Positions 1-64,000 of a stretch of 64,000 bases of DNA are shown here, one piece after another. A program made the position numbers and the translations under genes. The stretch covers positions 1 to 64,000 of the forward strand of contig NZ_MASN01000037.1 of NCBI RefSeq assembly GCF_001861355.1, written 5' to 3'. Source of the stretch: Natrialba sp. SSL1. GTDB lineage: Archaea; Halobacteriota; Halobacteria; Halobacteriales; Natrialbaceae. Under the pieces are notes generated by a model. It saw nothing but the letters and a program-made list of their open reading frames with translations, made no database searches and was not told where the DNA came from. Positions within the stretch are counted from its first letter, which is position 1, and each line of letters opens with the position of its first letter.

Positions 1-26
1 TTGCCGCACCTTGATTTTCTTTCGAC

Positions 27-55
27 CGCTACACCAACCAGCGACAGCTGTAGCG
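27..55 (-). terminator. Hairpin beyond the end of the tail operon
   Basis: A 7-bp perfect inverted repeat (CGCTACA at 27-33, TGTAGCG at 49-55, 15-nt loop) lies about 35 bases past the last tail gene. No T-run follows on the minus strand, so a terminator role is uncertain. The same arm sequence occurs in the larger viral hairpin at 19111-19180. Confidence 0.35.
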
Positions 56-76
56 CTCGCAAAAGAAGTCGGAAAT

Positions 77-100
77 AGAGAAAAGCGTTATCGCTTCTCT
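77..100 (-). terminator. Hairpin at the stop codon of the last tail gene
   Basis: AAGCG at 83-87 pairs with CGCTT at 92-96, and AGAG at 77-80 pairs with CTCT at 97-100 across a two-base bulge. It overlaps the stop codon at 88-90 and runs into a T-rich stretch on the minus strand. It is a weak terminator candidate. Confidence 0.35.
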
Positions 101-2076
101 CGAGTGAGATCACGCTGCGTGGATCCAAGCCGATCGACGAGCATCGCTCGACTGTCGAAGTCCAGCAGTGCGTTGCCGCCGCCGAACTGATCTGAATACC
201 GCAGTTCCTCGAGGTCGACCCATGCATCCCACGTGTCGACGTAGTAGCGGGGTCCGGGCAAGATCAGCGTCGGCGCGGCCTCAATCGTGCCTGTGATCTC
301 TGCCTGGTCAACGGCCTCGAGCAACTTCTGGGTCGCGACGGTCGCCCGGTCAGCCTCAGTCTCGAGATCGTTCCGGATGTCTGTGTACTCGAGGCGCTCG
401 TTCACGCGGTCGATTTCGTCGGCATCCCCCCGCGTTGTCACCGGCCGCTCACCGGTCTCCTCATCACGGGGGCCTTTGATCGTGACCGCGTTCCAGTAGT
501 TCTCTGTCGTCACATTCCGGTCCCGATCGATCGCGTGCCAGTCGGCCTCAAGTTCCCACGTGCCGCGCTGGTACGACCGCACCTGTATCGGCCCGTCCTC
601 CGATGGAATCAATGTGAACCGATAGTCTCCGCGTGAGTGGAGTTCTTGCAGGTTCGCAAGATCGTTGTCCTCGAAGCGGTCGTCTTCGATCACTCCGAGG
701 CTCGAGAGGTCGACCTTGAGGATCCAGTCGGTCACGTCCTGGCCGGCGTAGCCGTAGCGTGGCGTCGCATCCTGCAGTCCATCCGGTTCGTGGGGGGACA
801 ACCGGACCCGGCCCTGAACGGTCGTCGTCGCGACGTTGTCGTTCGCGACGGCGATCGAGGTGGTGTTGTTTTCACTGCCGTCAGCTGGCAGCCAGGTCTC
901 GCCGTCGAAACTGATCTGGATGCGCTGATCCCTGCTCATGCCGCTCATCGAGACGGTGAGTTTGCCCGAGTCCACGTGGCTTCCGGCGTCGATCGCCCCG
1001 GTCTCGAGCTCGATCGGCGCGTACTCGCGAGGGTAGTTGAAGTAGCCGCCTGGCTCGTGGACCTCGCTGCTGAAGTTCGCGATGTCGTGGAACCGCTGGT
1101 CGTAGACCACGACGTCGTCAATGACGTAATCGCTGTCCCCGTCAGAACTCGTTTCCTGAAAGACGACGCCGCCTCCGTCGAAGTCGCCAGAATAGTTCGA
1201 TGCGACGAGGGAGCTGTAGTCGGCCCACTGCGGTTCCGTATTCTCTGAGAGACTCCACTCGACGATCTCTGTTCCGTCAAATTCCACTCGGAACGTGTGG
1301 GTCCCTCCGGCCCAGACCCCTTCTCGGACAGCAAATCCGATGTGTTCGTTCGGTATTGAATAGGACAACGAGAACGACGCGTTCGTATTTACTGCTGCTG
1401 CCTCGCCACCTGAATAGCGATCGTCGGTATCGTCTCCCGAGAGATCCGCGTGCTGGCAGGTGGGGAGATGCTTAATTCCCTTCTCTGTGAGCTCGATCGG
1501 GAGGTTCTGGAGATCTATCTCCGTATCGTCGTCCTCGAGGTCGTACCCACCAACGACTACGAATAGGTCGTCGAAGTGCTCGGCATCGGTTGGAGACTGG
1601 ACGACCACGTCCTCCGCGATGATTCGCGGCTCGGCATCGTCGACTTGCGCTTCGAAACCATCGACGCGGGACCAGTAGTCGTAGAGGGCGTCTGGTACGC
1701 TTATGTTCTGGTAGTGGACGTCGCTGCTACCGACCATAAGGTAGTAGCCGGCGTCCTCACCCTCGAGGGAGAGCTCTCCCGTGTTCTCGGTATAGGACGT
1801 GTTATGGAGGGGGCCTGGAGCGAGCGCGAGGTCCTCGTGGCCGTAGTGCTCGTCGGAGACGTAGATCTTCGTCTTTGCCTTCGCCTGCGCGAACTGCTCA
1901 ATCGCCTGGGCTTGCTCGTCGGTCACGCCGGCCGTATCAACTGACCAGAGGCCAACTGCAGTGTGACGGGGCTCGATATTGATCGGATCGACGGCCTGGA
2001 TCGCGAGGTGGTCAGTCTCGCCGAGGGGCGTATCCAGCGGCTCCTCGGTCTCGAGAATGAGCAGGTAGGATGGCAT
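88..2076 (-). CDS. Tail tip / receptor-binding structural protein (putative)
   Basis: This 662-aa acidic, beta-rich protein is the last and largest gene of the tail block, the place where viruses of this type encode tail-tip or host-recognition proteins. Residues about 225-330 look like a concanavalin/LamG-type jelly roll (alternating aromatic strands around FSLSYSIPNEHIGF). Residues about 350-470 form further beta segments, and about 560-620 is charged and helical. There is no signal peptide or membrane segment. It follows the upstream gene with no gap (2077). The structural role is inferred from position and composition; no enzymatic motif is visible, so depolymerase activity cannot be claimed. 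Confidence 0.6.
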   Translation of the reverse strand: MPSYLLILETEEPLDTPLGETDHLAIQAVDPINIEPRHTAVGLWSVDTAGVTDEQAQAIEQFAQAKAKTKIYVSDEHYGHEDLALAPGPLHNTSYTENTGELSLEGEDAGYYLMVGSSDVHYQNISVPDALYDYWSRVDGFEAQVDDAEPRIIAEDVVVQSPTDAEHFDDLFVVVGGYDLEDDDTEIDLQNLPIELTEKGIKHLPTCQHADLSGDDTDDRYSGGEAAAVNTNASFSLSYSIPNEHIGFAVREGVWAGGTHTFRVEFDGTEIVEWSLSENTEPQWADYSSLVASNYSGDFDGGGVVFQETSSDGDSDYVIDDVVVYDQRFHDIANFSSEVHEPGGYFNYPREYAPIELETGAIDAGSHVDSGKLTVSMSGMSRDQRIQISFDGETWLPADGSENNTTSIAVANDNVATTTVQGRVRLSPHEPDGLQDATPRYGYAGQDVTDWILKVDLSSLGVIEDDRFEDNDLANLQELHSRGDYRFTLIPSEDGPIQVRSYQRGTWELEADWHAIDRDRNVTTENYWNAVTIKGPRDEETGERPVTTRGDADEIDRVNERLEYTDIRNDLETEADRATVATQKLLEAVDQAEITGTIEAAPTLILPGPRYYVDTWDAWVDLEELRYSDQFGGGNALLDFDSRAMLVDRLGSTQRDLTREKR

Positions 2077-2373
2077 CTATTCCCCGTCTTCGTTTTTCGC
2101 TTTCAGTTCCTCGTACCGGTCTTTAACGGCATCACGGTCGTCGTACTCCTCTAGATTGTCGTCGCTATGAACGTTGATATACCCCAGCCAGTGGTAGCAC
2201 TCGCGGACTCGTCGGGCTACGTCAGTCTCAACAGGGACGTTTGCATCCTCTGGCAACTCGAAGTGCTCCGGAACTCCTGTCTCTGGCGTGAGATGCATCG
2301 CTTGCAGTGCAATGTCTCCATCTGACGGGTTCCATTCGACCTTCTGACCCGCGTTTGATTCTCGATCGTACAT
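2077..2373 (-). CDS. Small tail-region protein of unknown function
   Basis: A 98-aa acidic soluble protein sits between the fibre-like gene and the tail-tip gene. The N-terminal half contains a short segment about using and binding (NAGQKVEWNPSDGDIALQAM); the C-terminal half is helical and highly charged (YEELKAKNEDGE). I chose the ATG at 2373; a GTG at 2382 would overlap the upstream stop (GTGA) and is equally compatible with translational coupling. The location suggests a virion or tail-fibre accessory protein, but nothing in the sequence fixes a function. Confidence 0.6.
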   Translation of the reverse strand: MYDRESNAGQKVEWNPSDGDIALQAMHLTPETGVPEHFELPEDANVPVETDVARRVRECYHWLGYINVHSDDNLEEYDDRDAVKDRYEELKAKNEDGE

Positions 2374-2378
2374 CACTC

Positions 2379-2879
2379 TCACTCGCTCACCACAAACCCA
2401 CCGAGATGCAGGTAGGAATTCGTATCATCGACACCGATCTCAACACCGTCTCCAAATACCACCTCTGCCCCGTGACCAGTAGAGCCTCTCCCCACCGATT
2501 CACCGTCAATCTCTAAATCGTCGGTAGACCCGATTAGCGTCACCCGCCATACCTCGCCGGCAGGGACTGTGACACTCTCACTATCAGTCAGCGTCTCGCT
2601 GATTGCTGTGTTCCCAACCCCCTCGTCAAATTTCCACCCTCCCAAGTAAATATGTTGGCCGGTAGTGAATCCATCATTTTCAATCACATCGCCACCTGTA
2701 AAAACAGTCTGCGCACCCGTATCGTCCTCCTGCCCGGATGTCTCACCATTCAACACCATATCACCGGTCCTCCCCAGTAGCGTCACCCGCCACACTTCTC
2801 CACTGGGCACCGTAGTTGATTCTTCTCCGCCGATTGATACACTGACTGTCTCTGTCGGTATTTGGATATTTGGATTCAT
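2379..2879 (-). CDS. Tail fibre-like protein with a duplicated beta module
   Basis: This 166-aa protein consists of two similar modules of roughly 75 residues. Each begins with a strand such as VPSGEVWRVTLLGRTGD or VPAGEVWRVTLIGSTDD and ends with YLGGWKF or HLGGFVV. The arrangement fits a small trimeric fibre or decoration protein. The ATG at 2879 follows the upstream stop by one base; a GTG at 2888 is an alternative. Its base composition is a little more AT-rich than neighbouring viral genes (for example at 2590-2710), as often seen for exchangeable host-range modules. Function is inferred. Confidence 0.6.
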   Translation of the reverse strand: MNPNIQIPTETVSVSIGGEESTTVPSGEVWRVTLLGRTGDMVLNGETSGQEDDTGAQTVFTGGDVIENDGFTTGQHIYLGGWKFDEGVGNTAISETLTDSESVTVPAGEVWRVTLIGSTDDLEIDGESVGRGSTGHGAEVVFGDGVEIGVDDTNSYLHLGGFVVSE

Positions 2880-2880
2880 T

Positions 2881-3750
2881 TTACACACCCCGAATGAAAT
2901 ACGCAGATAGCGCTATCTCTTCGACAGTCTCCTCGGTAACATCTCCTGGCGATCCATAGCCTATACCATCTCCAGACACTTCCAGGACTTGCCCATCGTC
3001 GCCATCTGACGCCGACAGGTCGACCGCCTCCAGTGTGTCCGGACCACCGGCGTGATGTCGCTCAGCGTGGTCCTCGTCGTGATGAGCGGCCGACTCTGAG
3101 GCGTGATCATTAATCGCCTGTGATACATCGTTCTTGCCTTGGATGGCCCCGTCTGCACCGTGTGTTTCCGACGTCTCGATGTGACTGCCGAGCGCGTCCT
3201 CGAGCGCATCGATCTCGGCCTTCCGAGCGACATCCGTATCGCTCTCGGGCGCACTCGCCACCGACGCCTCCTCGAACGCCGCCGAGACAACCGACAGCGT
3301 ATGGACGTCTAACTCGGAGGTCAGCCGCCGATCGGTCACATCGCCGTCTTCGAGCGATGTCGTGTACTGATCGACCCAGACCTCAGCGATCGGCGCCCCG
3401 GGCACCGCGACCAACGCCACCGGCGCGGGCATTCGGGCCCGCCGCCCTTCGCCGCCAATCGCTTCGTTCTCGGTGCCTTGCGCGACCTGGACCACTCCGT
3501 CGCCGTCGACGTAGATGACGTCCTTCCGCGGGAGTTCCTTTCCGATATCCAACTCCACGGTCTGCGCGTCGACATCGACCGTCGCGCCGGCGACGAACGC
3601 TTCGCCGGAGTCAATCTCGAGTTCCATCCCGTCGCCGACGCTGACCTCGAGGCCGTCGACGTGGCCGTAGCCATGCAACAGCGCGGTCAACTGGTTGTAA
3701 TCAACGGCGTGCGTTGCATCGCCGAGTTCAATGGTGAAGCGTTCAGTCAT
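2881..3750 (-). CDS. Tail fibre / baseplate-type structural protein
   Basis: The 289-aa protein starts with a beta-rich half (residues 1-150, containing DVIYVDGDGVVQVAQGT), as in phage proteins that describe a default value and its origin. A helical linker follows at about 160-190, then a histidine-rich stretch (HASESAAHHDEDHAERHHA) of the type common in halovirus fibres, and a short C-terminal beta tail. It overlaps the preceding gene by 8 bases. The stretch of alternating His and Asp residues suggests metal-stabilised trimerisation, which is my inference. No catalytic motif is visible. Confidence 0.65.
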   Translation of the reverse strand: MTERFTIELGDATHAVDYNQLTALLHGYGHVDGLEVSVGDGMELEIDSGEAFVAGATVDVDAQTVELDIGKELPRKDVIYVDGDGVVQVAQGTENEAIGGEGRRARMPAPVALVAVPGAPIAEVWVDQYTTSLEDGDVTDRRLTSELDVHTLSVVSAAFEEASVASAPESDTDVARKAEIDALEDALGSHIETSETHGADGAIQGKNDVSQAINDHASESAAHHDEDHAERHHAGGPDTLEAVDLSASDGDDGQVLEVSGDGIGYGSPGDVTEETVEEIALSAYFIRGV

Positions 3751-4306
3751 TGGTTTCCTCCGGGTACTGGATTCCGACGGGGCTCAACCCGTCGAGCAAT
3801 TCCTCGCGCGTTTCGTATTCGTGTAACTTGCTGAGCATGGTTATCTCAAAGTCGATCTGAAAGACGCTGTCCTTGCCGACGTTGACCGTCTCATCCTCGC
3901 CGCCGGTGATGAGCGCCCACATGCCGGGGTTGTAGTGGATGGTCTCACCCGGCTCGAGCGGTACGATATGGCTCTCGACCGGCCACTCCTCGAGTGGGTT
4001 TTCGTGGACCGCGATTGCGTTGCCGATCAGCTGGTAGCTCGAGCCTTCACCGGCGTACTCGAGGTAGTCTCGGAGTCGTTCGTAGCGGGTGACGCGGCCG
4101 GTGAGGTCTTCGTCGCCCCACGAGCCGCCGTTGGTCTCGCCCCAGAGGGTGCCCTCATCTCCCCATTGACCGCCGACGTCACTGCCCCACTCCCAGTCGC
4201 CGCGGATGACGACTTCGAGCGTCTGCTCGCCGCCACGGGCGTAGGTCGGTTGTCCTTCGATCCAGTCGACGGGGATCCCGTCGATAAACCACGGGACATC
4301 GGTCAT
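3743..4306 (-). CDS. Distal tail / tail-tip protein (putative)
   Basis: This 187-aa protein is encoded directly after the tape measure gene (its start abuts the tape-measure stop at 4307), the usual place for distal tail proteins. Residues 40-65 are rich in Trp and Gly (GSDVGGQWGDEGTLWGET), and the remainder is beta-rich with IHYNPGMWALITGG near residue 130. It shows no membrane segment. The position supports a tail hub or Dit-like role; sequence alone does not distinguish these. Confidence 0.55.
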   Translation of the reverse strand: MTDVPWFIDGIPVDWIEGQPTYARGGEQTLEVVIRGDWEWGSDVGGQWGDEGTLWGETNGGSWGDEDLTGRVTRYERLRDYLEYAGEGSSYQLIGNAIAVHENPLEEWPVESHIVPLEPGETIHYNPGMWALITGGEDETVNVGKDSVFQIDFEITMLSKLHEYETREELLDGLSPVGIQYPEETND

Positions 4307-6133
4307 CTATCGCCCACCCCGATTCCGGCGGGCGTCAGTTCGGAGGCGGGCTTCGACATCGTCCAGCGTTGCGACGTCGCCCTCAATCTCGAGCGGGCCG
4401 GAGAGTTCGAGCGACATCCCCTCAAGCGCATCGCGTAGCGCACTTGCGGAGATACCACCGCCCGATCCCCCAGATCCGTTGGACGCAGACGTCGTTTCAT
4501 CCATCCCAGATTGCAACGCACCGGCGTTATCGACCATACTGCTGGCCATCGTCTCGGGGACGGCCGCCCCAGCGGCAGTGAGTTCGCTAAACCGGCCACG
4601 GTCGGCGTCCGAACTGGGGAGGTACTCGCCGGCTGCGCCAGTCATGTCGTCAAGCGCGCCGCGAACGTCCGGGATTTTGTCCCGGACACCGCCAACAAAA
4701 CCGTCGACAACATCCTCGCCGCGGTCGGTGAAGTCACTGACCGACGGGAGCGCGTCCATCATCTCGTCGCGCTTGTCACTGATGATGTTGCCAGGATTCC
4801 AGCGGTCGAGGGTGTTCGATGCCATCTCTCGCGCTTCGCCGAGACCGCTCGGGATTGCGTCGCGGACATCGTCGACCGGACCGAGCATCGCATCGCGCTT
4901 GTCCGAAAGCGTGTCGCCCGGACTCCAATCTGTGAGGATGTAATCGGCGGTGTCGATCACCCACTCGATCCCGTCGGCGAGCGTCTCGAGTCCGCCCATG
5001 ATCATCTCGACACCCGTCTCGGTCCGTTCCTGGATGCCACCGATATCGCGCTCCCAGGCCGCGTAGAGCAACGCACTGGCTGCGGCGATACCGAGGACTG
5101 CTGCAGTGACCGGCAGGGCCGCAGCGGAGACGGTCGCGAACGATGGAGCAACCGCAGAGACGTTGACCGTCGACATCGTCATCAGGCCGATACCAGCTGC
5201 CTGTGCTGCCGGAGCGATCGCATCCAGCGGACCGAGGTAACCTGAGGCAGCCAGTCGGGCGTCATCGAACCGCGCCCGGAGACGGTCCATCGTCGAGACG
5301 TTATCGGAGACGGCAGCAGCGTGATCGTCGGTGATACCTTCAGCATCTTCGACTTGCGCATTCCAATCGTCGACCGCGTCTTCGCCGAGGCCAAGCTCTT
5401 CCTGCAGCGCTTCGAGATTACCGTCTGCAGCGTCGACTGCCTGATTAAAGTTCGATTCGAGCTGTTGGCCAGAATAGCCAGTTTCGTCCGCGAACTGCGA
5501 CATCAGGCCCGCGACCTCCGAGGACTGCAGCCCCATCTCCTCGAGTTCGCCGAAGTCAAGCCTCGAGAGTGTGCTTCCGATGTCCTCGATGGACATGTTC
5601 GTCTCGCGGGCAGCGAGCGTGAACGCGTCCTGCTCTTCGACAAGCGCATCGAGATCGCCGTCAAGTGCGTTGATCGAGGGGGCGAGGTTCTCGGTGATGG
5701 ACGAGGCACTCGAGTCGGTCGCGTCGCCGACGTTGTCAGCAGCTGTCGCAACCTCTTCCATCCGCTCGGGCGTGTCGACCATGCCCGAGAGGTTGTCCAT
5801 CGACTGTGTGACATCCTCGAGTGGCGATGTCGCATCAGACATGCTCGTCGCGAGGTCGCGGGTCTCATCGCTCGTCATCCCCATTGTTTCAGCCGTCCGG
5901 TCGAGGCTCTCTCGCGTTTCTCGCGTGTCGTCGAGGATGCCTTGCGCAGCCGTTCCGAGGCCGGCCAGCGCACCACCGGCCGCGACACCGGCAGGTTCGA
6001 CGTTGAGCAGTGAATCAGACATCGTATCGGTCGATCCCGCGACGTCCTCGCTGGCATCGGCTGCGTCGTCGGCTTCGGAGACGTAGCTGCTCGCGTCGAG
6101 CGCCATCCGACTGGTCAGATGTTCAAATGTCAT
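4307..6133 (-). CDS. Tail tape measure protein
   Basis: This 608-aa, mostly alpha-helical protein sets tail length in tailed viruses and is ejected with the genome. It is rich in Ala, Asp and Glu, has long coiled-coil segments (about 20-300) and a hydrophobic block at about residues 315-365 (ALPVTAAVLGIAAASALLYA) typical of tape measures. The C-terminal 150 residues contain degenerate repeats of the GVRDKIPDV type. Its ATG overlaps the stop of the T frame as ATGA (6130-6133). At about 0.15 nm per residue it would predict a tail near 90 nm, an estimate based on the general rule and not measured here. Confidence 0.9.
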   Translation of the reverse strand: MTFEHLTSRMALDASSYVSEADDAADASEDVAGSTDTMSDSLLNVEPAGVAAGGALAGLGTAAQGILDDTRETRESLDRTAETMGMTSDETRDLATSMSDATSPLEDVTQSMDNLSGMVDTPERMEEVATAADNVGDATDSSASSITENLAPSINALDGDLDALVEEQDAFTLAARETNMSIEDIGSTLSRLDFGELEEMGLQSSEVAGLMSQFADETGYSGQQLESNFNQAVDAADGNLEALQEELGLGEDAVDDWNAQVEDAEGITDDHAAAVSDNVSTMDRLRARFDDARLAASGYLGPLDAIAPAAQAAGIGLMTMSTVNVSAVAPSFATVSAAALPVTAAVLGIAAASALLYAAWERDIGGIQERTETGVEMIMGGLETLADGIEWVIDTADYILTDWSPGDTLSDKRDAMLGPVDDVRDAIPSGLGEAREMASNTLDRWNPGNIISDKRDEMMDALPSVSDFTDRGEDVVDGFVGGVRDKIPDVRGALDDMTGAAGEYLPSSDADRGRFSELTAAGAAVPETMASSMVDNAGALQSGMDETTSASNGSGGSGGGISASALRDALEGMSLELSGPLEIEGDVATLDDVEARLRTDARRNRGGR

Positions 6134-6306
6134 GCGTATCGCTCACTCGTCCGTTGGCGTCTCTGCTCGAGTTTCTCGCATTGTTTTCGGTACCAAAACT
6201 GCCACCAGCGCTGCTCCTGCTCGTCGAGCCGCGCCCAATCCTCGAGCGTCCAGTTCTGGAGATTGCAGATCTCCCCGATCTCTTGGCCGACCGGGGACTG
6301 TGCTAC
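6130..6306 (-). CDS. T extension of the tail-assembly chaperone, expressed by -1 frameshift
   Basis: This 58-codon reading frame lies -1 relative to the upstream chaperone gene, begins inside it and ends by ATGA overlap with the tape measure gene. It has no credible start of its own. The encoded segment (VAQSPVGQEIG to the Arg-rich end) contains a W-rich helix, EQRWWQFWYRKQ, like the T parts of gpGT fusions. Slippage at A_AAA_AAG (6306-6312), one codon before the G-frame stop, would produce a fusion of about 202 aa. In lambda and relatives both G and GT are needed to assemble the tail around the tape measure. Confidence 0.85.
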   Translation of the reverse strand, partial: VAQSPVGQEIGEICNLQNWTLEDWARLDEQEQRWWQFWYRKQCEKLEQRRQRTSERYA

Positions 6307-6312
6307 TTTTTT
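6272..6312 (-). promoter_or_regulatory. Programmed -1 ribosomal frameshift site with downstream stem
   Basis: In the zero frame the chaperone gene ends ACA AAA AAG TAG, so bases 6312-6306 form the canonical heptamer A_AAA_AAG immediately before the stop at 6303-6305. Eight bases downstream, TCCCCG (6297-6292) can pair with CGGGGA (6277-6272) around a 14-nt loop, giving the spacer and stem expected for a stimulator. The -1 frame continues with V-A-Q-S and matches the T frame exactly. Confidence 0.85.
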
Positions 6313-6737
6313 GTCTCGTTCACCGTGAGTGACCGACCCTCGTGGTTGACGAGATCGAGGATTGCGATCATGCGTGCGACCGAGAAGTGTCGCTCCCACC
6401 AGTCGACATCGGCGAACTCAGGTTTACTGTACTCGGCAGCGGTCGCGTAGATCCGGTCGAGTGCCTCGTCGAACTCCTCCTCGACGTTCTCCTCGTCGAT
6501 GTTCTCGAGGTGCTCGCGGCAGAGCGTCGCGAACTGCGAGGCCTCGCGATTGAACGGGCGGAACGGCATTGTCTCCTTGCCGATCGGAACCTCGATCGAT
6601 TCCTCGGCCAGCTGGCGCTCGAGGCGCTGCTGGAGTGAGCCAATCTCTTGGAGTTCTTCGCGACGTTCGGCTTCCTGCTCGTCGCGTTGCTCGACCGAGT
6701 CAGCGACGGCGCTGGCGTTCGCGAGCGTTGCCCCCAT
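6303..6737 (-). CDS. Tail-assembly chaperone (gpG-like)
   Basis: The 144-aa, strongly charged helical protein lies between tail tube and tape measure, the invariable place of gpG-type chaperones. Residues 20-55 form a coiled coil rich in Glu and Gln, and the centre contains MPFRPFNREASQFATLC. It ends NETKK at a slippery heptamer that shifts a fraction of ribosomes into the T frame. I chose the ATG at 6737 with GGAG about 10 bases upstream; a GTG at 6743 overlapping the tube-gene stop (GTGA) is an alternative that adds two residues. Confidence 0.85.
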   Translation of the reverse strand: MGATLANASAVADSVEQRDEQEAERREELQEIGSLQQRLERQLAEESIEVPIGKETMPFRPFNREASQFATLCREHLENIDEENVEEEFDEALDRIYATAAEYSKPEFADVDWWERHFSVARMIAILDLVNHEGRSLTVNETKK

Positions 6738-6739
6738 GA

Positions 6740-7306
6740 TCACTCATCTCCGTTGTCGGGGTAGTAGTCGATGTAGATCGGATCACCCTCGACCCACCAC
6801 GTCCAAGACACCTGCGGCGGCGTCTCACTGGGATCGATCTCGGGGCTGGTGAGTTCGAGGTCGTCAAGCCGGTGGCAGAGTTCGCTGTCCTCGAGGAGAT
6901 CGATTTCGTCGCCGGCTTTCAGCCGCTTGAGGACGTCGTCCTTGAAGTAGGCCATTCCGACCCACTCGTCGTTGCCGTAGCCGATGCGGCGATCCTCGGT
7001 CTTGAACGTGATCGCCATTCCGTTCTCATCCTCAACGGCGACCCCGATCTTCTCGAGACCGCTGAGGTCGGTTGCGATCGCCGACGAGACCTCCGCATCG
7101 ACGGTGTTGTTCGTCCGGTAGCGGCGCGTTCTGCGCGTAGCGCCGGGGTTGAAGTCCTCGTCATCCTCGTCGATCGGGATGGAGAGGTCGTCTTTATCTG
7201 CGAGCGCGAGCCCGGTGTACTCGGGATCTGTTCCACTTTCGTCTGCATGGAAGACGAGGACCTGTGAGCCCTCGACTTCCAGATCGCTGGTGATGTCGGT
7301 TGCCAT
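6740..7306 (-). CDS. Major tail (tube) protein
   Basis: The 188-aa protein is encoded between the tail terminator and the chaperone gene, as in most siphoviruses. It is predicted beta-rich and acidic, with segments such as GSQVLVFHADESG, YTGLALADKDDLSIPI and the C-terminal VSWTWWVEGDPIYIDYYP. The true start is the ATG at 7306; the longer frame upstream is the antisense of the preceding gene and has Arg-rich shadow composition. The assignment rests on order, size and fold type and not on a recognised family motif. Confidence 0.75.
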   Translation of the reverse strand: MATDITSDLEVEGSQVLVFHADESGTDPEYTGLALADKDDLSIPIDEDDEDFNPGATRRTRRYRTNNTVDAEVSSAIATDLSGLEKIGVAVEDENGMAITFKTEDRRIGYGNDEWVGMAYFKDDVLKRLKAGDEIDLLEDSELCHRLDDLELTSPEIDPSETPPQVSWTWWVEGDPIYIDYYPDNGDE

Positions 7307-7329
7307 ATGTGATGTTGTTGTAGTAGTTA

Positions 7330-7800
7330 TCAGGCGATACGCCGAATCTCGAACGTCTTCCCGGCGACAAACCGGTTGATCGTATCGTCGAATGTTGGAT
7401 CGGTCCCACCGGTTTCGCCATCCCAGTACCAGCCGGCGACGCGGTCGTTGCCGACCGCGGCGATCGCGTCGAGGACGTCGTCGGGCCACGTCGTCAGCTG
7501 TGACCGGCCGATCGATGGCCGGTACTCGAAGCCGATCTGGACGTTGAAGCTGGCCTCCGTTCGCAGGTTTCGCGGCTCTTCGGTCTCGGTTCGGACCATC
7601 ACGTGGACGACGACGTCGGGTGGATCCGGTGCGCCGTCGTCTTCGTGCCAGGCCCGCGAGACGAATGCCGGCACGATCACGTCGCCACCATCATCGATCC
7701 CGTCGACGGCCTCAAGGAGGTCGGTCAGCTGGTCGTTGGTCGCAAGCCGAGTGAGGATCTCTCCGCGGAGTTCACGGATTCGCGGCCGATGGTCGCTCAC
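7330..7800 (-). CDS. Tail terminator / tail completion protein
   Basis: This 156-aa protein has the size and alpha/beta make-up of tail terminators, which cap the tail tube and join it to the neck. It starts with a helical segment (RIRELRGEILTRLATNDQL), continues with strands such as PDVVVHVMVRTE and FNVQIGFEYR, and ends FEIRRIA. It overlaps the HK97-gp10-like gene upstream by four bases (ATGA at 7797-7800) and is followed by the tail tube gene, which supports the call. Confidence 0.75.
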   Translation of the reverse strand: MSDHRPRIRELRGEILTRLATNDQLTDLLEAVDGIDDGGDVIVPAFVSRAWHEDDGAPDPPDVVVHVMVRTETEEPRNLRTEASFNVQIGFEYRPSIGRSQLTTWPDDVLDAIAAVGNDRVAGWYWDGETGGTDPTFDDTINRFVAGKTFEIRRIA

Positions 7801-8159
7801 TGCTCCATCACCTCTTCGTGGATCGCCTCGAGTGCGTCACGGATCGTTCCGCGTTCCTCTCGAAGTGAGGGAGCGAGAAACGGCTGCGTGAATTCGACAA
7901 TCCCGGCGTACTCGGCCTCGTCGTTGCCCCACATGATGATGACTGTCGACTCGTCGACCTGCTCGACCTCGACATCCATCGTAGCCGACAGCAGCCCGGT
8001 GTCTTTCGGGGCGTTCTCGGTGATCGTGCCGAGGACCTCAACACCGGCGACGGCAGCGTACTGCTCCATCGCGCTTTCGAGGCGTGGCTCCATCGAACGG
8101 AACCACTCGACCTGTGTCGCGGGCGTCACATCGGACGTCCACTCGAATTCGGCGTGCAT
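7797..8159 (-). CDS. HK97 gp10-like head-tail joining protein
   Basis: The 120-aa protein contains the signature of the gp10-like family: a helical N-terminus, then APKDTGLLSATMDVEVEQ, a beta hairpin (STVIIMWGNDEAEYAGIVEF) and TQPFLAPSLRE before a C-terminal helix. Family members take part in neck completion between head and tail. The ATG at 8159 lies one base after the upstream gene's stop; the longer upstream frame is a shadow. Position between head completion and tail terminator genes agrees with the family. Confidence 0.85.
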   Translation of the reverse strand: MHAEFEWTSDVTPATQVEWFRSMEPRLESAMEQYAAVAGVEVLGTITENAPKDTGLLSATMDVEVEQVDESTVIIMWGNDEAEYAGIVEFTQPFLAPSLREERGTIRDALEAIHEEVMEQ

Positions 8160-8160
8160 C

Positions 8161-8577
8161 TTAGGCGGTCTCCAGTTCGACGTGCGTTGCAGTCGGTCGC
8201 GACCGCCGCCCGTACGCGGGCAGCGGAGAGCCGACGATCTCGAGGTTGTCGTAGGTCTGGTACCCCTCTGCGATCGGTTCGAGCGTGACGGTGTCTCCTG
8301 CCTGCAGATCACTCAGCAGGTCGGCCCGTCCCTCGATCGCCGGGTTGTCGACGACGTCGGTGCCTGACTCCGAGCGCGTGAGTTCCGTGCCGTTGGCGTG
8401 ATACCGGACAGGACGGTCCTCAACGACGGTGTAGTCGTCTTCGACGGGCTGGCCGTAGCCGTCGACGCAGACGCCATCCTCACAGGTCGTTCCCTCCGGA
8501 CAGTCGCCGTCGCTACCGCACTCGATGGAGCCGAATCTCTCGGCAGTCAGTCGGTGCGTTGGTCGGAGTCGAGACAT
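8161..8577 (-). CDS. Head-closure-type protein with a four-cysteine knot
   Basis: This 138-aa protein occupies the head-closure slot between the connector and gp10-like genes. The C-terminal two thirds are beta-rich (VEDRPVRYHANGTEL, AGDTVTLEPIAEGYQ) as expected for a stopper protein. Residues about 20-37 carry ECGSDGDCPEGTTCEDGVC, four cysteines with regular spacing that recall small disulfide modules of secreted proteins. Such a module is unusual in a virion neck protein, and it could bind metal or form disulfides in the assembled particle. The head-closure role is inferred from order. Confidence 0.6.
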   Translation of the reverse strand: MSRLRPTHRLTAERFGSIECGSDGDCPEGTTCEDGVCVDGYGQPVEDDYTVVEDRPVRYHANGTELTRSESGTDVVDNPAIEGRADLLSDLQAGDTVTLEPIAEGYQTYDNLEIVGSPLPAYGRRSRPTATHVELETA

Positions 8578-8582
8578 AGTCG

Positions 8583-9026
8583 TTACCGGGTTGGACCGCG
8601 AGCGTCTGGCGTTCGGATCACTGCAGGCGGTTTGTTCGCGTTCGCGAGCGTGCCACTCTCGTCGAGTGCGACCGCCTTCTGTCCGGCCGACGTCGACCGA
8701 TAGTCCGCATAGTCGCGGTCGCCCGCGAACGAGGTCGACGAGCCGTCCGATCGGGACTCGCTGTCTGCCTGTCGGAGTTCGTCAACGCCCGAGGAGAGAA
8801 CAAAGTGTGCCGCGAGGTAGCGCTCGAGGAGTTCGAGACGGTCATTAGACATCCCGGTCGCTTCGAGATCCTCGTCGACGACCAGCGCCGCAGGGACGAT
8901 CCCGACCGTGCCGACTTGTGTATCGGTCAGTTCGGGGATGGGGAGCTCCTCGGCCTCGAGTTCCTGGCGAACGTCCTCGACGGTGGTTCGGTGCTCGGAG
9001 TCGTCGAAGCCGTTGCCGTTACTCAT
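8583..9026 (-). CDS. Head-tail connector / adaptor protein
   Basis: The 147-aa protein has the layout of head completion adaptors: an N-terminal helix set with LPIPELTDTQVGTVGIVPAA, then RLELLERYLAAHFVLSSG, a helix typical of DUF4054/gp15-like adaptors that dock to the portal. A flexible Ser/Gly-rich tail follows. I chose the ATG at 9026, which overlaps the upstream stop (ATGAGTAA); the TTG at 9032 is less likely. The family call is based on the helix motif and on location. Confidence 0.7.
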   Translation of the reverse strand: MSNGNGFDDSEHRTTVEDVRQELEAEELPIPELTDTQVGTVGIVPAALVVDEDLEATGMSNDRLELLERYLAAHFVLSSGVDELRQADSESRSDGSSTSFAGDRDYADYRSTSAGQKAVALDESGTLANANKPPAVIRTPDARGPTR

Positions 9027-9429
9027 CGTCAAGTTCGTCGTGGCGTACTTCGACAGCGTCGATCACCTTCTCCGAGCGCTCGGTCGCTTTGATCTTGTCG
9101 AGGACATCGTCGACGACACCAGACTCGACCGTCTCGATGCGGTCCTGGTAGCCGTCATGGTCTTCGAACCAGGCGTCCTTGTCGAACGCGACCGAGCCGT
9201 CTTCATCCGCGGACGTCTCGGGGTCGGGATCTTCGCCGAAGTGTCCGGCGACCTCCCGTTCGCGTTCGGTCAACTCGGCTGGTTCGGTGTTTTCTTCGAC
9301 GCGTTCGATCTGGTTGCCGTACGCGCGGAGTTCCGAGTCGGTCGGTTCGAACTCCTCACCCGGCGCGATCGTCTCGCCAGTGTCGTGACGCTTCAGTCGC
9401 GTCGACGACGTCCAGCGGTGTGTCGTCAC
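9019..9429 (-). CDS. Head-region protein of unknown function
   Basis: A 136-aa, very acidic protein follows the capsid gene. Its N-terminal 35 residues (HDTGETIAPGEEFEPTDSEL) resemble the small domain often found in phage genes just after the capsid, in which a short beta motif is followed by a helix. The rest is charged and helical (DVLDKIKATERSEKVIDAVE). It starts with GTG at 9429. A head-completion or capsid-accessory role is plausible; no catalytic feature is visible. Confidence 0.6.
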   Translation of the reverse strand: MTTHRWTSSTRLKRHDTGETIAPGEEFEPTDSELRAYGNQIERVEENTEPAELTEREREVAGHFGEDPDPETSADEDGSVAFDKDAWFEDHDGYQDRIETVESGVVDDVLDKIKATERSEKVIDAVEVRHDELDDE

Positions 9430-9435
9430 GAGTGA

Positions 9436-10623
9436 TCACCCGTCGATGCCGGTACCGACGGCGATGCCGTAGATCTCGTCGTACGTCGCCTTGATGCGAG
9501 GAACGCGCATCCCGAGGTGCTTGTACTTCGTCGCCAGTCCCATGTCGATCTCGCCGGACATCGTCGTCGGTGCCTGCCCGTCTGCGAGGTCGACGACATC
9601 GGAGTTCTGTACGACCATCACGCACTGGTCGGGATCGAGCGCGCCGGACATCCGGAAGTCGATCCACGGGAAGTCCTGCTGTAGGCGCTGCAGGAGGTTC
9701 ATGTTGCCGTCGCCCTGCGGATCGGGCTGGAGCGTGAGGTTGCCCCACTGCGCGGTCGGGTAGTACAGCCAGACGCCCTCCTGCTGTGCGTTGTAGCCGC
9801 GGTTGCGGTCCTCGGTTTGAGCGTTGAGCTCTCCCTGCAGATCCTGGACGGTCTCGACGACGTTCGACGCTTCGGACCACGGACCGAAGCCACTCTCCTC
9901 AAGCTTGTAGTCGGTCGTGAGGTAGCCGTCGACGGAGTAGAGGCCACCCTGGATCTCGAGTTCGGTGTTCCAGCCGCGGAAGACGAGATCCTCCATCGAG
10001 TCGGCGAGTTGCTCGCCGGCCTCTTCCGCACCTTCGGCCTCGGCATCCTCGCCGAAGTTCTGCGAGTTCATGAGCTCGCGTTCGTCGATCTCCCAGTCGA
10101 CGTAGTCGTAGGGCAGCGCGACGCCCTCACGGAACTTGACCGGCTGGTCGTCGTTGCCCTGCGACCGGAGGTTCATGCCACGCTCGGATTCGTAGGCGTC
10201 CGAGCGGACCTGGTAGAGACTGACCAGGCGCGCCGGCGAGACGTCACGGTCAAGGCCGGCGTCGATCAGGTCCTCGACGGCTGTCTTCGCGATGCGGGCC
10301 TCGGTGACCTGGAGGTCATCCCGATCTTCCCACTCGTCGTAGTCGAGGCGCTGGGCGTTCGCAGAGATGCCACCCATCGCGCCCTTCCGGTAGCCCTTCT
10401 GGAGGCCGTTCGCTGCGGCCTGCCAGAGTGCCTTCTGCTGCTCGACGCCCTCCGGGCCGTACTCCTGCTTGGCTGCCTGGAGGGACTTCTGGTACATCCG
10501 CTGCTGGAGTCGGCTCTTCTGCTCTTCCCGGTTCTCGAAGAGGATGCGCTTCTGGAGGCCAGTCAGCCCATCGCTGTCGCTGTCGGGGACGGTTCGGTTC
10601 GCCGCGATACCTGCTGCTACCAT
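9436..10623 (-). CDS. Major capsid protein
   Basis: The 395-aa protein directly follows the protease/scaffold and decoration-like genes, the usual site of the HK97-fold capsid protein. The N-terminus is helical and Gln-rich (LQQRMYQKSLQAAKQEYGPEG), which could be a scaffold-like arm. The centre has DQPVKFREGVALPYDYVDWE and a long helix AEGAEEAGEQLADSMEDLV (spine-like). The C-terminal half includes YYPTAQWGNLTLQPDPQGDG and ends with LGMRVPRIKATYDEIYGIAVG, typical of the last strand of the A domain. The fold is inferred; size and order support it. Confidence 0.8.
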   Translation of the reverse strand: MVAAGIAANRTVPDSDSDGLTGLQKRILFENREEQKSRLQQRMYQKSLQAAKQEYGPEGVEQQKALWQAAANGLQKGYRKGAMGGISANAQRLDYDEWEDRDDLQVTEARIAKTAVEDLIDAGLDRDVSPARLVSLYQVRSDAYESERGMNLRSQGNDDQPVKFREGVALPYDYVDWEIDERELMNSQNFGEDAEAEGAEEAGEQLADSMEDLVFRGWNTELEIQGGLYSVDGYLTTDYKLEESGFGPWSEASNVVETVQDLQGELNAQTEDRNRGYNAQQEGVWLYYPTAQWGNLTLQPDPQGDGNMNLLQRLQQDFPWIDFRMSGALDPDQCVMVVQNSDVVDLADGQAPTTMSGEIDMGLATKYKHLGMRVPRIKATYDEIYGIAVGTGIDG

Positions 10624-10624
10624 C

Positions 10625-11089
10625 TTAGATCACCTCGTATTCGAAGCGGTCACCGGCCTCAGCGGTATCCTCGAGTGCGATCGCGAGCTTTGCGCCCTCA
10701 TCTTCGTCGACGTGAGCGGCGAACGTGCCGTCTCCCGCCGAGACGACGTGGTCGCCCTCGCTGACGGTGCCGTCGGAGACACCGTTCTCGTCGCCCTCAC
10801 CGGGTCGGAGGACGTACGCACGAACCTCGTCACCAGCCTCAGTGTAGTCGATGTCCTTGGGCTGTTCGCGACCGTCGCTGCTCCCAGTCTTCTTTTCCTG
10901 TGCGATCCGGACGGAGACGTTCTCGCCGGCGGCCGTCTGTGAGCCGACGAGCGGGACGCCGTCGTCGTCGACGCCCTGGATCTCGAGAAGTTCGCCCGGT
11001 GTGACGGTCTCGCCCTCTGCGAGACGGTAGGTTCGTTGGATCGCCGAGCCGAGTTCGCGCCGGCTGCCGATCTTGGTGGAGCGGGACAT
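10625..11089 (-). CDS. Capsid decoration / stabilisation protein (putative)
   Basis: This 154-aa beta-rich, acidic protein lies one base upstream of the capsid gene. Phrases such as TVTPGELLEIQG, GENVSVRIAQEKK, SEGDHVVSAGDGTFAAHV and EAGDRFEYEVI resemble the barrel of DUF2190-type capsid decoration proteins, which sit on the capsid surface and stabilise it. It starts with ATG at 11089, adjoining the scaffold gene stop at 11091. Function is by analogy and order. Confidence 0.7.
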   Translation of the reverse strand: MSRSTKIGSRRELGSAIQRTYRLAEGETVTPGELLEIQGVDDDGVPLVGSQTAAGENVSVRIAQEKKTGSSDGREQPKDIDYTEAGDEVRAYVLRPGEGDENGVSDGTVSEGDHVVSAGDGTFAAHVDEDEGAKLAIALEDTAEAGDRFEYEVI

Positions 11090-11090
11090 C

Positions 11091-12590
11091 TTAGTTCACC
11101 TCCAGATCCGGCATGTCATCGCCGTCGACGCTGTCCTCGTTGCCCGTTGCGCCGAAGCTGGGCGATCCTGCCGCCGGGAGACCGCCGGACTGGGTCGCGC
11201 CGCGTTCCTTGCGCTCGAGTTCCTTCTCGGGGAGCCCGGCGATCCAGTCGACGTCGTCCTCGTCGTACTCGTCGGAGTTCGCGACGATCTTCTTGGCGCG
11301 TTCTTCGGCCTCGAGCTGGTTGGCTGCGGTCTCGACGTGTTGATCGATCGAGTCCTCGGTGACCATCCGGTCTTCGAGGTCATCGAGTCGGTTCATGACG
11401 GCGTCGAGGCCGTCATCGGTATTGTCGACGCCGTCACCCTCGCCGTCGCCACCATCGGCATCGGAGACATCATCGTCGTCTGTACCATCGTCGTCATCGC
11501 CACCGTCAGCGTCCGGTCCGTCGGAGCCGTCGTTGGCAGCGTTCGCGACGACCATCTCGTGCGTGTTCTTGAGACAAGTATCGCCCATGTGCTCGAGCGA
11601 GTCCTCGTTGAGCTCGCTGTTGGCAGTGATGAAGCGAATCAGCTCCTCTCGCTTGTCGTCTTTCATAGTTGAGTTACCAGTAGTGTCCGCGCCGGATTCC
11701 GCCGGTTCGTTAGAGTTCTGTTCGCCAGCCTCCCCGTCACCGCCGCGGGGGTCATCGTCCGGTGTGTCCGCAGTCTGCGACTTCGTCGTCCCGTCCGTCG
11801 GGCCAGCGGCCGAGCCCACCAGCGACGCGATGCCGCTGAAGAGCTGTCGGACGCCGGCCATCTGTGATCCGTTGTCCATCGTCCGCTGGCCCTCGCCCTG
11901 CCCAGTCTGGGGGCTTACGGGGTCATCGGTGCCGGCGGAAATCGCACCGACATCGGGGTAGTCGGCTACGTTCGCGGCCACGCCAGGCGCGATCCCACAG
12001 CCATCCACGACCGAACAGACGCCTCGACCATTGGGGATCAGCGCAACCGAGTCCGGCGCGGCAATCGCCTTCGCGTCCTCTCGGTAGGATCCATCGTACT
12101 CGCCTGGCGGAAGCTCGGCGTGAAGGTACTGTGAGGAAACCTCGAGGCCGCGGCCGGCTTCGACGTCATCGACGATGTCGGCCGCCTCGCCGCCCATCTC
12201 TCGAGCCTCGTCTGCATTGATCGCGATGTCAGCACGGACGTACTCGCCGTCGAAGCGATCGTTCTCGACGGTGCCGACACCAAGCGTCTCCTGGACATCT
12301 TCGTTCGCAGCGAGGACGATGTCGTCTTCCGGCCGGTCAGGGTCGTGCCAAGAAAACTCGGAGCGGTTGCGCGGGTGGTTGACTGTCGGCGTCGTGCCGT
12401 CCCAACCCGTGCCACCGTGCGTGTTCTCCATCTCAGTACTGGCGGCGATCCACTCGCGGGGGACGTAACCCGTCGCGAGGTCCATCGGCTTGACGATGGG
12501 GACGCCCGTGGCGACGTAGTACCGGTCGCCGTTGCGGGTCTCCTCGACGATCTCAACGTCTTCGCCGTTTGCGGTGATGTATCTCGTCAT
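11091..12590 (-). CDS. Prohead protease/scaffold fusion, DUF2213 type
   Basis: The 499-aa protein starts at the ATG at 12590 (MTRYITANGEDVEIVEET). The N-terminal about 220 residues match the DUF2213 architecture found between portal and capsid genes in tailed viruses: PREWIAASTEMENTHGG, TPTVNHPRNRSEFSWHDP, GRGLEVSSQYLHAELPPG and a DSVALIPNGRGVC motif. The middle is a low-complexity acidic linker and the C-terminal 170 residues are helical and scaffold-like (RLDDLEDRMVTEDSIDQHVE). A conserved block after an internal Met (MKDDKREELIRFITANSELN) could be the start of a separate scaffold product. Protease activity is a family inference. Confidence 0.8.
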   Translation of the reverse strand: MTRYITANGEDVEIVEETRNGDRYYVATGVPIVKPMDLATGYVPREWIAASTEMENTHGGTGWDGTTPTVNHPRNRSEFSWHDPDRPEDDIVLAANEDVQETLGVGTVENDRFDGEYVRADIAINADEAREMGGEAADIVDDVEAGRGLEVSSQYLHAELPPGEYDGSYREDAKAIAAPDSVALIPNGRGVCSVVDGCGIAPGVAANVADYPDVGAISAGTDDPVSPQTGQGEGQRTMDNGSQMAGVRQLFSGIASLVGSAAGPTDGTTKSQTADTPDDDPRGGDGEAGEQNSNEPAESGADTTGNSTMKDDKREELIRFITANSELNEDSLEHMGDTCLKNTHEMVVANAANDGSDGPDADGGDDDDGTDDDDVSDADGGDGEGDGVDNTDDGLDAVMNRLDDLEDRMVTEDSIDQHVETAANQLEAEERAKKIVANSDEYDEDDVDWIAGLPEKELERKERGATQSGGLPAAGSPSFGATGNEDSVDGDDMPDLEVN

Positions 12591-12592
12591 GC

Positions 12593-13459
12593 TTACAGAT
12601 CCTCCAGGGTGCGGACGTCGGTCACTTCCCACCGGCACCGGCAGTGGGGATGCGTATCCCGCGGGATGTGGAAGTCCTGGGCGTCCTCAAGTGTCCAGTC
12701 TCGCTGGGCGAGTTCCTGGCACTGCTCGCAGACGCGGTCGTCTTGTGCCGTTCGGAACTCGGGCTCGACATTGAGCTCGACTTCGACCTCGTCCGGGACC
12801 CGCTCGTAACTCGAGAGCTGGCCCGTCGTGTTGTACTGGTTGACGACCTCCGCTGCGGTGTCGGCCGTGACCTCGGACTTGTAGACCTGGCCGCGCTCGA
12901 CGATGTCCGATGCCAGCTGCGTTCGAGAGACCTCCAAGCCGCCGTCGGTGATGATCTCCCGAGCGTCACCTCGGAAGTCGTCCATCTCCGAGCGGACGCG
13001 GCCGGCCAGCGCGATCACACCGAGGCCGATCGCCTCCTGGACGTTGTCCTGGGCGAGCGTCTCGTCAGGATCGCCGATATCGACGCCGGCATCACGGAGT
13101 TCGCGATGGGCGTCGGTCGCGCCCCGCTCGACAGCGTGTTCGAGATGTCGTTCGGCTTTGTCCTCGAACTCAGACGTGAGTATTGTCGACTCGATCTGTC
13201 GTTCGAGCCAGTCGTCGAAGCGGCGAGCCTTCTCAGCGTCGGAGAGCCCAGACCACTCCGAAAACGCGTTGTCGTCCATCCCGAAGGCGTCATCCTCGAG
13301 GATCTTCTCGCGGATCGCAGCGTCGACCTCGCCGATCCGGCCGCGAATCCAGCGACTGAGCGCTCTTTGGTCAGTGGTCGTCTGCGTGGGATCCGCGCGG
13401 CCGCGATCTTCGATCGCGTACTCGTTGGCCGTCGCGTGAGCGTGAGAACAGCTACTCAT
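12593..13459 (-). CDS. MuF-type head morphogenesis protein
   Basis: The 288-aa protein carries the phage Mu F signature at its C-terminus: RTAQDDRVCEQCQELAQRDW, then HIPRDTHPHCRCRWEV, with Cys and His spaced as in the family. N-terminal residues 30-200 are helical and contain SGLSDAEKARRFDDWLERQI. MuF-like proteins are minor head proteins made next to the portal and are thought to aid head assembly or be injected. It overlaps the upstream small gene by 8 bases. Confidence 0.88.
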   Translation of the reverse strand: MSSCSHAHATANEYAIEDRGRADPTQTTTDQRALSRWIRGRIGEVDAAIREKILEDDAFGMDDNAFSEWSGLSDAEKARRFDDWLERQIESTILTSEFEDKAERHLEHAVERGATDAHRELRDAGVDIGDPDETLAQDNVQEAIGLGVIALAGRVRSEMDDFRGDAREIITDGGLEVSRTQLASDIVERGQVYKSEVTADTAAEVVNQYNTTGQLSSYERVPDEVEVELNVEPEFRTAQDDRVCEQCQELAQRDWTLEDAQDFHIPRDTHPHCRCRWEVTDVRTLEDL

Positions 13460-13649
13460 CGTCGGCCACCTCCAATGTGTCAGTCAGTTCGACGGCCCGG
13501 CGAAGCGTCGGCTCGTTAACACCGGCCTGTGATGCAAGCAGAAGGACCTCGTCAGGCATGTCGTCATCGGACCACCCATCTGCCTCCTCGAGCATCCGAG
13601 ACAGGAGTTGTGCGTGGGTTTTGTTTACCAATCCACAGAGGTCACTCAT
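13452..13649 (-). CDS. Small helical protein between portal and MuF genes
   Basis: This 65-aa protein starts at the ATG at 13649; the longer frame upstream belongs to the tiny gene before it. It is helical and acidic (THAQLLSRMLEEADGWSDDD, then ELTDTLEVADDE) and has a helix-turn-helix-like stretch, ASQAGVNEPTLRRAVELT. It overlaps the neighbours on both sides by 8 bases, indicating coupled translation. The function is unknown; a DNA-binding role is only a possibility. Confidence 0.65.
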   Translation of the reverse strand: MSDLCGLVNKTHAQLLSRMLEEADGWSDDDMPDEVLLLASQAGVNEPTLRRAVELTDTLEVADDE

Positions 13650-13749
13650 CGCAATCACCTGCCAGGGAAAGTGGCACCATCGGGCAGCCGTGATACACGT
13701 AGCCACCGGGACTGATCCAGTAGTACTCGCCGTCGTCGGTGAACGGCAT
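13642..13749 (-). CDS. 35-aa ORF coupled to the portal gene
   Basis: A 35-residue ORF starts at an ATG that overlaps the portal stop as ATGA (13749-13751) and ends 8 bases inside the next gene. The product is MPFTDDGEYYWISPGGYVYH followed by a Cys-containing tail ending GDCDE. Tight coupling on both sides and the sensible composition (aromatic, acidic) favour a real gene. It is too short for family recognition. Confidence 0.55.
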   Translation of the reverse strand: MPFTDDGEYYWISPGGYVYHGCPMVPLSLAGDCDE

Positions 13750-15242
13750 CACTCATCGCCCCCGTAGTTGGCCGTTATCTCCTCAACCGACCGAGCGTTC
13801 GCCGCTGCCTCGGAGTCCGCCTCGAGCTCACCGACCATGTCCTCGACGCCGTCGACGTCCTCAGGGAGGTCACCAGTCCGAGCGTAGTCCATCACGACCT
13901 GGTGGCCGAAGTCCGTGATCGGGTCTTGGCTGACCTGGCCCAGCGCTTCGAAGCGAGTCTTCTCGAGTTCGGCCTGTTCCTTCTCGGAGAGCACGCGGAG
14001 TGCGTCCCATTCCCAGCCGAACGTGCCACCGATCGGCGAGGCGATCAAGCCGTTGTCGACGAACCACTGGACGTGTGGCGTCGCGATCAGCGGGTCGCCG
14101 TACTCGGTCCGGCGCTCTTTGATCAGCCCGAAGTAGGCCTGTGTGTCTTCCTCTGCAGAAGCGAGTGCACCCGCGGGATCACCCTCGAAGACGCGTTTCG
14201 GGATGCCGGTATCGGTCGCGAGCGCCGAGAGTTGCGGCTCGAAGATGTTCGAGACGTCGGCGATCCGGCCGCCGAGTTCCTTGACGGTCCCGACGGACTC
14301 GAAGAGTGGTTTCAGCCCCTGGTTCCACTCCTGCATCTCTTCGTCGTTCTGTTCCCAGAAGTCGTCGTTCGTGACGTTGACCTTCTCAGGGTCGTACTCG
14401 ACGGCGAGGCCTTTGTCGGCACCGCGATAGGCCATTTCGGCGACCGATCCCAGCGTCTTGAGGATGTCACGCAGGATGTTGAACGTCCCCTCGAGGCGCG
14501 GCGGCGCGAAGAAGTCGTGATCAAGCCGACGGCCGGCAGGGACAGCGACCGTCCTCGAGTGGTGGACGTCCCAGACGCGCTCGGATTGGGAAACGTCGCG
14601 ATCGCCCTCGCTCGCGAAGTCGATCGAGTACTGAACTGGGAGCCCCCAGCGCCCTTCGCCGGCGTGTTCTTCGGTGCCCCACTCGATCCCGTCGACGGAG
14701 ACCTCGGAGAACTGCCTGATCTGAACGACGTTGTCCAGACCGTCCGCGGTGAACTGCATCGGATCGATCGGTTGGGCGAGGCGATCGGCGTCGACGGTGC
14801 CGTCCTCGTCGAGCGCGTCGGTCGTCACGAACACCGTCAGCCCGTAGCGCCCGATGCCGGCAAGCCGGTCGACGCGCTCGAACGTCGAGTCCAGGTTGAG
14901 ATTCTGGAAGAGTCGGTCGACATCCTGCTCGAAGTCGGTCTCGTTGTCGGGGTCGTCGACGACGGCCGGGGTGTCTCGCCACGTCGTGAACGCGGGACGG
15001 TCGACGATCGGGCCGGCGAAGGGATGCGTTCGGTAGAGTGCGTAGTACTGCTCGACTCGAGGGCGGCGCTTCCAGTCGAACGTCTCGTAGATATCGCGCT
15101 CCTGGAAGTTGGAGTCGCTCACAAGAGCAGCGATCTGGGCACGCATCGCCGTCGACGCTTGAACCGTCTGCTCAGCGTTGGCCGTCACGCCGGACTCGTC
15201 GCTGGTGCTCGAGACGTCGCCGTCGGATGTGTTGTCTGTCAT
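13749..15242 (-). CDS. Portal protein
   Basis: The 497-aa protein follows the large terminase gene. It has the pattern of the DUF1073/Gp6-like portal families: FAGPIVDRPAFTTWRDTP near residue 80, FERVDRLAGIGRYGLTVF at about 135, a wing with NILRDILKTLGSVAEMAYRG, and the conserved LSALATDTGIPKRVFEGDP, then SAEEDTQAYFGLIKERRTEY before the C-terminal helices. The dodecameric portal is the DNA entry vertex. The gene starts at the ATG at 15242, six bases after the TerL stop. Confidence 0.92.
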   Translation of the reverse strand: MTDNTSDGDVSSTSDESGVTANAEQTVQASTAMRAQIAALVSDSNFQERDIYETFDWKRRPRVEQYYALYRTHPFAGPIVDRPAFTTWRDTPAVVDDPDNETDFEQDVDRLFQNLNLDSTFERVDRLAGIGRYGLTVFVTTDALDEDGTVDADRLAQPIDPMQFTADGLDNVVQIRQFSEVSVDGIEWGTEEHAGEGRWGLPVQYSIDFASEGDRDVSQSERVWDVHHSRTVAVPAGRRLDHDFFAPPRLEGTFNILRDILKTLGSVAEMAYRGADKGLAVEYDPEKVNVTNDDFWEQNDEEMQEWNQGLKPLFESVGTVKELGGRIADVSNIFEPQLSALATDTGIPKRVFEGDPAGALASAEEDTQAYFGLIKERRTEYGDPLIATPHVQWFVDNGLIASPIGGTFGWEWDALRVLSEKEQAELEKTRFEALGQVSQDPITDFGHQVVMDYARTGDLPEDVDGVEDMVGELEADSEAAANARSVEEITANYGGDE

Positions 15243-15248
15243 GAAAAG

Positions 15249-16796
15249 TTAGGACCTCCAGGGCAGCGAGTCGAGTTTGCCGTCCTCCTCTTCGGGGATC
15301 AGCCCCTCCGCGGCGAGGATCGCCATCACGGCCGCGTCGAGGTGGTCCGGCGAGTGCCCGAGTCGCTCTTTGACGACGTCCTTCGAGTCGGCGACGTAGA
15401 CCTGCTCCCCCCGGCTCTTGATGTATCGCTCGGAGAGCGTGATCTCCCGAGCGGCGATCTTCAGCTCGTTGCGGAGGCGGGTATCGGCGAACTCCCCGCC
15501 ACGCTCGAGCCACTTGCCGAGCTCGCACAACCCCTCCGTCCACCGGTTCTTGTACTCGTCGGACTGGGCGGCGACGGCGTCGGCCTTGAACCGGTCGACA
15601 TCAGGGTAGCGTTTCGCCGTGTCGTCGAGGCCTTTCGACCCCTCGCCGACAGCGTCGCCGGAGATCTGCGCGTCCGGTTCCTCGTCAAGATTCGCCCAGA
15701 TCCGGTTGAACTGAACCGTGTGGTCGGTGCCTGGTTCGGAGTACTCGACGGTGAGGCAGCCACCGCGCTCGTCGATCTGGACGGTGCGATCGCCGCTGCG
15801 GGCGACGTCGATCCCGGTGCCGCGGCGAGCGCCGGCGTCGAGATCGCGTTCGTTCTCGACGTAACCTGCTTTGACGAGGTCGAGATCGAACGGCCGGTTC
15901 TGTGCAGCCCCGGCCGGTGGCATGATCCCGGCGAAGCGCCGGTACCATCGCGAGGAGAGATCCTTTCGGAACGACTCGGTTCCGCGGGTGGACATCGCTC
16001 GAGCCTCGTCGTAGCCGGGCCACGACTCGCCATTGAGTGCCTCCCACTTCTTTTTCAGCTTGTTGAGCCCGGTTAGGCCGGCGATCCACTCGCCATCGCG
16101 ACGGCCGACCTCCGTCTGAACATTGTGCGAGTCGAACGTCGAGTACTGCAGTTTCTCGGCCTCGATCCCGACCTCACCCATGTTCGCGACCGCGTTGGTC
16201 TCGTCTTCGGGCGGGTTCGAGATGACGACCATGCGGTCGTTGTCGTCGGAGATCAGCGAGTCCATCGAGTCCAACGTGTCCAGGTCGACGTCTTTCTTGT
16301 CGGCCTCGTCGACGATCACTAGGACGTGATCGTTGTGGACACCCTCGAGTTCGCCGGGATCTTCGGGACTGATCACTTCGAACTGCCATGTCGGTTCACC
16401 GTCGACGTCGATGTGGGGATTCGGCGACCACTTCCAGGTCGCCGCCGGCCAGTAGGGCGTCTGCTCGTTGAACGGCGACGACTCGTGGAGTTCCTCGGCG
16501 TCGGCGCAGAACGTCCGCTTGAGCTTTCCGTACGTTCCAGACGTCACGACGACGCTCGAGGGGTAGTGGCGGCGGTTGAACGTCAGGGAGAGTGCGACGA
16601 TACCGAATGTCTTCCCGAAACCGTTGCCACCCTCGAGGTGCGTGTACTGATGCTCGGCGACGTGCTCGAGGATCTCCCGCTGCTCGGGGGAGAGCGTGAT
16701 CCCGAACCAGTCCTCGGCCGCCCGCCAGTACTTCTCGGGTCCGGTGTAGTTCTCGGGAAGATGCTCCCGAACGTAGTCGGGTGTCGTGGTGCTCAT
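15249..16796 (-). CDS. terL: Terminase large subunit (packaging ATPase/nuclease)
   Basis: The 515-aa protein powers DNA packaging and cuts the concatemer. The ATPase has a Walker A site EGGNGFGKTFG (about residues 55-65) and Walker B VLVIVDEADKKD (about 158-169). The C-terminal RNase H-like nuclease shows acidic residues in GIDVARSGDRT (about 328), FKADAVAAQ (about 402) and SPDHLDAAV (about 488). It overlaps TerS by four bases (ATGA at 16793-16796). Length and motif order are normal. Confidence 0.95.
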   Translation of the reverse strand: MSTTTPDYVREHLPENYTGPEKYWRAAEDWFGITLSPEQREILEHVAEHQYTHLEGGNGFGKTFGIVALSLTFNRRHYPSSVVVTSGTYGKLKRTFCADAEELHESSPFNEQTPYWPAATWKWSPNPHIDVDGEPTWQFEVISPEDPGELEGVHNDHVLVIVDEADKKDVDLDTLDSMDSLISDDNDRMVVISNPPEDETNAVANMGEVGIEAEKLQYSTFDSHNVQTEVGRRDGEWIAGLTGLNKLKKKWEALNGESWPGYDEARAMSTRGTESFRKDLSSRWYRRFAGIMPPAGAAQNRPFDLDLVKAGYVENERDLDAGARRGTGIDVARSGDRTVQIDERGGCLTVEYSEPGTDHTVQFNRIWANLDEEPDAQISGDAVGEGSKGLDDTAKRYPDVDRFKADAVAAQSDEYKNRWTEGLCELGKWLERGGEFADTRLRNELKIAAREITLSERYIKSRGEQVYVADSKDVVKERLGHSPDHLDAAVMAILAAEGLIPEEEDGKLDSLPWRS

Positions 16797-17356
16797 TCGC
16801 TATCTCCCTCAGCTGAACTCTTCCAGAGATCGATCGACCCACCGTGGTTGACGTCGATCTCCTCGTTCGGGAAGATCCCCGCTTTGTCGCAGATCGATTC
16901 GTAACGGCGCATGAACCGTTCGTCACCGGTCCGGTCGAACTGAATCAAGCAAAGCCCTGCCGCGGTCTGGGCCACCTGCTTCGCGTCTTTCGGATCGCCG
17001 AGCGCGCGTCTGGCCTCGTCGAATGCCTCCTGCTCCCCGTCGGTCAGATGACGCGTGAAATGCTTCCGGTAGCCACCGTGATCGACTGCGTTGTCGTTAC
17101 CCTCAGTCCCACCCTGGCCCTTGTCGCCAGAGTTGTCGCCGCCGTGGGTCTTGCATCGGCGACCGTCACCAGGACCGGCATCGGTCCCCTTCCCTGCTCG
17201 AGCGCGGCAGTATCCTGCGAACACTTTCTCGTCCGTGGGACCCTCCGTCTTTTTCGCTCGACACTTCGAATCCGCCGAGATCTTCGGAACGTTCTCGAGG
17301 TCCTCACCGATCAGCTCGTCTTCGTCGACGTCGTCGATGGTCGGTAGCTGATTCAT
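16793..17356 (-). CDS. terS: Terminase small subunit (putative)
   Basis: This 187-aa protein begins at the ATG at 17356 inside an ATGA overlap with the HNH gene; the long upstream extension of the frame is antisense shadow. The N-terminal part has a zinc-binding-like set of Cys/His (CRAKKTEGPTDEKVFAGYC, then RRCKTHGG). The middle has the GNDNAVDHGGYRKHF phrase common in small terminases, followed by helices (DGEQEAFDEARRALGD). TerS recognises the packaging site and recruits TerL. The position before terL supports the call. Confidence 0.8.
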   Translation of the reverse strand: MNQLPTIDDVDEDELIGEDLENVPKISADSKCRAKKTEGPTDEKVFAGYCRARAGKGTDAGPGDGRRCKTHGGDNSGDKGQGGTEGNDNAVDHGGYRKHFTRHLTDGEQEAFDEARRALGDPKDAKQVAQTAAGLCLIQFDRTGDERFMRRYESICDKAGIFPNEEIDVNHGGSIDLWKSSAEGDSE

Positions 17357-17637
17357 GGGCTCGGCCCTCCAACCGATGGACTCGGTTCGTCGACACCGTA
17401 GGGGGACGGCGCCTCGAGGCGCGAGGGGAGACGTCGGTTCCCGTGCTGGCCCTCCTGGTGGCAGTCCCGACAGAACCCGATCAGGTTGTTCGGATCGTTG
17501 TTGTGCCGGCGGCGATCTCGATGGTGGAGTTCGATCCCGTCGACGGCCTCGCGAGGGCGACCGCATCCGGGACAGCGATAACTCGAGCCATCACGATCAC
17601 GCCAGTAGAGGTCTCGGCCCGGTTGGCGTTCGTCCAT
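17353..17637 (-). CDS. HNH endonuclease
   Basis: The 94-aa protein has a complete HNH fold: CPGCGRP, the catalytic IELHHRDRRRHNNDPNNLIG, and FCRDCHQEGQHG, with two CxxC zinc pairs. HNH nucleases encoded next to terminase genes assist terminase-dependent cos cleavage in several tailed viruses. The ATG at 17637 overlaps the upstream stop by one base (TAATG); the GTG-containing longer frame is not needed. Its coupling to terS suggests a role in packaging. Confidence 0.92.
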   Translation of the reverse strand: MDERQPGRDLYWRDRDGSSYRCPGCGRPREAVDGIELHHRDRRRHNNDPNNLIGFCRDCHQEGQHGNRRLPSRLEAPSPYGVDEPSPSVGGPSP

Positions 17638-17822
17638 TACTCGAGCACCCCCAACGTGCATTCTCCGCAGAGCGTCACGGTGTCACCCTCGTCGAAGCCC
17701 ATGTCCGCAAGGTGTCCGCCGAGCGACGATGTCCGAAAGAACTCTGGGGAGAACTGACAGAGCAGCGCCGGCGCTGGACGACATGTCGAATCGCAGCCGT
17801 CGCAGGTGGCAGTATATCCCAT
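17637..17822 (-). CDS. Small zinc-ribbon-like protein
   Basis: This 61-aa protein carries CDGCDSTC near the N-terminus and CGEC near the C-terminus (TVTLCGECTLGVLE), a two-pair cysteine arrangement that suggests zinc binding. It lies between a small membrane protein and the HNH nuclease gene and is coupled to the latter by a one-base overlap. No specific family is recognised; such ribbons are common among halovirus genes. Confidence 0.7.
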   Translation of the reverse strand: MGYTATCDGCDSTCRPAPALLCQFSPEFFRTSSLGGHLADMGFDEGDTVTLCGECTLGVLE

Positions 17823-17825
17823 CTG

Positions 17826-18107
17826 TTACTCCTCGCGGTTGCCGTCAGCCTCCGCATCCAGAAGGATCGCCTCGATCGCCTCGGGACCGAGCACGATTGC
17901 GCCGATGATCAGGCCAGCCGTCCCGGCGTCCATGCCTGATTCCATAGCGAAAACCATCGCGACGACGCCGACGAGTTGCGTCGTCGCCTTGATCGCTTTG
18001 TAGGTTTGGACGTTCATTCCGTATCGGCTCCGGAGGATGCAGTCGAGACGAGCGTTACAGTCGGCGATTGATTCGAATATCGTTGGTGGGGGTTGTGACG
18101 TTGCCAT
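17826..18107 (-). CDS. Small membrane protein (two transmembrane segments)
   Basis: The 93-aa protein starts at the ATG at 18107; the longer frame is a shadow of the gene upstream. After a soluble N-terminus (SIADCNARLDCILRSRYGMN) it has two hydrophobic segments (ATTQLVGVVAMVFAMESG at about 41-58 and AGTAGLIIGAIVLG at about 61-74) and an acidic C-terminus. The size and topology resemble holins. A lysis function is possible, but it sits among small genes before the packaging cluster and nothing proves it. Confidence 0.7.
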   Translation of the reverse strand: MATSQPPPTIFESIADCNARLDCILRSRYGMNVQTYKAIKATTQLVGVVAMVFAMESGMDAGTAGLIIGAIVLGPEAIEAILLDAEADGNREE

Positions 18108-18115
18108 GGCATCTC

Positions 18116-18547
18116 TCACGTCTCCAGATGCTCGACGTCGATCCCACAGCCCTCGAGGAGGACTCGGAGCTCGTGTTCGTCGAGCCAGATCAACCCCTCC
18201 TCGTGCACGTGATCCGTCTTCGTTTCCCACCGATTCGCCTCGACGTGAGTATTGATCTCGAGGTCGCCGTCGACGGGACGGACGCGAAGATGGTCCTCGA
18301 CGGGGCGTCCACTTGCAACACCGCTGGGGCGGCGCATGTTGAGGACCTCGCCTTCGTACTTGAGCGACCAACCGCTGGCGTCCTCGAAGTGGTGGCGTCG
18401 GAGCTGTTCCTCGAGGACGTCGACGTCCATCGCGAGCGTGATCGTGGCGTGGTGATCAGGCCACTCGGCGGTCGCGTAGTTGTCACGAAACCACCGCTTG
18501 GCCGCCTTCCAGAGGCCGAACGGAACGCGCTGGAGAATCTCGAGCAT
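18116..18547 (-). CDS. Viral protein of unknown function
   Basis: The 143-aa soluble protein has a Trp-rich start (VPFGLWKAAKRWFRDNYATA), then a central beta segment (HATITLAMDVDVLEEQLRRH, DLEINTHVEANRWETKTD) and a helical end. I do not recognise a family. It lies in the small-gene run between the winged-helix/primase genes and the packaging genes, 3 bases from the gene upstream and 8 from the one downstream, so it is part of the same transcript. Confidence 0.65.
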   Translation of the reverse strand: MLEILQRVPFGLWKAAKRWFRDNYATAEWPDHHATITLAMDVDVLEEQLRRHHFEDASGWSLKYEGEVLNMRRPSGVASGRPVEDHLRVRPVDGDLEINTHVEANRWETKTDHVHEEGLIWLDEHELRVLLEGCGIDVEHLET

Positions 18548-18550
18548 CGC

Positions 18551-19096
18551 TCAGACCCTCCACATTGCCATCTTCACCGCACACCGGAAGATTTCGGTGT
18601 CGTAGCCGGCGTACTTGTCCAACCCTTTTGCGATCCGGACGAACTCCCGGAGTGTGTACCGGTCGAACTCGAGGCCGGCCTCCTCAAGGCGATTCGCGAG
18701 TGGCGTCGTCAGCCGCAGCGCCTGGACCTTCGACAGCGTGTCGTCGTCAGCCCAGCAGCCGATCCGCGAGCAGCTGCGGCAGGTCGTCCGAGCGATGGAC
18801 GTCCGCTGCGGGCCGGGGCGCGACTGGGCGTCGCCGGGATCTCCTCGAGTGGTTGACCCGGCCGCCCCGTTGACGTCGGAGAGGATTCGGTCGTCCGGCT
18901 CGAGGGTCGCGGCCGGCGTCCGGTGGTGCTCCTGGACGTCGTGATCATCGACGCCACCGCTGAAGGTGGCTTCCTCGATCTCTTTGACGAGCTCGAAGCA
19001 GCCGTTACAGCACCGACTGTTCTGCCAGACGATACGGTCGAACGCCCGCTGTGGGGAGACGTGGTCGTCTCCGCTCGGTGATTCCGTTGTTGACAT
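18551..19096 (-). CDS. Cysteine-containing viral protein, possible zinc finger
   Basis: The 181-aa protein has two cysteine pairs, RCCNGCFELV near residue 30 and CRSCSRIGC near residue 110, separated by a disordered acidic linker. A helical C-terminus follows (LANRLEEAGLEFDRYTLREF). It is the first gene after the double hairpin at 19111-19180. The cysteines suggest a metal-binding domain, and the family is unknown to me. An alternative antisense-looking frame (19005-19244) in the same strand is rejected. Confidence 0.65.
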   Translation of the reverse strand: MSTTESPSGDDHVSPQRAFDRIVWQNSRCCNGCFELVKEIEEATFSGGVDDHDVQEHHRTPAATLEPDDRILSDVNGAAGSTTRGDPGDAQSRPGPQRTSIARTTCRSCSRIGCWADDDTLSKVQALRLTTPLANRLEEAGLEFDRYTLREFVRIAKGLDKYAGYDTEIFRCAVKMAMWRV

Positions 19097-19110
19097 GGCT
19101 GGAGAAAAGC

Positions 19111-19180
19111 ATCGCTACAGGGCGGACGTGATCATCGTCGACGACGTCGGCGGTCGTCAACTCGACGCCCCTGTAGCGAT
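19111..19180 (-). promoter_or_regulatory. Two-tier RNA hairpin in the viral operon, terminator or attenuator
   Basis: On the transcribed strand ATCGCTACAGGG (19180-19169) pairs perfectly with CCCTGTAGCGAT (19122-19111). Inside, GTTGACGAC (19161-19153) pairs with GTCGTCGAC (19145-19137) around a 7-nt loop. The inner stem contains one G-U pair that is only possible on the minus strand. GCTTTTCT follows directly, so the element can act as an intrinsic-type terminator or attenuator between the winged-helix gene and the downstream block. Confidence 0.7.
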
Positions 19181-19274
19181 TGTGTTGCTTTCGAGAAGGT
19201 AGGGTGAGTTGATAAGGGTACGCGCGTGCGCCGATCTGGCGCACGTTTGTCTGAGAGGCTTGGTTTTGAACTGC

Positions 19275-19520
19275 TCAGGATCTTTCAGTGATTTCGACTC
19301 GAACAAAACGGAGGTCGTCGTCACCATCGCGATCGCGACGAACGATGTCGGCGTCCTCGAGTCGAGTGAGTGCCCGATCCAATGTTCGGCGTGGCATCTC
19401 GGTTTCCTCTTGGAGCTCGTCCCGACGGATCGATCCGCCGACGTCCTCGAGGATCCACAGGACATGCTTCGCACTCCATGGCAGGTCGTCGACATCGGCG
19501 GTGTGTTCGGGGAGGCTCAT
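19275..19520 (-). CDS. Winged-helix DNA-binding protein
   Basis: This 81-aa protein is a MarR/ArsR-like winged helix: LPWSAKHVLWILEDVGGSI, then DELQEETEMPRRTLDRALTR as the recognition helix region, and a wing DIVRRDRDGDDDLRFVRV. It starts with ATG at 19520. Lying between the primase-helicase and the structural half, it is a good candidate for a regulator of the early-to-late switch, with the neighbouring hairpin gap as possible target. That role is inference. Confidence 0.8.
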   Translation of the reverse strand: MSLPEHTADVDDLPWSAKHVLWILEDVGGSIRRDELQEETEMPRRTLDRALTRLEDADIVRRDRDGDDDLRFVRVEITERS

Positions 19521-19595
19521 GGGCTTTGTTTCGTGGAGAGTGCCGCGGCTGGTCGTAAGCGGGCGAGCGCGGGGTCGAGACGCCGGTTTCGGGCG

Positions 19596-22500
19596 TCAGT
19601 CACTCGGATCAGGACCGGCTTCCCAGTCCCAAACATCAGCCGGCTGATTACTCGAGCCGTCTTGAGGTCCTAGATCACCGTTGTCCGGGGTAGTCGGGTC
19701 GCGAATCGCCAACGCCCACCTACTAGAGTCTACGTAGGTGTCAGTTGGCGATTCCTGAATGTCAGCAACGCCTGTGTGTGGTAGTCCAGACTCGGAATAC
19801 AGCGTCGCACCGTTCGATCCCAGCCCTTCAGCAGCCTGGACAGCGTCGACGTTGACGAGTCGCTCGAGTGTCTGCCGGACGTGCTCTTTCGAACAGTCGA
19901 CGGCGTCGGCGAGCTCCCGCGCTGTTCGCGAGCGATGACTCGAACGAAGTTCGTCGACGATCGCCTCCTGGAGGTCAGAGTAAACCCACTCGACACCGGG
20001 CGTCTGGACGTCGGCGAAGCCAGCGGGCATCGCATCCGTTCGAACGAATACCGTCGCAGTGACATCGGGATCGGTCGGGTCGCGAGCGTAGCGACCGGCG
20101 GCCTGAGCGATGTGGTTCTCGCGAACGCTCGCGAGGATCTCTTGAGCGGTATCGGCGTCCGCGCCCTCGAAGCCACGGCCGCGGGCACGATACTCTTCAC
20201 CGGCGTCGTCGACAGCGGTCTCGACTTCAGCCTCGAGATCGAGCTCTGCGAGCAGGTCCAGGACGTAGTCGTCGCCGGGATCCATGCAGCCGTTGACGAG
20301 ACCGACGCGTTCGTGTTCGAAGTCGTTCCGTGACTTCTCCTCGCCGAAGTGCATCAACTCAGGGCGGTGGCAGCCGGCCTCCTCCATCAGCTCCTCGAGT
20401 CGATCCTCCACCTGCCCCGTCGTGATCGCCGTCCGGAACTGGGTGCCGTACTCGTCGACGAGCTGGTCGAGCAGCACCTCGAGTTTGTCCTCGTTGAGCC
20501 ACTCGAGCGCCTTGTCACCCGATAGCGGTCGGGTTGCGTCACCAACCTGGACGACGCGAAGCCCGCGCTCGTAGCGCCGCCACAGTTGCCGTGCTTCGGA
20601 TTCGAGGACGTCGGTGGTCTTGATCCACGGGACGGTGTTGGCTTGCCAGAGCGGCACTGCGGGGTGTGCGTCGAGGCCAACAACAGATCGCGCAGCGCCG
20701 AAGTCCGGAACCGTGCGAACAGTCTGGACATCGTTGTTCTCGTCGAGGACGACAGAGACCCACTCGCGGTTCCAGTCGTCGTCATCGCGAACACCGGCCT
20801 CGAGCCGCGGCGGTTCGTGGCCGGTCTTCCCGAATCGGCGACCGTTGGCCCGGTCTTCGGCACGGAAGATCGCTCTCGCGAGCGCTGGTGCGAGTGTGTG
20901 TGCATCCGGACACTCGAAGTACCAGTCCCGATCGGGCTCGGTCCAGAGGACATCCTCGAGAGCATCGCGCTCTCGAGCGGCGTCGCCCTGGTAGTCGTCG
21001 TGGAGCGAGAGTTGGATGAAGGCTTCCCAGGTCGTGACAGGGGCGTCGATCTCGCGAAGGTACGCGCCGATGGCGTCGCGAATACGGCTCGTCGAGAGAT
21101 CGTCCTGTTCGTAGCTGGGCTCTTCGTCGACAACGACGTTGTTGTGCGAGCGAAGCCCGGGTGCGAACGCAAAGTTGTGCGTCGCGATGACGAGCGGCCA
21201 GTAGTCGAGTTCCCCGTCGGGTCCCTCGCGATACTTCTCCCACTGCGTGATCGCCGTACACCGATCACCGCCGCAGGGGAGTTCCACACCCTGGTCGTTG
21301 TGCTCTTCGAGGTAGCGATGCGCAGCGCTGAACGGCATTCCCTTACCTTCGCACTGGGCATCGAGCCAGTCGCTGGCGGGGTCACCGTTGATCGTGATCT
21401 CGTCGTCGTGCTCGCCGGCGCAGACCGGGCAGGCTTCATGGCGACCGAGCAGGACGTGATACTTCCCGCCGTGTTCTTCGGCGACGTCGACGGCCTCGTC
21501 GCGAGCGTCGCGTGTTTCGAGCAGGTGGACGACCGGCCGGTCACCAGTGATGTCTTCGCGAGCGCCCCAGCGCGTCGACGCGATTGTGTAGGACTTGCCG
21601 AGCGATGTCGGGGCATCGACGATCCGCTCGTCTTCGTTCCGGATCACGTCGGCAATCGTCTCGAACAACTCTTCGCGAGCGTCGTCCGTCGACGGCCACT
21701 CGAGACCACGCTTTTTGGCGTAGCGCCGGCGTTCATCCGGCTCGAGGGCGTCGAGGAGTCCAATCGGGAGCGCCGAGACAGCACGGCCGTCGCCTGATCC
21801 GTCGCTGGGGGGCTCGTATTTCGGGATTGGCGCACCAGCGTTTCGTGCCCGTTCGACAGCATCCCGGAACTTGCTCTTTTTAAGGTCATCCCACGGGTCG
21901 GAGATGATGTTCTGTTCGGCGGCGAACAGCCGGAGCACACCAAAGGCGGTGTGCATCTTTTTCATGTCGATGAACTGGCCGTCTCCGACGTGTTTCAGCG
22001 ACCGTCCGCTGCTCGAGTTGCGGTAACCGGGATCCCACGACTCGAAGTCGTTGTTCTCGTCGGCAACGTACGTCGACGAAAGCGGGAGGTCGCTCGGCTT
22101 GAGCTGATTCACCGCGTCAATAACATCGTCGTAGTCGTGCGTGATCTCGATGCCGGCGAGTTCCTTTCGAGACTTCGCTGGTGTGTAGTCGTGGTGAACA
22201 CCATCACTCGAACTCTCTTCCTCGACGGCGTCGGGATGTTCGTCGACGAGCGCATCGATCACTACCTGGACGTCCTCAATGTCGTCGGCGGAACCGGGGA
22301 TCTTGTCACCGGTGACCGTCGTGTAGCGCCGTCCGGGGTAGACTTCGATCTCCGCGTCGGGCCACTCGTCGTCGGAAACGTCGATGTGGAGTTCCTTCGC
22401 GTCCTCTGGGAGTGTGAACGACCCAAGTGCGTGTGCACCAGTTCCGGAAGGTGACCACTCACAGAAGGTGACTCCGAATCGCTCGAGCCATGGGACGGCT

Positions 22501-23216
22501 TTCGGCGCAATCTCGCCAGTGTCCGGATCGCGGATGTTATCGAAGTCGGCGAGTCCGACGTGGCGCGTGTTGGGGACGTCTTCGTCGACGTCAACCCAGT
22601 CGTACTTCTCATCATCATCCCAGTCGTCGCGATCGGGAGCGACGAGGTAGTACGCGAGTCCAAGCAACTCATCGTGGTCGGTCCAGCGCTCCGCACCACT
22701 GAATTCGAACCACGCTCGAGGGTCTTTCGCACCGGCGAGTGACCACTCACGCGCCGTCGCCTCGTCGTCTTCGGAGTGTCCCCAGCGTGGGTTTCGCGGG
22801 ATCTTCCGGTCGTCGCGGTACTGCCAGAGCAGCCAGCGCTGCCCGTCTTCGCGAAGGCTCGTCGGATACCCCTCGCTGCTCGAGGAGAGTTCAAGGTCAA
22901 CACGCTCGAGATCGTCACTCGAGGTGGACGAAGACGACCGGTCGTCGGTAGAATCGCCGTCGATATCGCCTGTAGAGGGACCATCGTCCGTCTCGACGGT
23001 ATCGTTGGTGCCGACGAACTGCAGGCCGCTGCCGACTCCATTCGCGAACTCGACAGCATCGGTTCCACTCAGCGCTTGGCGGAATTCGCTTTCACTCCAG
23101 CCATTGGCCTTTGCCGTCTCGAGGAGTTCCGTTCGTGAAATGGGCTCGTCGTCCTCGAGGCCGAGGAAGCCACGTGTCTCCCAGAAGATCGACTCCCAGT
23201 CGATGCCAGGACTCAC
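19596..23216 (-). CDS. Primase-polymerase / superfamily 2 helicase fusion
   Basis: The 1206-aa protein combines replication activities. Residues 1-60 look like a small HTH. An archaeo-eukaryotic primase domain carries HVGLADFDN (about 222), SPSGTGAH (about 256) and EIEVYPGRRYTTVTG (about 295), as in NrS-1-like primase-polymerases. A helicase follows: P-loop APTSLGKSYT (about 540), cysteine cluster CPVC...CGGDRC (about 595-645), Walker B VVVDEEPS (about 695) and motif VI QAAGRYARD (about 1038). A winged helix ends it (ARELADAVDCSKEHVRQTLE). The cysteines between Walker A and B recall XPD/DinG iron-sulfur helicases. It overlaps the upstream gene by four bases. Confidence 0.88.
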   Translation of the reverse strand: MSPGIDWESIFWETRGFLGLEDDEPISRTELLETAKANGWSESEFRQALSGTDAVEFANGVGSGLQFVGTNDTVETDDGPSTGDIDGDSTDDRSSSSTSSDDLERVDLELSSSSEGYPTSLREDGQRWLLWQYRDDRKIPRNPRWGHSEDDEATAREWSLAGAKDPRAWFEFSGAERWTDHDELLGLAYYLVAPDRDDWDDDEKYDWVDVDEDVPNTRHVGLADFDNIRDPDTGEIAPKAVPWLERFGVTFCEWSPSGTGAHALGSFTLPEDAKELHIDVSDDEWPDAEIEVYPGRRYTTVTGDKIPGSADDIEDVQVVIDALVDEHPDAVEEESSSDGVHHDYTPAKSRKELAGIEITHDYDDVIDAVNQLKPSDLPLSSTYVADENNDFESWDPGYRNSSSGRSLKHVGDGQFIDMKKMHTAFGVLRLFAAEQNIISDPWDDLKKSKFRDAVERARNAGAPIPKYEPPSDGSGDGRAVSALPIGLLDALEPDERRRYAKKRGLEWPSTDDAREELFETIADVIRNEDERIVDAPTSLGKSYTIASTRWGAREDITGDRPVVHLLETRDARDEAVDVAEEHGGKYHVLLGRHEACPVCAGEHDDEITINGDPASDWLDAQCEGKGMPFSAAHRYLEEHNDQGVELPCGGDRCTAITQWEKYREGPDGELDYWPLVIATHNFAFAPGLRSHNNVVVDEEPSYEQDDLSTSRIRDAIGAYLREIDAPVTTWEAFIQLSLHDDYQGDAARERDALEDVLWTEPDRDWYFECPDAHTLAPALARAIFRAEDRANGRRFGKTGHEPPRLEAGVRDDDDWNREWVSVVLDENNDVQTVRTVPDFGAARSVVGLDAHPAVPLWQANTVPWIKTTDVLESEARQLWRRYERGLRVVQVGDATRPLSGDKALEWLNEDKLEVLLDQLVDEYGTQFRTAITTGQVEDRLEELMEEAGCHRPELMHFGEEKSRNDFEHERVGLVNGCMDPGDDYVLDLLAELDLEAEVETAVDDAGEEYRARGRGFEGADADTAQEILASVRENHIAQAAGRYARDPTDPDVTATVFVRTDAMPAGFADVQTPGVEWVYSDLQEAIVDELRSSHRSRTARELADAVDCSKEHVRQTLERLVNVDAVQAAEGLGSNGATLYSESGLPHTGVADIQESPTDTYVDSSRWALAIRDPTTPDNGDLGPQDGSSNQPADVWDWEAGPDPSD

Positions 23217-23440
23217 GCCGTCTCACCTCGGACAGCGCCGCGGACTTTGCGAGAGTCCGCTTTCGAGCAGTCAAAGCAGAGTGTATTGTGCGGGTGATCG
23301 GAGTCCCGACCGACCGCATAGAGGTCGCGGTCGACGCTCTCGGGGTTGAAGGTCTTGCCGCAGTACGTGACACCGACCAGGCTCTCGAAGCAGTAGCCGT
23401 TGTGGCCGTTATCGAGATTGACCACGTAGCCGGTCGTCAC
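23213..23440 (-). CDS. Small cysteine-containing early protein
   Basis: The 75-aa product has GYCFESLVGVTYCGKTF and TLCFDCSKADSRK, four cysteines that could bind zinc. I chose the GTG at 23440, which overlaps the upstream stop (GTGA) and has a GGGGGTGG ribosome-binding sequence five bases before it; a GTG at 23449 is possible. It precedes and overlaps the primase-helicase gene. No family is recognised. Confidence 0.65.
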   Translation of the reverse strand: MTTGYVVNLDNGHNGYCFESLVGVTYCGKTFNPESVDRDLYAVGRDSDHPHNTLCFDCSKADSRKVRGAVRGETA

Positions 23441-23670
23441 TGAGACCACCCCCAGTCCTCAAGCGTCGTCTGGCCATCGACATCGGGACGTTCGACCGTC
23501 TCAGGTTCGTCAGGGACCGGAACGTTCTCGGTTCGTTCCTCGCCGACATCCTCGGGATCGGTCGCGTACTCGACCTGTTCAGCCTGTTTCTCGAGCTCGG
23601 GGCGCTCGGTGATCGACTGGTAGGTGGCGTCGATCGAAACACCGCTGGCCTCGCGGCGGCCAGCTACCAT
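23437..23670 (-). CDS. First viral gene, small acidic protein
   Basis: The 77-aa acidic protein (EKQAEQVEYATDPEDVGEER) is the most upstream gene of the visible operon. Its ATG at 23670 is preceded by a near-perfect Shine-Dalgarno GGAGGTG at 23684-23678. The C-terminus TTLEDWGW resembles the short hydrophobic tails of PIP-box-like peptides (Q-x-x-L-x-x-W-x-W), so binding to PCNA is conceivable; this is speculation from one motif (QTTLEDWGW). Confidence 0.65.
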   Translation of the reverse strand: MVAGRREASGVSIDATYQSITERPELEKQAEQVEYATDPEDVGEERTENVPVPDEPETVERPDVDGQTTLEDWGWSQ

Positions 23671-23677
23671 GCTGGCA

Positions 23678-23684
23678 CACCTCC
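23678..23684 (-). promoter_or_regulatory. Strong Shine-Dalgarno before the first viral gene
   Basis: GGAGGTG lies seven bases upstream of the ATG at 23670. It is one of the best ribosome-binding sites in the window and fixes the operon's first start. Confidence 0.7.
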
Positions 23685-23772
23685 GTTAGTCGAAGGTATC
23701 GCTGTATGTAGTGTACTCTTACCACCGCCCCTCTCAGAATGATAATCCGCTGTTTTCTCTGGTGTTAGGCCT

Positions 23773-24654
23773 TCATCTGTTCGTTCTGAGTTCGTGGAAG
23801 ACGTACGTCTGTGCATAGCCCGCGTACTCGCCGCCGAACTCCTCGCGGAGCGCTCGCGACGTTTCGGTGTACGAACCGCAGTCACAGTGAGGATAGTGCT
23901 CCTCGATCGCCGTCTTGAGCCACGTATCGAGGGGCACCGCCTCGTCGAACTCGAGTGCAAAGAGCAACACGCAGTCGGCCACCTTGTCGCCGACGCCGAC
24001 GAACTGACACAGGTGCTCGCGGGCGGCTTCGTACTCGAGTGCCCGCGCGTCGTCGGGGTGGGCCTCGCCGCCGGCGACCATCTCGGCGGTGCGGACGACG
24101 TAGGGGGCGCGGTAGCCGAGGCCAAGGTCGCGGAGTTCGGCTTCGGTTGCGCTCGCGAGCTGGGCTGGTGTCGGGAAGGCGTGGTAGGTGTCGCCGTTCA
24201 GGAAGACCTCGTCACCGTACTCCCGTGCGAGCGTCGAGACCATCGAGTGGATGCGGCTGACGCGCATCTGTGCCGAGCAGATGAACGAGATGAGCGTCCC
24301 AAAGGCCGGGTCCGTGACGAGGCGCATCCCGCGGTGAGCCTCGTAGGCCTCGTCTAACAGCGGATCGTCGGGTGCGGCGTCGACGATCGCCTCCAGATCG
24401 TCGTCCAGCCGAAGGAGGCGACGGACGGTCGACTCAGCGTCCGTCGTAGACTGCCACTCGAGTACCCCATCGACTGTCCGCGCGCGGATCACCTCGCCGT
24501 CGACGACGGTGACGTACCACTCGCGGGGGGCGGGCGTCCCGCTGTACATTTCGCCGTCTGCGCGCCGCCAGAGGTAGGTCTGACCGCTTTCGAGCGTCCG
24601 ATACAGATCGAGTCCGCCGGAGAGGTCCTCGAGGCGGATCGTCCCCGTTTCCAT
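23773..24654 (-). CDS. ogg: OGG1-type N-glycosylase/DNA lyase
   Basis: The 293-aa enzyme removes oxidised guanine (8-oxoguanine) and nicks the abasic site. Residues 1-100 form the OGG N-terminal domain (ESGQTYLWRRADGEMYSG). The HhH-GPD core contains LGLGYRAPYVVRTAEM and FVGVGDKVADCVLLFALEF, with the catalytic Lys in GDKVADC and the catalytic Asp in AVPLDTWLK. Length is normal for archaeal/eukaryal-type OGG. It is the first host gene right of the provirus and ends about 100 bases from the first viral start. Confidence 0.92.
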   Translation of the reverse strand: METGTIRLEDLSGGLDLYRTLESGQTYLWRRADGEMYSGTPAPREWYVTVVDGEVIRARTVDGVLEWQSTTDAESTVRRLLRLDDDLEAIVDAAPDDPLLDEAYEAHRGMRLVTDPAFGTLISFICSAQMRVSRIHSMVSTLAREYGDEVFLNGDTYHAFPTPAQLASATEAELRDLGLGYRAPYVVRTAEMVAGGEAHPDDARALEYEAAREHLCQFVGVGDKVADCVLLFALEFDEAVPLDTWLKTAIEEHYPHCDCGSYTETSRALREEFGGEYAGYAQTYVFHELRTNR

Positions 24655-24779
24655 TCGGTGAGTCCTACGGGGGCGTCGGCTTGGGCCTTTCGGACTGGTG
24701 GCTCAGCCCACCGCAGGCCGCCTCGCGCTGTGTGTTACCGGGGCGAACCTTCATACTGCAGGCGATACAATGTGTGTGT

Positions 24780-25421
24780 ATGAACTGCAGGGTTGTCGTC
24801 GAAGCTGCAGTGCCGGTATTCGACGTCGAGACAGAAGACGAGGCGATTCGCATCGCCATCTCGAAGACGGGCGAGATGCTGAACCCTGACTTAAACTACG
24901 TCGAGATCAACATGGGCGAACGGACGTCCCCGTCAGGTGAGGAGTTACCACCTGCGTTCATCGCAGCCGACGAGGCGCTCGTCGCACTCGAACTCGAGAT
25001 GACCGTCTTCAACGTCGAGCGCGAGGAGCACGCCTCCCGGATCGCCCGCAAGGAGATCGGACAGCGACTCGAGAACATTCCACTCGAGGTCGAGGAGGTG
25101 GAAGTTATCGAAGACGAGGACGACGATGACGCCGCAGATGACGAAGGCGACAAGGAGGCGACAGACGAGACGGCGAATGCTGGCACTGACGATACTGCGA
25201 CCGACGGTGACGACACGGACGGAAGTGGCGAGGACCGTTCGGAAACGGACACAGAGCCGGCGTCGGAATCGGACTCGTCGAGTACGGGCAGTGGCGATGA
25301 AGGCGACGAAAGCAACGAAAGCAACGAAGACGACGGTGGCGAAAACAGGCGAGCCAACGACGGGACGGACGAGCAGACGGACGAAGAGATTCTCCCCGAG
25401 TTCGAAGATCTAGTCGAGTGA
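24780..25421 (+). CDS. UPF0212 / DUF555 family protein with long acidic tail
   Basis: The first about 110 residues (MNCRVVVEAAVPVFDVETED, ISKTGEMLNPDLNYVEI, IARKEIGQRLENIPLEVEEV) match the archaeal UPF0212 family, a conserved protein of unknown function. A low-complexity tail of about 100 residues of Asp, Glu, Thr and Ser follows and makes the protein (213 aa) nearly twice the family length. I chose the ATG at 24780; the upstream extension lacks family similarity. An opposite-strand frame over the tail is a shadow. Confidence 0.88.
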   Translation: MNCRVVVEAAVPVFDVETEDEAIRIAISKTGEMLNPDLNYVEINMGERTSPSGEELPPAFIAADEALVALELEMTVFNVEREEHASRIARKEIGQRLENIPLEVEEVEVIEDEDDDDAADDEGDKEATDETANAGTDDTATDGDDTDGSGEDRSETDTEPASESDSSSTGSGDEGDESNESNEDDGGENRRANDGTDEQTDEEILPEFEDLVE

Positions 25422-26003
25422 TCCGAGCCGCCGGGCGACGACAGCGGATCCGGCAACTTTTCGATCGAGGCTGACAGCAGACACCTCGATGAGCCTGTCG
25501 TCGGTGTCCCTGATCGACCGTTGCTGACGGGGTCTGTGTCACCAGTGGCTGCTGGCCGTGTTAGCGCGAGGAACACCGAAGGCCCGTCCCGAACAGGTTC
25601 GGTGTTTGTTTCCCACAGGACACGGTAAGCATCCCCTATCGCGACAGTCGACCACAGTTTAGGGCACTTTTCTGTCCCTCCGGCTAGCAGAAGTGAGTGT
25701 TCGGAAAGATCCTGCAATCAGCGTACAGGCGTTGAGTGGGCACTCTGTAGAAGTCGCACTCGGCTCTCACCGGCTGACTGTTCGTTCAGCCGAGTTCAAA
25801 CAGGAGCGACGAGAACACGACGGCCGAGAGATCGAGAGCAGCCAATCTCGACACGTATGCCCATAATCGGCATCACAAGGTCTCATTAGAGACCGCCACA
25901 CGACATAGGCGGGAACTCGAGTCTCACACCAGCGGAGGGCAATTGGCCCGGAGTCCAGTCTCGCCAGTAGCATGCTTGTGTACCGAAGGAGACTCCGTGC
26001 GAC
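25422..26003. other. Intergenic stretch without a convincing gene
   Basis: No frame here has haloarchaeal coding character; the longest (minus strand 25767-25973) lacks plausible composition. Two inverted repeats are visible: AACACCGAA/TTCGGTGTT (25572-25606) and CTCGGCT/AGCCGAG (25759-25794) with an inner GGCTGA/TCAGCC. It may be degraded sequence. Confidence 0.5.
25572..25606 (+). terminator. Possible terminator downstream of the UPF0212 gene
   Basis: A 9-bp perfect stem (25572-25580 with 25598-25606, 17-nt loop) is followed by TGTTTCCC on the plus strand. It lies about 150 bases after the stop codon, so the link to that gene is uncertain. Confidence 0.35.
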
Positions 26004-26240
26004 TTAGTCTGCGGTAGCGGCGACGGCTTCCTGCTCGCCCTCGCGCATGTTCATCGTGATTCCGCCAGCGAGTGCAAAAACAGCGGCCTTGTGATCGGTT
26101 TTCGATTTGTGAATTGATGTCGGTCGAATACCAAGGGATTCGTATTCGTCGAGGTCAATCTGACAGTTGTCCCACTCTGCACACTGGTTCGATACCTCCG
26201 CAAGAAGGCCGTGAAGGTGAATGAGCTCCTGTTTCTTCAT
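26004..26240 (-). CDS. UPF0058 family protein
   Basis: The 78-aa protein matches the archaeal UPF0058 family almost throughout: MKKQELIHLHGLLAEV, YESLGIRPTSIHKSKTDH and KAAVFALAGGITMNM. Its molecular function is not known. The ATG at 26240 gives the family's usual MKKQEL start; another ATG lies two codons upstream. Length is normal, with a short Ala-rich tail. Confidence 0.93.
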   Translation of the reverse strand: MKKQELIHLHGLLAEVSNQCAEWDNCQIDLDEYESLGIRPTSIHKSKTDHKAAVFALAGGITMNMREGEQEAVAATAD

Positions 26241-26481
26241 AACCATGCACTCCTATCCACTGCAGGGTTATATTATTATCTTGAGTCGCGTTACCATGGG
26301 AACAGACGAAACGTGTGTGAAAATCCGGTAGAAAAACTGATCGAAAACGGCTGCTAGCCGGGTGAAACAGTTCACAAGGACGTATTGTCTCGGTCGTGTG
26401 AACGGCTGAATTCGTCTCGATTCGCGGTTGAACGGGCCTGAAGCGGCCCATACCGCGTTCAGGTGTTGCCTAAATTCGGTG

Positions 26482-26661
26482 TCAGCCTAGCTGCTTGAGA
26501 TTCTGGAGATCGCGGTCGGTTCGCATGAACTCGGCCGTGCGTCGGGAGGCATGACAGTTGGGACAGTGAAACATTTCCGTCGACGATGGAAGAGTTCCGG
26601 GAGAGCGCTGCCAATCTTTCGCACACTCAGGACACAACAGTTGCACGGTCGTCTCGTCCAT
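26482..26661 (-). CDS. 59-aa zinc-ribbon protein
   Basis: An ATG at 26661 opens a 59-codon frame, MDETTVQLLCPECAKDWQRS then MFHCPNCHASRRTAEF and a helical end DLQNLKQLG. Two CPxC knuckles 23 residues apart define a zinc ribbon of the kind common in haloarchaeal small proteins. It escapes a 60-aa length cut. Just upstream is the palindrome CACAC-CAT-GTGTG (26674-26686), which may control it. Zinc ribbons of this size often act in transcription or protein contacts; the specific role is unknown. Confidence 0.88.
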   Translation of the reverse strand: MDETTVQLLCPECAKDWQRSPGTLPSSTEMFHCPNCHASRRTAEFMRTDRDLQNLKQLG

Positions 26662-26970
26662 GGCACGCTATTACACACCATGTGTGAAAAAGGTTATCGC
26701 GGCTGTCTCACAGCGGTGCACTCGAGTCGGACGTGGAAAGACAGAACAGAATGTGAGAGGACAGAGCAAGATCGCTATAGAAGCGCGATCGGAGAGAACC
26801 TGCGACAGAACACGTTCTGCTCGTCGACATCAGGAGTCGGGAACGTAGTGTGGCCATCGCTCAGCGGGTGTGGACGGACAGTGAACAGAACGGGGCAGTT
26901 ACACGCGAGAAGTGAGATCGACAGAAAGCAACGCGCCGATAGCGCCAGTGTCACAGCAGATGTACGTTGT
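26662..26970. other. Intergenic region downstream of TFB
   Basis: Nothing coding is seen in these 309 bases. They hold the putative operator CACACCATGTGTG at 26674-26686 and an A/T-rich start (CGATAACCTTTTT on the minus strand) that could be the promoter of the zinc-ribbon gene. Confidence 0.5.
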
Positions 26971-27960
26971 TTAAGCTGGTGCAGCCGTGTCGGAGGCTTC
27001 GAGCAGTTCCTTGTAGCGGTTGCGGATCGTGACCTCGGAGATGCTCGCAACCTCGCTGACCTCGTTCTGGGTTACCTTCTCGTTGGTCAACAGCGCGGCC
27101 GCGTAGACCCCTGCTGCGGCGAGGCCGACCGGCGACTTGCCGCTGTGGACGCCCTCCTGTCGAGCCGACTCGAGCAGTTCGCGGGCCATCCGTTCGGTCT
27201 CGTCCGAGAGATCGAGGTCGCTGACGAACCGGGGAACGTAGTGTTCCGGATCGGCGGGCTTGACCTCGAGGCCGAGTTCACGGATGATGTAGCGGTACGT
27301 GCGGGTGAGCTCCATCTTGTCGACGCGGCTGACGGCCGAAATCTCGTCGAGGCTGCGCGGCGTGCCGGCCTGACGGGCCGACGCGTACAGCGACGACGTC
27401 GCGACGCCCTCGATGGATCGTCCTGGGAGCAGATCCTCCTCGAGTGCGCGGCGGTAGATGACCGACGCGGTTTCGCGGACGTTCTCGGGGAGACCGAGCG
27501 CGGAGGCCATCCGGTCGATTTCACCGAGGGCCTGCTTCAGGTTGCGCTCCTTGGAGTCGCGAGTGCGGAAGCGCTCGTTCCAGGTGCGAAGCCGCTGCAT
27601 CTTCTGGCGCTGGCGGCTGGAGAGGGACTTGCCGTAGGCGTCCTTGTCCTGCCAGCCGATGTTCGTCGAGAGCCCCTGGTCGTGCATCATGTTCGTCGTC
27701 GGGGCACCGACGCGGGACTTCTGGTCCTTCTCGGCGGCGTCGAATGCGCGCCACTCGGGGCCGCGGTCGATCTCGTCCTCTTCGACGACAAGGCCACAGT
27801 CCTGACAGACCGTCTCTGCGTGTTCGTCGTCCGAGATGAGCCGACCACCACACTCCGGGCACTGCTCGCGCTCCTCGGAGCGGGCCGTCTCCTCCTCCTC
27901 GGTTCGTGTTCGCTCCTCGGTACGCTCGTTCGAGTAGGTTCGAATGTTTGTATCAGTCAT
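26971..27960 (-). CDS. tfb: Transcription initiation factor TFB
   Basis: The 329-aa protein recruits RNA polymerase to TBP-bound promoters. After an acidic/Thr-rich N-terminus it has the zinc ribbon CPECGGRL...CQDCGLVV (residues 34-57), a B-finger region with GPEWRAFDAAE, the linker QDKDAYGKSLSSRQRQKMQR and two cyclin folds (about 115-210 and 215-310). The second ends with the recognition helix SISEVTIRNRYKELLE. Haloarchaea carry several tfb paralogues. The start at 27960 is followed upstream by an AT-rich promoter with several TATA-like elements. Confidence 0.97.
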   Translation of the reverse strand: MTDTNIRTYSNERTEERTRTEEEETARSEEREQCPECGGRLISDDEHAETVCQDCGLVVEEDEIDRGPEWRAFDAAEKDQKSRVGAPTTNMMHDQGLSTNIGWQDKDAYGKSLSSRQRQKMQRLRTWNERFRTRDSKERNLKQALGEIDRMASALGLPENVRETASVIYRRALEEDLLPGRSIEGVATSSLYASARQAGTPRSLDEISAVSRVDKMELTRTYRYIIRELGLEVKPADPEHYVPRFVSDLDLSDETERMARELLESARQEGVHSGKSPVGLAAAGVYAAALLTNEKVTQNEVSEVASISEVTIRNRYKELLEASDTAAPA

Positions 27961-28279
27961 GGTGTATCGGGTTGGTTACTCGGGGCTCCCGGGTGGGGTA
28001 ACCAGAAGAAACCCGGTCGCCTCGGCTAACATAGAGTTAGGCCGTAAGCCATATAAATGTTTCGTCCAGTTTATAAACTAATCGGGTTTCTGTTTATATG
28101 CGTTTCGGATATATACTCATTAATCATGTCTGTCAACCGTGGTCAGCTAGCGTGTAAACGACAGCTACCTGTCGAACATCTGTATCCGTTCACAGTGACG
28201 CCAACGGTGAGTCACGGGCCGACGTAGGGAGGAGTTACACAGACGAATACTTTTCGACGGTCCGCGTAAATGATCGGCT
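27961..28279. promoter_or_regulatory. AT-rich promoter region shared by TFB and the metallo-hydrolase gene
   Basis: This divergent spacer contains an unusual series of TATA-like elements: ATATAAAT (28051-28058), TTATAAAC (28071-28078), TTTATATG (28093-28100) and GATATATA (28108-28115). They lie about 90-155 bases before the TFB start, so a long 5' leader or upstream control sites are implied. Several TFB/TBP-binding positions would suit feedback control, which is inference. Confidence 0.55.
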
Positions 28280-28984
28280 ATGACCGTTCACTTCGGCGCA
28301 CTTGCTGTCGACTGGCTCGGCCTCGCGACCGTTCGCCTCGAGGGACAGACGGGAACCGTGATCTACACCGATCCGGGCCCCGAACACTACGGCGACCTCG
28401 ACAGCGAGCCGAGAGACGGCGACCTCGTCCTCGTCTCCCACGGCGACCACTACGATCCCGACTCGATTCGCCGCGTCGCCCACGAGGATGCGATCGTCAT
28501 CGTCCACGAGTCCGTCGACGCAGGGGCACTCGAGTGGACCGACGAGCAGCCGGAAGCGCTGCCCTACGAGGTCGAGCGCGTGCGGGCGAACGAGTCGTTC
28601 ATTCTGGGGCCGCTCGATCTCTCGACGACGCCGGCGTACAACGAGCCAGCGGGACCACACACGGACGAACAGGGTCAGCCCTATCACCCCGAGGGCGAGG
28701 GGTGTGGCTTTCTCGTCACTGTCGACGGCGTGACGGTCTTCTGGCCGGGCGATACCGACGCGTTGGCGGCGCACGACGACCTCGTCGTCGATCTCTTCTT
28801 GCCGCCGATCGGTGGCGGCACCACGATGGATCGCCACGAGGCTGCGGCGCTCGCCGAGCGACTCGAACCGGATCTGGTCCTGCCGGTGCACTACGACACG
28901 TTCGACGCGATCGCGGCCGACGCGGAGGCGTTCGTCGTCGACGTTGCGTCCCGTGGGGTTCCGGTCGTCCTCGACGCAAAGTAG
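28280..28984 (+). CDS. Metallo-beta-lactamase-fold hydrolase (UlaG-like)
   Basis: The 234-aa protein has the UlaG/UPF0173-type MBL fold: VSHGDHYDPDSI (metal-binding His/Asp/His, residues about 51-62), GCGFLVTVDGVTVFWPGDTD (Asp ligand, about 140-160) and LPVHYDTFDAI (His, about 211). It has no signal peptide. Proteins of this family hydrolyse lactone or phosphodiester bonds; the substrate cannot be told from the sequence. Confidence 0.9.
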   Translation: MTVHFGALAVDWLGLATVRLEGQTGTVIYTDPGPEHYGDLDSEPRDGDLVLVSHGDHYDPDSIRRVAHEDAIVIVHESVDAGALEWTDEQPEALPYEVERVRANESFILGPLDLSTTPAYNEPAGPHTDEQGQPYHPEGEGCGFLVTVDGVTVFWPGDTDALAAHDDLVVDLFLPPIGGGTTMDRHEAAALAERLEPDLVLPVHYDTFDAIAADAEAFVVDVASRGVPVVLDAK

Positions 28985-29020
28985 TAGCCACTTCTGTACA
29001 TTCGGGGACAGATCCGTACC

Positions 29021-29028
29021 TATAAGTA
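29021..29028 (+). promoter_or_regulatory. TATA box for the Nramp-family gene
   Basis: TATAAGTA lies about 130 bases before the GTG start. Between it and the gene is the inverted repeat ACAAT-CGTAC-ATTGT at 29071-29085, a possible operator in the 5' leader. Confidence 0.45.
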
Positions 29029-29070
29029 ACGAGTCGCGAATTCTCCGACGAGAACCTATGATGGGCATTG

Positions 29071-29085
29071 ACAATCGTACATTGT
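29071..29085. promoter_or_regulatory. Inverted repeat before the Nramp-family gene
   Basis: Five-base arms ACAAT/ATTGT flank a five-base centre. It sits some 45 bases after the presumed transcription start. Metal transporters are often controlled by DtxR-type repressors at such sites; here the assignment is only a suggestion. Confidence 0.3.
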
Positions 29086-29150
29086 GGGGTGAGTGGCGGT
29101 GACACCAGACACGGCACAGCAACACCGGAGTATGACGCGTGGTGGGTGGT

Positions 29151-30527
29151 GTGAGTACTGAGACTGGACCGGGGACGGGTCCTGGTTCTGGCTCTGGAGC
29201 CGAGTTCGACGCGGACGAACTGTCCTATCCCTCGCGCAACTGGCGGGACTTCTTCACGGATCACTTCGGTCCGTCGATGCTCTGGGCGCTGATCAGCATT
29301 GGCGGCAGCCACATCGTCCTCGCACCGACGCTCGGCGGGACGTTCGGCCTCTTTGCCATCTGGATGTTCGCGATCATCTACCTCGCGAAGTACGGCGGCT
29401 GGGAGCTGGGTATCCGGTACAACTACGGCGTCGGCGGCAACCCGGTCGAGGCCTACGACCAGTTGCCAGGGCCGAAGAACTGGATGCAGTGGTTCACTGT
29501 CGGCGTGTTTACCGTCATGTACACCGGTATCACCGCCGCAGTCGGGATGAGCACCGCCTCGTTCGTCCAAGCGATGACACCGCTGTCGTTCCAGCAGTCG
29601 TTCGTCCTCTTCGTCGGCTTCGCGGGCGTGCTCGTCTTGCTGACGCGCTACAGCCTCCTCGAGAAGATCCTGATCGGCTTCACGGTCGCGCTGGGATTCC
29701 TCATCGTTCTCGGCGTGCTCGTCGGCCCACCGTCGGGTGAGGTCGTCGCCGCGACGACGTTCACCGCACCGGACATCACCGGACCGCTGTTCATCGGCCT
29801 GTTCGCCGCGGCGGCCGGCTTCGCGCCGACCGGCTTCAGTACTAGCGTCCTCATCGGGAGCTGGAGCATGGCCAAGGGCGAGGGTGCGGGCGAACTCCGA
29901 GACCGTGACCTCGACCCGAACGACGAGCGCTACCACGACTACATCCGCGCGTGGATCCAGACCGGTCGTCGTGACTTCAACATCGGCTACGCGTTCAGCT
30001 TCGCGCTGATCGTCGCGATGGTGATCCTCGCCTCGAACGTCCTCTACCCGAACCCGCCCGAGGACGCCGATCTCGCCGTCACGATCGGGAACATCCTGAG
30101 CCAGTCCTTCGGCGAATGGTCTTACTACGCGATGATCCTTGGCGCGTTCGCCGCGCTGTACTCGACCGTCATCACCCTCCTCGACGGCGCGGCCCGTGCG
30201 ACGGGCGACGTGCTCCCGATGGCACTCGAGCGTGACGACCTCGACAGCGAGCGGATTCGAAAGCTCGTCGTGGTCGGCATCGTCGCTGTGAGCTGCGGGA
30301 TCGTGCTCACGCTCGGTGCCGTTCCGGTCACGTTCCTCATCTGGATTTCGGCGATTCTGGCGGTCACCGAGATCCTGTTCTACCCGGCGAACTGGTACGT
30401 CGTCAAGGAGAACCTGCCCGAGCAGTTCCAGCCGTCCCGTACGTGGGTCGTCTACTACGTGATTAGCCTCGTCGCCGTCACCATCTTCGGCCTCATGGGT
30501 GCTGCCTACGAGTTCGGCTACATCTAG
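29151..30527 (+). CDS. Divergent Nramp-family membrane transporter
   Basis: The 458-aa protein has about eleven membrane segments and the Nramp family layout. Helix 1, however, reads WALISIGGSHIVLAPTLGG where classical metal transporters have DPGN, and helix 6 reads GFAPTGFSTSVLIGSWSM where they have MPH. It belongs with the family's divergent branch that has GxSH in helix 1, so manganese or iron transport should not be assumed. I chose the GTG at 29151; two in-frame GTGs just upstream (29139, 29142) add four residues. A Gly/Thr-rich soluble N-terminus precedes helix 1. Confidence 0.85.
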   Translation: MSTETGPGTGPGSGSGAEFDADELSYPSRNWRDFFTDHFGPSMLWALISIGGSHIVLAPTLGGTFGLFAIWMFAIIYLAKYGGWELGIRYNYGVGGNPVEAYDQLPGPKNWMQWFTVGVFTVMYTGITAAVGMSTASFVQAMTPLSFQQSFVLFVGFAGVLVLLTRYSLLEKILIGFTVALGFLIVLGVLVGPPSGEVVAATTFTAPDITGPLFIGLFAAAAGFAPTGFSTSVLIGSWSMAKGEGAGELRDRDLDPNDERYHDYIRAWIQTGRRDFNIGYAFSFALIVAMVILASNVLYPNPPEDADLAVTIGNILSQSFGEWSYYAMILGAFAALYSTVITLLDGAARATGDVLPMALERDDLDSERIRKLVVVGIVAVSCGIVLTLGAVPVTFLIWISAILAVTEILFYPANWYVVKENLPEQFQPSRTWVVYYVISLVAVTIFGLMGAAYEFGYI

Positions 30528-30533
30528 ACGCAG

Positions 30534-31670
30534 TTAGCCCGGAGTAGACGCGATTTCCTCACTTCTCGCACTCTTCTCCCGCAACCGCGCAAGCCGACGC
30601 CCGAGCGGCGGCCGACTCTTGAACACGACCCAGCGACCGCCGTCGACGAGTTCGAGGTTCTGTTCGTCGGCGGCGTACTCGAGTGCGCGGACGAGTTCGT
30701 CCCGCCCGACCACAGCTGCGGCGTAGTCGTCAGCGCGGTAGAACGCCCGACGGGCGGCCCAGAGCGTGGGCAGGGCGAGCACCGCGACGAAGGCGATAAA
30801 GATGGTAACGAGCGTCCCGGAGCCGAAGAGTAACACACCGACGCCGAGTGCGAGATAACCGAGTAGCGAGTACACTGTGTAGCCGCGGTAGTGAGCCCGT
30901 AGCTTGCCGGCGTGAACCGCGAAGATAGCCTCGAGTGTCTCGTCGTCGAACGCCTCCAGCACGCGTTCGGTGACGAATAGCTGTCGGCGGCCGGGGACGC
31001 CGTAGACGTGGATTCCTGCCACCTCGGGCATGTCGTCGAGGATCACGATGGACGAGACCGAGAGGCCGCTGTGGGCACACCGTTCGCGGAGACGCTCACG
31101 CTCGGCCGATGTCGGTTCGCGGGTGTCTCGAAAGACGCGGGCCAGTACCGGGTTGGCGAGTGCGAGCGCGATCATCGCCCCGAGCAGGAGCAGCCAGTAG
31201 ATCGCGGGGCCGCCCTCGGCGAGCGCCCGGATGAGGAGGGCGAACACGGTCGCGAACAGGACGCTGAGCGCGAGGGCGTACCGACCGAGGCTTCGAAGCG
31301 CGGTTCTCATCGGGAGGTCGATTTCCTGGATGTCTCGGATCGCCGGCACGAGCGTCGCGTAGACGGCGAGCGTCACGGTCGCAGTAATGAACGCAGCTGT
31401 AAGCTGGACGACGAACTCGGCGGCGAGTGAACTGTCTGAGATTGGCGTTATCGCTGCGAGTGTCGTTCGTACGAACAGCCCGTGGCCAAGCGTGAACAGG
31501 ACGGCGTACGTGAGCCCGGCGACGCCCCACAGTGCGACGAGCAGTCGTCGGAGCCAGCATGTCGGAGTCGACGAGCGCAACGCGCGGCGAGATGCGAACC
31601 AGAACGTCGGAACGAACACCAGCAGGAGGACGAGTACGGCGTTGGCGATGGTTATAGGTGACACATTCAC
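30534..31670 (-). CDS. M48-type membrane protein with lost protease active site
   Basis: The 378-aa protein has four or five N-terminal membrane segments, a soluble domain (RERLRERCAHSGLSVSSIVIL, then GVPGRRQLFVTERVLEAFDD) and a further hydrophobic pair. The layout matches HtpX/Ste24 peptidases. Where they have AHExGH, this one reads AVHAGKLRAHY, so both zinc histidines and the catalytic Glu are gone. The third ligand region is RADDYAA. It is probably a non-catalytic relative with a binding or regulatory role in the membrane; activity is not expected. Confidence 0.8.
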   Translation of the reverse strand: MNVSPITIANAVLVLLLVFVPTFWFASRRALRSSTPTCWLRRLLVALWGVAGLTYAVLFTLGHGLFVRTTLAAITPISDSSLAAEFVVQLTAAFITATVTLAVYATLVPAIRDIQEIDLPMRTALRSLGRYALALSVLFATVFALLIRALAEGGPAIYWLLLLGAMIALALANPVLARVFRDTREPTSAERERLRERCAHSGLSVSSIVILDDMPEVAGIHVYGVPGRRQLFVTERVLEAFDDETLEAIFAVHAGKLRAHYRGYTVYSLLGYLALGVGVLLFGSGTLVTIFIAFVAVLALPTLWAARRAFYRADDYAAAVVGRDELVRALEYAADEQNLELVDGGRWVVFKSRPPLGRRLARLREKSARSEEIASTPG

Positions 31671-31771
31671 GACGTATTCAGACGTTCTACATATACGCCG
31701 TGGTCTTATCGGTACTCGAATCCGCCATTTCCCGTTCCCGGGTTGTTGGCAGACAGTACAACGCGCCCATC

Positions 31772-31791
31772 CTGACTGACTAATCAGTCAG
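31772..31791. promoter_or_regulatory. Perfect 20-bp palindromic operator candidate
   Basis: CTGACTGA (31772-31779) and TCAGTCAG (31784-31791) form a perfect 8-bp inverted repeat around CTAA. Such palindromes are typical TetR/AcrR-family binding sites. It ends 36 bases before the ATG of the small membrane protein gene, where a repressor would cover the promoter or start site. Confidence 0.6.
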
Positions 31792-31827
31792 CTTAAGGCT
31801 GCGCGGCTGCTACCCTTGCCCGAAAGG

Positions 31828-32085
31828 ATGGAAACACAACGACCAACGCTGCGAGAAGACCTTGGACGAGCGAGAGAAGAGAGCGCGGTTCACCTCTGGG
31901 GAGCGATCGGGTCTGCAATCGTTTCGATCGTCGTTCCGATTCTCGGGCTGATCACGGCCTACAGCGGCTACCAACTGACCGATGTAATGAACCGACGCTG
32001 GTTTGGGCTTCTCCTCGCAGCCTTCGGATTGGCGAACGTGGTTTCGTGGATTCTGTGGCTCGCGATGCTCGCCGACTACATCTAA
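31828..32085 (+). CDS. Small membrane protein with two transmembrane segments
   Basis: The 85-aa protein has a charged N-terminus and two hydrophobic segments, WGAIGSAIVSIVVPILGLIT and GLLLAAFGLANVVSWILWLA, separated by a short loop. I chose the ATG at 31828 (preceded by GAAAGG) and not the TTG at 31816. It stands alone between convergent or divergent genes with its own palindromic operator, pointing to regulated, stress-type expression. No family function is known to me. Confidence 0.75.
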   Translation: METQRPTLREDLGRAREESAVHLWGAIGSAIVSIVVPILGLITAYSGYQLTDVMNRRWFGLLLAAFGLANVVSWILWLAMLADYI

Positions 32086-32088
32086 GCG

Positions 32089-32949
32089 TCAGATGAGGCC
32101 GGCGAGCGGTTCGAACCAGACAGCGGCGACTAACACCGCCAGAAAGACGTACGAGCCGCGAATGAGCAACATCGTCGCGAGATCTGGCGGTGCTCGCACG
32201 GCGATTATGGCGACCACAGCGAACGCGAGCGCCGCGAGCAACGCCGTCGGTGGAAATTGCTGTCCGATGACGAAGCCGGTGACGACGAGTAATGCTATCG
32301 CCATCAACCCGTAGGCGACCGTGTACGCCCGATGGGGGCCGACGGTCACCGCGACGGTCCGTTTCTCGATCGACCGATCGTAGTCGTAGTCCTGCGCGTC
32401 GTCGATCACCTTGATCCCCGAGAGCAACAGGAGAAAGACGAGCGCAAAGCCGAGCGGCACGGCCGCAATCGTCGTCGTCTGGACGTAGAAGCCGCCGAGC
32501 AACGACAGCGCGATGCCGAGCGGGTAGCCCGTCGTCGCAGTCACCGGATTCATATCCAACTGGGGCGCGTGATGGTAGGCGATGAGCCACGTCGGCAGCG
32601 TCAGGGCGACGGCGACCCAGTTGACCAGCAGCGCCAGCAAGAGACAGCAGAGTGCAAAAACCGCGGTCGAGAAAACGAGGCCGAGTCGACAGCCCTGCTC
32701 GGTGAGCGGGTGATCGTCGTCCTCGTCACGAACGTAGAAATCGACGTAGCCGTCCTTGATGTGGGCCGTGTAGACTGCGGCGAACATCGCGACGACGTGG
32801 ATCGCTGCGAGCACCGGGTTCACGGTCGTCGCGAGCAGCGCACCGAACAGGGACGCAGCCAGCGGCGGCAGCATAAACACCGGATGCACCTGCGACAGGT
32901 ACGCCCGCGTCGTCGCCTCAGTGCCAGCGCCGCGTCTCGCGAGGGCCAT
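32089..32949 (-). CDS. UbiA-family prenyltransferase
   Basis: The 286-aa membrane protein has eight to nine hydrophobic segments and both aspartate-rich motifs of the family: KDGYVDFYVRDEDDDH after helix 2 (about residue 66) and KVIDDAQDYDYDRSIEKRT (about 180). UbiA enzymes transfer polyprenyl chains to aromatic or lipid acceptors (quinones, archaeal ether lipids, carotenoid elongation). No neighbouring biosynthetic genes narrow the substrate. It ends 3 bases from the convergent small membrane gene. Confidence 0.88.
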   Translation of the reverse strand: MALARRGAGTEATTRAYLSQVHPVFMLPPLAASLFGALLATTVNPVLAAIHVVAMFAAVYTAHIKDGYVDFYVRDEDDDHPLTEQGCRLGLVFSTAVFALCCLLLALLVNWVAVALTLPTWLIAYHHAPQLDMNPVTATTGYPLGIALSLLGGFYVQTTTIAAVPLGFALVFLLLLSGIKVIDDAQDYDYDRSIEKRTVAVTVGPHRAYTVAYGLMAIALLVVTGFVIGQQFPPTALLAALAFAVVAIIAVRAPPDLATMLLIRGSYVFLAVLVAAVWFEPLAGLI

Positions 32950-33197
32950 GGCAAAAGGGACACCGAACGGTCCTATAATACCCGGCCCGGCGTCACAGGC
33001 TGTGAGCGCACGCGTGGGATGAGCTACATTGGCTGCGTAGAACGACGGAGGATGGGCAGGCAGGATGGGGAGACTGGAAAGTAGCGATAGATCGACTGGT
33101 CTGCACTGTCGGAATCGTCAACTGCAATGTGCGGCACCGCGAGGCCGGAACAACCGGAACACACAGTTTGATGTGTCGTCCCGTACCACGAGCGACC

Positions 33198-34895
33198 ATG
33201 ACAGACACAGCCGACTACACCGGTTCCGATCTCTTCGTCGACGCCCTCGAGCAGTACGGCGTCGACTACCTCTTTGGCAACCCCGGCACGACCGAACTCC
33301 CGCTCATGGACGCCGTCAGTCAGAGCGAACTCGAGTACATCCTCGGATTGCACGAGGACGTCGCTGTGGGAATGGCCGGCGGCTACGCCCAGACGCGGCG
33401 ATACCATTCCCATCATGACGAGTCTATCCTGCCGGTTGGCGTGGTGAACCTGCATATCGCGCCCGGGCTGGCCCACGGGCTGGGGAACCTCTATGCCGCG
33501 AGCATCACCGGCGCGCCGCTGGTCGTGACGGCGGGCAACCACAGCACGGACTTCCGCCACGAGGAGCCGATTCTGTCGGGCGACCTGACCGAGATGGCCG
33601 ACCAGTTCTGCAAGTGGTCCGACGAGGTGCTTGACGTAGAAGCGCTGCCGACGATGCTCCGGCGGGCGTTCCGCGTCGCGATGACGCCGCCGACCGGCCC
33701 CGTCTTCCTCGGGCTGCCACTCGACGTGATGCTCGCCGAGACGGACGCCGAGCCGGAACGGCTGGGGCCGATTCCGAACGGCGGGAGCGGCGACCCGGCG
33801 CAACTCGAGCACGCCGCCGAGTTGCTGGCCGAGGCGGACGACCCGGTGCTGGTCGTCGGCGATCACGTTGCGCGCTCGGGGTCGGATGCGGTTGCGGCGG
33901 CGGTCGACCTCGCGGAGACGACCGGGGCGCGCGTCCACGGCGAAATTCTGGCCTGCGAGGTCGACTTCCCGACGGATCACGAGCAGTGGGTGTCCTACAT
34001 CCCGCCGAACGACAGTCTGGCGTCGATGCTGATGGATACGGACACGATCGCGTTCGTGGGCTGTTCGACGAACACGACGCTGACGCGCTACGAGGAGACG
34101 CTGGTCGATCCGGAGACGACGTGCATCCACGTCGGTGACGACGCCTGGCAGCTCGGGAAGAACCAGACAGCGGACGCGGCGGTTATCGGCGATCCCGGGC
34201 TGGCGCTGCAGGAACTCGACGAGCGCGTCTCGTCGAAGGTTTCTGATGAGACCGTTACGGAGCGACTCGAGACGGTCGCTGCAGTGAAGGAGATGGTCGA
34301 CGCCAAGATGGCTCAGATGGGCGACGGCGACGCGGAGGACGACCCGCGGGCGTCGAAGGCCGAACTGGTCGACGAGCTAGAGCGGGCGGCCGGCGACGCC
34401 TACATCGTCGACGAGGGGGTGACCTCGAAGTACGCCATGCTGACCCGCTGGGAGCTCGCGCCGGAGCAGTACATCTCGAACAAGGGCGGCGGCCTGGGCT
34501 ACGGGCTGCCTGCGGCCGTCGGAGCCGCTGTGGCGGAGGGCCAGCGCGATGAGCCGCGGGAGGTCGTGGGCTTCATCGGCGACGGCTCGTACCTCTACTA
34601 CCCGCACTCGATCTACAGCGCGGCGAGACACGACCTCGATCTGACGGTAGTGGTCTCGGACAACCGCAACTACCGGATTCTCAAGGACAACACGCTGGGG
34701 CTGCTCGGCGGCGAAGAGGGGGAGTACGACTTCGTCGGGATGGACTTCGAGCCGCCGGTGGATATCGTCCAGAACGCACAGAGCCACGGGGCGCGGGCAG
34801 AACTCGTGGAGACGCCCGACGAGATCGAGGACGCGGTGTCGGCGGCGATGGAGCGCGAGGGGCCGGACGTGCTAGACGTGCTGGTACACGACTGA
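33198..34895 (+). CDS. Thiamine-diphosphate-dependent enzyme (acetolactate synthase / decarboxylase type)
   Basis: The 565-aa protein has the three-domain ThDP decarboxylase layout. The N-terminal Pyr domain has YLFGNPGTTELPLMDAV and the catalytic Glu in LHEDVAVGMAGGYAQ (about residues 51-65). The central domain shows DDPVLVVGDHVARSGSDAV. The C-terminal domain has GGGLGYGLPAAVGAAVAEG and the diphosphate/Mg motif GDGSYLYY...DNRNY. The start is the ATG at 33198. The C-terminal sequence fits benzoylformate decarboxylase- or acetolactate synthase-like enzymes; the substrate is unclear. Confidence 0.9.
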   Translation: MTDTADYTGSDLFVDALEQYGVDYLFGNPGTTELPLMDAVSQSELEYILGLHEDVAVGMAGGYAQTRRYHSHHDESILPVGVVNLHIAPGLAHGLGNLYAASITGAPLVVTAGNHSTDFRHEEPILSGDLTEMADQFCKWSDEVLDVEALPTMLRRAFRVAMTPPTGPVFLGLPLDVMLAETDAEPERLGPIPNGGSGDPAQLEHAAELLAEADDPVLVVGDHVARSGSDAVAAAVDLAETTGARVHGEILACEVDFPTDHEQWVSYIPPNDSLASMLMDTDTIAFVGCSTNTTLTRYEETLVDPETTCIHVGDDAWQLGKNQTADAAVIGDPGLALQELDERVSSKVSDETVTERLETVAAVKEMVDAKMAQMGDGDAEDDPRASKAELVDELERAAGDAYIVDEGVTSKYAMLTRWELAPEQYISNKGGGLGYGLPAAVGAAVAEGQRDEPREVVGFIGDGSYLYYPHSIYSAARHDLDLTVVVSDNRNYRILKDNTLGLLGGEEGEYDFVGMDFEPPVDIVQNAQSHGARAELVETPDEIEDAVSAAMEREGPDVLDVLVHD

Positions 34896-34923
34896 GAGAT
34901 GACCGTTTAATATCCGTGCACAA

Positions 34924-34938
34924 GTTGAGAATCTCGAC
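34924..34938 (+). terminator. Terminator candidate after the ThDP gene
   Basis: GTTGAG pairs with CTCGAC around an AAT loop (one G-U pair) 29 bases after the stop, followed by CTCTTATAGG and a T-rich tract. Confidence 0.45.
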
Positions 34939-35080
34939 CTCTTATAGGCATCTATTTATCGATGACACTCTTATTTAATAGCTATTCAGATTAAAATATA
35001 TTATTCGATGCTGGTTTTAAATGAGCCTATTTGAAATCCAAGATAGATTGTGGACCGTTCCTATGTGCCGCATCAACAAC

Positions 35081-35088
35081 AATTAATA
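35081..35088 (+). promoter_or_regulatory. TATA-like box for leaderless RT transcript
   Basis: AATTAATA is centred 26-27 bases before the ATG at 35111, the distance from TATA to start site in archaea. With no Shine-Dalgarno near the ATG, the message is probably leaderless. Confidence 0.5.
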
Positions 35089-35110
35089 GAATTGGATCAC
35101 GACCGAACAT

Positions 35111-36748
35111 ATGAGATTATCTGAGAGTTTAAATCTCGAACTTGCCTGGGATAAGAGTAAAAGGAATATTGATGACAACCAGAAGGTGTTTGTCAACAAC
35201 CCACACATAACTGATATAATAGATAATGATGAAAATAAACAGGATTTTATACGGAGTTTATATTACTCTATTGAGGATGGGTACTTTCCGTCAGATGCAC
35301 GTGTCATAAATGTTCCAAAAAGGAATTGGAATATACGGCCTGGAAGGTACTTGGAAATTAAAGATGCCACTCTATATTCTGCAATTGTGATTGATATGTA
35401 CGATGACATAAGGAAGAGGATTAAGTGGTCTAGCAATGATTGTAGATATTCTCGAATATTATTAGATGACATTGATGGTACAAAATGGATGGAAAAACCT
35501 GTTCAGTCGTGGAAGAAGTATAATAAGAAAACACGAAAGTTAGCGGAAGAATATGATTATGTAGTTCTAACAGATGTAAATTCATATTTTGAAAATATTG
35601 ATCATAGATTATTAGATTCGAAAATACGAACAATCTATGATAACGACAATATTAGATCTCTATTAAGAAACTGTCTACGTCGATGGCATCGCCCCAAATC
35701 GCGTGGACTACCACAAGGATATTACCCCTCGAACGTACTTTCTGAGTTATATTTTGACAGTATTGACCGTGGGCTAAAATCTAAAGGAATACACCATGTT
35801 CGGTACAGTGATGATTTGATCCTGTTTTGTGAAGACAAAGAAGAAGCCATCAACTCACTAAGATATTTGATAAAGATCTATCGTGAAAGCGGTTTGTATT
35901 TGAATAGAAAGAAAACAAGGGTTCTCTCATCTGAAGAAGCATTAGAAGAATTCAAAAACCCAAAAGATGTGATCTCTGAGATAAATAAGAAGGTTGGTGA
36001 CCGAATTGAACGTGAGAAAGAACAAAAACGGAAGGAAATAAAAGAGAAGAAAAGGAAAACGGGGGGTGTTACCGTTGATGATGTGAAAACAGAGGTGAAA
36101 TTACCATATACGGATGGGGGTGTTGTTTCATATTCCAAACTAAGTGATGACGAAAAAGCCAAGGTTGTAGAGAAAGCTTTTGATAAGCACATACAGGATA
36201 AGGAGTCAGTAGATGGCACTCTCTTTAGATTCCTAATTAGGAGAATGGGTTATCTCAACAGTTACTATGCAGTCCCATACTGCATGAAAAGGATAGAAAA
36301 CGGAGGACCAGACATTAGGAGAATTCTTGATAAATATTTCTCCAACCTCGACAATAAGGAAAGCCTGGCTGGGAAAATGATGGAGATGATCCTGTCGGGA
36401 GATGTACCCTATGAGTATCATGAGTTTGCTATTGTTCGTTGGATCTTTCAAGCAGGTATCAGGAGCAAGGAAATAATAGGAGGTATGAGAGAATTGCTGA
36501 ATAGAGATTATGAAATCAGAGAGATAAAAAATTACATTATATCCTATTTGGGTGAACATGGAGAGGCAATTGACATAAAAGCCATATTTGATAGATATCC
36601 TAGGACAAGCAATGATGTTCGGAAGTCAATTATCTTAATGGGTATCCGGAATATGGAAAGTGGTATGAGGGCTACTATTTATAATCAGGCGAAAACCGAC
36701 CATCAATATTGTGAGTTTTCAATAGACCTTGCCAAAGAAAAAGCATAA
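35111..36748 (+). CDS. Abi/UG-type (defence) reverse transcriptase
   Basis: The 545-aa protein has an RT domain at about residues 60-275: VINVPKRNWNIRPGRY (RT1), the first catalytic Asp in VVLTDVNSYFENIDH (D155), GLPQGYYPSNVLSELYFDSI (RT4) and VRYSDDLILFC (Y-x-D-D, 232-235), then GLYLNRKKTRVL. GLPQG-xxxS-NVLSE and YSDD separate it from group II intron RTs (GxPQGG, YADD), retrons (no VTG thumb motif) and DGR enzymes. Residues 285-320 are a basic coil and 345-545 are alpha-helical, HEAT-like, as in Abi and UG defence RTs. It stands alone in the AT-rich island. A function in anti-viral defence is inferred from the family. Confidence 0.93.
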   Translation: MRLSESLNLELAWDKSKRNIDDNQKVFVNNPHITDIIDNDENKQDFIRSLYYSIEDGYFPSDARVINVPKRNWNIRPGRYLEIKDATLYSAIVIDMYDDIRKRIKWSSNDCRYSRILLDDIDGTKWMEKPVQSWKKYNKKTRKLAEEYDYVVLTDVNSYFENIDHRLLDSKIRTIYDNDNIRSLLRNCLRRWHRPKSRGLPQGYYPSNVLSELYFDSIDRGLKSKGIHHVRYSDDLILFCEDKEEAINSLRYLIKIYRESGLYLNRKKTRVLSSEEALEEFKNPKDVISEINKKVGDRIEREKEQKRKEIKEKKRKTGGVTVDDVKTEVKLPYTDGGVVSYSKLSDDEKAKVVEKAFDKHIQDKESVDGTLFRFLIRRMGYLNSYYAVPYCMKRIENGGPDIRRILDKYFSNLDNKESLAGKMMEMILSGDVPYEYHEFAIVRWIFQAGIRSKEIIGGMRELLNRDYEIREIKNYIISYLGEHGEAIDIKAIFDRYPRTSNDVRKSIILMGIRNMESGMRATIYNQAKTDHQYCEFSIDLAKEKA

Positions 36749-36805
36749 CCAATCCTTCTAAGAGATACACAGATGTGAATTCAGAGCGAGTAAAGCCAGG
36801 TCAAC

Positions 36806-36880
36806 CAGTTTCTTAAGCTCAATAGTTATTTATCTAACCTATAATAGAAAGAATCAACCTGATATCGAGTAAGTAAACTG
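36806..36880 (+). ncRNA. Long-range AT-rich stem downstream of the RT gene (candidate)
   Basis: CAGTTT-CTTA-AG-CTC (36806-36820) can pair with GAG-TAAG-T-AAACTG (36867-36880), leaving small bulges and enclosing about 46 bases. It lies 58 bases after the RT stop and within the same AT-rich segment. It may be part of an RNA that works with the RT, or only a 3' element of its mRNA. Confidence 0.35.
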
Positions 36881-36950
36881 AAACCGGTATACGTCCTCTT
36901 TCCCTCAAACTAGCGGTAGTTATAAGTCACTACAAGTCAACAATTAGAAC

Positions 36951-37026
36951 GGAAGCCACAACGTGGGTACGAAAGTGCCCCGGGTGCTGGCACACCCGAG
37001 ACGTGGCTTCCAAGCCGCTCCGGCTT
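36951..37026 (+). ncRNA. Compact structured RNA, three-way junction with GAAA tetraloop
   Basis: GGAAGCCAC (36951-36959) pairs with GTGGCTTCC (37003-37011). Within it lie GGGTAC-GAAA-GTGCCC (36965-36980) and CGGGTG-CTGGCA-CACCCG (36981-36998), stacked without a linker. Directly after the closing stem comes AAGCCG-CTC-CGGCTT (37012-37026). The G-U pair in the GAAA stem and the GNRA loop only make sense on the plus strand. A TATA element TTATAA (36920-36925) is 27 bases upstream of the first G, so transcription would begin at the stem. I do not recognise the RNA class. It may partner the RT or be the 5' leader of the gene at 37142. Confidence 0.8.
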
Positions 37027-37051
37027 GTAGCCATGATTCCATACAGCCGAC

Positions 37052-37069
37052 CGGGATATAAACGTCCCG
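37052..37069 (+). repeat. Small hairpin following the structured RNA
   Basis: CGGGA (37052-37056) pairs with TCCCG (37065-37069) around TATAAACG. The loop itself is TATA-like and about 85 bases before the GTG at 37142, so it might instead be a promoter for that gene. Confidence 0.35.
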
Positions 37070-37141
37070 CACGACATCCGACGCGAAGCACTCAACTACC
37101 CGCTGGACCGCGATTCTCACACTCACTCGGAGCTGATCACC

Positions 37142-37636
37142 GTGAGTGACGACGATTCAGTCGCCGAGCCTGAGACTGCTGGTGATCAGGACGCCGACGC
37201 TGTTTCCACCTCCGAGACAGCCACCACCAACGGCGACCCGGCTACCGGCGACGCCAACGACGATGGCGAAGCCAGCAACGGCGACACAGTCAACAACAGC
37301 GACGGGGCCGGCAACGCTGACGCCACAGCCGACACAGCTACCGACAACTCACCAGCCACCAGCAACCAACGTAACACCACTCGCGATTTCAGAGCCACCC
37401 TCGGCCTCGACCCCGACTACACCCCTGACCCAGACACCACCTCGCTGCCCAACTGCCCCCGCTGTGACCACCCCGTCACGCGAACCAGTATGACCAGCCC
37501 CACCGAAGCCATCGCCGGCCCCTGCGGCTGTCAGGTCTCTCCCGGCTTCGCTCGCCGAGCCCGAGCCCGGCGACGCAACACTCGAGAAGGCTCGCAGTCC
37601 GATTCTGGCTCTGACACCGATCACAGTTCGACCTGA
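37142..37636 (+). CDS. Low-complexity protein with C-terminal zinc ribbon
   Basis: The 164-aa frame starts with GTG at 37142. The first about 80 residues are Asp/Thr/Ala/Asn-rich and probably disordered. Residues 100-140 contain LPNCPRCDHPV and AGPCGCQVSPGF, a likely zinc ribbon, followed by an Arg-rich stretch RRARARRRNTRE. The composition is haloarchaeal, unlike the AT-rich RT. Similar Zn-ribbon proteins with acidic tails are common in haloarchaea with unknown role. An opposite-strand frame of similar length is rejected. Confidence 0.6.
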   Translation: MSDDDSVAEPETAGDQDADAVSTSETATTNGDPATGDANDDGEASNGDTVNNSDGAGNADATADTATDNSPATSNQRNTTRDFRATLGLDPDYTPDPDTTSLPNCPRCDHPVTRTSMTSPTEAIAGPCGCQVSPGFARRARARRRNTREGSQSDSGSDTDHSST

Positions 37637-38044
37637 TCTGGTACGATTCAACGTCGGGTAACTCGAGTCGGGTCGATTTGTGCAGACTAACTTGATTTGA
37701 GTCGAGTCAAGTCGAGTCGAATCGGACTCGAGTTGCGGCGAACCACTGGGTGGGTGTGGGCGTGAGTGCTGAGGTGGGTCGGTGGCGACGTGCTGTCTGT
37801 GTGGCAGTATCGATGTCGGCAGTATCGGGGTGGCGACACCTGGCTGTCCCGCTCTGACTGTTATCGCCATCGCTATCACCATCATCATCGCCACTCACTG
37901 CCGCGTTGTTCGTGGGAGTGCACTACACTACACCACACTTTACTCCCGACCCACCGCACAGCACGCCGGTAGACACCGCTACATCCACACGGGACGATCA
38001 CCCGTTTGCCACACGATTAACTGGATGCGTGATATTCACTGCCT
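37637..38044. other. Intergenic stretch with simple repeats
   Basis: No convincing gene. The left part holds an imperfect repeat of GAGTCGAGTCAAGTCGAGTCG type (about 37696-37733); the middle has TCGCCATCGCTATCACCATC-like repeats around 37860-37895 and ACTACACCACAC further on. A plus frame from 37782 with two cysteines and a hydrophobic segment is not supported by a start or by composition. Confidence 0.45.
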
Positions 38045-39277
38045 ATGCACACACCCGAGTCAGTCTGGGAATTTTCGATCACAGACCGGATCAAATTCGG
38101 CACGGGAGCGCTCGACGAACTTGGTGCCGAACTGGAAGCGAGAGCGATCGACAGCCTCGTCGTCGTCACCGACACGGCGCTCCGAGACGCCGGTATCGTC
38201 GACGACGCACTCGAGTCGGTGCCCGACACAATCACAGTCACCGTCTTCGATGGCGTCGAGCCCGACCCCGACGCCGACGTCTACCGAGCCGCGAGAGCGG
38301 CCGTTGCCAGCCACGATCCCGATGCCGTGATCGGGCTTGGTGGCGGAAGCTCAATCGACGTCGCGAAAGCGGCCGGTGCACTCGCCGGCTCGGAGCAGGA
38401 CGTACTCGAGTACGTTGCCCCACCAATCGGTGAGGGCGAACCAGTTCCCGAGTCCGAGACGGTCGTCGTTGCCGTTCCGACGACCGCGGGAACCGGTTCC
38501 GAGAGTTCGCCGGCGGCTGTCGTCTCGCTCCCGGACCGGAAACTGAAGGTCGGCATCTCGAGTCAGCAGCTCTACCCGGAGCTAGCAATCGTCGATCCGC
38601 TGGTGACCGTCTCACTCCCGCCGGCGATCACCGCGGCCTCGGGAATGGATGCACTTACACACGCGATTGAGGCCTACACGACGCGGCGCTACGACGCAAA
38701 AGCCGAACCCGACAGTGCTTCGCAGCGGCCCGATTACGGCGGCCGGACGCCAGTGACCGACCTCTACGCCGAGAAAGCGATCGATCTGATCGGACAGAAC
38801 CTGCGCCGGGCGGTCGACAACGGTGCCGACGTGGAGGCGCGACGGGCGCTGTCGCTCGGCAGTCTCCTCGCCGGCATCGCGTTCACCAACGCAGGTCTCG
38901 GGGCGACTCACGCGATGGCGTACCCCGTCGCCGGGGAGAATCACACGCCGCACGGCGTCACCGTCGCCGTCTTGCTCCCACACGTGATGCGCCACAACGC
39001 CTCGAGTGCGTTCGGCCGCTACGCACATATCGCCGAACTGCTCGGTGAGAACACCGACGGGATGAGTGACCGGAGCGCTGCCGACCAGGCCGGGGCTGCC
39101 GTCGAAGCGCTCGGTTCCGATATCGGCCTTCCCGACGGGCTCTCGGAACTCGGAGTAACGGAAGACGACATCTCGCGCCTGGCCGAGAAGACGACCGACA
39201 TCGAACGATTACTCGTCGGGAACCCGCGCCGTGTCGATCAGACTGCTCTCGAGGAGATTTTCGCAGCCGCCCTCTGA
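38045..39277 (+). CDS. Iron-containing alcohol dehydrogenase
   Basis: The 410-aa protein is a group III, Fe-dependent dehydrogenase. The nucleotide loop is VIGLGGGSSIDVAKA (about residues 98-112). VPTTAGTGSESSP follows, and the metal site has Asp in IVDPLVT, His in SGMDALTHAIEAY and His in NAGLGATHAMAYPVAG...HTPHG. The length fits the family. A small acidic insertion near residue 225 (YDAKAEPDSASQRPDYGG) is typical of haloarchaeal versions. The substrate cannot be named. Confidence 0.93.
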   Translation: MHTPESVWEFSITDRIKFGTGALDELGAELEARAIDSLVVVTDTALRDAGIVDDALESVPDTITVTVFDGVEPDPDADVYRAARAAVASHDPDAVIGLGGGSSIDVAKAAGALAGSEQDVLEYVAPPIGEGEPVPESETVVVAVPTTAGTGSESSPAAVVSLPDRKLKVGISSQQLYPELAIVDPLVTVSLPPAITAASGMDALTHAIEAYTTRRYDAKAEPDSASQRPDYGGRTPVTDLYAEKAIDLIGQNLRRAVDNGADVEARRALSLGSLLAGIAFTNAGLGATHAMAYPVAGENHTPHGVTVAVLLPHVMRHNASSAFGRYAHIAELLGENTDGMSDRSAADQAGAAVEALGSDIGLPDGLSELGVTEDDISRLAEKTTDIERLLVGNPRRVDQTALEEIFAAAL

Positions 39278-39451
39278 GCCAGTCACAGCTACCACCAGTT
39301 GCTACTCCGAGGTGTGTCTGGGGAAGAGGCCGAACTCGAGTACGGTCTGAACCGAACCAGGCCAGATCCACACCGAACGACACTCCGACGCCAGTCCTAT
39401 CGTTCGTACGATTGGCAAAGGAGCAGTGACTGAGCGAGAGCGAACTCCCAC

Positions 39452-40831
39452 TCAGCGGCCGCCGTACTCCGCGTGAAACTGCGCCACGAGCGTCTTCGTC
39501 GCTCGCTTCTTCTCACCGTCGGGAACGAACACGAACGGAATCGGCGTGTCGAACGCCCGCTCCCCGTACAGTCCCCAGTCACCGACCGAACGGGTTGTCC
39601 CGCCGTAGGCGATCGGAATATCCCGCAGCTCGCCCGGCTCGTACTCCGGCACGTACGAGCGCTCGATCCACACCTCGTGGGTCGGCACGTCCAGCTCCGA
39701 CGCGAGCAGGTCCTCGAGCCGGTCCGCGTTGCCGACGAGCCACTGGCCGAACGCCTCCCGGTCTGCATCCACGCGGTCCGCGTAGGCGATCCGGTGCTTC
39801 CAGCAGGTTTTGTGAAACCGCCGCGTTCGGAAGCGGTCGTACAGCGCCGCGAGCGTCGACTCCGGCTGCTCGCGAGCCGTCTTTCGGAGGCGCTCCATCA
39901 GCGTGTTGTCGTCGATTTCATCGCCGATCACCTGGTCGATCGTCACCGGCCGCACCGCGGTGAGCGAATCCAGTTCCTCCAGCATCGCCCGGAGCAACAC
40001 GTTCGCGTACACCGACTTGTGGTGCTGGGTGACCCACATGTACAGCGCGATCCGCCCCTCGAGATAGTTCCCGATGGTGCTCAGGGCCTTCTCCGAGAGC
40101 GCGAGCCCCTCCTCCGGGTGGGCGGTGTAGGCGTCGACCATTCGACTCGTATCGAAGCTCAACACGTCTGCGCCGGTCATCCGGTTGTCCCGCGTGATGT
40201 AGTCCAGCCGGTCGACGTCGATCGGCGAGTGCAGCAGTTGCGCCCCGAGGCCGTACTGCCAGGGGCCGCCGCGTTCGAAGACGAGACTGTAGCCGAGCAC
40301 GTAGCCACAGACCTCGTACGGATCCACGCCGAGCGCCTGCAGCGCCTCGCCGAACTCCTGGATGATGATGAGACAGCCGAGCAGTTCGTGCGAACTCGCC
40401 GTTCGAATCGCTCCATCGTCGAGCCCCGCCTCTGCAAACGCACCGACGAGTCCCGCGTCCTCGAGCCGGCCGTACAGCTCCTCCCGATCGAGGAACTGCT
40501 CCGCCAGATGGGAAAACGGCGGGTGTCCGACGTCGTGGAGCAGGCAGGCGCACTCGAGTGTCCGCTGGATTTCGTCCAGACTGTCGCCGTCGGTATTTCG
40601 GGTGAAGTACGACTGTCCGCGGAGTTTTTCGAAGACGGTGCGTCCGAGGTGGTAGACGCCGAGGCTGTGCTCGAAGCGGGTGTGGTTCGCGCCGGGGTAG
40701 ACGAGGTGGGTTGCCGAGAGCTGGCGGACGTAGCGCAGGCGCTGGAAGGCGCGGGTGTCGACGATGCGGTCGACCAGCGGTTGGTCGAGTTCGATGTAGC
40801 CGTGGACTGGGTCTTTGATCTGTGTGGACAT
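39452..40831 (-). CDS. HD-domain phosphohydrolase (dGTPase/SAMHD1-like)
   Basis: The 459-aa protein begins MSTQIKDPVHGYIELDQPLV, the signature of the YwfO/SAMHD1-like branch. The HD metal site comprises His in HTRFEHSLGVYHL (about residue 53), HD in CLLHDVGHPPFSHL (about 96-108) and the Asp in SPIDVDRLDYITRDN (about 202). Enzymes of this group hydrolyse dNTPs to nucleosides and triphosphate and in some cases restrict viruses. Length is normal. It is encoded alone, opposite to the ADH. Confidence 0.92.
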   Translation of the reverse strand: MSTQIKDPVHGYIELDQPLVDRIVDTRAFQRLRYVRQLSATHLVYPGANHTRFEHSLGVYHLGRTVFEKLRGQSYFTRNTDGDSLDEIQRTLECACLLHDVGHPPFSHLAEQFLDREELYGRLEDAGLVGAFAEAGLDDGAIRTASSHELLGCLIIIQEFGEALQALGVDPYEVCGYVLGYSLVFERGGPWQYGLGAQLLHSPIDVDRLDYITRDNRMTGADVLSFDTSRMVDAYTAHPEEGLALSEKALSTIGNYLEGRIALYMWVTQHHKSVYANVLLRAMLEELDSLTAVRPVTIDQVIGDEIDDNTLMERLRKTAREQPESTLAALYDRFRTRRFHKTCWKHRIAYADRVDADREAFGQWLVGNADRLEDLLASELDVPTHEVWIERSYVPEYEPGELRDIPIAYGGTTRSVGDWGLYGERAFDTPIPFVFVPDGEKKRATKTLVAQFHAEYGGR

Positions 40832-40924
40832 AGGTGATGAGCGTGCCGCTGGCGGGACAACGGCGAGAGATGTGGAGACAACGTGGGCACCCTTTCTGGC
40901 ACTTTCGGTCTGTGTCAGTACTGC

Positions 40925-41013
40925 GGTGGTGGTGTGGTGTGGCGGTGTGGTGGTGGTGTGGTGGTGTGGTAGTGTCGTGGTGTGGTGGTATTGTGGTGTG
41001 GTGTGATGTCGTG
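40925..41013. repeat. GTGGT simple-sequence tract
   Basis: A stretch of about 90 bases consists almost only of G and T in GTGGT/GTGTGGT units with few interruptions. It lies between the 5' end of the HD gene and the 3' end of the TRIC gene. Confidence 0.8.
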
Positions 41014-41029
41014 ATATCGTGACCGGGCG

Positions 41030-41689
41030 TTACCGGTTGCGCTGTCGCCCCAGATGGTGGACTGTGGGAAGACTCCAGCTGTACGTCACCGCAGCCAGCC
41101 GAGTCACGACGGTCACTGCCGCACAGACTACGGCGGCGAGCCCTTCGGCACCGCCGACCGTTCCGACGAGCCAGTAGGCGCTGCCGCCCAGAACCGCACA
41201 GCTCGCGTAGAAGTCCTCGAAGAGGATGAACGGGGCGCGATCGAGGAGGATATCCGCGAACGCGCCGCCGCCGACGGCGTTGATCGTTGCGATCGCGACG
41301 ACGCCGAAGGCGGACACGCCGACCTCTGTCGCGACGATCGCGCCAGTCGTCGCGAAGGCGGCCAGCCCGATCGCGTCGGAGACGATTGTGATTGGATGCT
41401 GTTCGGGAGACGATAGAACGACACTCAGTCCGATGGCCAGCCCAACGCCGAGCAGTCCCAGACTGATTTCGATCGGTGACTGGAGCGCCAGCGGCACGCG
41501 CGTGACGAGCAGGTCGCGAGTGACGCCACCGGCGAACGCCATCGCCAGGCCGACAATCGCGATCCCAAACACGTCGAACTCCTCGCGGATCGCCTTCGAC
41601 GAGCCGACGAGGGCGAACGCGACGAGGCCGATCGTGTTCATGACGGCGAACGGATCGCCGAACAGTACCGTGATGGCGTCCTGACTCAC
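41030..41689 (-). CDS. TRIC-type cation channel (former UPF0126)
   Basis: The 219-aa membrane protein has seven helices and the internal duplication of trimeric intracellular cation channels: MAFAGGVTRDLLVTRVPLAL in the first half and AVGGGAFADILLDRAPFILF in the second, each after a Gly-rich kinked helix. Family members conduct monovalent cations. It starts with GTG at 41689. The second copy has ADI where the first has RDL. Confidence 0.9.
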   Translation of the reverse strand: MSQDAITVLFGDPFAVMNTIGLVAFALVGSSKAIREEFDVFGIAIVGLAMAFAGGVTRDLLVTRVPLALQSPIEISLGLLGVGLAIGLSVVLSSPEQHPITIVSDAIGLAAFATTGAIVATEVGVSAFGVVAIATINAVGGGAFADILLDRAPFILFEDFYASCAVLGGSAYWLVGTVGGAEGLAAVVCAAVTVVTRLAAVTYSWSLPTVHHLGRQRNR

Positions 41690-41769
41690 TGCGCTGGCCT
41701 ACGGGTGAGAGTGTCTTGAGTGCTCCGTCTCCTGGTTTCACCGCGAGCAGGTGTGGCCTCCAGCAACGC

Positions 41770-43182
41770 CTACCGACCCGCGTCCTCGTCGCTCTCCGCT
41801 GGGAAAATCTTGGCCGGGTTCAGCGTTCCCGTCGGATCGAGTGCTCGCTTGACCCGACGCATTGCGTCTACCCCACCAGCTCCGTGCTCGGGCTCGAGAT
41901 ACGCCTGCTTGCCCTGGCCGATACCGTGCTCACCGGTCGCCGTACCACCCATGTCCAGCGCGAGTTCCACGAGTTCCCGGTACGCCTCCTCCCCACGTTC
42001 GACAAACTCGGGATCCTCGGGGTCGACGAGGACGGTGTAGTGGAGATTCCCGTCGCCCGCGTGGCCGAAGCACGGAATCAGGAGGTCCGTCTCTCCCGCG
42101 ATCCGCTTGGCTTCGCGGACGATTTCGGGATAGGAACTGATCGGCACCGTCACGTCACCCGGATGGATCGGCGTCAGCTCCGGATCGTAGTTCGCCTCCG
42201 CGTAGGCCAACTCCCGGCGCACCTTCCAGAGTTCGGCCATCTCCGCGTCGTCCGAACTCAGCTCGAACTGCGCCACGTCGTGGTCCTCGAAGATCGTCCG
42301 ACAGAGGTCGATCTCCTCCTCGATGCCGTGATTCGCGTGGAACTCGAGAAAGACCATCGGCGCGTCGGGTAACTCCGAGCCGAGGTACTCGTTCGCCATG
42401 TGGGCGCTCAACTCGTCGACGAGTTCGATCCGCGCCACGTCGACGTCCGTCCGAATCGCGTCGAAAATGGCTTCGGCCGCGTCGTCAAGGCTATCGAAGA
42501 TCGCTCGCCCCCCGCGGATCTGCTGTGGCCGGCCGGCCAACTCGAGTGTTGCCTCGGTGATGACGGCCAGGGTACCCTCGCTGCCGACGAGCAGGTCGGT
42601 GAGGTTGTAGCCGCTCGAGGTCTTGCTCGCCCGCGAGCCGGTCCGGATCACGGTGCCGTCGGCGAGGACGGCCTCGAGTGCGAGCACCCAGTCGGCTACT
42701 TCACCGTACTTGACGGTCTGCATGCCGCTCGCGTCGGTCGCGATCATGCCGCCGATCGTCGAGATGTCGCCCGAGGAGGGCAGCGGCGGGAACCAGAGGC
42801 CGTCGCCCGCGACGTGTTCGTCGACCGCGTCGCCGATGATCCCCGGCCCGACGTCGATCTGGAAGTCGTCCGGCCGGTAGTCGATCACGTCGTCCATTCG
42901 CGTCAGATCGAGGCTGATACCACCCTCGGCCGGAACGGCGTTGCCCTCGAGCCCCGTCCCTGCCGCGTAGGGTGTGACCGGGACGCCGTGTTCGGTGGCC
43001 GACTCGAGTACGGCAGCCACGTCTGCGGTCTCCTCCACCCAGACGACCGCGTCTGGAACGACGCCCTCGTCGGTCTGCTGTGCGCCCCAGTCGGCTGCGT
43101 GGGTCTCTCGTCGTCCCGTCGCGAACGAAACCTGGTCGTCAGCGAGAGGGAGGTCCGAGAGAAACGAACAGTCGTGAGTCAT
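41770..43182 (-). CDS. FAD-linked oxidase (D-lactate/glycolate dehydrogenase type)
   Basis: The 470-aa protein has the PCMH FAD domain: PYAAGTGLEGNAVPAEGGIS (about residues 70-89), GGMIATDASGMQTVKYG and LLVGSEGTLAVITEATLEL. The FAD-oxidase C-terminal domain has IPCFGHAGDGNLHYTVL and TATGEHGIGQGK. No iron-sulfur extension is present, so it is the GlcD/D-LDH-like subunit only. It is divergently transcribed from the LLM oxidoreductase gene. Confidence 0.93.
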   Translation of the reverse strand: MTHDCSFLSDLPLADDQVSFATGRRETHAADWGAQQTDEGVVPDAVVWVEETADVAAVLESATEHGVPVTPYAAGTGLEGNAVPAEGGISLDLTRMDDVIDYRPDDFQIDVGPGIIGDAVDEHVAGDGLWFPPLPSSGDISTIGGMIATDASGMQTVKYGEVADWVLALEAVLADGTVIRTGSRASKTSSGYNLTDLLVGSEGTLAVITEATLELAGRPQQIRGGRAIFDSLDDAAEAIFDAIRTDVDVARIELVDELSAHMANEYLGSELPDAPMVFLEFHANHGIEEEIDLCRTIFEDHDVAQFELSSDDAEMAELWKVRRELAYAEANYDPELTPIHPGDVTVPISSYPEIVREAKRIAGETDLLIPCFGHAGDGNLHYTVLVDPEDPEFVERGEEAYRELVELALDMGGTATGEHGIGQGKQAYLEPEHGAGGVDAMRRVKRALDPTGTLNPAKIFPAESDEDAGR

Positions 43183-43366
43183 ACGCTCGCATTAGTGACG
43201 AGCCGTATCAACGTTTCTTCCGCGGTGGCGCTTACGGAGAGCCGCGGCGACCCTGTCGGGAACGCTGAATTTTATGCCAATCGGTCACGCGGTAGATGGT
43301 GATGAGCGTACTCGTGCCACACGAGCCGACAGAACCGACCGAGCGACGAGCGCAGAGGAAAGTACC

Positions 43367-44398
43367 GTGTCCGAAAGTGAGAGCATGAACGCCGAACTGG
43401 ACCTCCTGATCGGGCTCAACGACTACGAGCGCCCGCAGGACGTGGCCGACCGCGCCGTCCAGGCCGAAGAACTCGGCTTCGACCGGATCACGACGGGCGA
43501 GACGACGGGTTGGAACATCGTCCCGCCGTTGACGCTCGCAGCGGACCGCACGGACGAGCTCGGCCTCTCGAACGACGTGGTCTCGCCGTACGGGCGTTCG
43601 CCCGCGATGCTCGCCCAGACGGCGCTCACGCTCCACGACGCCTCCGACGGTCGCTTCCGCCTCGGGATCGGACCGAGCTCACCTGCGATCACCGAGCGCT
43701 GGCACGGGGCCGAGTTCGACCGCCCGCTGCGTCGTACTCGAGAGACCATCGAGATCATCCGCAACGTCTTCGAGACCGGCTCGACCGCCTACGAGGGCGA
43801 CATCTTCGACATTCCCGGACTCGACTACGAGCGCGACGTTCCCGACACGCCACCGGCGATCGACGTCGCTACCCTCGGCCCGAAGGCAACCGAGATGGCC
43901 GGTCGCTTCGGCGACGGCTGGGCACCGCAGCTGTTCACCGCGGACGGCCTGCGCGACCGTCTCGAAGACCTAGAGCGCGGCGCGGAACTCGCGGACACGG
44001 GGAAGAGTCTCGACGACCTCCGTGTTGCACCGATCGTCCGCGGGGTCGCCTCCGAGGACCGCGAGCGGGCACGAGAACTCGCCCGCAGCACGACGGCGTT
44101 CATGCTCGGGGCGTACGGCCCCTATTACGGCGATTCCGTCGCCGAACAGGGCTACGAAGATGTCGTAAGCGAGATCCGAGCCGCCTGGGAGGACCGCGAC
44201 ACGGACGCGATGGCCGCAGCGCTCCCAGACGACGTACTCGACGATCTCGCACCCGCGGGCACCCCCGAGGAGGTCCGCGAGTGGGTCGAAGCGTACGCCG
44301 ACATCGACGGCGTCGACGCGGTCCGCGTCGGCTTTGTCAGGGGCGTCTCCGAGGAGGACAAGGTGACGACGATGGAGGCCGTCACCGGCGCACTGTAG
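43367..44398 (+). CDS. LLM-class (F420-dependent type) oxidoreductase
   Basis: The 343-aa protein is a luciferase-like monooxygenase fold enzyme: IGLNDYERPQDVADRAVQAE, LGFDRITTGETTGWN, FRLGIGPSSPAITERWHG and IDVATLGPKATEMAGRFGDG. In haloarchaea this class commonly uses coenzyme F420; the substrate is unknown. I chose the GTG at 43367, which has GAGGA about 8 bases upstream; the ATG at 43385 is an alternative that removes six residues. The upstream extension of the frame is not coding-like. Confidence 0.88.
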   Translation: MSESESMNAELDLLIGLNDYERPQDVADRAVQAEELGFDRITTGETTGWNIVPPLTLAADRTDELGLSNDVVSPYGRSPAMLAQTALTLHDASDGRFRLGIGPSSPAITERWHGAEFDRPLRRTRETIEIIRNVFETGSTAYEGDIFDIPGLDYERDVPDTPPAIDVATLGPKATEMAGRFGDGWAPQLFTADGLRDRLEDLERGAELADTGKSLDDLRVAPIVRGVASEDRERARELARSTTAFMLGAYGPYYGDSVAEQGYEDVVSEIRAAWEDRDTDAMAAALPDDVLDDLAPAGTPEEVREWVEAYADIDGVDAVRVGFVRGVSEEDKVTTMEAVTGAL

Positions 44399-44462
44399 TT
44401 GCAGTTGTTACTATAGACGCCAATCCGAACGTTGATTGCCCACTGGTCGGAACCACGCCGCC

Positions 44463-44885
44463 ATGGACATCTACTTCGCCGGCTCCATCCGCGGCGGCCG
44501 CGACGACGCCGCCCTCTATCGCGAACTCATTGCACTGCTGGAGTCTCACGGCACCGTCCTCACCGAACACGTCGGGACCGACGATGTCGAAGCGACCGAA
44601 GCGCAAGCCGATCTCACCGACACCGACATCTACGAACAGGACCTCGAATGGCTGCGTCAGGCCGACGTGGTCGTCGCCGAAGTCACCACTCCCAGTCTCG
44701 GCGTCGGCTACGAACTCGGTCGCGCCGTTGCCTTCGAGAAACCGATCTGCTGTCTCTACCGCCCGGACTCGCCCCACGAGCTCTCGGCCATGATCCGCGG
44801 CAACGACAGCGTCCGGGTACTCGAGTACGACTCCCCCGACACGATCCGAGCGGAACTCGAGGCGTTTCTGGAGCGCCAGCGCTGA
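44463..44885 (+). CDS. DNPH1/RCL-like 2'-deoxynucleoside 5'-phosphate N-hydrolase
   Basis: The 140-aa protein starts MDIYFAGSIRGGRDDAALYR and continues GTVLTEHVG, DIYEQDLEWLRQADVVVAEV, PSLGVGYELGRAVAFEKPI and ELSAMIRGND. This matches the whole DNPH1 (RCL) enzyme, which splits the N-glycosidic bond of deoxynucleoside monophosphates, including damaged ones. The catalytic Tyr (YFAGS), Asp (ADVVVAE) and Glu (GYELGRA) are present. The start ATG at 44463 gives the family N-terminus. It may sanitise the nucleotide pool. Confidence 0.92.
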   Translation: MDIYFAGSIRGGRDDAALYRELIALLESHGTVLTEHVGTDDVEATEAQADLTDTDIYEQDLEWLRQADVVVAEVTTPSLGVGYELGRAVAFEKPICCLYRPDSPHELSAMIRGNDSVRVLEYDSPDTIRAELEAFLERQR

Positions 44886-44945
44886 CGGGAGCTGCGGTGG
44901 TCCGGACCCGGAGTTTTATTCGCCGCGCACGCGCAGTCAGAGCAG

Positions 44946-45665
44946 ATGCGATTCGTCGAAGTGACCGTTGCTGGAGACGACTGGGGCGAGGAGGTTGCTG
45001 ATGAAGGAGACAACGAAAGCGAAGCCAGCGACGGCAACGAAACAGCTCCCACAGACACCCGCTCGTTCGACGCGCGGATCGCCGCCGAAGACGCTATCGT
45101 CCGGGAGGAACTGCTCAACTGGCGAATGAGCTGGAACGACGTGCTCAACCAGCTCCTGTTCGTCGTCGGCGACCGGACAGTGTACGAGGCGGCACTCGAG
45201 TCGGCACCGGAAATCGTCGGCTACGAACTCAAACCGGTCGACGACGAGCGGTTCTACGCGTACGTACAGGAGGACTCGCCCGACGCCGACCAGTCGTGGT
45301 GGGCCGCCTTCTTCAGCCACGACTTCATCCACGTGCCGCCCGTCGTTGTCGAAGACGGCGTCGTTCGGCTGACGCTGCTCGGCGAGTTCGAGGCGCTTCG
45401 CGAGGTCGTCGACGACCTCTCGTCGACAGTCACCGTCGAAATCGAGGAGATCGGTGACTACCGTGGCCGCGGGCCGCGGGTTACGGACCAACTGACCGCC
45501 AGACAGTACCGAGCGCTCCGGCAGGCCGTCGACTGTGGCTACTACGAGATTCCGCGCGAGGGGAGTCTCGCCGATATCGCGGCGGCACTCGACTGTACCG
45601 AGAGTACGGCCTCGGACCTGCTTCGACGCGCGGAGCGAGCGGTGATGCAGTCGGTGCTGTCGTAG
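44946..45665 (+). CDS. Bacterio-opsin activator (Bat)-type HTH regulator
   Basis: The 239-aa protein ends in the HTH_10 domain that defines the haloarchaeal Bat family: LTARQYRALRQAVDCGYYEI, GSLADIAAALDCTESTASDL and LLRRAERAVMQ. The N-terminal about 170 residues form the usual input domain, here with an acidic insert near residue 25. It probably senses an unknown cue. It lies 60 bases after the DNPH1-like gene, same strand. Confidence 0.9.
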   Translation: MRFVEVTVAGDDWGEEVADEGDNESEASDGNETAPTDTRSFDARIAAEDAIVREELLNWRMSWNDVLNQLLFVVGDRTVYEAALESAPEIVGYELKPVDDERFYAYVQEDSPDADQSWWAAFFSHDFIHVPPVVVEDGVVRLTLLGEFEALREVVDDLSSTVTVEIEEIGDYRGRGPRVTDQLTARQYRALRQAVDCGYYEIPREGSLADIAAALDCTESTASDLLRRAERAVMQSVLS

Positions 45666-45721
45666 CGCTACCGAGCGGTCGACGATAGCAGGGCGACAGC
45701 CGACACCATCTTAACAGCCCC

Positions 45722-46471
45722 TCAGCTCGCGAGGACAGCGATCACGACGTAAGCGTACAGATTATTGAGCAGGTGCAACAGCCACGCCCCTGCAAGATTG
45801 TCGAACCGGAAGCGAAGAATCGTCGGGAAAATCGCCCAGCCTGCGATGGCGAAGACGCCCGCGACGCCAAGTGCAAACACGTGGTAACCCGCGAAGAGGC
45901 CGACCGACACTGCTCCAGCGAACACGACGGAGCGACGGGACTCGAGTACCGCGCCGACGAGCGCACCCCGAAAGAGCAGTTCTTCGGCGAGCGGTGCGAC
46001 GAGAACGGCACCAAGGACGACACCCAGTGCGGTCGCGGGATCAGTCAGATCGTACGCGTAGAACGCGGGGAGGTCGAAGCCGAGCAGCGCCGCGACCTGC
46101 TCGCCGGCGAGAAAGCCGCCGATGCCGAGCGGAAGGAAGACGAACGTCCAGCCGAGTTCGGTCCGACTGGGTCGCGAGAGCGGGAACGCCGCCCGCCGTT
46201 CGGACTCGTCGAACCGCCACCAGCAGAGGCCCACCCCCGCAAGCAAGCCGACCGCGCTCGCGCCGTAGATCAGACCCGGGGACGGTTCAGCGGCCGGCCC
46301 ACCTGACATACCCAGCGCGAGGGCGGTCGCGATCAGCATCGATGTACACACCACGACGAGCGCGCTCGCACCGAGAACGAGCCCCAGTCGCTCGTCGAGT
46401 CCGGCCGTGGGCACGCGGACATCCCATCTGGTTGCTGCGCTACTCGAGTGACTGTCAGTGTCGGTGGCCAT
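45722..46471 (-). CDS. CPBP-family intramembrane protease
   Basis: The 249-aa protein has about eight membrane helices and the CPBP/Abi motifs: APLAEELLFRGALVGAV (EExxxR, about residue 178) and FAGYHVFALGVAGVFAIAGW (His), with a third His-Leu-Asn region LLHLLNNLYAYVVI. Such proteins are homologous to CAAX prenyl proteases. I chose the ATG at 46471. A TATA box TATATAAG lies at 46534-46527 on the minus strand. Confidence 0.88.
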   Translation of the reverse strand: MATDTDSHSSSAATRWDVRVPTAGLDERLGLVLGASALVVVCTSMLIATALALGMSGGPAAEPSPGLIYGASAVGLLAGVGLCWWRFDESERRAAFPLSRPSRTELGWTFVFLPLGIGGFLAGEQVAALLGFDLPAFYAYDLTDPATALGVVLGAVLVAPLAEELLFRGALVGAVLESRRSVVFAGAVSVGLFAGYHVFALGVAGVFAIAGWAIFPTILRFRFDNLAGAWLLHLLNNLYAYVVIAVLAS

Positions 46472-46526
46472 CAGTAGCACGGACGGGCCAGCCGTCGATG
46501 GCCGTTCGTACTGCACAGTTGGATTG

Positions 46527-46534
46527 CTTATATA
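46527..46534 (-). promoter_or_regulatory. TATA box of the CPBP gene
   Basis: TATATAAG on the minus strand, with the start site expected near 46505 and a leader of about 35 bases to the ATG at 46471. Confidence 0.6.
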
Positions 46535-46576
46535 CTCTCGAAAAGTGGACCGAACCGAACGGCAGCGGGCGTGTCG

Positions 46577-47698
46577 CTACTGCACTGCGGTCGTCACGTC
46601 GTCCATGATCTCGAGTGCCTCCTTCAGGTCTTCCATGCCGGTCGCGTACGAGAGGCGGGCGTAGCCGGCACCGTTCGCGCCGAAGGCGTCGCCGGGCACG
46701 ACAACGACACCGCGGTCTAGTAGCTCCTCACACCAGCCCTCGGGAACCTTCGGCATGGCGTAGAACGCACCCGACGGCGTCGGAACCTCGAGACCGGCGT
46801 CCACGAGGCCGTCGACGACGATGTCACGCCGTTCCTCGAACGCGGCGACCATCTCATCCACTGGGTCCTGCGGGCCTGTCAGCGCCGCCTCAGCGGCGAA
46901 CTGCGCCGGTGCGGAGGCGCAGGCCTGGGCGTACTGGTGGACTCGAACCATGCGTTCGATGCGGTCGCCGGAGCCGACGAGCCAGCCGAGTCGCCAACCG
47001 GTCATCGAGTACGTCTTCGAGCAGGCGCTGACGACGATCACGTTGTCCGTCTCGGCGAACTTCAGCGGCGAGTGGTGCTCGCCCTCGAAGACGATGTGTT
47101 CGTAGACCTCGTCGGAAATACAGAGCACGTCGTGTTCGTCGGCGATCCGCGCGAACTCGCGCATGTCGGCTTCGCTCTGGACCGCCCCGGTCGGGTTCGA
47201 CGGGCTGTTGACGATGAACGCCGCCGTCTCGTCGGTGATGGCCTCCTCGACGGCCGCCGGATCGAGGGTGAGATCCTCGCGCAGCGAGAGCGGCTTCGGC
47301 GTGCCGCCGGCGAACCGCGTCAGCGCGTCGTAAGAGACGAAGCCGGGGTCGGGGAAGATGACCTCCTGACCCGGATCGACGTGGGCCTCGAGCGCGAGGT
47401 GGAGCGCTTCACTGCCGCCCGAGGTAGCGATCGCGTGTTCGGGGTCGACCTCGATGCCGTAGTCGCGGTCGTACTTCGTCGCGATGGCTTCCCGAAGCTG
47501 GCGGATGCCCTTGTTCGACGTGTAGGCGTCCACCTGGCCCGATTCGATGGCCTCGATCGCCGCCCGGCGGGCGTGGCCCGGCGTCGGGAAGTCCGGCTGG
47601 CCGATGCCGAGGTTGATCGCGTCCTCGCCCGCGGCCTCGAACACTTCGCGGATGCCACTGATCGACACGTCCTCGACCCGGGTTGCAAACTCGGTCAT
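46577..47698 (-). CDS. Class I PLP-dependent aminotransferase
   Basis: The 373-aa enzyme has NLGIGQPDFPTPGHARRA, YTSNKGIRQLREAIA, VNSPSNPTGAV and the PLP lysine in SACSKTYSMTGWRLGW (about residue 229), ending with the Arg in YARLSYATG. It belongs to the aspartate/aromatic aminotransferase subgroup common in haloarchaea (AspC-like); the exact amino donor is unclear. The start ATG is at 47698, matching the family length. Confidence 0.93.
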   Translation of the reverse strand: MTEFATRVEDVSISGIREVFEAAGEDAINLGIGQPDFPTPGHARRAAIEAIESGQVDAYTSNKGIRQLREAIATKYDRDYGIEVDPEHAIATSGGSEALHLALEAHVDPGQEVIFPDPGFVSYDALTRFAGGTPKPLSLREDLTLDPAAVEEAITDETAAFIVNSPSNPTGAVQSEADMREFARIADEHDVLCISDEVYEHIVFEGEHHSPLKFAETDNVIVVSACSKTYSMTGWRLGWLVGSGDRIERMVRVHQYAQACASAPAQFAAEAALTGPQDPVDEMVAAFEERRDIVVDGLVDAGLEVPTPSGAFYAMPKVPEGWCEELLDRGVVVVPGDAFGANGAGYARLSYATGMEDLKEALEIMDDVTTAVQ

Positions 47699-47971
47699 AC
47701 CTACATGGGTGCGGGCAATCCCGATAACTCTTGATGTGTCTCTCGCTCACACACGATGGCCGTCTTCTGACCAGAGCCAGTACCGGCTTCCATCAGACAT
47801 TTCTCTGAATCATTCGAAACACCGACTGAACGGTGAGTCAGACCCTCAGACCGGACCACAACGACTATGGTGTTGGTTTCGAACACTGTGATGATGGCTG
47901 ATTCGTCACCGAATCGTGACAGTCACACCTCCAGTGGGGACGTGGCTCGCGATTCTACGCGCGCTCATGAC

Positions 47972-48670
47972 ATGACAGCGGCGTCAGTACGAACGGAATC
48001 GACGAGTACCACCTCACGGCGTTCGCTACTCGCCGCAGGTGCCACCGCCTCGCTCGCACTGACCGCCGGCTGTCTCGACTTCGCGCTCGGCAACGGCCCA
48101 CTCGAGTTCAGCGCCGACAGAGTCGCCCCCCACGACGACGCACTCGAGGAGACCGGCTACGCTGAGGAGTCCGTGGAGGAGCAGGCACTCGAGGAGTCCG
48201 TCGACGTCGGTGCGGGAATCGAGCGCGAGATCAAGGCCGGCTTCTGGCAGTCGTCGTACGTGAAAGATGTCGACCTCGCTCCCGTCGGTGAGGAAGAAGC
48301 CGCGCTGTTCACGGCGCTTTCGATGCCGGCGGTCGAGATTCTGGGGCGGTCGTTCAACCCGCTCGAGGATCTCGGAAACCACGACCTTGTCGAGCGCCTC
48401 CTCGAGGAGGTCGACAGCGAGGCGGGCCAGATCGAGGACATCGAGCACCGGGAGTCGTTCGGGCTGGAGATTCTCGGCGACGGCCGCGACGTGGATACGT
48501 TCGTCGGGCAGTCCACGTTCGACGGCGAGGAGATCGAGATCGAACTGACACTGACCTCGTTCGTCAACGAGGACGACCTGCTCGTCCTCCTGGGAACGCA
48601 CCCCGAAATGCTGGCCGAGGAGTCGGCGAATATCGAGGAGCTACTCGAGTCAGTCGAGCACCCGGTCTGA
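47972..48670 (+). CDS. Tat lipoprotein, DUF6517-like
   Basis: The 232-aa protein has a twin-arginine lipoprotein signal: TSRRSLLAAGATASLALTAG followed by the lipobox Cys (residues about 14-34). The mature part is acidic, with VEEQALEESVDVGAGIEREI and FTALSMPAVEILGRSFNPL, typical of a haloarchaeal lipoprotein family of unknown function. I chose the ATG at 47972, which gives a normal signal length; several in-frame Met codons upstream (47867, 47891, 47894) would make an unusually long N-terminus. Confidence 0.8.
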   Translation: MTAASVRTESTSTTSRRSLLAAGATASLALTAGCLDFALGNGPLEFSADRVAPHDDALEETGYAEESVEEQALEESVDVGAGIEREIKAGFWQSSYVKDVDLAPVGEEEAALFTALSMPAVEILGRSFNPLEDLGNHDLVERLLEEVDSEAGQIEDIEHRESFGLEILGDGRDVDTFVGQSTFDGEEIEIELTLTSFVNEDDLLVLLGTHPEMLAEESANIEELLESVEHPV

Positions 48671-48769
48671 GTTGTTTGTGGGTGGGTAGGAGTGTCGGAA
48701 CGCACATGACTAAGATGAGACCGATGTGAGCAGTCAGCATCGTCTCAATTGATTCGGCGCCACACGTCG

Positions 48770-49504
48770 TTACTTCTCGAGTTTTGATGCTCGGATACAC
48801 AGGAATGTTGGGTATGTTAGTCGTTTTTCGTAGGACTCGGGGTTCTTCTCTTTGAACGTCGCTCTCGGCTTCGGTTCGACCAGTTCGTCCAGTTGGAACC
48901 CCGTTTCGATGAGTGGGTTGATAACCTCAGCAAAAGGCCGGCGATAGAAGGGAACATCGACGTCTGCTCCGGAAGCCGACCACGTCATCCGCTCTTGTTC
49001 GATTTCGAAGTAGTTCTCAGCCTCGAACGCGATGTACTCATCAACAGGATGTTGCGCCGAAAAAACGAGAAAGCCACCCGGCCGGAGGATACGAGCGAAC
49101 TCCGTGAAGGCCTCTCGCCAGTCTTCGACGTAATGAAGCGAAAGGCCGCAAATGACACCGTCGAACGCACCGTCATCGGCGAACTCGAGGGGGTCCGTGA
49201 TATCAGCCTGGCGAATTTCTGCTCGGTCGCCGATTCGTTCTCTCGCCTGTTCGAGCATGTTACTGTTCTCATCAACGGCAAGGACCTCCGCTCCCCTCTC
49301 GATCAACCACGCTGCGTATCGACCGTGTCCACAACCCGCATCGAGCACTCGTTTGCCCTCGACGTTCGGGATGAGTTCCGTCATCGCAGGAAATTCTAGG
49401 TCCGCGCAGTACGGGTCCTCCTCTTGCGTCTTGTAGGTTTGTGCTAATTTATCGTATGCGTCCTCTACGGTAGGATTCTCATCAGGCGCCATGAACGCAG
49501 TCAT
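48770..49504 (-). CDS. Class I SAM-dependent methyltransferase
   Basis: The 244-aa protein has the Rossmann motif I RVLDAGCGHGRYAAWL (about residues 52-67), motif II AEVLAVDENSNMLEQA and the later DGAFDGVICGLSLHYVEDW and ILRPGGFLVFSAQHP. The C-terminus resembles small-molecule methyltransferases of the type 11 family. The substrate is not evident. A second ATG four codons in is possible. Confidence 0.9.
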   Translation of the reverse strand: MTAFMAPDENPTVEDAYDKLAQTYKTQEEDPYCADLEFPAMTELIPNVEGKRVLDAGCGHGRYAAWLIERGAEVLAVDENSNMLEQARERIGDRAEIRQADITDPLEFADDGAFDGVICGLSLHYVEDWREAFTEFARILRPGGFLVFSAQHPVDEYIAFEAENYFEIEQERMTWSASGADVDVPFYRRPFAEVINPLIETGFQLDELVEPKPRATFKEKNPESYEKRLTYPTFLCIRASKLEK

Positions 49505-49699
49505 GCGTCCCCCTCCGGATTAGTTGTTTCTTTTCCGACTTTTGGTCATACTCATTTGTAACTCATACTGGAATCGTCTCACCAACGGCTGATTACGATA
49601 ATAACGCAAACTGTGATGAAACAAGACAAGTGAGTGGCGTGAATAATACACGGCAACCGCCGTGAGGCGGATGGCGGATGCCTGTGACCGCAGTCGCAG

Positions 49700-50572
49700 T
49701 TAGTAGAACTCGCGAACGAGGTCCATCGCGTCCTCAGGAGCGCCGTCCGGAATCTCGGACATGTCCTCGGTGACGCCGTGCTGTTCGTGGTACGGCACCG
49801 AGTTTTCGTCCTGGTACATGACTCCCTGATACTCCTTGTCGCCGTCGAGGATGACTTCCTTGGCGTCCTCGTAGTCGTGGCGGTCGTGGTCTTCGTCTTC
49901 CTGCAGGTCGACCAGCGAGTCGCGGAAGTAGTCGTAGGTGTCGACGTCGTTGAACGTGACGCACGGACTGAAGACGTTGACGAAGCCGAAGCCGTCGTGC
50001 TCGATGGCCTCCTGGATGATCTCCTGGTGGCGCAGCGCGTCCGAGGCAAAGGACTGCGCGATGAAGGTCGCACCCGAGGCGAGTGCGAGCGCGAGCGGGT
50101 TGACCGGCGGCTGCTGTGGTCCCTCCGGCGTCGTCGAGGTCTCGAAGTCAGAGCGCGAGGTCGGGGAGGCCTGGCCCTTCGTCAGGCCGTAGATGCGGTT
50201 GTCCATGACGACGTAGGACATGTCGACGTTCCGGCGAACGGCGTGGACGAAGTGACCGGCACCGATCGAGTAGCCGTCACCGTCACCGCCGGCGGCCATC
50301 ACTTCGATGTCCGGGCGCGCCATCTTGACGCCGGTCGCGACCGGCAGTGCGCGGCCGTGGACCCCGTGCAGCGCGTAGCTGTGCATGTAGGTCCCGATCT
50401 TGCCGGAACAGCCGATCCCGGCGACCACGAACGTGTTGTCGGGGTCGTTGCCGGTCTCGGCGAGGGCTTTCATCATGCCGTTCATCGTCCCGAAGTCACC
50501 GCATCCGGGACACCAGGTTGGCTGCTTATCGGACTTGAAGTCAGTGAATCGAACGTCGGATTGAGAGCTCAT
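49700..50572 (-). CDS. korB: 2-oxoacid:ferredoxin oxidoreductase, beta subunit
   Basis: The 290-aa subunit binds ThDP: PTWCPGCGDFGTMNGMMKAL, VAGIGCSGKIGTYMHSYALH, VMAAGGDGDGYSIGAGHFVH and VMDNRIYGLTKGQASPTS. With the alpha subunit it oxidises 2-oxoacids (pyruvate or 2-oxoglutarate) to acyl-CoA and reduces ferredoxin. The ATG at 50572 overlaps the stop of korA by one base (TAATG). No 4Fe-4S delta motif is present, as in other haloarchaeal two-subunit enzymes. Confidence 0.95.
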   Translation of the reverse strand: MSSQSDVRFTDFKSDKQPTWCPGCGDFGTMNGMMKALAETGNDPDNTFVVAGIGCSGKIGTYMHSYALHGVHGRALPVATGVKMARPDIEVMAAGGDGDGYSIGAGHFVHAVRRNVDMSYVVMDNRIYGLTKGQASPTSRSDFETSTTPEGPQQPPVNPLALALASGATFIAQSFASDALRHQEIIQEAIEHDGFGFVNVFSPCVTFNDVDTYDYFRDSLVDLQEDEDHDRHDYEDAKEVILDGDKEYQGVMYQDENSVPYHEQHGVTEDMSEIPDGAPEDAMDLVREFY

Positions 50573-52323
50573 TATGCTGGAACCTCCTGGGAGAGTTTTT
50601 CGGTAATTTCCTCGGCGAGTTCGTCCGCCTTGAAGCGAACGCCCGTGTACTTGTTGATGCGCTTGACGCGTTCGAGCACGTCGTGTTCGATCACGTCGGC
50701 GAACTGTCCGGTGGCGTTACACTCGACAACGATCGTCTCCTCGGCGGCGGCGATCTCGTCGCTCAGGTCGGGTCGTGGGAAGATGTACGGCACCGAGATG
50801 ACGCGCACGTCAACACCCTCGTCCTCGAGATAGTCGAGTGCTTCGACGAGGGCACCTTCGTTCGAACCCCACGAGATGATGAGGTTGTCGGCGTCTTCGT
50901 CGCCGAATTCGCGGTAGTCCCACTCTTCCTGTTCCTTTGCGGTCTCGACCTTGCGGTTTCGCTTGTCGACTTGCTGGACGCGGACGTCCTGCTCTTCGGT
51001 TCGGCGACCGAGTTCGTTGTGCTCGAGTCCGGTCGACATGTGTGCACCGTCGGCCGTCCCCGGGATCGCGCGGGGGCTGACACCGTCCTCGGTGTTGGCG
51101 TGGGCGCGGAAGCGGCCCTGCGAGTCGAGCCACTCGTCGACCTCGTCTTCGTCGACGAGTTTGCCACGGTCGATCTCGACGTCGTCCATGTCGAACGCGT
51201 CTGGCTCGAAGGTCTGCTCGGTGACCGACATCGCGAGGTCGGAGACCAGGAAGACCGGCGTCTGGTACTTCTCGGCCAGGTTGAACGCCTCGATCGTCTT
51301 CCAGAAACACTCGTCGATCGACGTCGGGGTGACGACGAAGCGTGGAATCTCGCCGTGACCACCGTAGAGGGCCATGTTGAGGTCGCCCTGTTCTTGCTTG
51401 GTCGGCATCCCGGTCGAGGGGCCAGAGCGCTGGACGTCGGTGATGACGAGCGGCGTCTCGCTCGTTGCGACCAGACCGAACGTCTCGGTCATCAGGTCGA
51501 TCCCGGCACCGGAGGTTGCGGTCATCGCTCGCGCACCGGCGCGTGCCCCGCCGAGGGCCATATTGATCGCCGAGAGTTCGTCCTCGGCTTGCACGACGTG
51601 CCCGCCGTACTCCTCGATACGGCCCGTCAGGTACTCCATGATAGACGTCGCGGGCGTGATCGGGTAGCCAGCGTAGAAGCGACAGCCAGCAGCGATTGCC
51701 CCCATCCCGATCGCTTCGTTGCCGTTGAGCAGGACGTAGTCGTTGTCAGTCGTTTCGAGATTGTAGTCGAGATCGAGATCGTAGTTCTCCTGGACGTATT
51801 CCTGACCCAGACGGGCAGCTTCCTTGTTGTTCTCGACGATCTTCGAGCCCTTTCCACCGAAGCGCTTCTCGAGTGCTTCGTCGAGATACTCGACGTCGAA
51901 GCCGGTAATCTCACACGCGGCACCGAGTGCGACGATGTTGCGCATGATTGCGCCACCGGCGTCCTCGGCGAGGGATTTCAGAGGGACGTCGACGGCGGAC
52001 ATCTCCTCGGGGATATCGGCTTCCCAGGAGCGTTCGCCGTCGTAGATGATTGCACTCCCCTCGTGGAGTTCGTCGAGATTCTCGTCGATAGTGCGCTGGG
52101 TGAGCGCGACGAGAATGTCGAGGCGGTCGACGACGCTCTGGATGTTGTCGACCGACGTGCGAATCTTGTAAGCTGTGTAGCCGCCGCGGATTCGCGACGC
52201 GAAGTCTTTCGACGTGAATACATGCCGTCCGGCTCGGGATAACGCCTGGGCGAAGATCTTCCCAGTGGAGTCGATGCCATCGCCAGCCTCGCCTCCGACC
52301 GCCCAGTTGAGGTCCTCAGCCAT
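50572..52323 (-). CDS. korA: 2-oxoacid:ferredoxin oxidoreductase, fused gamma-alpha subunit
   Basis: The 583-aa protein starts at the ATG at 52323 (MAEDLNWAVGGEAGDGIDST); the open frame upstream is not part of it. Residues 1-190 are the gamma domain (VFTSKDFASRIRGGYTAYKI) and 195-583 the alpha domain (GNEAIGMGAIAAGCRFYAGY, PITPATSIMEYL, DVQRSGPSTGMPTKQEQGDL). It is coupled to korB. The pair acts in central carbon metabolism in the cytoplasm. Confidence 0.95.
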   Translation of the reverse strand: MAEDLNWAVGGEAGDGIDSTGKIFAQALSRAGRHVFTSKDFASRIRGGYTAYKIRTSVDNIQSVVDRLDILVALTQRTIDENLDELHEGSAIIYDGERSWEADIPEEMSAVDVPLKSLAEDAGGAIMRNIVALGAACEITGFDVEYLDEALEKRFGGKGSKIVENNKEAARLGQEYVQENYDLDLDYNLETTDNDYVLLNGNEAIGMGAIAAGCRFYAGYPITPATSIMEYLTGRIEEYGGHVVQAEDELSAINMALGGARAGARAMTATSGAGIDLMTETFGLVATSETPLVITDVQRSGPSTGMPTKQEQGDLNMALYGGHGEIPRFVVTPTSIDECFWKTIEAFNLAEKYQTPVFLVSDLAMSVTEQTFEPDAFDMDDVEIDRGKLVDEDEVDEWLDSQGRFRAHANTEDGVSPRAIPGTADGAHMSTGLEHNELGRRTEEQDVRVQQVDKRNRKVETAKEQEEWDYREFGDEDADNLIISWGSNEGALVEALDYLEDEGVDVRVISVPYIFPRPDLSDEIAAAEETIVVECNATGQFADVIEHDVLERVKRINKYTGVRFKADELAEEITEKLSQEVPA

Positions 52324-52476
52324 GTTAAGGCGAACCTTGCTGCCAGCCAATAAAAAGGCTTCTGAAAGCATAATCCGGCCGTTCGAGGGGTGGGCAAATC
52401 TGTACGTTTGGTCGGTGTTTGGCGACTCCAGAGTTGGAACGGAACGCCTTTTCGACGGCCGGCCGAACGTCCCGGT

Positions 52477-53121
52477 ATGGAAGGCACGCCAGTCACTGTC
52501 GAATCGGTACGTGAGGTTGGACCAGATACCGTTGCACTCGAGTTGGAAACGCCCGATGAATTCGACGCGCTCCCCGGCCAGTTCGTGCTCGTCCGCGCCG
52601 AACCCGACGGCGTCGACGAGGAACTCGCCCGCCACTACACGCTCTCCTCGCCGTCGGTCGGCGACACCTTCGAGATCACCGTCGGTATCGATCCCGACGG
52701 CGACCTCTCGCCGTGGCTCGCCGATCTCGAGTCCGGCGCGACGATCCACATCGACGGCCCGTTCGGCAACATCACCTACGAGGGCGAGCAGGACGTCGTC
52801 GCCGTCGCCGGCGGACCTGGTGTCGGTCCTGCGATTTCGATCGCCGAAGCCGCCCACGCGGCGGATCAGGACGCCGTCGTCATCTATCAGGACGACGCGC
52901 CCGCCCACCGCGAGCGACTGGAGGTACTCGAGGAGGACGGCGCGCCAGTCACAATCGTCGAGGATGGCGCGGACGAGGAGTTGGCGGCTGCCATCGAGGC
53001 ACATTCGAACGAAGGACAGATCTATGCCTTCGGCTTCGCGGAGTTCGTGACACTCGTCTCTGAGACGATCGAAGAGGCGGGCGGCGATTCGGACGAGGCG
53101 CTGATCGAGAACTTCGGATAA
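52477..53121 (+). CDS. FAD/NAD-binding oxidoreductase (ferredoxin reductase-like)
   Basis: The 214-aa protein has the FNR fold: TVALELETPDEFDALPGQFV, ARHYTLSSPSVGD for FAD (about residues 51-63), HIDGPFGNITYEG and the pyridine-nucleotide site VAVAGGPGVGPAISIAEAA (about 107-125). The C-terminus GGDSDEALIENFG is typical. It is transcribed divergently from korA, so it could recycle ferredoxin or NAD(P)H, though that link is inferred from context only. Start at the ATG at 52477. Confidence 0.9.
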   Translation: MEGTPVTVESVREVGPDTVALELETPDEFDALPGQFVLVRAEPDGVDEELARHYTLSSPSVGDTFEITVGIDPDGDLSPWLADLESGATIHIDGPFGNITYEGEQDVVAVAGGPGVGPAISIAEAAHAADQDAVVIYQDDAPAHRERLEVLEEDGAPVTIVEDGADEELAAAIEAHSNEGQIYAFGFAEFVTLVSETIEEAGGDSDEALIENFG

Positions 53122-53138
53122 GCGGTCTGAATCGGAAC

Positions 53139-53600
53139 CTACTGTTGCCCTCCGTCGTCGGTCCGTTCTGCCTCCTCGGATTCAGCCTCAGTAATCAGTG
53201 CTGCCGGATCGTCGGACTCCTCGAGTGTTGTGTCCGCTGGGTCTGATTCGGAGTTGGAGTCGGACGCGGCCACTGGATCCAGTTCGGATTCGGGTTCTGG
53301 TTCGGAATCACCTTCAGAGTCAGAGGCAGAGGCAGCGTCAGCGTCAGCGTTGTGATCTGTGTCAGGATCGGCTTCGACTTCGGCCTCTGAATCGGATTCG
53401 GACGCACTGTCTTCCTCGGACGCTGCCACGTCCTTTCGCACCGCGAGCTGGTCGCTTCCACACGCGGGACACGTCTTCTGTGCCTGATGGAAGCGTTCGC
53501 CACAGTCCCGACACAGATACGGCGCTGTATCGTCTCGTGCGGCTTCGGCCTCCTGTTTGAACTCTTCAACTCTCTCCCCGAGGCGCTCGAACAGGCTCAT
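53139..53600 (-). CDS. Zinc-ribbon protein with acidic Ser/Asp/Glu tail
   Basis: The 153-aa protein begins MSLFERLGERVEEFKQEAEA (helical), has the zinc ribbon LCRDCGERFHQAQKTCPACG (about residues 28-48) and then about 100 residues composed almost only of Ser, Asp, Glu, Pro and Ala. Such tails give solubility in high salt. I chose the ATG at 53600. Function unknown; it is a common haloarchaeal gene type. Confidence 0.85.
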   Translation of the reverse strand: MSLFERLGERVEEFKQEAEAARDDTAPYLCRDCGERFHQAQKTCPACGSDQLAVRKDVAASEEDSASESDSEAEVEADPDTDHNADADAASASDSEGDSEPEPESELDPVAASDSNSESDPADTTLEESDDPAALITEAESEEAERTDDGGQQ

Positions 53601-53712
53601 ACGCCACCTACTCGAACGATTCTGATAAGCATTTGTTACAGTTGCGAGCATGTGAGTCCCAACTCACCGTTGCGTCGCTCGCGGTCACCAAAAAACGTGA
53701 AAAGCGGGACCG

Positions 53713-55617
53713 TTAGTTGTGCCAGCGAGCCAGTCCCAGTGCTGAGAGCATCGCGACCAGCGCGGCGGCGACACCGAAGCCTGGCAGGCCGTCGTCGTCA
53801 GACTCCGTCTCGGAATCCGTCGCGTCGGTGCCGAGGAACTCAGTCACCTGGCCCATGTCGAGTCGTGGGTGCTCTTCGTCCCACTCGCCGGGCATGTGGA
53901 CGGTCGTCGCGTCGTCGACGATCGCGTGCTCACGCACGTCATCCTCGCTTGCATCAGTGTCGACCATTCCGGCCGCGTAGACGTACGCCGCTTCGTCGTC
54001 GGTGTCGGCGTAGATATGCTCGACGGTGAGCCCGTGGTACGCATCGGAGAGGTGGGATTCGAACGCGCTAATGTCGTCGAACGTCGCTCCGGCTTCCACA
54101 GTAACCGTGCCGTCATCCATATCGAGGTCGAACTTCGCGAGTTCGAGTTCCGCCTCTTCGAACGCCGTTGCGAGCGCAACCGCCTCGTCATCCATCATCG
54201 GATCGTTCTGGAGGTCCTGCACCATCGCGCTGATCGCGGTCTCGAGGAACTCCTCCTGCGTGAACTCGAGTGCCATCTCGACGCTGATCTCGTCGTCGTC
54301 AGTCGTCGCCGTGGCGTCGATGACGTACTCAGGCGAGTCGATATCGCGCTCTGCGAGTTCGTCCGTGTACGCATCCCAGTTCTCTGCGTCGGAGGCGTAG
54401 TCGAAGGTGAGCGTCGCTTCGTTCGCGCCGGTGCCTTCGTATCGGAGGTCCCAGGTCGAAGTCTGCGTGAGGTCCGCCTCGACCTGTGCCTCGTACATCT
54501 CTGCGTAGTCGTCGAACTCGTCATCGAACTCCTCGTCCATCTCGTCGACCGCTTCGGCGAGATCGAGGACTGCCATTGCGGTCGTCTCGAAGTTACTGAA
54601 CGCGATGTCCCACTCCGCGTCGACCGTGTTCTCACCGACGGTGTAGGAGAACTCGAACGCGTCGAGTTCGGCGGCGAGGATGTCAGCCGCGACCGCTTCG
54701 GCGTCGGACTGGCTGATGTCGAGTTCGGGGTCGTTCGTGAGTTCGTCCGCGATCAGCTGCTCGAGTCCGTCTTTGACGTTCTCGAGTTCGATCGTGTACT
54801 CGATGTCGATGTAGCCGCCACCGGTCGTGTCGGCCTCGAACTCGTGGTCGTGGATGGTGACCGTTGCGTCGCCGCCGAGTTCCTGTGCGATTGCGCCGTA
54901 CTCGGCTTCGAGCGCTGCCTTCGCGTCGGCTTCAGTCTCCCACTGGTCAACCTCGAACGGCTGGAGGGTGTCCTGCTGACTGACGTCGACTGCGTAACTG
55001 CCGTCAGTCTCGGTGATCGTCAGGTCGAGGCCAGTCTCGGGACCCTCGGCGGGCATGATGTGCGAGACGCTGAGGTCGCCTTCCATGGCGAACTCGTCTG
55101 CACTCGAGACCATCTCACCGGAGGAGGTTGCCGACTGGACGAAGTCCGCTTCGGGGAACTCCTGGGTGTCGAGAACGAGTTCGAGATCCGCATCGAGTTC
55201 GTTCGTCTCCTCGGTCTGTTCGCCGTCGACGTTCATCGAGAAGTCGTTGATCGCGTCCGGACGGTCGGCGGCGAACGAGCCGTCGGATTCCATGCCGTCC
55301 TCACCGAGGGCGAACGAGAACGCCGCGTCGATGTCCTCTTCGATGTCGTCGGAGATGAGCGCGTAGACGACCGATTCGCTCGCGTCGAGACCAAACTCGG
55401 CGCTGCCGTCGAAGTCGTCGTCAGCGTCGTCCTCGTAAAGGAGGACGGCGTCACCGTCGTCGGTGACGAACACCTCGTCTGCCGGGTCTGCCTGGTCGAT
55501 ACCCGTCTCAGAGCCGGCAACGGCCGTGCCAGCCACGGCCGAGGTAATCAGTACAACTGCCATCACAAGTGCCGCGAACCGTTGGAGGGACAGTCCGCGT
55601 GGAGGTTTCCTTCCCAT
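53713..55617 (-). CDS. PGF-CTERM surface protein
   Basis: The 634-aa secreted protein has a Sec signal peptide (residues 1-35, LVMAVVLITSAVAGTAVAGS) and a PGF-CTERM tail: a short acidic linker, GLPGFGVAAALVAMLSALGL and the basic end ARWHN. This signal is cut and lipid-anchored by an archaeosortase (ArtA). The mature region is very acidic with repeated helix/strand units, for example TVTIHDHEFEAD and TYELENVKDGL-like segments; no enzymatic domain is seen. It is probably exposed on the cell envelope. Confidence 0.9.
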   Translation of the reverse strand: MGRKPPRGLSLQRFAALVMAVVLITSAVAGTAVAGSETGIDQADPADEVFVTDDGDAVLLYEDDADDDFDGSAEFGLDASESVVYALISDDIEEDIDAAFSFALGEDGMESDGSFAADRPDAINDFSMNVDGEQTEETNELDADLELVLDTQEFPEADFVQSATSSGEMVSSADEFAMEGDLSVSHIMPAEGPETGLDLTITETDGSYAVDVSQQDTLQPFEVDQWETEADAKAALEAEYGAIAQELGGDATVTIHDHEFEADTTGGGYIDIEYTIELENVKDGLEQLIADELTNDPELDISQSDAEAVAADILAAELDAFEFSYTVGENTVDAEWDIAFSNFETTAMAVLDLAEAVDEMDEEFDDEFDDYAEMYEAQVEADLTQTSTWDLRYEGTGANEATLTFDYASDAENWDAYTDELAERDIDSPEYVIDATATTDDDEISVEMALEFTQEEFLETAISAMVQDLQNDPMMDDEAVALATAFEEAELELAKFDLDMDDGTVTVEAGATFDDISAFESHLSDAYHGLTVEHIYADTDDEAAYVYAAGMVDTDASEDDVREHAIVDDATTVHMPGEWDEEHPRLDMGQVTEFLGTDATDSETESDDDGLPGFGVAAALVAMLSALGLARWHN

Positions 55618-55740
55618 CGTTCACGTATATTGAAGTCTCCATCTTATGTAGGTTTCGAGAACTTATTCTGTCCGCTAGACGAGAGTCACGCGGCTGTCGT
55701 TCGAGGGTGTGTCTCACCGGCACTTTACAGGCACAACACG

Positions 55741-55783
55741 GGCCCGCGTACACACTGATCCGTAGAGGTGGCGTGTGCGGGCC
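55741..55783 (+). other. Stem-loop upstream of cspA
   Basis: GGCCCGC (55741-55747) and ACAC (55752-55755) pair with GTGT (55773-55776) and GCGGGCC (55777-55783), leaving a 4-base bulge and a 17-base loop. It lies 113 bases before the cspA start, beyond the expected TATA region, so its role is unclear. Confidence 0.35.
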
Positions 55784-55896
55784 GTTGAGGCGCCTAGGCT
55801 GGCGATTGCTGTTCTATCTGATCGGTCAGGCCAACAGATGGGGACGCCGTGCCTTACGGAACGCTTATCAGTGTGACGCGCATCTCTTGAAAAGCA

Positions 55897-56091
55897 ATGG
55901 CGAAAGGAACTGTCGATTTCTTTAACGACACAGGCGGCTACGGATTCATCGAAACTGAGGATGCGGACGACGACGTGTTCTTCCACATGGAAGACGTTGG
56001 CGGCCCGGACCTCGAAGAGGGACAGGAGCTCGAGTTTGACATCGAGCAGGCCGACAAGGGCCCACGAGCAACCAACGTCACCCGACTGTAA
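55897..56091 (+). CDS. cspA: Cold-shock-domain protein
   Basis: The 64-aa protein is a single cold-shock domain: MAKGTVDFFNDTGGYGFIET (RNP1 GGYGFI), DDVFFHMEDV (RNP2-like) and GPRATNVTRL. It binds single-stranded nucleic acids and acts as an RNA chaperone. It is slightly acidic, as in other haloarchaea. CTTATCA at 55864-55870 could be the TATA element, making the message almost leaderless. Confidence 0.95.
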   Translation: MAKGTVDFFNDTGGYGFIETEDADDDVFFHMEDVGGPDLEEGQELEFDIEQADKGPRATNVTRL

Positions 56092-56233
56092 TACGGCTGA
56101 CCGCGGCGTATTTCGACTTTTTCGGACGTTACCTACTGAGTGACGACTGTCTGCTGTGATCCCGACAATCCCTTCGGAGCGACAGCACCCCAGAGCCGCA
56201 CACAGACACAGTGATCTACTACACACTGACGGT

Positions 56234-56292
56234 CAGCCAGACACACTGCCAGCAGGACAGCAGGACAGCCAAACACACTGCCAGCAGGACAG
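56234..56292. repeat. Two 27-bp direct repeats after mce
   Basis: Units at 56234-56260 and 56266-56292 are identical at 26 of 27 positions, separated by 5 bases (CAGGA). Each contains the small hairpin CTGCTGGCAG on the minus strand. The second ends two bases from the mce stop codon. Confidence 0.85.
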
Positions 56293-56294
56293 CC

Positions 56295-56678
56295 TTAGTG
56301 CTCGACGAGCTCCAGCAAAATACCACCAGTATCCGACGGATGCAGGAACGCCACCGTATGCCCCCACGCACCCGGCCGCGGCTCCTCGTCGATCAGGCGC
56401 ACGTCGTGTTCGCGGGCCGTCTCGAGTGCCCCCTCGATGTCGTCGGTCCGGAGCGCGAGATGGTGGATACCCGGCCCGTTTTGTTCGAGGTACTGAGCGA
56501 TAGTGCCGTCCTCGAACGGCTCGAGGAGTTCGAAGTAGCCGTTCCCACAGTCGAGGAAGATGATTCGCATGCCGTCGAACTCCTCCTCGTGGACGTTTTC
56601 GATGCCGAAGAGGTCGGTATACAGGTCGGCGAGTTCGCGCGCGTTCTCGGTTGCGATGCCGGCGTGTTCGAAGTGCAT
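56295..56678 (-). CDS. mce: Methylmalonyl-CoA epimerase
   Basis: The 127-aa VOC-fold enzyme interconverts (S)- and (R)-methylmalonyl-CoA. Start MHFEHAGIATENARELADLY at the ATG at 56678; metal ligands are His5, His in NGPGIHHLALRTDD and Glu in GGILLELVEH, with the base Glu in DGMRIIFLDCGNGYFELLEP. Length is normal. It lies 1.5 kb from the mutase large-subunit gene, both minus strand, so the two act in the same propionate/succinate route. Confidence 0.93.
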   Translation of the reverse strand: MHFEHAGIATENARELADLYTDLFGIENVHEEEFDGMRIIFLDCGNGYFELLEPFEDGTIAQYLEQNGPGIHHLALRTDDIEGALETAREHDVRLIDEEPRPGAWGHTVAFLHPSDTGGILLELVEH

Positions 56679-56772
56679 ACGCGGAGTGGTCGGCCGGCAA
56701 CGGCAAATATAGCGGGGGTTCGGGTGAATCTCTCGCCGTGACGTGTCGCTCGCGCTCGTCGCACCCGACAGC

Positions 56773-57606
56773 TCAGTGAAGTCCGAGCGCCGTCGCCAGC
56801 TGTGACCAGACGCCGTCGCCAACGTCGGTCACCGCTTCCATGTCGTCCTCGGAGAGCTCGAAGTCGAAAATAGCCGCGTTGGCTGCGATGTGCTCGTGAC
56901 TCGCCGCCTTCGGAATCGCTGCGACGGCCGGCTGCTGGACCAGCCACCGCAAGGCAACCTGTGCGGCCGACTTGCCGTAGGGCTCGCCGACCGCCGCGAG
57001 CCGGTCGTCACCCGGCACCGCACCCTCCGCGAGCGGGCTGTACGCAGTCAGACAGATGTCGTGGTCGACGCAGTACTCCAGCAACTCCCCCTGGTGATGA
57101 TACGGGTGGTACTTCACCTGATTCGTCACGATCGGTGTCTCCGAGTGTTCACGAGCGGACTCGAGTTGCCCCACCGAAAAGTTGCTGACGCCGATGTGGT
57201 CGACGACGCCCTCGTCCTGGAGCTCGTTCATCGCGCCGAGCGTTGCCGACAGCGGTGCCTCGTCGCTCGGTGCGTGAAGTAAGAGCAGGTCGACGGCGTC
57301 GAGGCCGAGTCGGTCGAGACTCGCCCGCGTCGTCTCGTGGACGTCCGCGGGTGCGGCGTTGTCGGGGTGGACCTTGGTGACGACGAAGATGTCGTTGCGG
57401 TCGACCCCGCTTTCCTCGATTGCCGCGCCGACGGCTGCCTCGTTGTCGTACATCTGTGCGGTGTCGATGTGCCGGTAGCCAGCGTCGAGTGCGGCGTCGA
57501 CGGCTCGCTGGCACTCCTCGCCGGTCATCCGTGCGGTGCCGAAGCCGAGGACGGGGATTTCGGCGCCGCCTGCGCGAATTGTCTCGGTTGGATGTTCGGG
57601 GCCCAT
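56773..57606 (-). CDS. Aldo/keto reductase
   Basis: The 277-aa enzyme shows the AKR pattern: VLGFGTARMTG, the catalytic Asp in DAGYRHIDTA, Tyr in QMYDNEAAVG, Lys in VVTKVHPDN and His in DLLLLHAP. GVSNFSVGQLE and YSPLAEGAV follow. The NADPH-binding end is AAIPKAASHEHIAANA. I chose the ATG at 57606, which matches the family start MGPEHPTETIRAGGAEIP; the upstream frame is longer. Substrate not known. Confidence 0.93.
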   Translation of the reverse strand: MGPEHPTETIRAGGAEIPVLGFGTARMTGEECQRAVDAALDAGYRHIDTAQMYDNEAAVGAAIEESGVDRNDIFVVTKVHPDNAAPADVHETTRASLDRLGLDAVDLLLLHAPSDEAPLSATLGAMNELQDEGVVDHIGVSNFSVGQLESAREHSETPIVTNQVKYHPYHHQGELLEYCVDHDICLTAYSPLAEGAVPGDDRLAAVGEPYGKSAAQVALRWLVQQPAVAAIPKAASHEHIAANAAIFDFELSEDDMEAVTDVGDGVWSQLATALGLH

Positions 57607-57801
57607 GCGTCTGGCGTCATCAGCAACTGTCTTCAATCTCCTCCCGGCTTGGTGTGCACCGTCCGTTCTCACTTTCTCACTGTGCGTTCCCGCGCTACTC
57701 GCCTCGCTCGCATCCGACAAGCAGGGCTGTGACGTGATGCGCTGTCGCGGGATGGTACTCGAGTACCAACGCCTATGTACCGACCGCGGGATGGTCGTGG
57801 T

Positions 57802-58221
57802 ATGTCCCCGTCACGACGACGCTTCCTCCTCGGCGCGACCGGGCTCACCGGTGCGACTGCAGGCTGTCTCTCGTACGTCAGGCGCGTCAGTCCGGGTCTC
57901 TCTATCGCCAGTAGTTATCCCGACGAAATAGACCTCGAGATTGAAATCGCGCCCGACTACGGAGAGGACCCCGTCTTCACGGACCGAATCGTGATCGACG
58001 GCGAAGAGAGCCGAATCGAACGGGACGAGGTCGTCACCGGCTGGTATGGCGATGAGTTCTTCGTTACCGTCGAGCCGGAACCGGCACCTGAGTTGCTCGA
58101 CGACGTGTTTCACACGTACTGGGAACTGACGTGTGCTGGAAACGACCGCGTCGAGGATCACCTTGCGATTCTCGTCACCGAGTGGAAGGAGATTCGGCTC
58201 CGTCCGAATCGCTGTAACTAA
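57802..58221 (+). CDS. Tat lipoprotein of unknown function
   Basis: The 139-aa protein begins MSPSRRRFLLGATGLTGATA followed by Gly-Cys, a twin-arginine lipobox. The mature part (about 115 residues) is beta-rich and acidic, with DEIDLEIEIAPDYGEDPVFT and TYWELTCAGNDRVED, which could form a small sandwich. Two further cysteines are present near the C-terminus. No named family is recognised. It sits between the aldo/keto reductase and mutase genes on the opposite strand. Confidence 0.82.
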   Translation: MSPSRRRFLLGATGLTGATAGCLSYVRRVSPGLSIASSYPDEIDLEIEIAPDYGEDPVFTDRIVIDGEESRIERDEVVTGWYGDEFFVTVEPEPAPELLDDVFHTYWELTCAGNDRVEDHLAILVTEWKEIRLRPNRCN

Positions 58222-58242
58222 GCGAAACGGACGTCCGACCGC

Positions 58243-59925
58243 TCAGACCGCACTCCCCGGCTGATACTCCCCGAACTCGTCGCGCAACACGTTACAGATC
58301 TCGCCGACCGTCGCGTACGTCTTCACCGCCTCGATGATGTGGGGCATGAGATTCTCGTTGCCCCGGGCGGCCTCGCGGAGGGACTCGAGTGCGTCCTCCA
58401 CGGCCGCCTCGTCGCGGTCGTCGCGGACGGCCTGGACGTTCTCGACCTGGCGTCGTTCGTCCTCCTCGGTGACCTCCTGAACGTCCATCTCGGGATCTTC
58501 GTCGACCTCGAACTCGTTGACGCCGACGATGATGCGCTCTTTGTCCTCGATTTCCTTCTGGCGGTCGAAGGCGGTGTCCTGGATCTGGCGCTGGACCCAT
58601 TGCTGCTCCACCGCTTCGAGCATGCCGCCGCGGCTGTCGACCGCCTCTATGATCTCGTAGGCCTCTTCCTCGACGTCGTCGGTGAGCGATTCGACGTAGT
58701 AGCTGCCGGCGAGCGGGTCGATGGTGTCGGCCGCGCCGGACTCGTGGGCGAGGATCTGCTGGGTTCGCAGGGCGGTGCGGACGGACTCCTCCGTGGGGAG
58801 GGCAAGCGCCTCGTCTTTGCCGTTGGTGTGGAGGCTCTGGGTGCCCCCGAGGACGGCGGCGAGCGCCTGGTAGGCCACGCGGACCACGTTGTTCTCGATC
58901 TGCTGGGCGGTGAGCATCGAGCCCGCGGTCTGGGTGTGGAACTTGAGCTGTTTCGACTTGGGATCGTCCGGGTCGAAGCGCTCGTCCATGATGTCGTGCC
59001 ACATCCGACGGGCCGCGCGGAACTTGGCGACCTCCTCGAAGATGTTGTTGTGGCCGTTGAAGAAGAACGAAAGCTGCGGGGCGAAGTCGTCGACATCGAG
59101 TCCGGCCTCGATGGCGGCTTCGACGTACTCGATGCCGTTCCCCAGCGTGAAGGCGAGTTCCTGTGCCGCCGTGGAGCCGGCCTCGCGGATATGGTAGCCC
59201 GAGATGGAGATGGTGTTGAACTTCGGCGTTTCCTCGGCACAGAACTCGAAGATGTCCGTGATGATCCGCATCGACGGCTCGGGCGGGTAGATGTAGGTAT
59301 TGCGCGCGATGTACTCCTTCAGCAGGTCGTTCTGGATCGTCCCGCGCAACTCGGCGCGGTCGACGCCCTGCTGGTCACCCACGGCAATGTACATCGCGAG
59401 CAGGACCGAGGCGGGCGCGTTGATCGTCATCGAGGTCGAAACCTCGTCTAACGGGATGCCGTCGAAGACTATCTCCATGTCCGCCAGCGAGTCGATGGCG
59501 ACGCCAGCCTTCCCAACCTCACCGGCGGCCATGTCGGCGTCGGAGTCGTACCCCATCTGCGTCGGCAGGTCGAACGCCATCGAGAGCCCGGTCTGACCCT
59601 GATCGAGCAGGTAGTGGTAGCGCTCGTTCGTATCTGCGGGCGTCGAGAAGCCAGCGTACTGGCGCATGGTCCACAGGCGGCCCCGGTAGCCGGTGGAGTA
59701 GACCCCGCGCGTGTACGGCGGCTCACCGGGATAGCCCAGATCCTCCTGATAGTCGAGAGTCGCTACATCGTCCGGCGTGTAGAGTCGGTCGACCTCCTGG
59801 CCACCCGTATCGGTCGTGAACGTCTCCTGGCGCTCACCGAACCGATCGAGGACCGGTTCGACGTCGTCGTCGTGCCAGTCCTCCCGACCGGCACGGATCT
59901 CCTCGAGTTCCTCGGGGTCGAACAT
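58243..59925 (-). CDS. Methylmalonyl-CoA mutase, large (catalytic) subunit
   Basis: The 560-aa protein has the TIM-barrel catalytic part: [60 protein letters not shown] and [20 protein letters not shown], ending with [20 protein letters not shown]. The cobalamin-binding domain is not fused, so a separate small subunit must be encoded elsewhere. The start is the ATG at 59925 ([13 protein letters not shown]). It converts (R)-methylmalonyl-CoA to succinyl-CoA, with mce nearby. Confidence 0.95.
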
Positions 59926-60102
59926 TACGAATACCGACAACCGGCCGGGGCTTGAAGGTTGATGAACGTGCCCGTGTTGCCACCGGCTCTCACTAGTACG
60001 TCCTGCGGTCGTCCGGTGACTCTCCGCCATCGGAGATGATCAACCACCCTCCATCGGAGGCGACCCCGCATTCCACCATCCACGTATCCCACCATCAAGC
60101 GA

Positions 60103-60492
60103 TCAAATCGCGTCGTCCGGATCGTGACGCGCCGCTACTCGAGTTGCCTCGGTCGCGTACTGGTCCCGCGTCTCGCGGTCGTCGACCGTGCCGAGGTCGT
60201 TGCGCGAAACGGTCAGGCTCGCTTTCGTCTCGCGTTCCGGGCCTGTAAAGCTCGTGAGCGCGCGTTCGCGACGGTGGTAGTAGCGACCGTCCGGTGTCGC
60301 GTACACGAGGATTATTAGGTTCAGTTCGTCGTCGCCGTACGTTCGTTCGACGAGCCAGACGCGGGTTTCGGCTTCATCGTCATCACCATCGTCGCCACCA
60401 CTATCACTACCATCACCAGCCGTCCGATCAGCTAGCTCGTCGGATGAACTCGAGTCACGGGCATCGTGAGCGTCGAGATCGTCGGTAGTCAT
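60103..60492 (-). CDS. Haloarchaeal conserved protein of unknown function
   Basis: The 129-aa protein has a disordered acidic N-terminus of about 45 residues (AGDGSDSGGDDGDDDE) and a compact beta-rich core: TRVWLVERTYGDDELNLIIL, VYATPDGRYYHRRERALTSF and TKASLTVSRNDLGTV. Its composition and codon use are host-like. I cannot name a family. The ATG at 60492 was chosen; another Met codon is two codons upstream. Confidence 0.75.
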   Translation of the reverse strand: MTTDDLDAHDARDSSSSDELADRTAGDGSDSGGDDGDDDEAETRVWLVERTYGDDELNLIILVYATPDGRYYHRRERALTSFTGPERETKASLTVSRNDLGTVDDRETRDQYATEATRVAARHDPDDAI

Positions 60493-60543
60493 TGGCACAG
60501 GTGGGTGCTGAGAGACGCGCTGACTCGCTGATGGACACAGCGC

Positions 60544-61185
60544 TTAGCGACCGGTATCGTACTTGTACGTCGCCGATTCGGTGTCGATGCCGAAATCCTC
60601 GGGACTGTCCTCGTCGGCCACCTCCGCGTCGCGCTCGGATGCCTGTTTGAACGCCTCCCTGAGACGATCCGGCATCCGGAACCGATCGATCTCGAGTGCA
60701 TGAGCGACGGCGTCGGGGTCGGTTTGCTCTCGCTTCGCCTCGAGCCGGCGCTGAAGCGCTGGGGGAAGTTTCGATTCCTCGATTCGGCGGAAGCCAAACT
60801 GTGCGAGGTACTCACCTTCGCTCGTCAGCGAGTAGACGGTGTCGAAGCCCTCGTCGCTGGCGTACTCGATGAGTCGTTCGATGACGTGTGCGCCGACACC
60901 CTGGCCGCGCCAGTTATCGAGGACGCCGATGCTCGTGAGTTCACAGACGTCGGTTCGTCGGTCGTCCGCGTCGTCAGCGCTGTCGTCGCCACCAGTCGCT
61001 CCCTCATCACTGCTTCCGCCATCCCTATGGATACGGATCCGACCGAATCCACCCTTCTCGCCCGACTGCTCATCGACCGCGATGACGTAGTCACGGGACC
61101 GGAACGCCGTCTCGTCGAGCCCCATCGACTCGATGTGGTCGAGCAACCAGACCTCTTCCCGGTTTTTCGCGTCCCGTACGTACAT
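60544..61185 (-). CDS. GNAT-family acetyltransferase
   Basis: The 213-aa protein starts at the ATG at 61185 (MYVRDAKNREEVWLLDHIES). It contains the acetyl-CoA loop SIGVLDNWRGQGVGAHVIER (about residues 89-108) and GFRRIEESKLPPALQ. An acidic insertion (GGSSDEGATGGDDSADDADD) sits in the middle. The C-terminus has an added helical region of about 60 residues typical of a haloarchaeal subgroup. The acceptor is not known; the open frame upstream is not part of the gene. Confidence 0.88.
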   Translation of the reverse strand: MYVRDAKNREEVWLLDHIESMGLDETAFRSRDYVIAVDEQSGEKGGFGRIRIHRDGGSSDEGATGGDDSADDADDRRTDVCELTSIGVLDNWRGQGVGAHVIERLIEYASDEGFDTVYSLTSEGEYLAQFGFRRIEESKLPPALQRRLEAKREQTDPDAVAHALEIDRFRMPDRLREAFKQASERDAEVADEDSPEDFGIDTESATYKYDTGR

Positions 61186-61305
61186 GATTCGATATTCGGC
61201 CTGAACGGCCAAAAGGGTTTGCGGGGCAGTAGCGCCGGCGTCACGAAGATCGTCCGATGTTCGCCTTCCCGAATACCTATACCATAGCCATGCGACACGT
61301 CTCCA

Positions 61306-63312
61306 ATGGCCACGACAGACGACCTCGACACCGAGACAGCGGACGTACTCGAGTCCCTCGCATCGCTCCCGACGATCGCGCATCCGACCATCTCGCCCGA
61401 CGGCTCGGAGATCGCGTTCTACTACGACGAGACGGGGCGCAACGAACTCCACGTGCTCGACGCAGAGACGGGGGCACTCAAGCAGTGGTCCGACGGCGAC
61501 GTGCCGCGAAACGCGCGCTGGTTCCTCCGCTGGGGAGCGGACGGAGAACGCGTGTTCTTCCACCAGGACGAGGGCGGCGACGAGCAGAACGATATCTACG
61601 CACTCTCGCGAGCGGGAGAAGTCGAATCCGTCGTCGAAATCGACGGCCAGGCGGTTCTGAACGACGTGAGCGACGACGGGGAGTCGCTGCTGTTCACCTC
61701 GAACCGCGACGGCCAGATGAACGCGTATCGGTACGACTGCGCGACCGAGGAGGTGACCAAACTCACCGACTACGAGCGCGCCGTCGGCGCGCTGTCGTTC
61801 TCGCCGGACGGGGACCGGATCGCCTACGCGACGAACGAGACGGACGACTTCGACAACGTCGACGTCTACGTCGCGAACGCCGACGGCTCCGAGCCGCGAA
61901 ATCTGTCGCTCGGCGACGTGGGTGCGGAGTCGGCACCGATGGACTGGGGACCCGACGGAGAGCGGTTACTGGTCACGGACAATACGACGGACCTCAGCCG
62001 CGCAGGTGTCGTCGATCTCGCTGCGCTGGACGAGGTTGCGCTCGAGGCCGATGACGACACCGAAAGCGACGCTGGCGACACCGACGCCCGGACAGCAGCC
62101 GACGACGCCGTCACCTGGTACAGCGACAGCGATTTCGAGGAGTCCCCCACTGGATTCCTCCCCGATGGCGATCGCTTCTTTGCACTGCGCGACCGCGCGG
62201 CCCAGTCCATCCCTGTCGTCTACGATATCGAAACCGGCGAGAGCCGCGAACTCGACGTTCCCGAGGGAATGACCTCCGTCGGCCGAATGGGACCGAGCGA
62301 TGTCGCCATCGACGAGAATCGCCTCCTGCTTCAGCACACGAGTCCGACGAGCCGGCCGGAACTGCTCGTCTACGACCTCGCAACCGACGAGTACGAGACG
62401 CTCCTCGAGGCCGAGTACGGTCCCTTCTCGCCTGAGGACTTCGCCGACGCGGAGTACCTCACAGTACAGTCCGACGGTGTTCCGGAGACGCCCGCCGAAG
62501 CAGTCGAGCACGAACCAGCCGACGAACTCGAGATCGGTGCGCTGCTGTACGACTCCGGCGAGCGGCCGTCGCCGCTGCTCGTCAAAGTCCACGGCGGCCC
62601 GCGCGCCCGGGACACCAAGGGATTCAACCTCTACACGCAGATGCTGGTTATGCAGGGCTTTTCCGTCCTCGAGGTCAACTACCGCGGCTCGACCGGCCGC
62701 GGCCGGGAGTTCGTCGAAGAACTTCTCGAGGACTGGGGCGGTGCCGAGCAGGGTGACGTGGCGACGGCCGCCGAGCACGTCCTCGAAACGCGCGACTGGC
62801 TCGACGAGGACCGCGTCGTCGTCTTCGGCGGTTCCTACGGCGGCTACTCGGCCTACTGGCAGACGGTGCAGTACCCTGACCTGTACGACGCTGGCATCGC
62901 CTGGATCGGCCTCACGGACCTCGAAGAGCAGTACGAGACGACGATGCCCCACTACCGGATCGAACTCATGGAGAAGTACCTCGGCACGCCCGAGGAGAAC
63001 CCGGCCCTCTACGAGGAGCGCTCGCCGATCACGCACGCCGAGAACCTCGCCGCGCCGCTGCTCATGGTCCACGGCGTCAACGACACCCGCGTCCCCGTCT
63101 CGCAGGCCCGGCGCTATCGCGAGGCACTCGAGTCCCTCGGCTACGAGTTCGGCCCCGGCGGCGACGTCGAGTACGAGGAACTCGGGGAGGAGGGCCACGC
63201 GTCGACCGACCAGCGCCAGCAGCTACGGACGTTCGAGTTGCTCGCGGACTTCCTTCAGCGTCGGGCTGGTAACGAGCCTGCGGACGCTGCCGAGCACGCG
63301 GCAGAGGACTGA
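61306..63312 (+). CDS. S9-family prolyl oligopeptidase-type peptidase
   Basis: The 668-aa enzyme has an N-terminal beta-propeller (about residues 20-400, with repeated SPDGDRIAYATN-type blades) and a C-terminal alpha/beta hydrolase. The catalytic Ser is in VVFGGSYGGYSAYW (about 510), the Asp in HGVNDTRVPVSQA (about 592) and the His in GEEGHASTDQ (about 628). The layout matches acylaminoacyl-peptidase-like enzymes (S9C). It has no signal peptide, so it acts in the cytoplasm. The start at 61306 gives the usual length. Confidence 0.95.
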   Translation: MATTDDLDTETADVLESLASLPTIAHPTISPDGSEIAFYYDETGRNELHVLDAETGALKQWSDGDVPRNARWFLRWGADGERVFFHQDEGGDEQNDIYALSRAGEVESVVEIDGQAVLNDVSDDGESLLFTSNRDGQMNAYRYDCATEEVTKLTDYERAVGALSFSPDGDRIAYATNETDDFDNVDVYVANADGSEPRNLSLGDVGAESAPMDWGPDGERLLVTDNTTDLSRAGVVDLAALDEVALEADDDTESDAGDTDARTAADDAVTWYSDSDFEESPTGFLPDGDRFFALRDRAAQSIPVVYDIETGESRELDVPEGMTSVGRMGPSDVAIDENRLLLQHTSPTSRPELLVYDLATDEYETLLEAEYGPFSPEDFADAEYLTVQSDGVPETPAEAVEHEPADELEIGALLYDSGERPSPLLVKVHGGPRARDTKGFNLYTQMLVMQGFSVLEVNYRGSTGRGREFVEELLEDWGGAEQGDVATAAEHVLETRDWLDEDRVVVFGGSYGGYSAYWQTVQYPDLYDAGIAWIGLTDLEEQYETTMPHYRIELMEKYLGTPEENPALYEERSPITHAENLAAPLLMVHGVNDTRVPVSQARRYREALESLGYEFGPGGDVEYEELGEEGHASTDQRQQLRTFELLADFLQRRAGNEPADAAEHAAED

Positions 63313-63316
63313 GGCG

Positions 63317-63991
63317 CTAGCCGCTCGCCAGGGCCGCCTCGAGGCGCGATTCGATCTCGTCGAGTTCGTTTCGCAGTGCCTCTCCTTCCTCGCCCTCCAG
63401 CGCGTCGATCCGCTCGACGAGTCCCTGCAGCCGCGAGTACTTCTCGTCTTCGTCGACGCTCGTCTTCTGGACGTAGACGCTCTCGCCCGTCTCGTACACC
63501 TCAGATTCCGAGAGGTCCGTCACCGAGATGACGAGATCCAGTTTCTCCGGGTCGACGCCGAGGACCCACTCGCGGGGCACGTCGTGCTCGTCGAGCGCCT
63601 CGAAAATCGCCTCCTCGTCCATCGGTCGCCGCCGTTCGCGAACCGTCCGCCGAACGGTGCCGTACCGGCCGTGTAGCTCCTGGTCCGGGCCGAGACGGTC
63701 GAGTAGCGCGTTCCGCGCCGACTGACGAAGCCGGTCCGCGCCGTGCTGGACGTCCGAGGCGAGGACGTAGAGGTCTGTGAGGGCATCCGTCTCGAGTACC
63801 CCTGGTTCGTTCGCGTTCTCGAGTCCGTCGAGCAATGCGGCGAGCAACAGTCCGTCGTCGTGGACGCGTTCGGGCTGGGTGCGCGCCTCGGCTGCGGAGA
63901 CGAGGTAGGGACTCTCACCGGCCACGGCCTCGTCATCGCGACGGATGGTGTCGTCCGTGACTGTGTACGTTCCCGAGAGCGTCAGTAGCAC
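63317..63991 (-). CDS. Hypothetical protein, possibly cut by the window edge
   Basis: The frame is open from the right edge of the window; the GTG at 63991 is the first plausible start, giving 224 aa. The N-terminal third reads LLTLSGTYTVTDDTIRRDDE. The centre is a helical run (DALTDLYVLASDVQHGADRL), then PREWVLGVDPEKLDLVISVT, and the end is a coiled coil (LVERIDALEGEEGEALRNEL). Host-like composition. I do not recognise a family; the true start may lie beyond base 64000. Confidence 0.75.
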   Translation of the reverse strand: MLLTLSGTYTVTDDTIRRDDEAVAGESPYLVSAAEARTQPERVHDDGLLLAALLDGLENANEPGVLETDALTDLYVLASDVQHGADRLRQSARNALLDRLGPDQELHGRYGTVRRTVRERRRPMDEEAIFEALDEHDVPREWVLGVDPEKLDLVISVTDLSESEVYETGESVYVQKTSVDEDEKYSRLQGLVERIDALEGEEGEALRNELDEIESRLEAALASG

Positions 63992-64000
63992 TGCGTAGGG

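Follow-up and report, generated by a model that had tools for sequence, protein, structure and literature searches.

The closest described relatives of the locus reported here are the UG/Abi reverse transcriptases (RTs), the mechanisms of which have been treated in earlier work (PMC13275509; PMC13174585). A HEAT-like solenoid fused to the RT domain is the mark of the class 1 enzymes (PMC12489045; PMC13174585). AbiK has its helical domain in the position of a template strand, uses this domain for both trimer and hexamer contacts, and primes its DNA on a tyrosine (PMC9508834). DRT4 is a single-gene, template-independent system producing random single-stranded DNA, and DRT6 is related to it; the mechanism of DRT8 has not been established (PMC13213688). 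Several UG groups use non-coding RNAs (PMC13174585; PMC13213688), such as the 188-nt RNA of DRT9 (PMC12489045). The RNA of DRT10 is 137 nt long. UG21, the group considered below, is a UG/Abi RT class used also by the classifier myRT (PMC8934634), the one RT paper found to name it in the literature searched, where no experiment on UG21 was found. The DRT mechanisms in the cited literature come from bacteria, and RT-based systems are absent from the main text of a 2026 survey of archaeal immunity (PMC12988326).

Identification of a UG21 reverse transcriptase

A stretch of 64,000 nucleotides from the haloarchaeon Natrialba sp. SSL1 (contig NZ_MASN01000037.1), referred to as the window, was analyzed. 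The uninterrupted open reading frame at 35111–36748 (+) encodes a protein of 545 amino acids. It carries the RT motifs named by the first-pass annotation, RGLPQGYYPSNVLSE and YSDD (S233-D234-D235), and also motif A, TDVNSYFENID, with D155. The alignment of seven UG21 proteins showed that D155, D234, D235, and the PQG motif are invariant in all of them and that the polymerase active site of the window RT is intact. The PADLOC profile RT_UG21 matched residues 4–544 with 580.9 bits, followed by Drt8 (190.4 bits) and UG20 (177 bits), and the other UG21 homologues scored 480–582 bits with the same profile. In Pfam, RVT_1 (77.6 bits) was the only domain matched, and this was also the single RVT_1 match in the whole genome. 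By its sequence, the window RT is a full-length member of UG21, a UG/Abi group already defined. The archaeal gene is thus a new member of a group known from classification, with nothing outside the known kinds. The earlier description of the protein as an orphan does not hold, since UG21 fits it over the full length.

The phylogeny of the RT domain, which the first-pass annotation had proposed as a check, was built from 20 proteins only, including the seven of UG21. The UG21 proteins formed one clade (support 94/95), and the mobile intron, retron-like, and RT-Cas1 (CRISPR) proteins formed a separate group (96/99), outside of which the window RT was placed. Together with the UG21 profile, this tree upholds the proposed Abi/UG affiliation. 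The haloarchaeal members fall into two subclades, one with the active sites YSDD/YGDD and the other with YNDD. The profiles ranking next for the UG21 proteins were UG20, DRT8, UG19, UG22, UG23, and UG32, and one UG20 protein scored 288 bits with the UG21 profile.

The exclusion of group II intron and retron enzymes also stood. The scores stayed below the cut-offs of the maturase model TIGR04416 (89.4 bits, cut-off 300) and of the retron model NF038233 (41.9 bits, cut-off 235), and Rfam contained no match to an intron or to a retron msr/msd RNA. More generally, the NCBIfam models for group II intron, retron, Drt2-5, and AbiA proteins matched the RT core far under their cut-offs. No long direct repeat of the kind formed by a DGR template/variable pair was present within 2.9 kb, and a DGR enzyme seems unlikely. 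The nitrilase or phosphohydrolase domains fused to class 3 enzymes (DRT1, DRT5) were not found in the window RT by Pfam.

Domain plan and predicted fold

The AlphaFold2 model of the window RT had a pLDDT of 79.9 and a pTM of 0.77, obtained with an input alignment of only seven sequences. It divides the protein into an RT fingers/palm domain (residues 1–285; 35111–35965, +), which holds the invariant residues named above, a variable linker with no invariant residue (286–345; 35966–36145, +), and a HEAT-like helical solenoid (346–545; 36146–36745, +). Linker residues 318–339 are disordered in the model (pLDDT below 50), and the solenoid has a pLDDT of ~82–95 over most of its length. The C-terminal half had been expected to be helical, and the structure prediction suggested for it indeed shows a solenoid of about 12 helices. 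The same half of the UG21 profile also picks up, weakly, HEAT-type repeat proteins of haloarchaea. The class 1 combination of an RT with HEAT-like repeats is therefore found in the window RT by the predicted solenoid, the profile matches, and the Foldseek comparisons described below. Four tyrosines of the solenoid, Y390, Y475, Y496, and Y524, are invariant in the seven UG21 proteins and may be regarded as candidate priming residues.

The Foldseek matches covering the whole length were mainly UG/Abi enzymes. The best was DRT6 (9wy8, TM 0.53/0.58), followed by AbiK (7r07, 0.51/0.48), Abi-P2 (7r08, 0.45/0.50), DRT4 (9vdo, 0.43/0.47), and the ncRNA-templated DRT9 (0.40/0.43). The RT-domain structures of group II introns aligned over just ~280 residues. 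The matches of the predicted fold to class 1 enzymes are moderate.

A single-gene island and its limits

The RT gene lies in an AT-rich island at 34896–36911 (no strand assigned), between the gene of a thiamine-pyrophosphate enzyme ending at 34895 and a multicopy leader element. The GC content of the window is 0.66–0.68 before ~34900, falls to 0.2–0.5 across 34900–36950, and then returns to 0.56–0.68; lesser dips (~0.54–0.56) also occur at 25501–27000 and 48501–50000. The island has a GC content of 36%. The GC3 of the RT gene is 0.35 compared with 0.72–0.88 in the neighbouring genes, and the pI of its product is 8.9 compared with 4.2–5.1 for three neighbouring proteins. The foreign composition noted in the first-pass annotation is thus real, but the island ends at ~36911 and not at 37140. 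A low GC content (0.33–0.43) is common to all six UG21 genes from haloarchaea, even those encoding acidic proteins (pI 4.6–5.2). AT-richness is thus a trait of the family here and by itself no sign of recent arrival.

The limits of the island were set by composition and by two congeneric genomes, G071 and G226, which have the same genes on both sides (the upstream gene is 95% identical) and no RT. The site is occupied there by unrelated sequence of 231 bp and 719 bp, respectively. Since near relatives keep the same flanks without the RT, the transferred unit is one gene, from 34896 to ~36911. This also confirms that the RT lacks a protein partner in its surroundings. The HD-domain gene at 39452–40831 was considered as a partner and rejected because its region is conserved in both RT-less genomes.

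The island of G173, a genome of another family, is 1,863 bp long, with 141 nt on the 5' side and 102 nt on the 3' side of the UG21 gene. Sister genomes have other genes at this site, identified from reading the sequence only: in G275 a small pair interpreted as toxin-antitoxin genes, and in G398 a gene of the sensor-kinase type. One-gene islands in two genera, together with the other cargo at such sites, indicate that UG21 moves singly into sites accepting small cargo. Across species, the variable insertion sites held UG21, an HTH/membrane-protein-like gene, a UPF0175/PIN-like pair, or a sensor-kinase-type gene (window 34896–36911; L055 1906–2137; L056 1888–2607; L017 9531–11393; L068; L069).

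The downstream leader and the search for a cis RNA

The island is followed by a leader with a covarying hairpin (36912–37141, +) and by a gene for a small acidic protein with a zinc-ribbon-like CPRC...GPCGC motif (37142–37636, +). Homologues of 36908–37080 were found at seven places in this genome (the others at C52:284044, C35:443771, C35:260279, C37:76486, C17:129774, and C41:20624 of G000), and all six congeneric genomes compared contained many of them. The aligned copies have in common a TATA-like start, the hairpin GGAAGCCAC/GTGGCTTCC, and inner helices, with double-sided changes in three pairs. The copies examined stand 5' of small CPRC...GPCGC protein genes, which are paralogues of the one in the window. 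The leader had no match in Rfam and the zinc-ribbon-like protein of the window had none in Pfam. The leader and gene family (36908–37636 in the window) comprises a structured leader of ~170 nt with TATA-like elements, and its copies in congeneric genomes number more than seven.

G071 and G226 also keep the leader, next to the site that lacks the RT in these genomes. Being multicopy and present at RT-less sites, it is not the template of the RT, and the downstream hairpin was rejected in this role. The structured RNA that the first-pass annotation had noticed here exists; it is the leader of another gene family, that of the zinc-ribbon protein, and not an RT partner.

We also looked for an RNA linked to UG21 itself. 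The non-coding parts of the island, upstream (34896–35110, +) and downstream (36749–36911, +) of the gene, folded no better than shuffled sequences on either strand and are not conserved at other UG21 loci. The RT genes of the window, G173, and Halomontanus are 62–67% identical in DNA, and the similarity breaks off at the ends of these genes or close to them. Only 1 of 30 flank comparisons scored above all shuffles, compared with all of the gene segments of equal length. The sequence behind this exception lies 3' of the RT genes of G197 and Halomontanus. It belongs to a dispersed element of ~190 bp (L018 11123–11312; L016 11704–11891; L079–L082) and was rejected as an RT-linked RNA because the element is present as well in G347 and G189, two genomes without UG21. 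In UG21-less genomes it stands 5' of small genes of a predicted DNA-binding type. Thus, the class 2 hallmark, a conserved cis ncRNA, was not found in the UG21 flanks compared, and the suggestion of an RNA-templated mode using downstream elements was not substantiated. The non-coding room in G173 is also smaller than the DRT9 RNA, or than a promoter plus the DRT10 RNA.

Distribution and genomic contexts

Of the 392 genomes sampled from the order, 5 contained UG21, which is therefore rare in haloarchaea. Two of 125 genomes of the window's family and two of 170 genomes of another family contained it. Nine further matches in the 392-genome scan were HEAT-type proteins or another RT, and weak C-terminal profile matches in eight haloarchaea were rejected as UG21 because they were HEAT-type repeat proteins. 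UG21 also occurs on a plasmid of Halomontanus rarus, the one further member obtained from the plasmid and phage searches, and in the bacterium Corallococcus carmarthensis. The scan of genome contigs with a single sequence gave no UG21, and the alignment-based scan returned the Corallococcus UG21 and a UG20 of Methanomicrobia. The scans of viral contigs contained no UG21, and the sole RTs found were DRT8-like (490 bits, L029 7632–9326, IMGVR_UViG_3300050166_000169) and DRT3a-like (387 bits, L030 3090–4472). UG20 RTs were seen in a Methanomicrobia MAG (L024 3363–4943), on a Manganitrophus plasmid near toxin-antitoxin genes (L070 3938–5554), and on a Rhizobium plasmid adjoining DarT/macro-domain genes (L071 3416–4468).

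In the tree, the window RT pairs with that of Halomontanus and then with that of G173, from another family, while the RT of G197, although from the window's own family, clusters with those of two other families. This grouping across families points to horizontal spread; as far as the tree of these proteins goes, UG21 follows elements and not hosts. In G254, a convergent tyrosine integrase gene lies ~90 bp from the UG21 gene, with no tRNA found adjoining it, and in G197 an integrase gene lies ~7 kb away.

The RT has no named defence gene as a neighbour in the window. BREX genes adjoin the 58%-identical Halomontanus homologue on its plasmid, and an antiviral function is plausible on this basis; at none of the other six UG21 loci was a named defence system found as a neighbour. 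Directly 3' of the Halomontanus UG21 lies a gene for a hypothetical protein of 783 amino acids (L016 12365–14716), with no PADLOC match and only one Pfam match, below threshold, which is absent beside the window RT.

Proposed mechanism and alternative explanations

By domain plan and predicted fold, UG21 is best modelled as class 1-like. From this plan, the lack of class 3 domains and of a cis RNA, and the precedents of AbiK, DRT4, and DRT6, we infer a template-independent, protein-primed defence polymerase. Our main reading, to which we give a probability of about 0.55, is that the window RT is a stand-alone antiviral DNA polymerase of this type, moving between haloarchaea as one-gene cargo. 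On the model of AbiK and DRT4, the solenoid would hold the growing strand in the place of the template and would drive the formation of an oligomer. Synthesis would be primed on a tyrosine of the protein and would yield single-stranded DNA without a template. On infection, this DNA would build up and stop the multiplication of the virus, probably with the loss of the infected cell. Each of these steps, from catalysis and priming to trigger and protection, is put forward here by analogy. The stand-alone model agrees with the toxin-antitoxin-like pair at the G173 site of a sister genome and with the BREX genes beside the Halomontanus homologue. Counting against it are the moderate strength of the class 1 fold matches, the whole-length match to DRT9, the seven-sequence basis of the structural model, the single locus of seven beside a defence system, and DRT8 being the closest tested group.

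The DRT9 match, the use of ncRNAs by several UG groups, and the structured RNA just 3' of the gene would also suit an RNA-templated, class 2-like enzyme resembling DRT2, DRT9, and DRT10 that copies a small RNA encoded in the island, within the RT gene itself, or at another place in the genome. We consider this unlikely in view of the unconserved flanks, the folding of the island no better than shuffles, the little room in G173, the multicopy nature of the downstream RNA, and the dispersed nature of the single common flank. The ranking of the UG20, DRT8, UG19, UG22, UG23, and UG32 profiles next to UG21, and the UG20 protein scoring high with its profile, raise a still less likely option, i.e., a third mode of defence that UG21 would share with DRT8, UG20, UG22, and UG23, to which it is closest by profile. 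The window RT lacks the nitrilase or phosphohydrolase fusion, and since these four groups are without a known mechanism, they offer no argument against the class 1 model.

The explanation that seems the least probable of all is a role outside defence, in housekeeping or in mobility, for an RT that is either domesticated or selfish. Such a role would fit a lone gene among housekeeping genes, in a window where no named defence gene adjoins it, and the integrase adjoining the G254 homologue. It is opposed by the lack of an intron, maturase, or retron RNA, by a sporadic occurrence and a tree not following the hosts, unlike those of a housekeeping gene, by the BREX neighbour, and by the nearest profile relatives all being UG/DRT groups. 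Returning to the stand-alone polymerase, its boldest form is one that we offer tentatively and hold to be rather doubtful: a minimal one-gene archaeal antiviral DNA synthesiser working at high salt, with a product or trigger new to the numbered DRTs, and exchanged among haloarchaea via sites that also take toxin-antitoxin genes.

The archaeal UG21 gene is self-contained, the limits of its island are defined, and relatives show the empty site, so that it allows a clean one-gene test of template-free DNA synthesis as an archaeal defence. The same gene would bear on the role of the UG20/21/22/DRT8 cluster.

Comparison with known systems

The window RT agrees with UG21 proper in its full-length match, its domain order, and its clade with six other UG21 proteins, and differs from it in nothing by kind. 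By profile, no other numbered DRT and no other group tested by experiment comes as close to UG21 as DRT8, but it forms a separate profile group. DRT9, DRT2, and DRT10 are UG RTs as UG21 is, but they require a cis ncRNA. DRT6 shares the single-gene architecture and gives the best fold match, although it belongs to a different UG group and the UG21 profile gives it 45 bits, across residues 65–277. The class 1 Abi polymerases AbiK, Abi-P2, and AbiA resemble UG21 in having an RT domain followed by a helical solenoid, with no maturase domain, and in matching it over the whole length by fold, whereas the identity is low (12–15%) and the priming tyrosines of UG21 are candidates.
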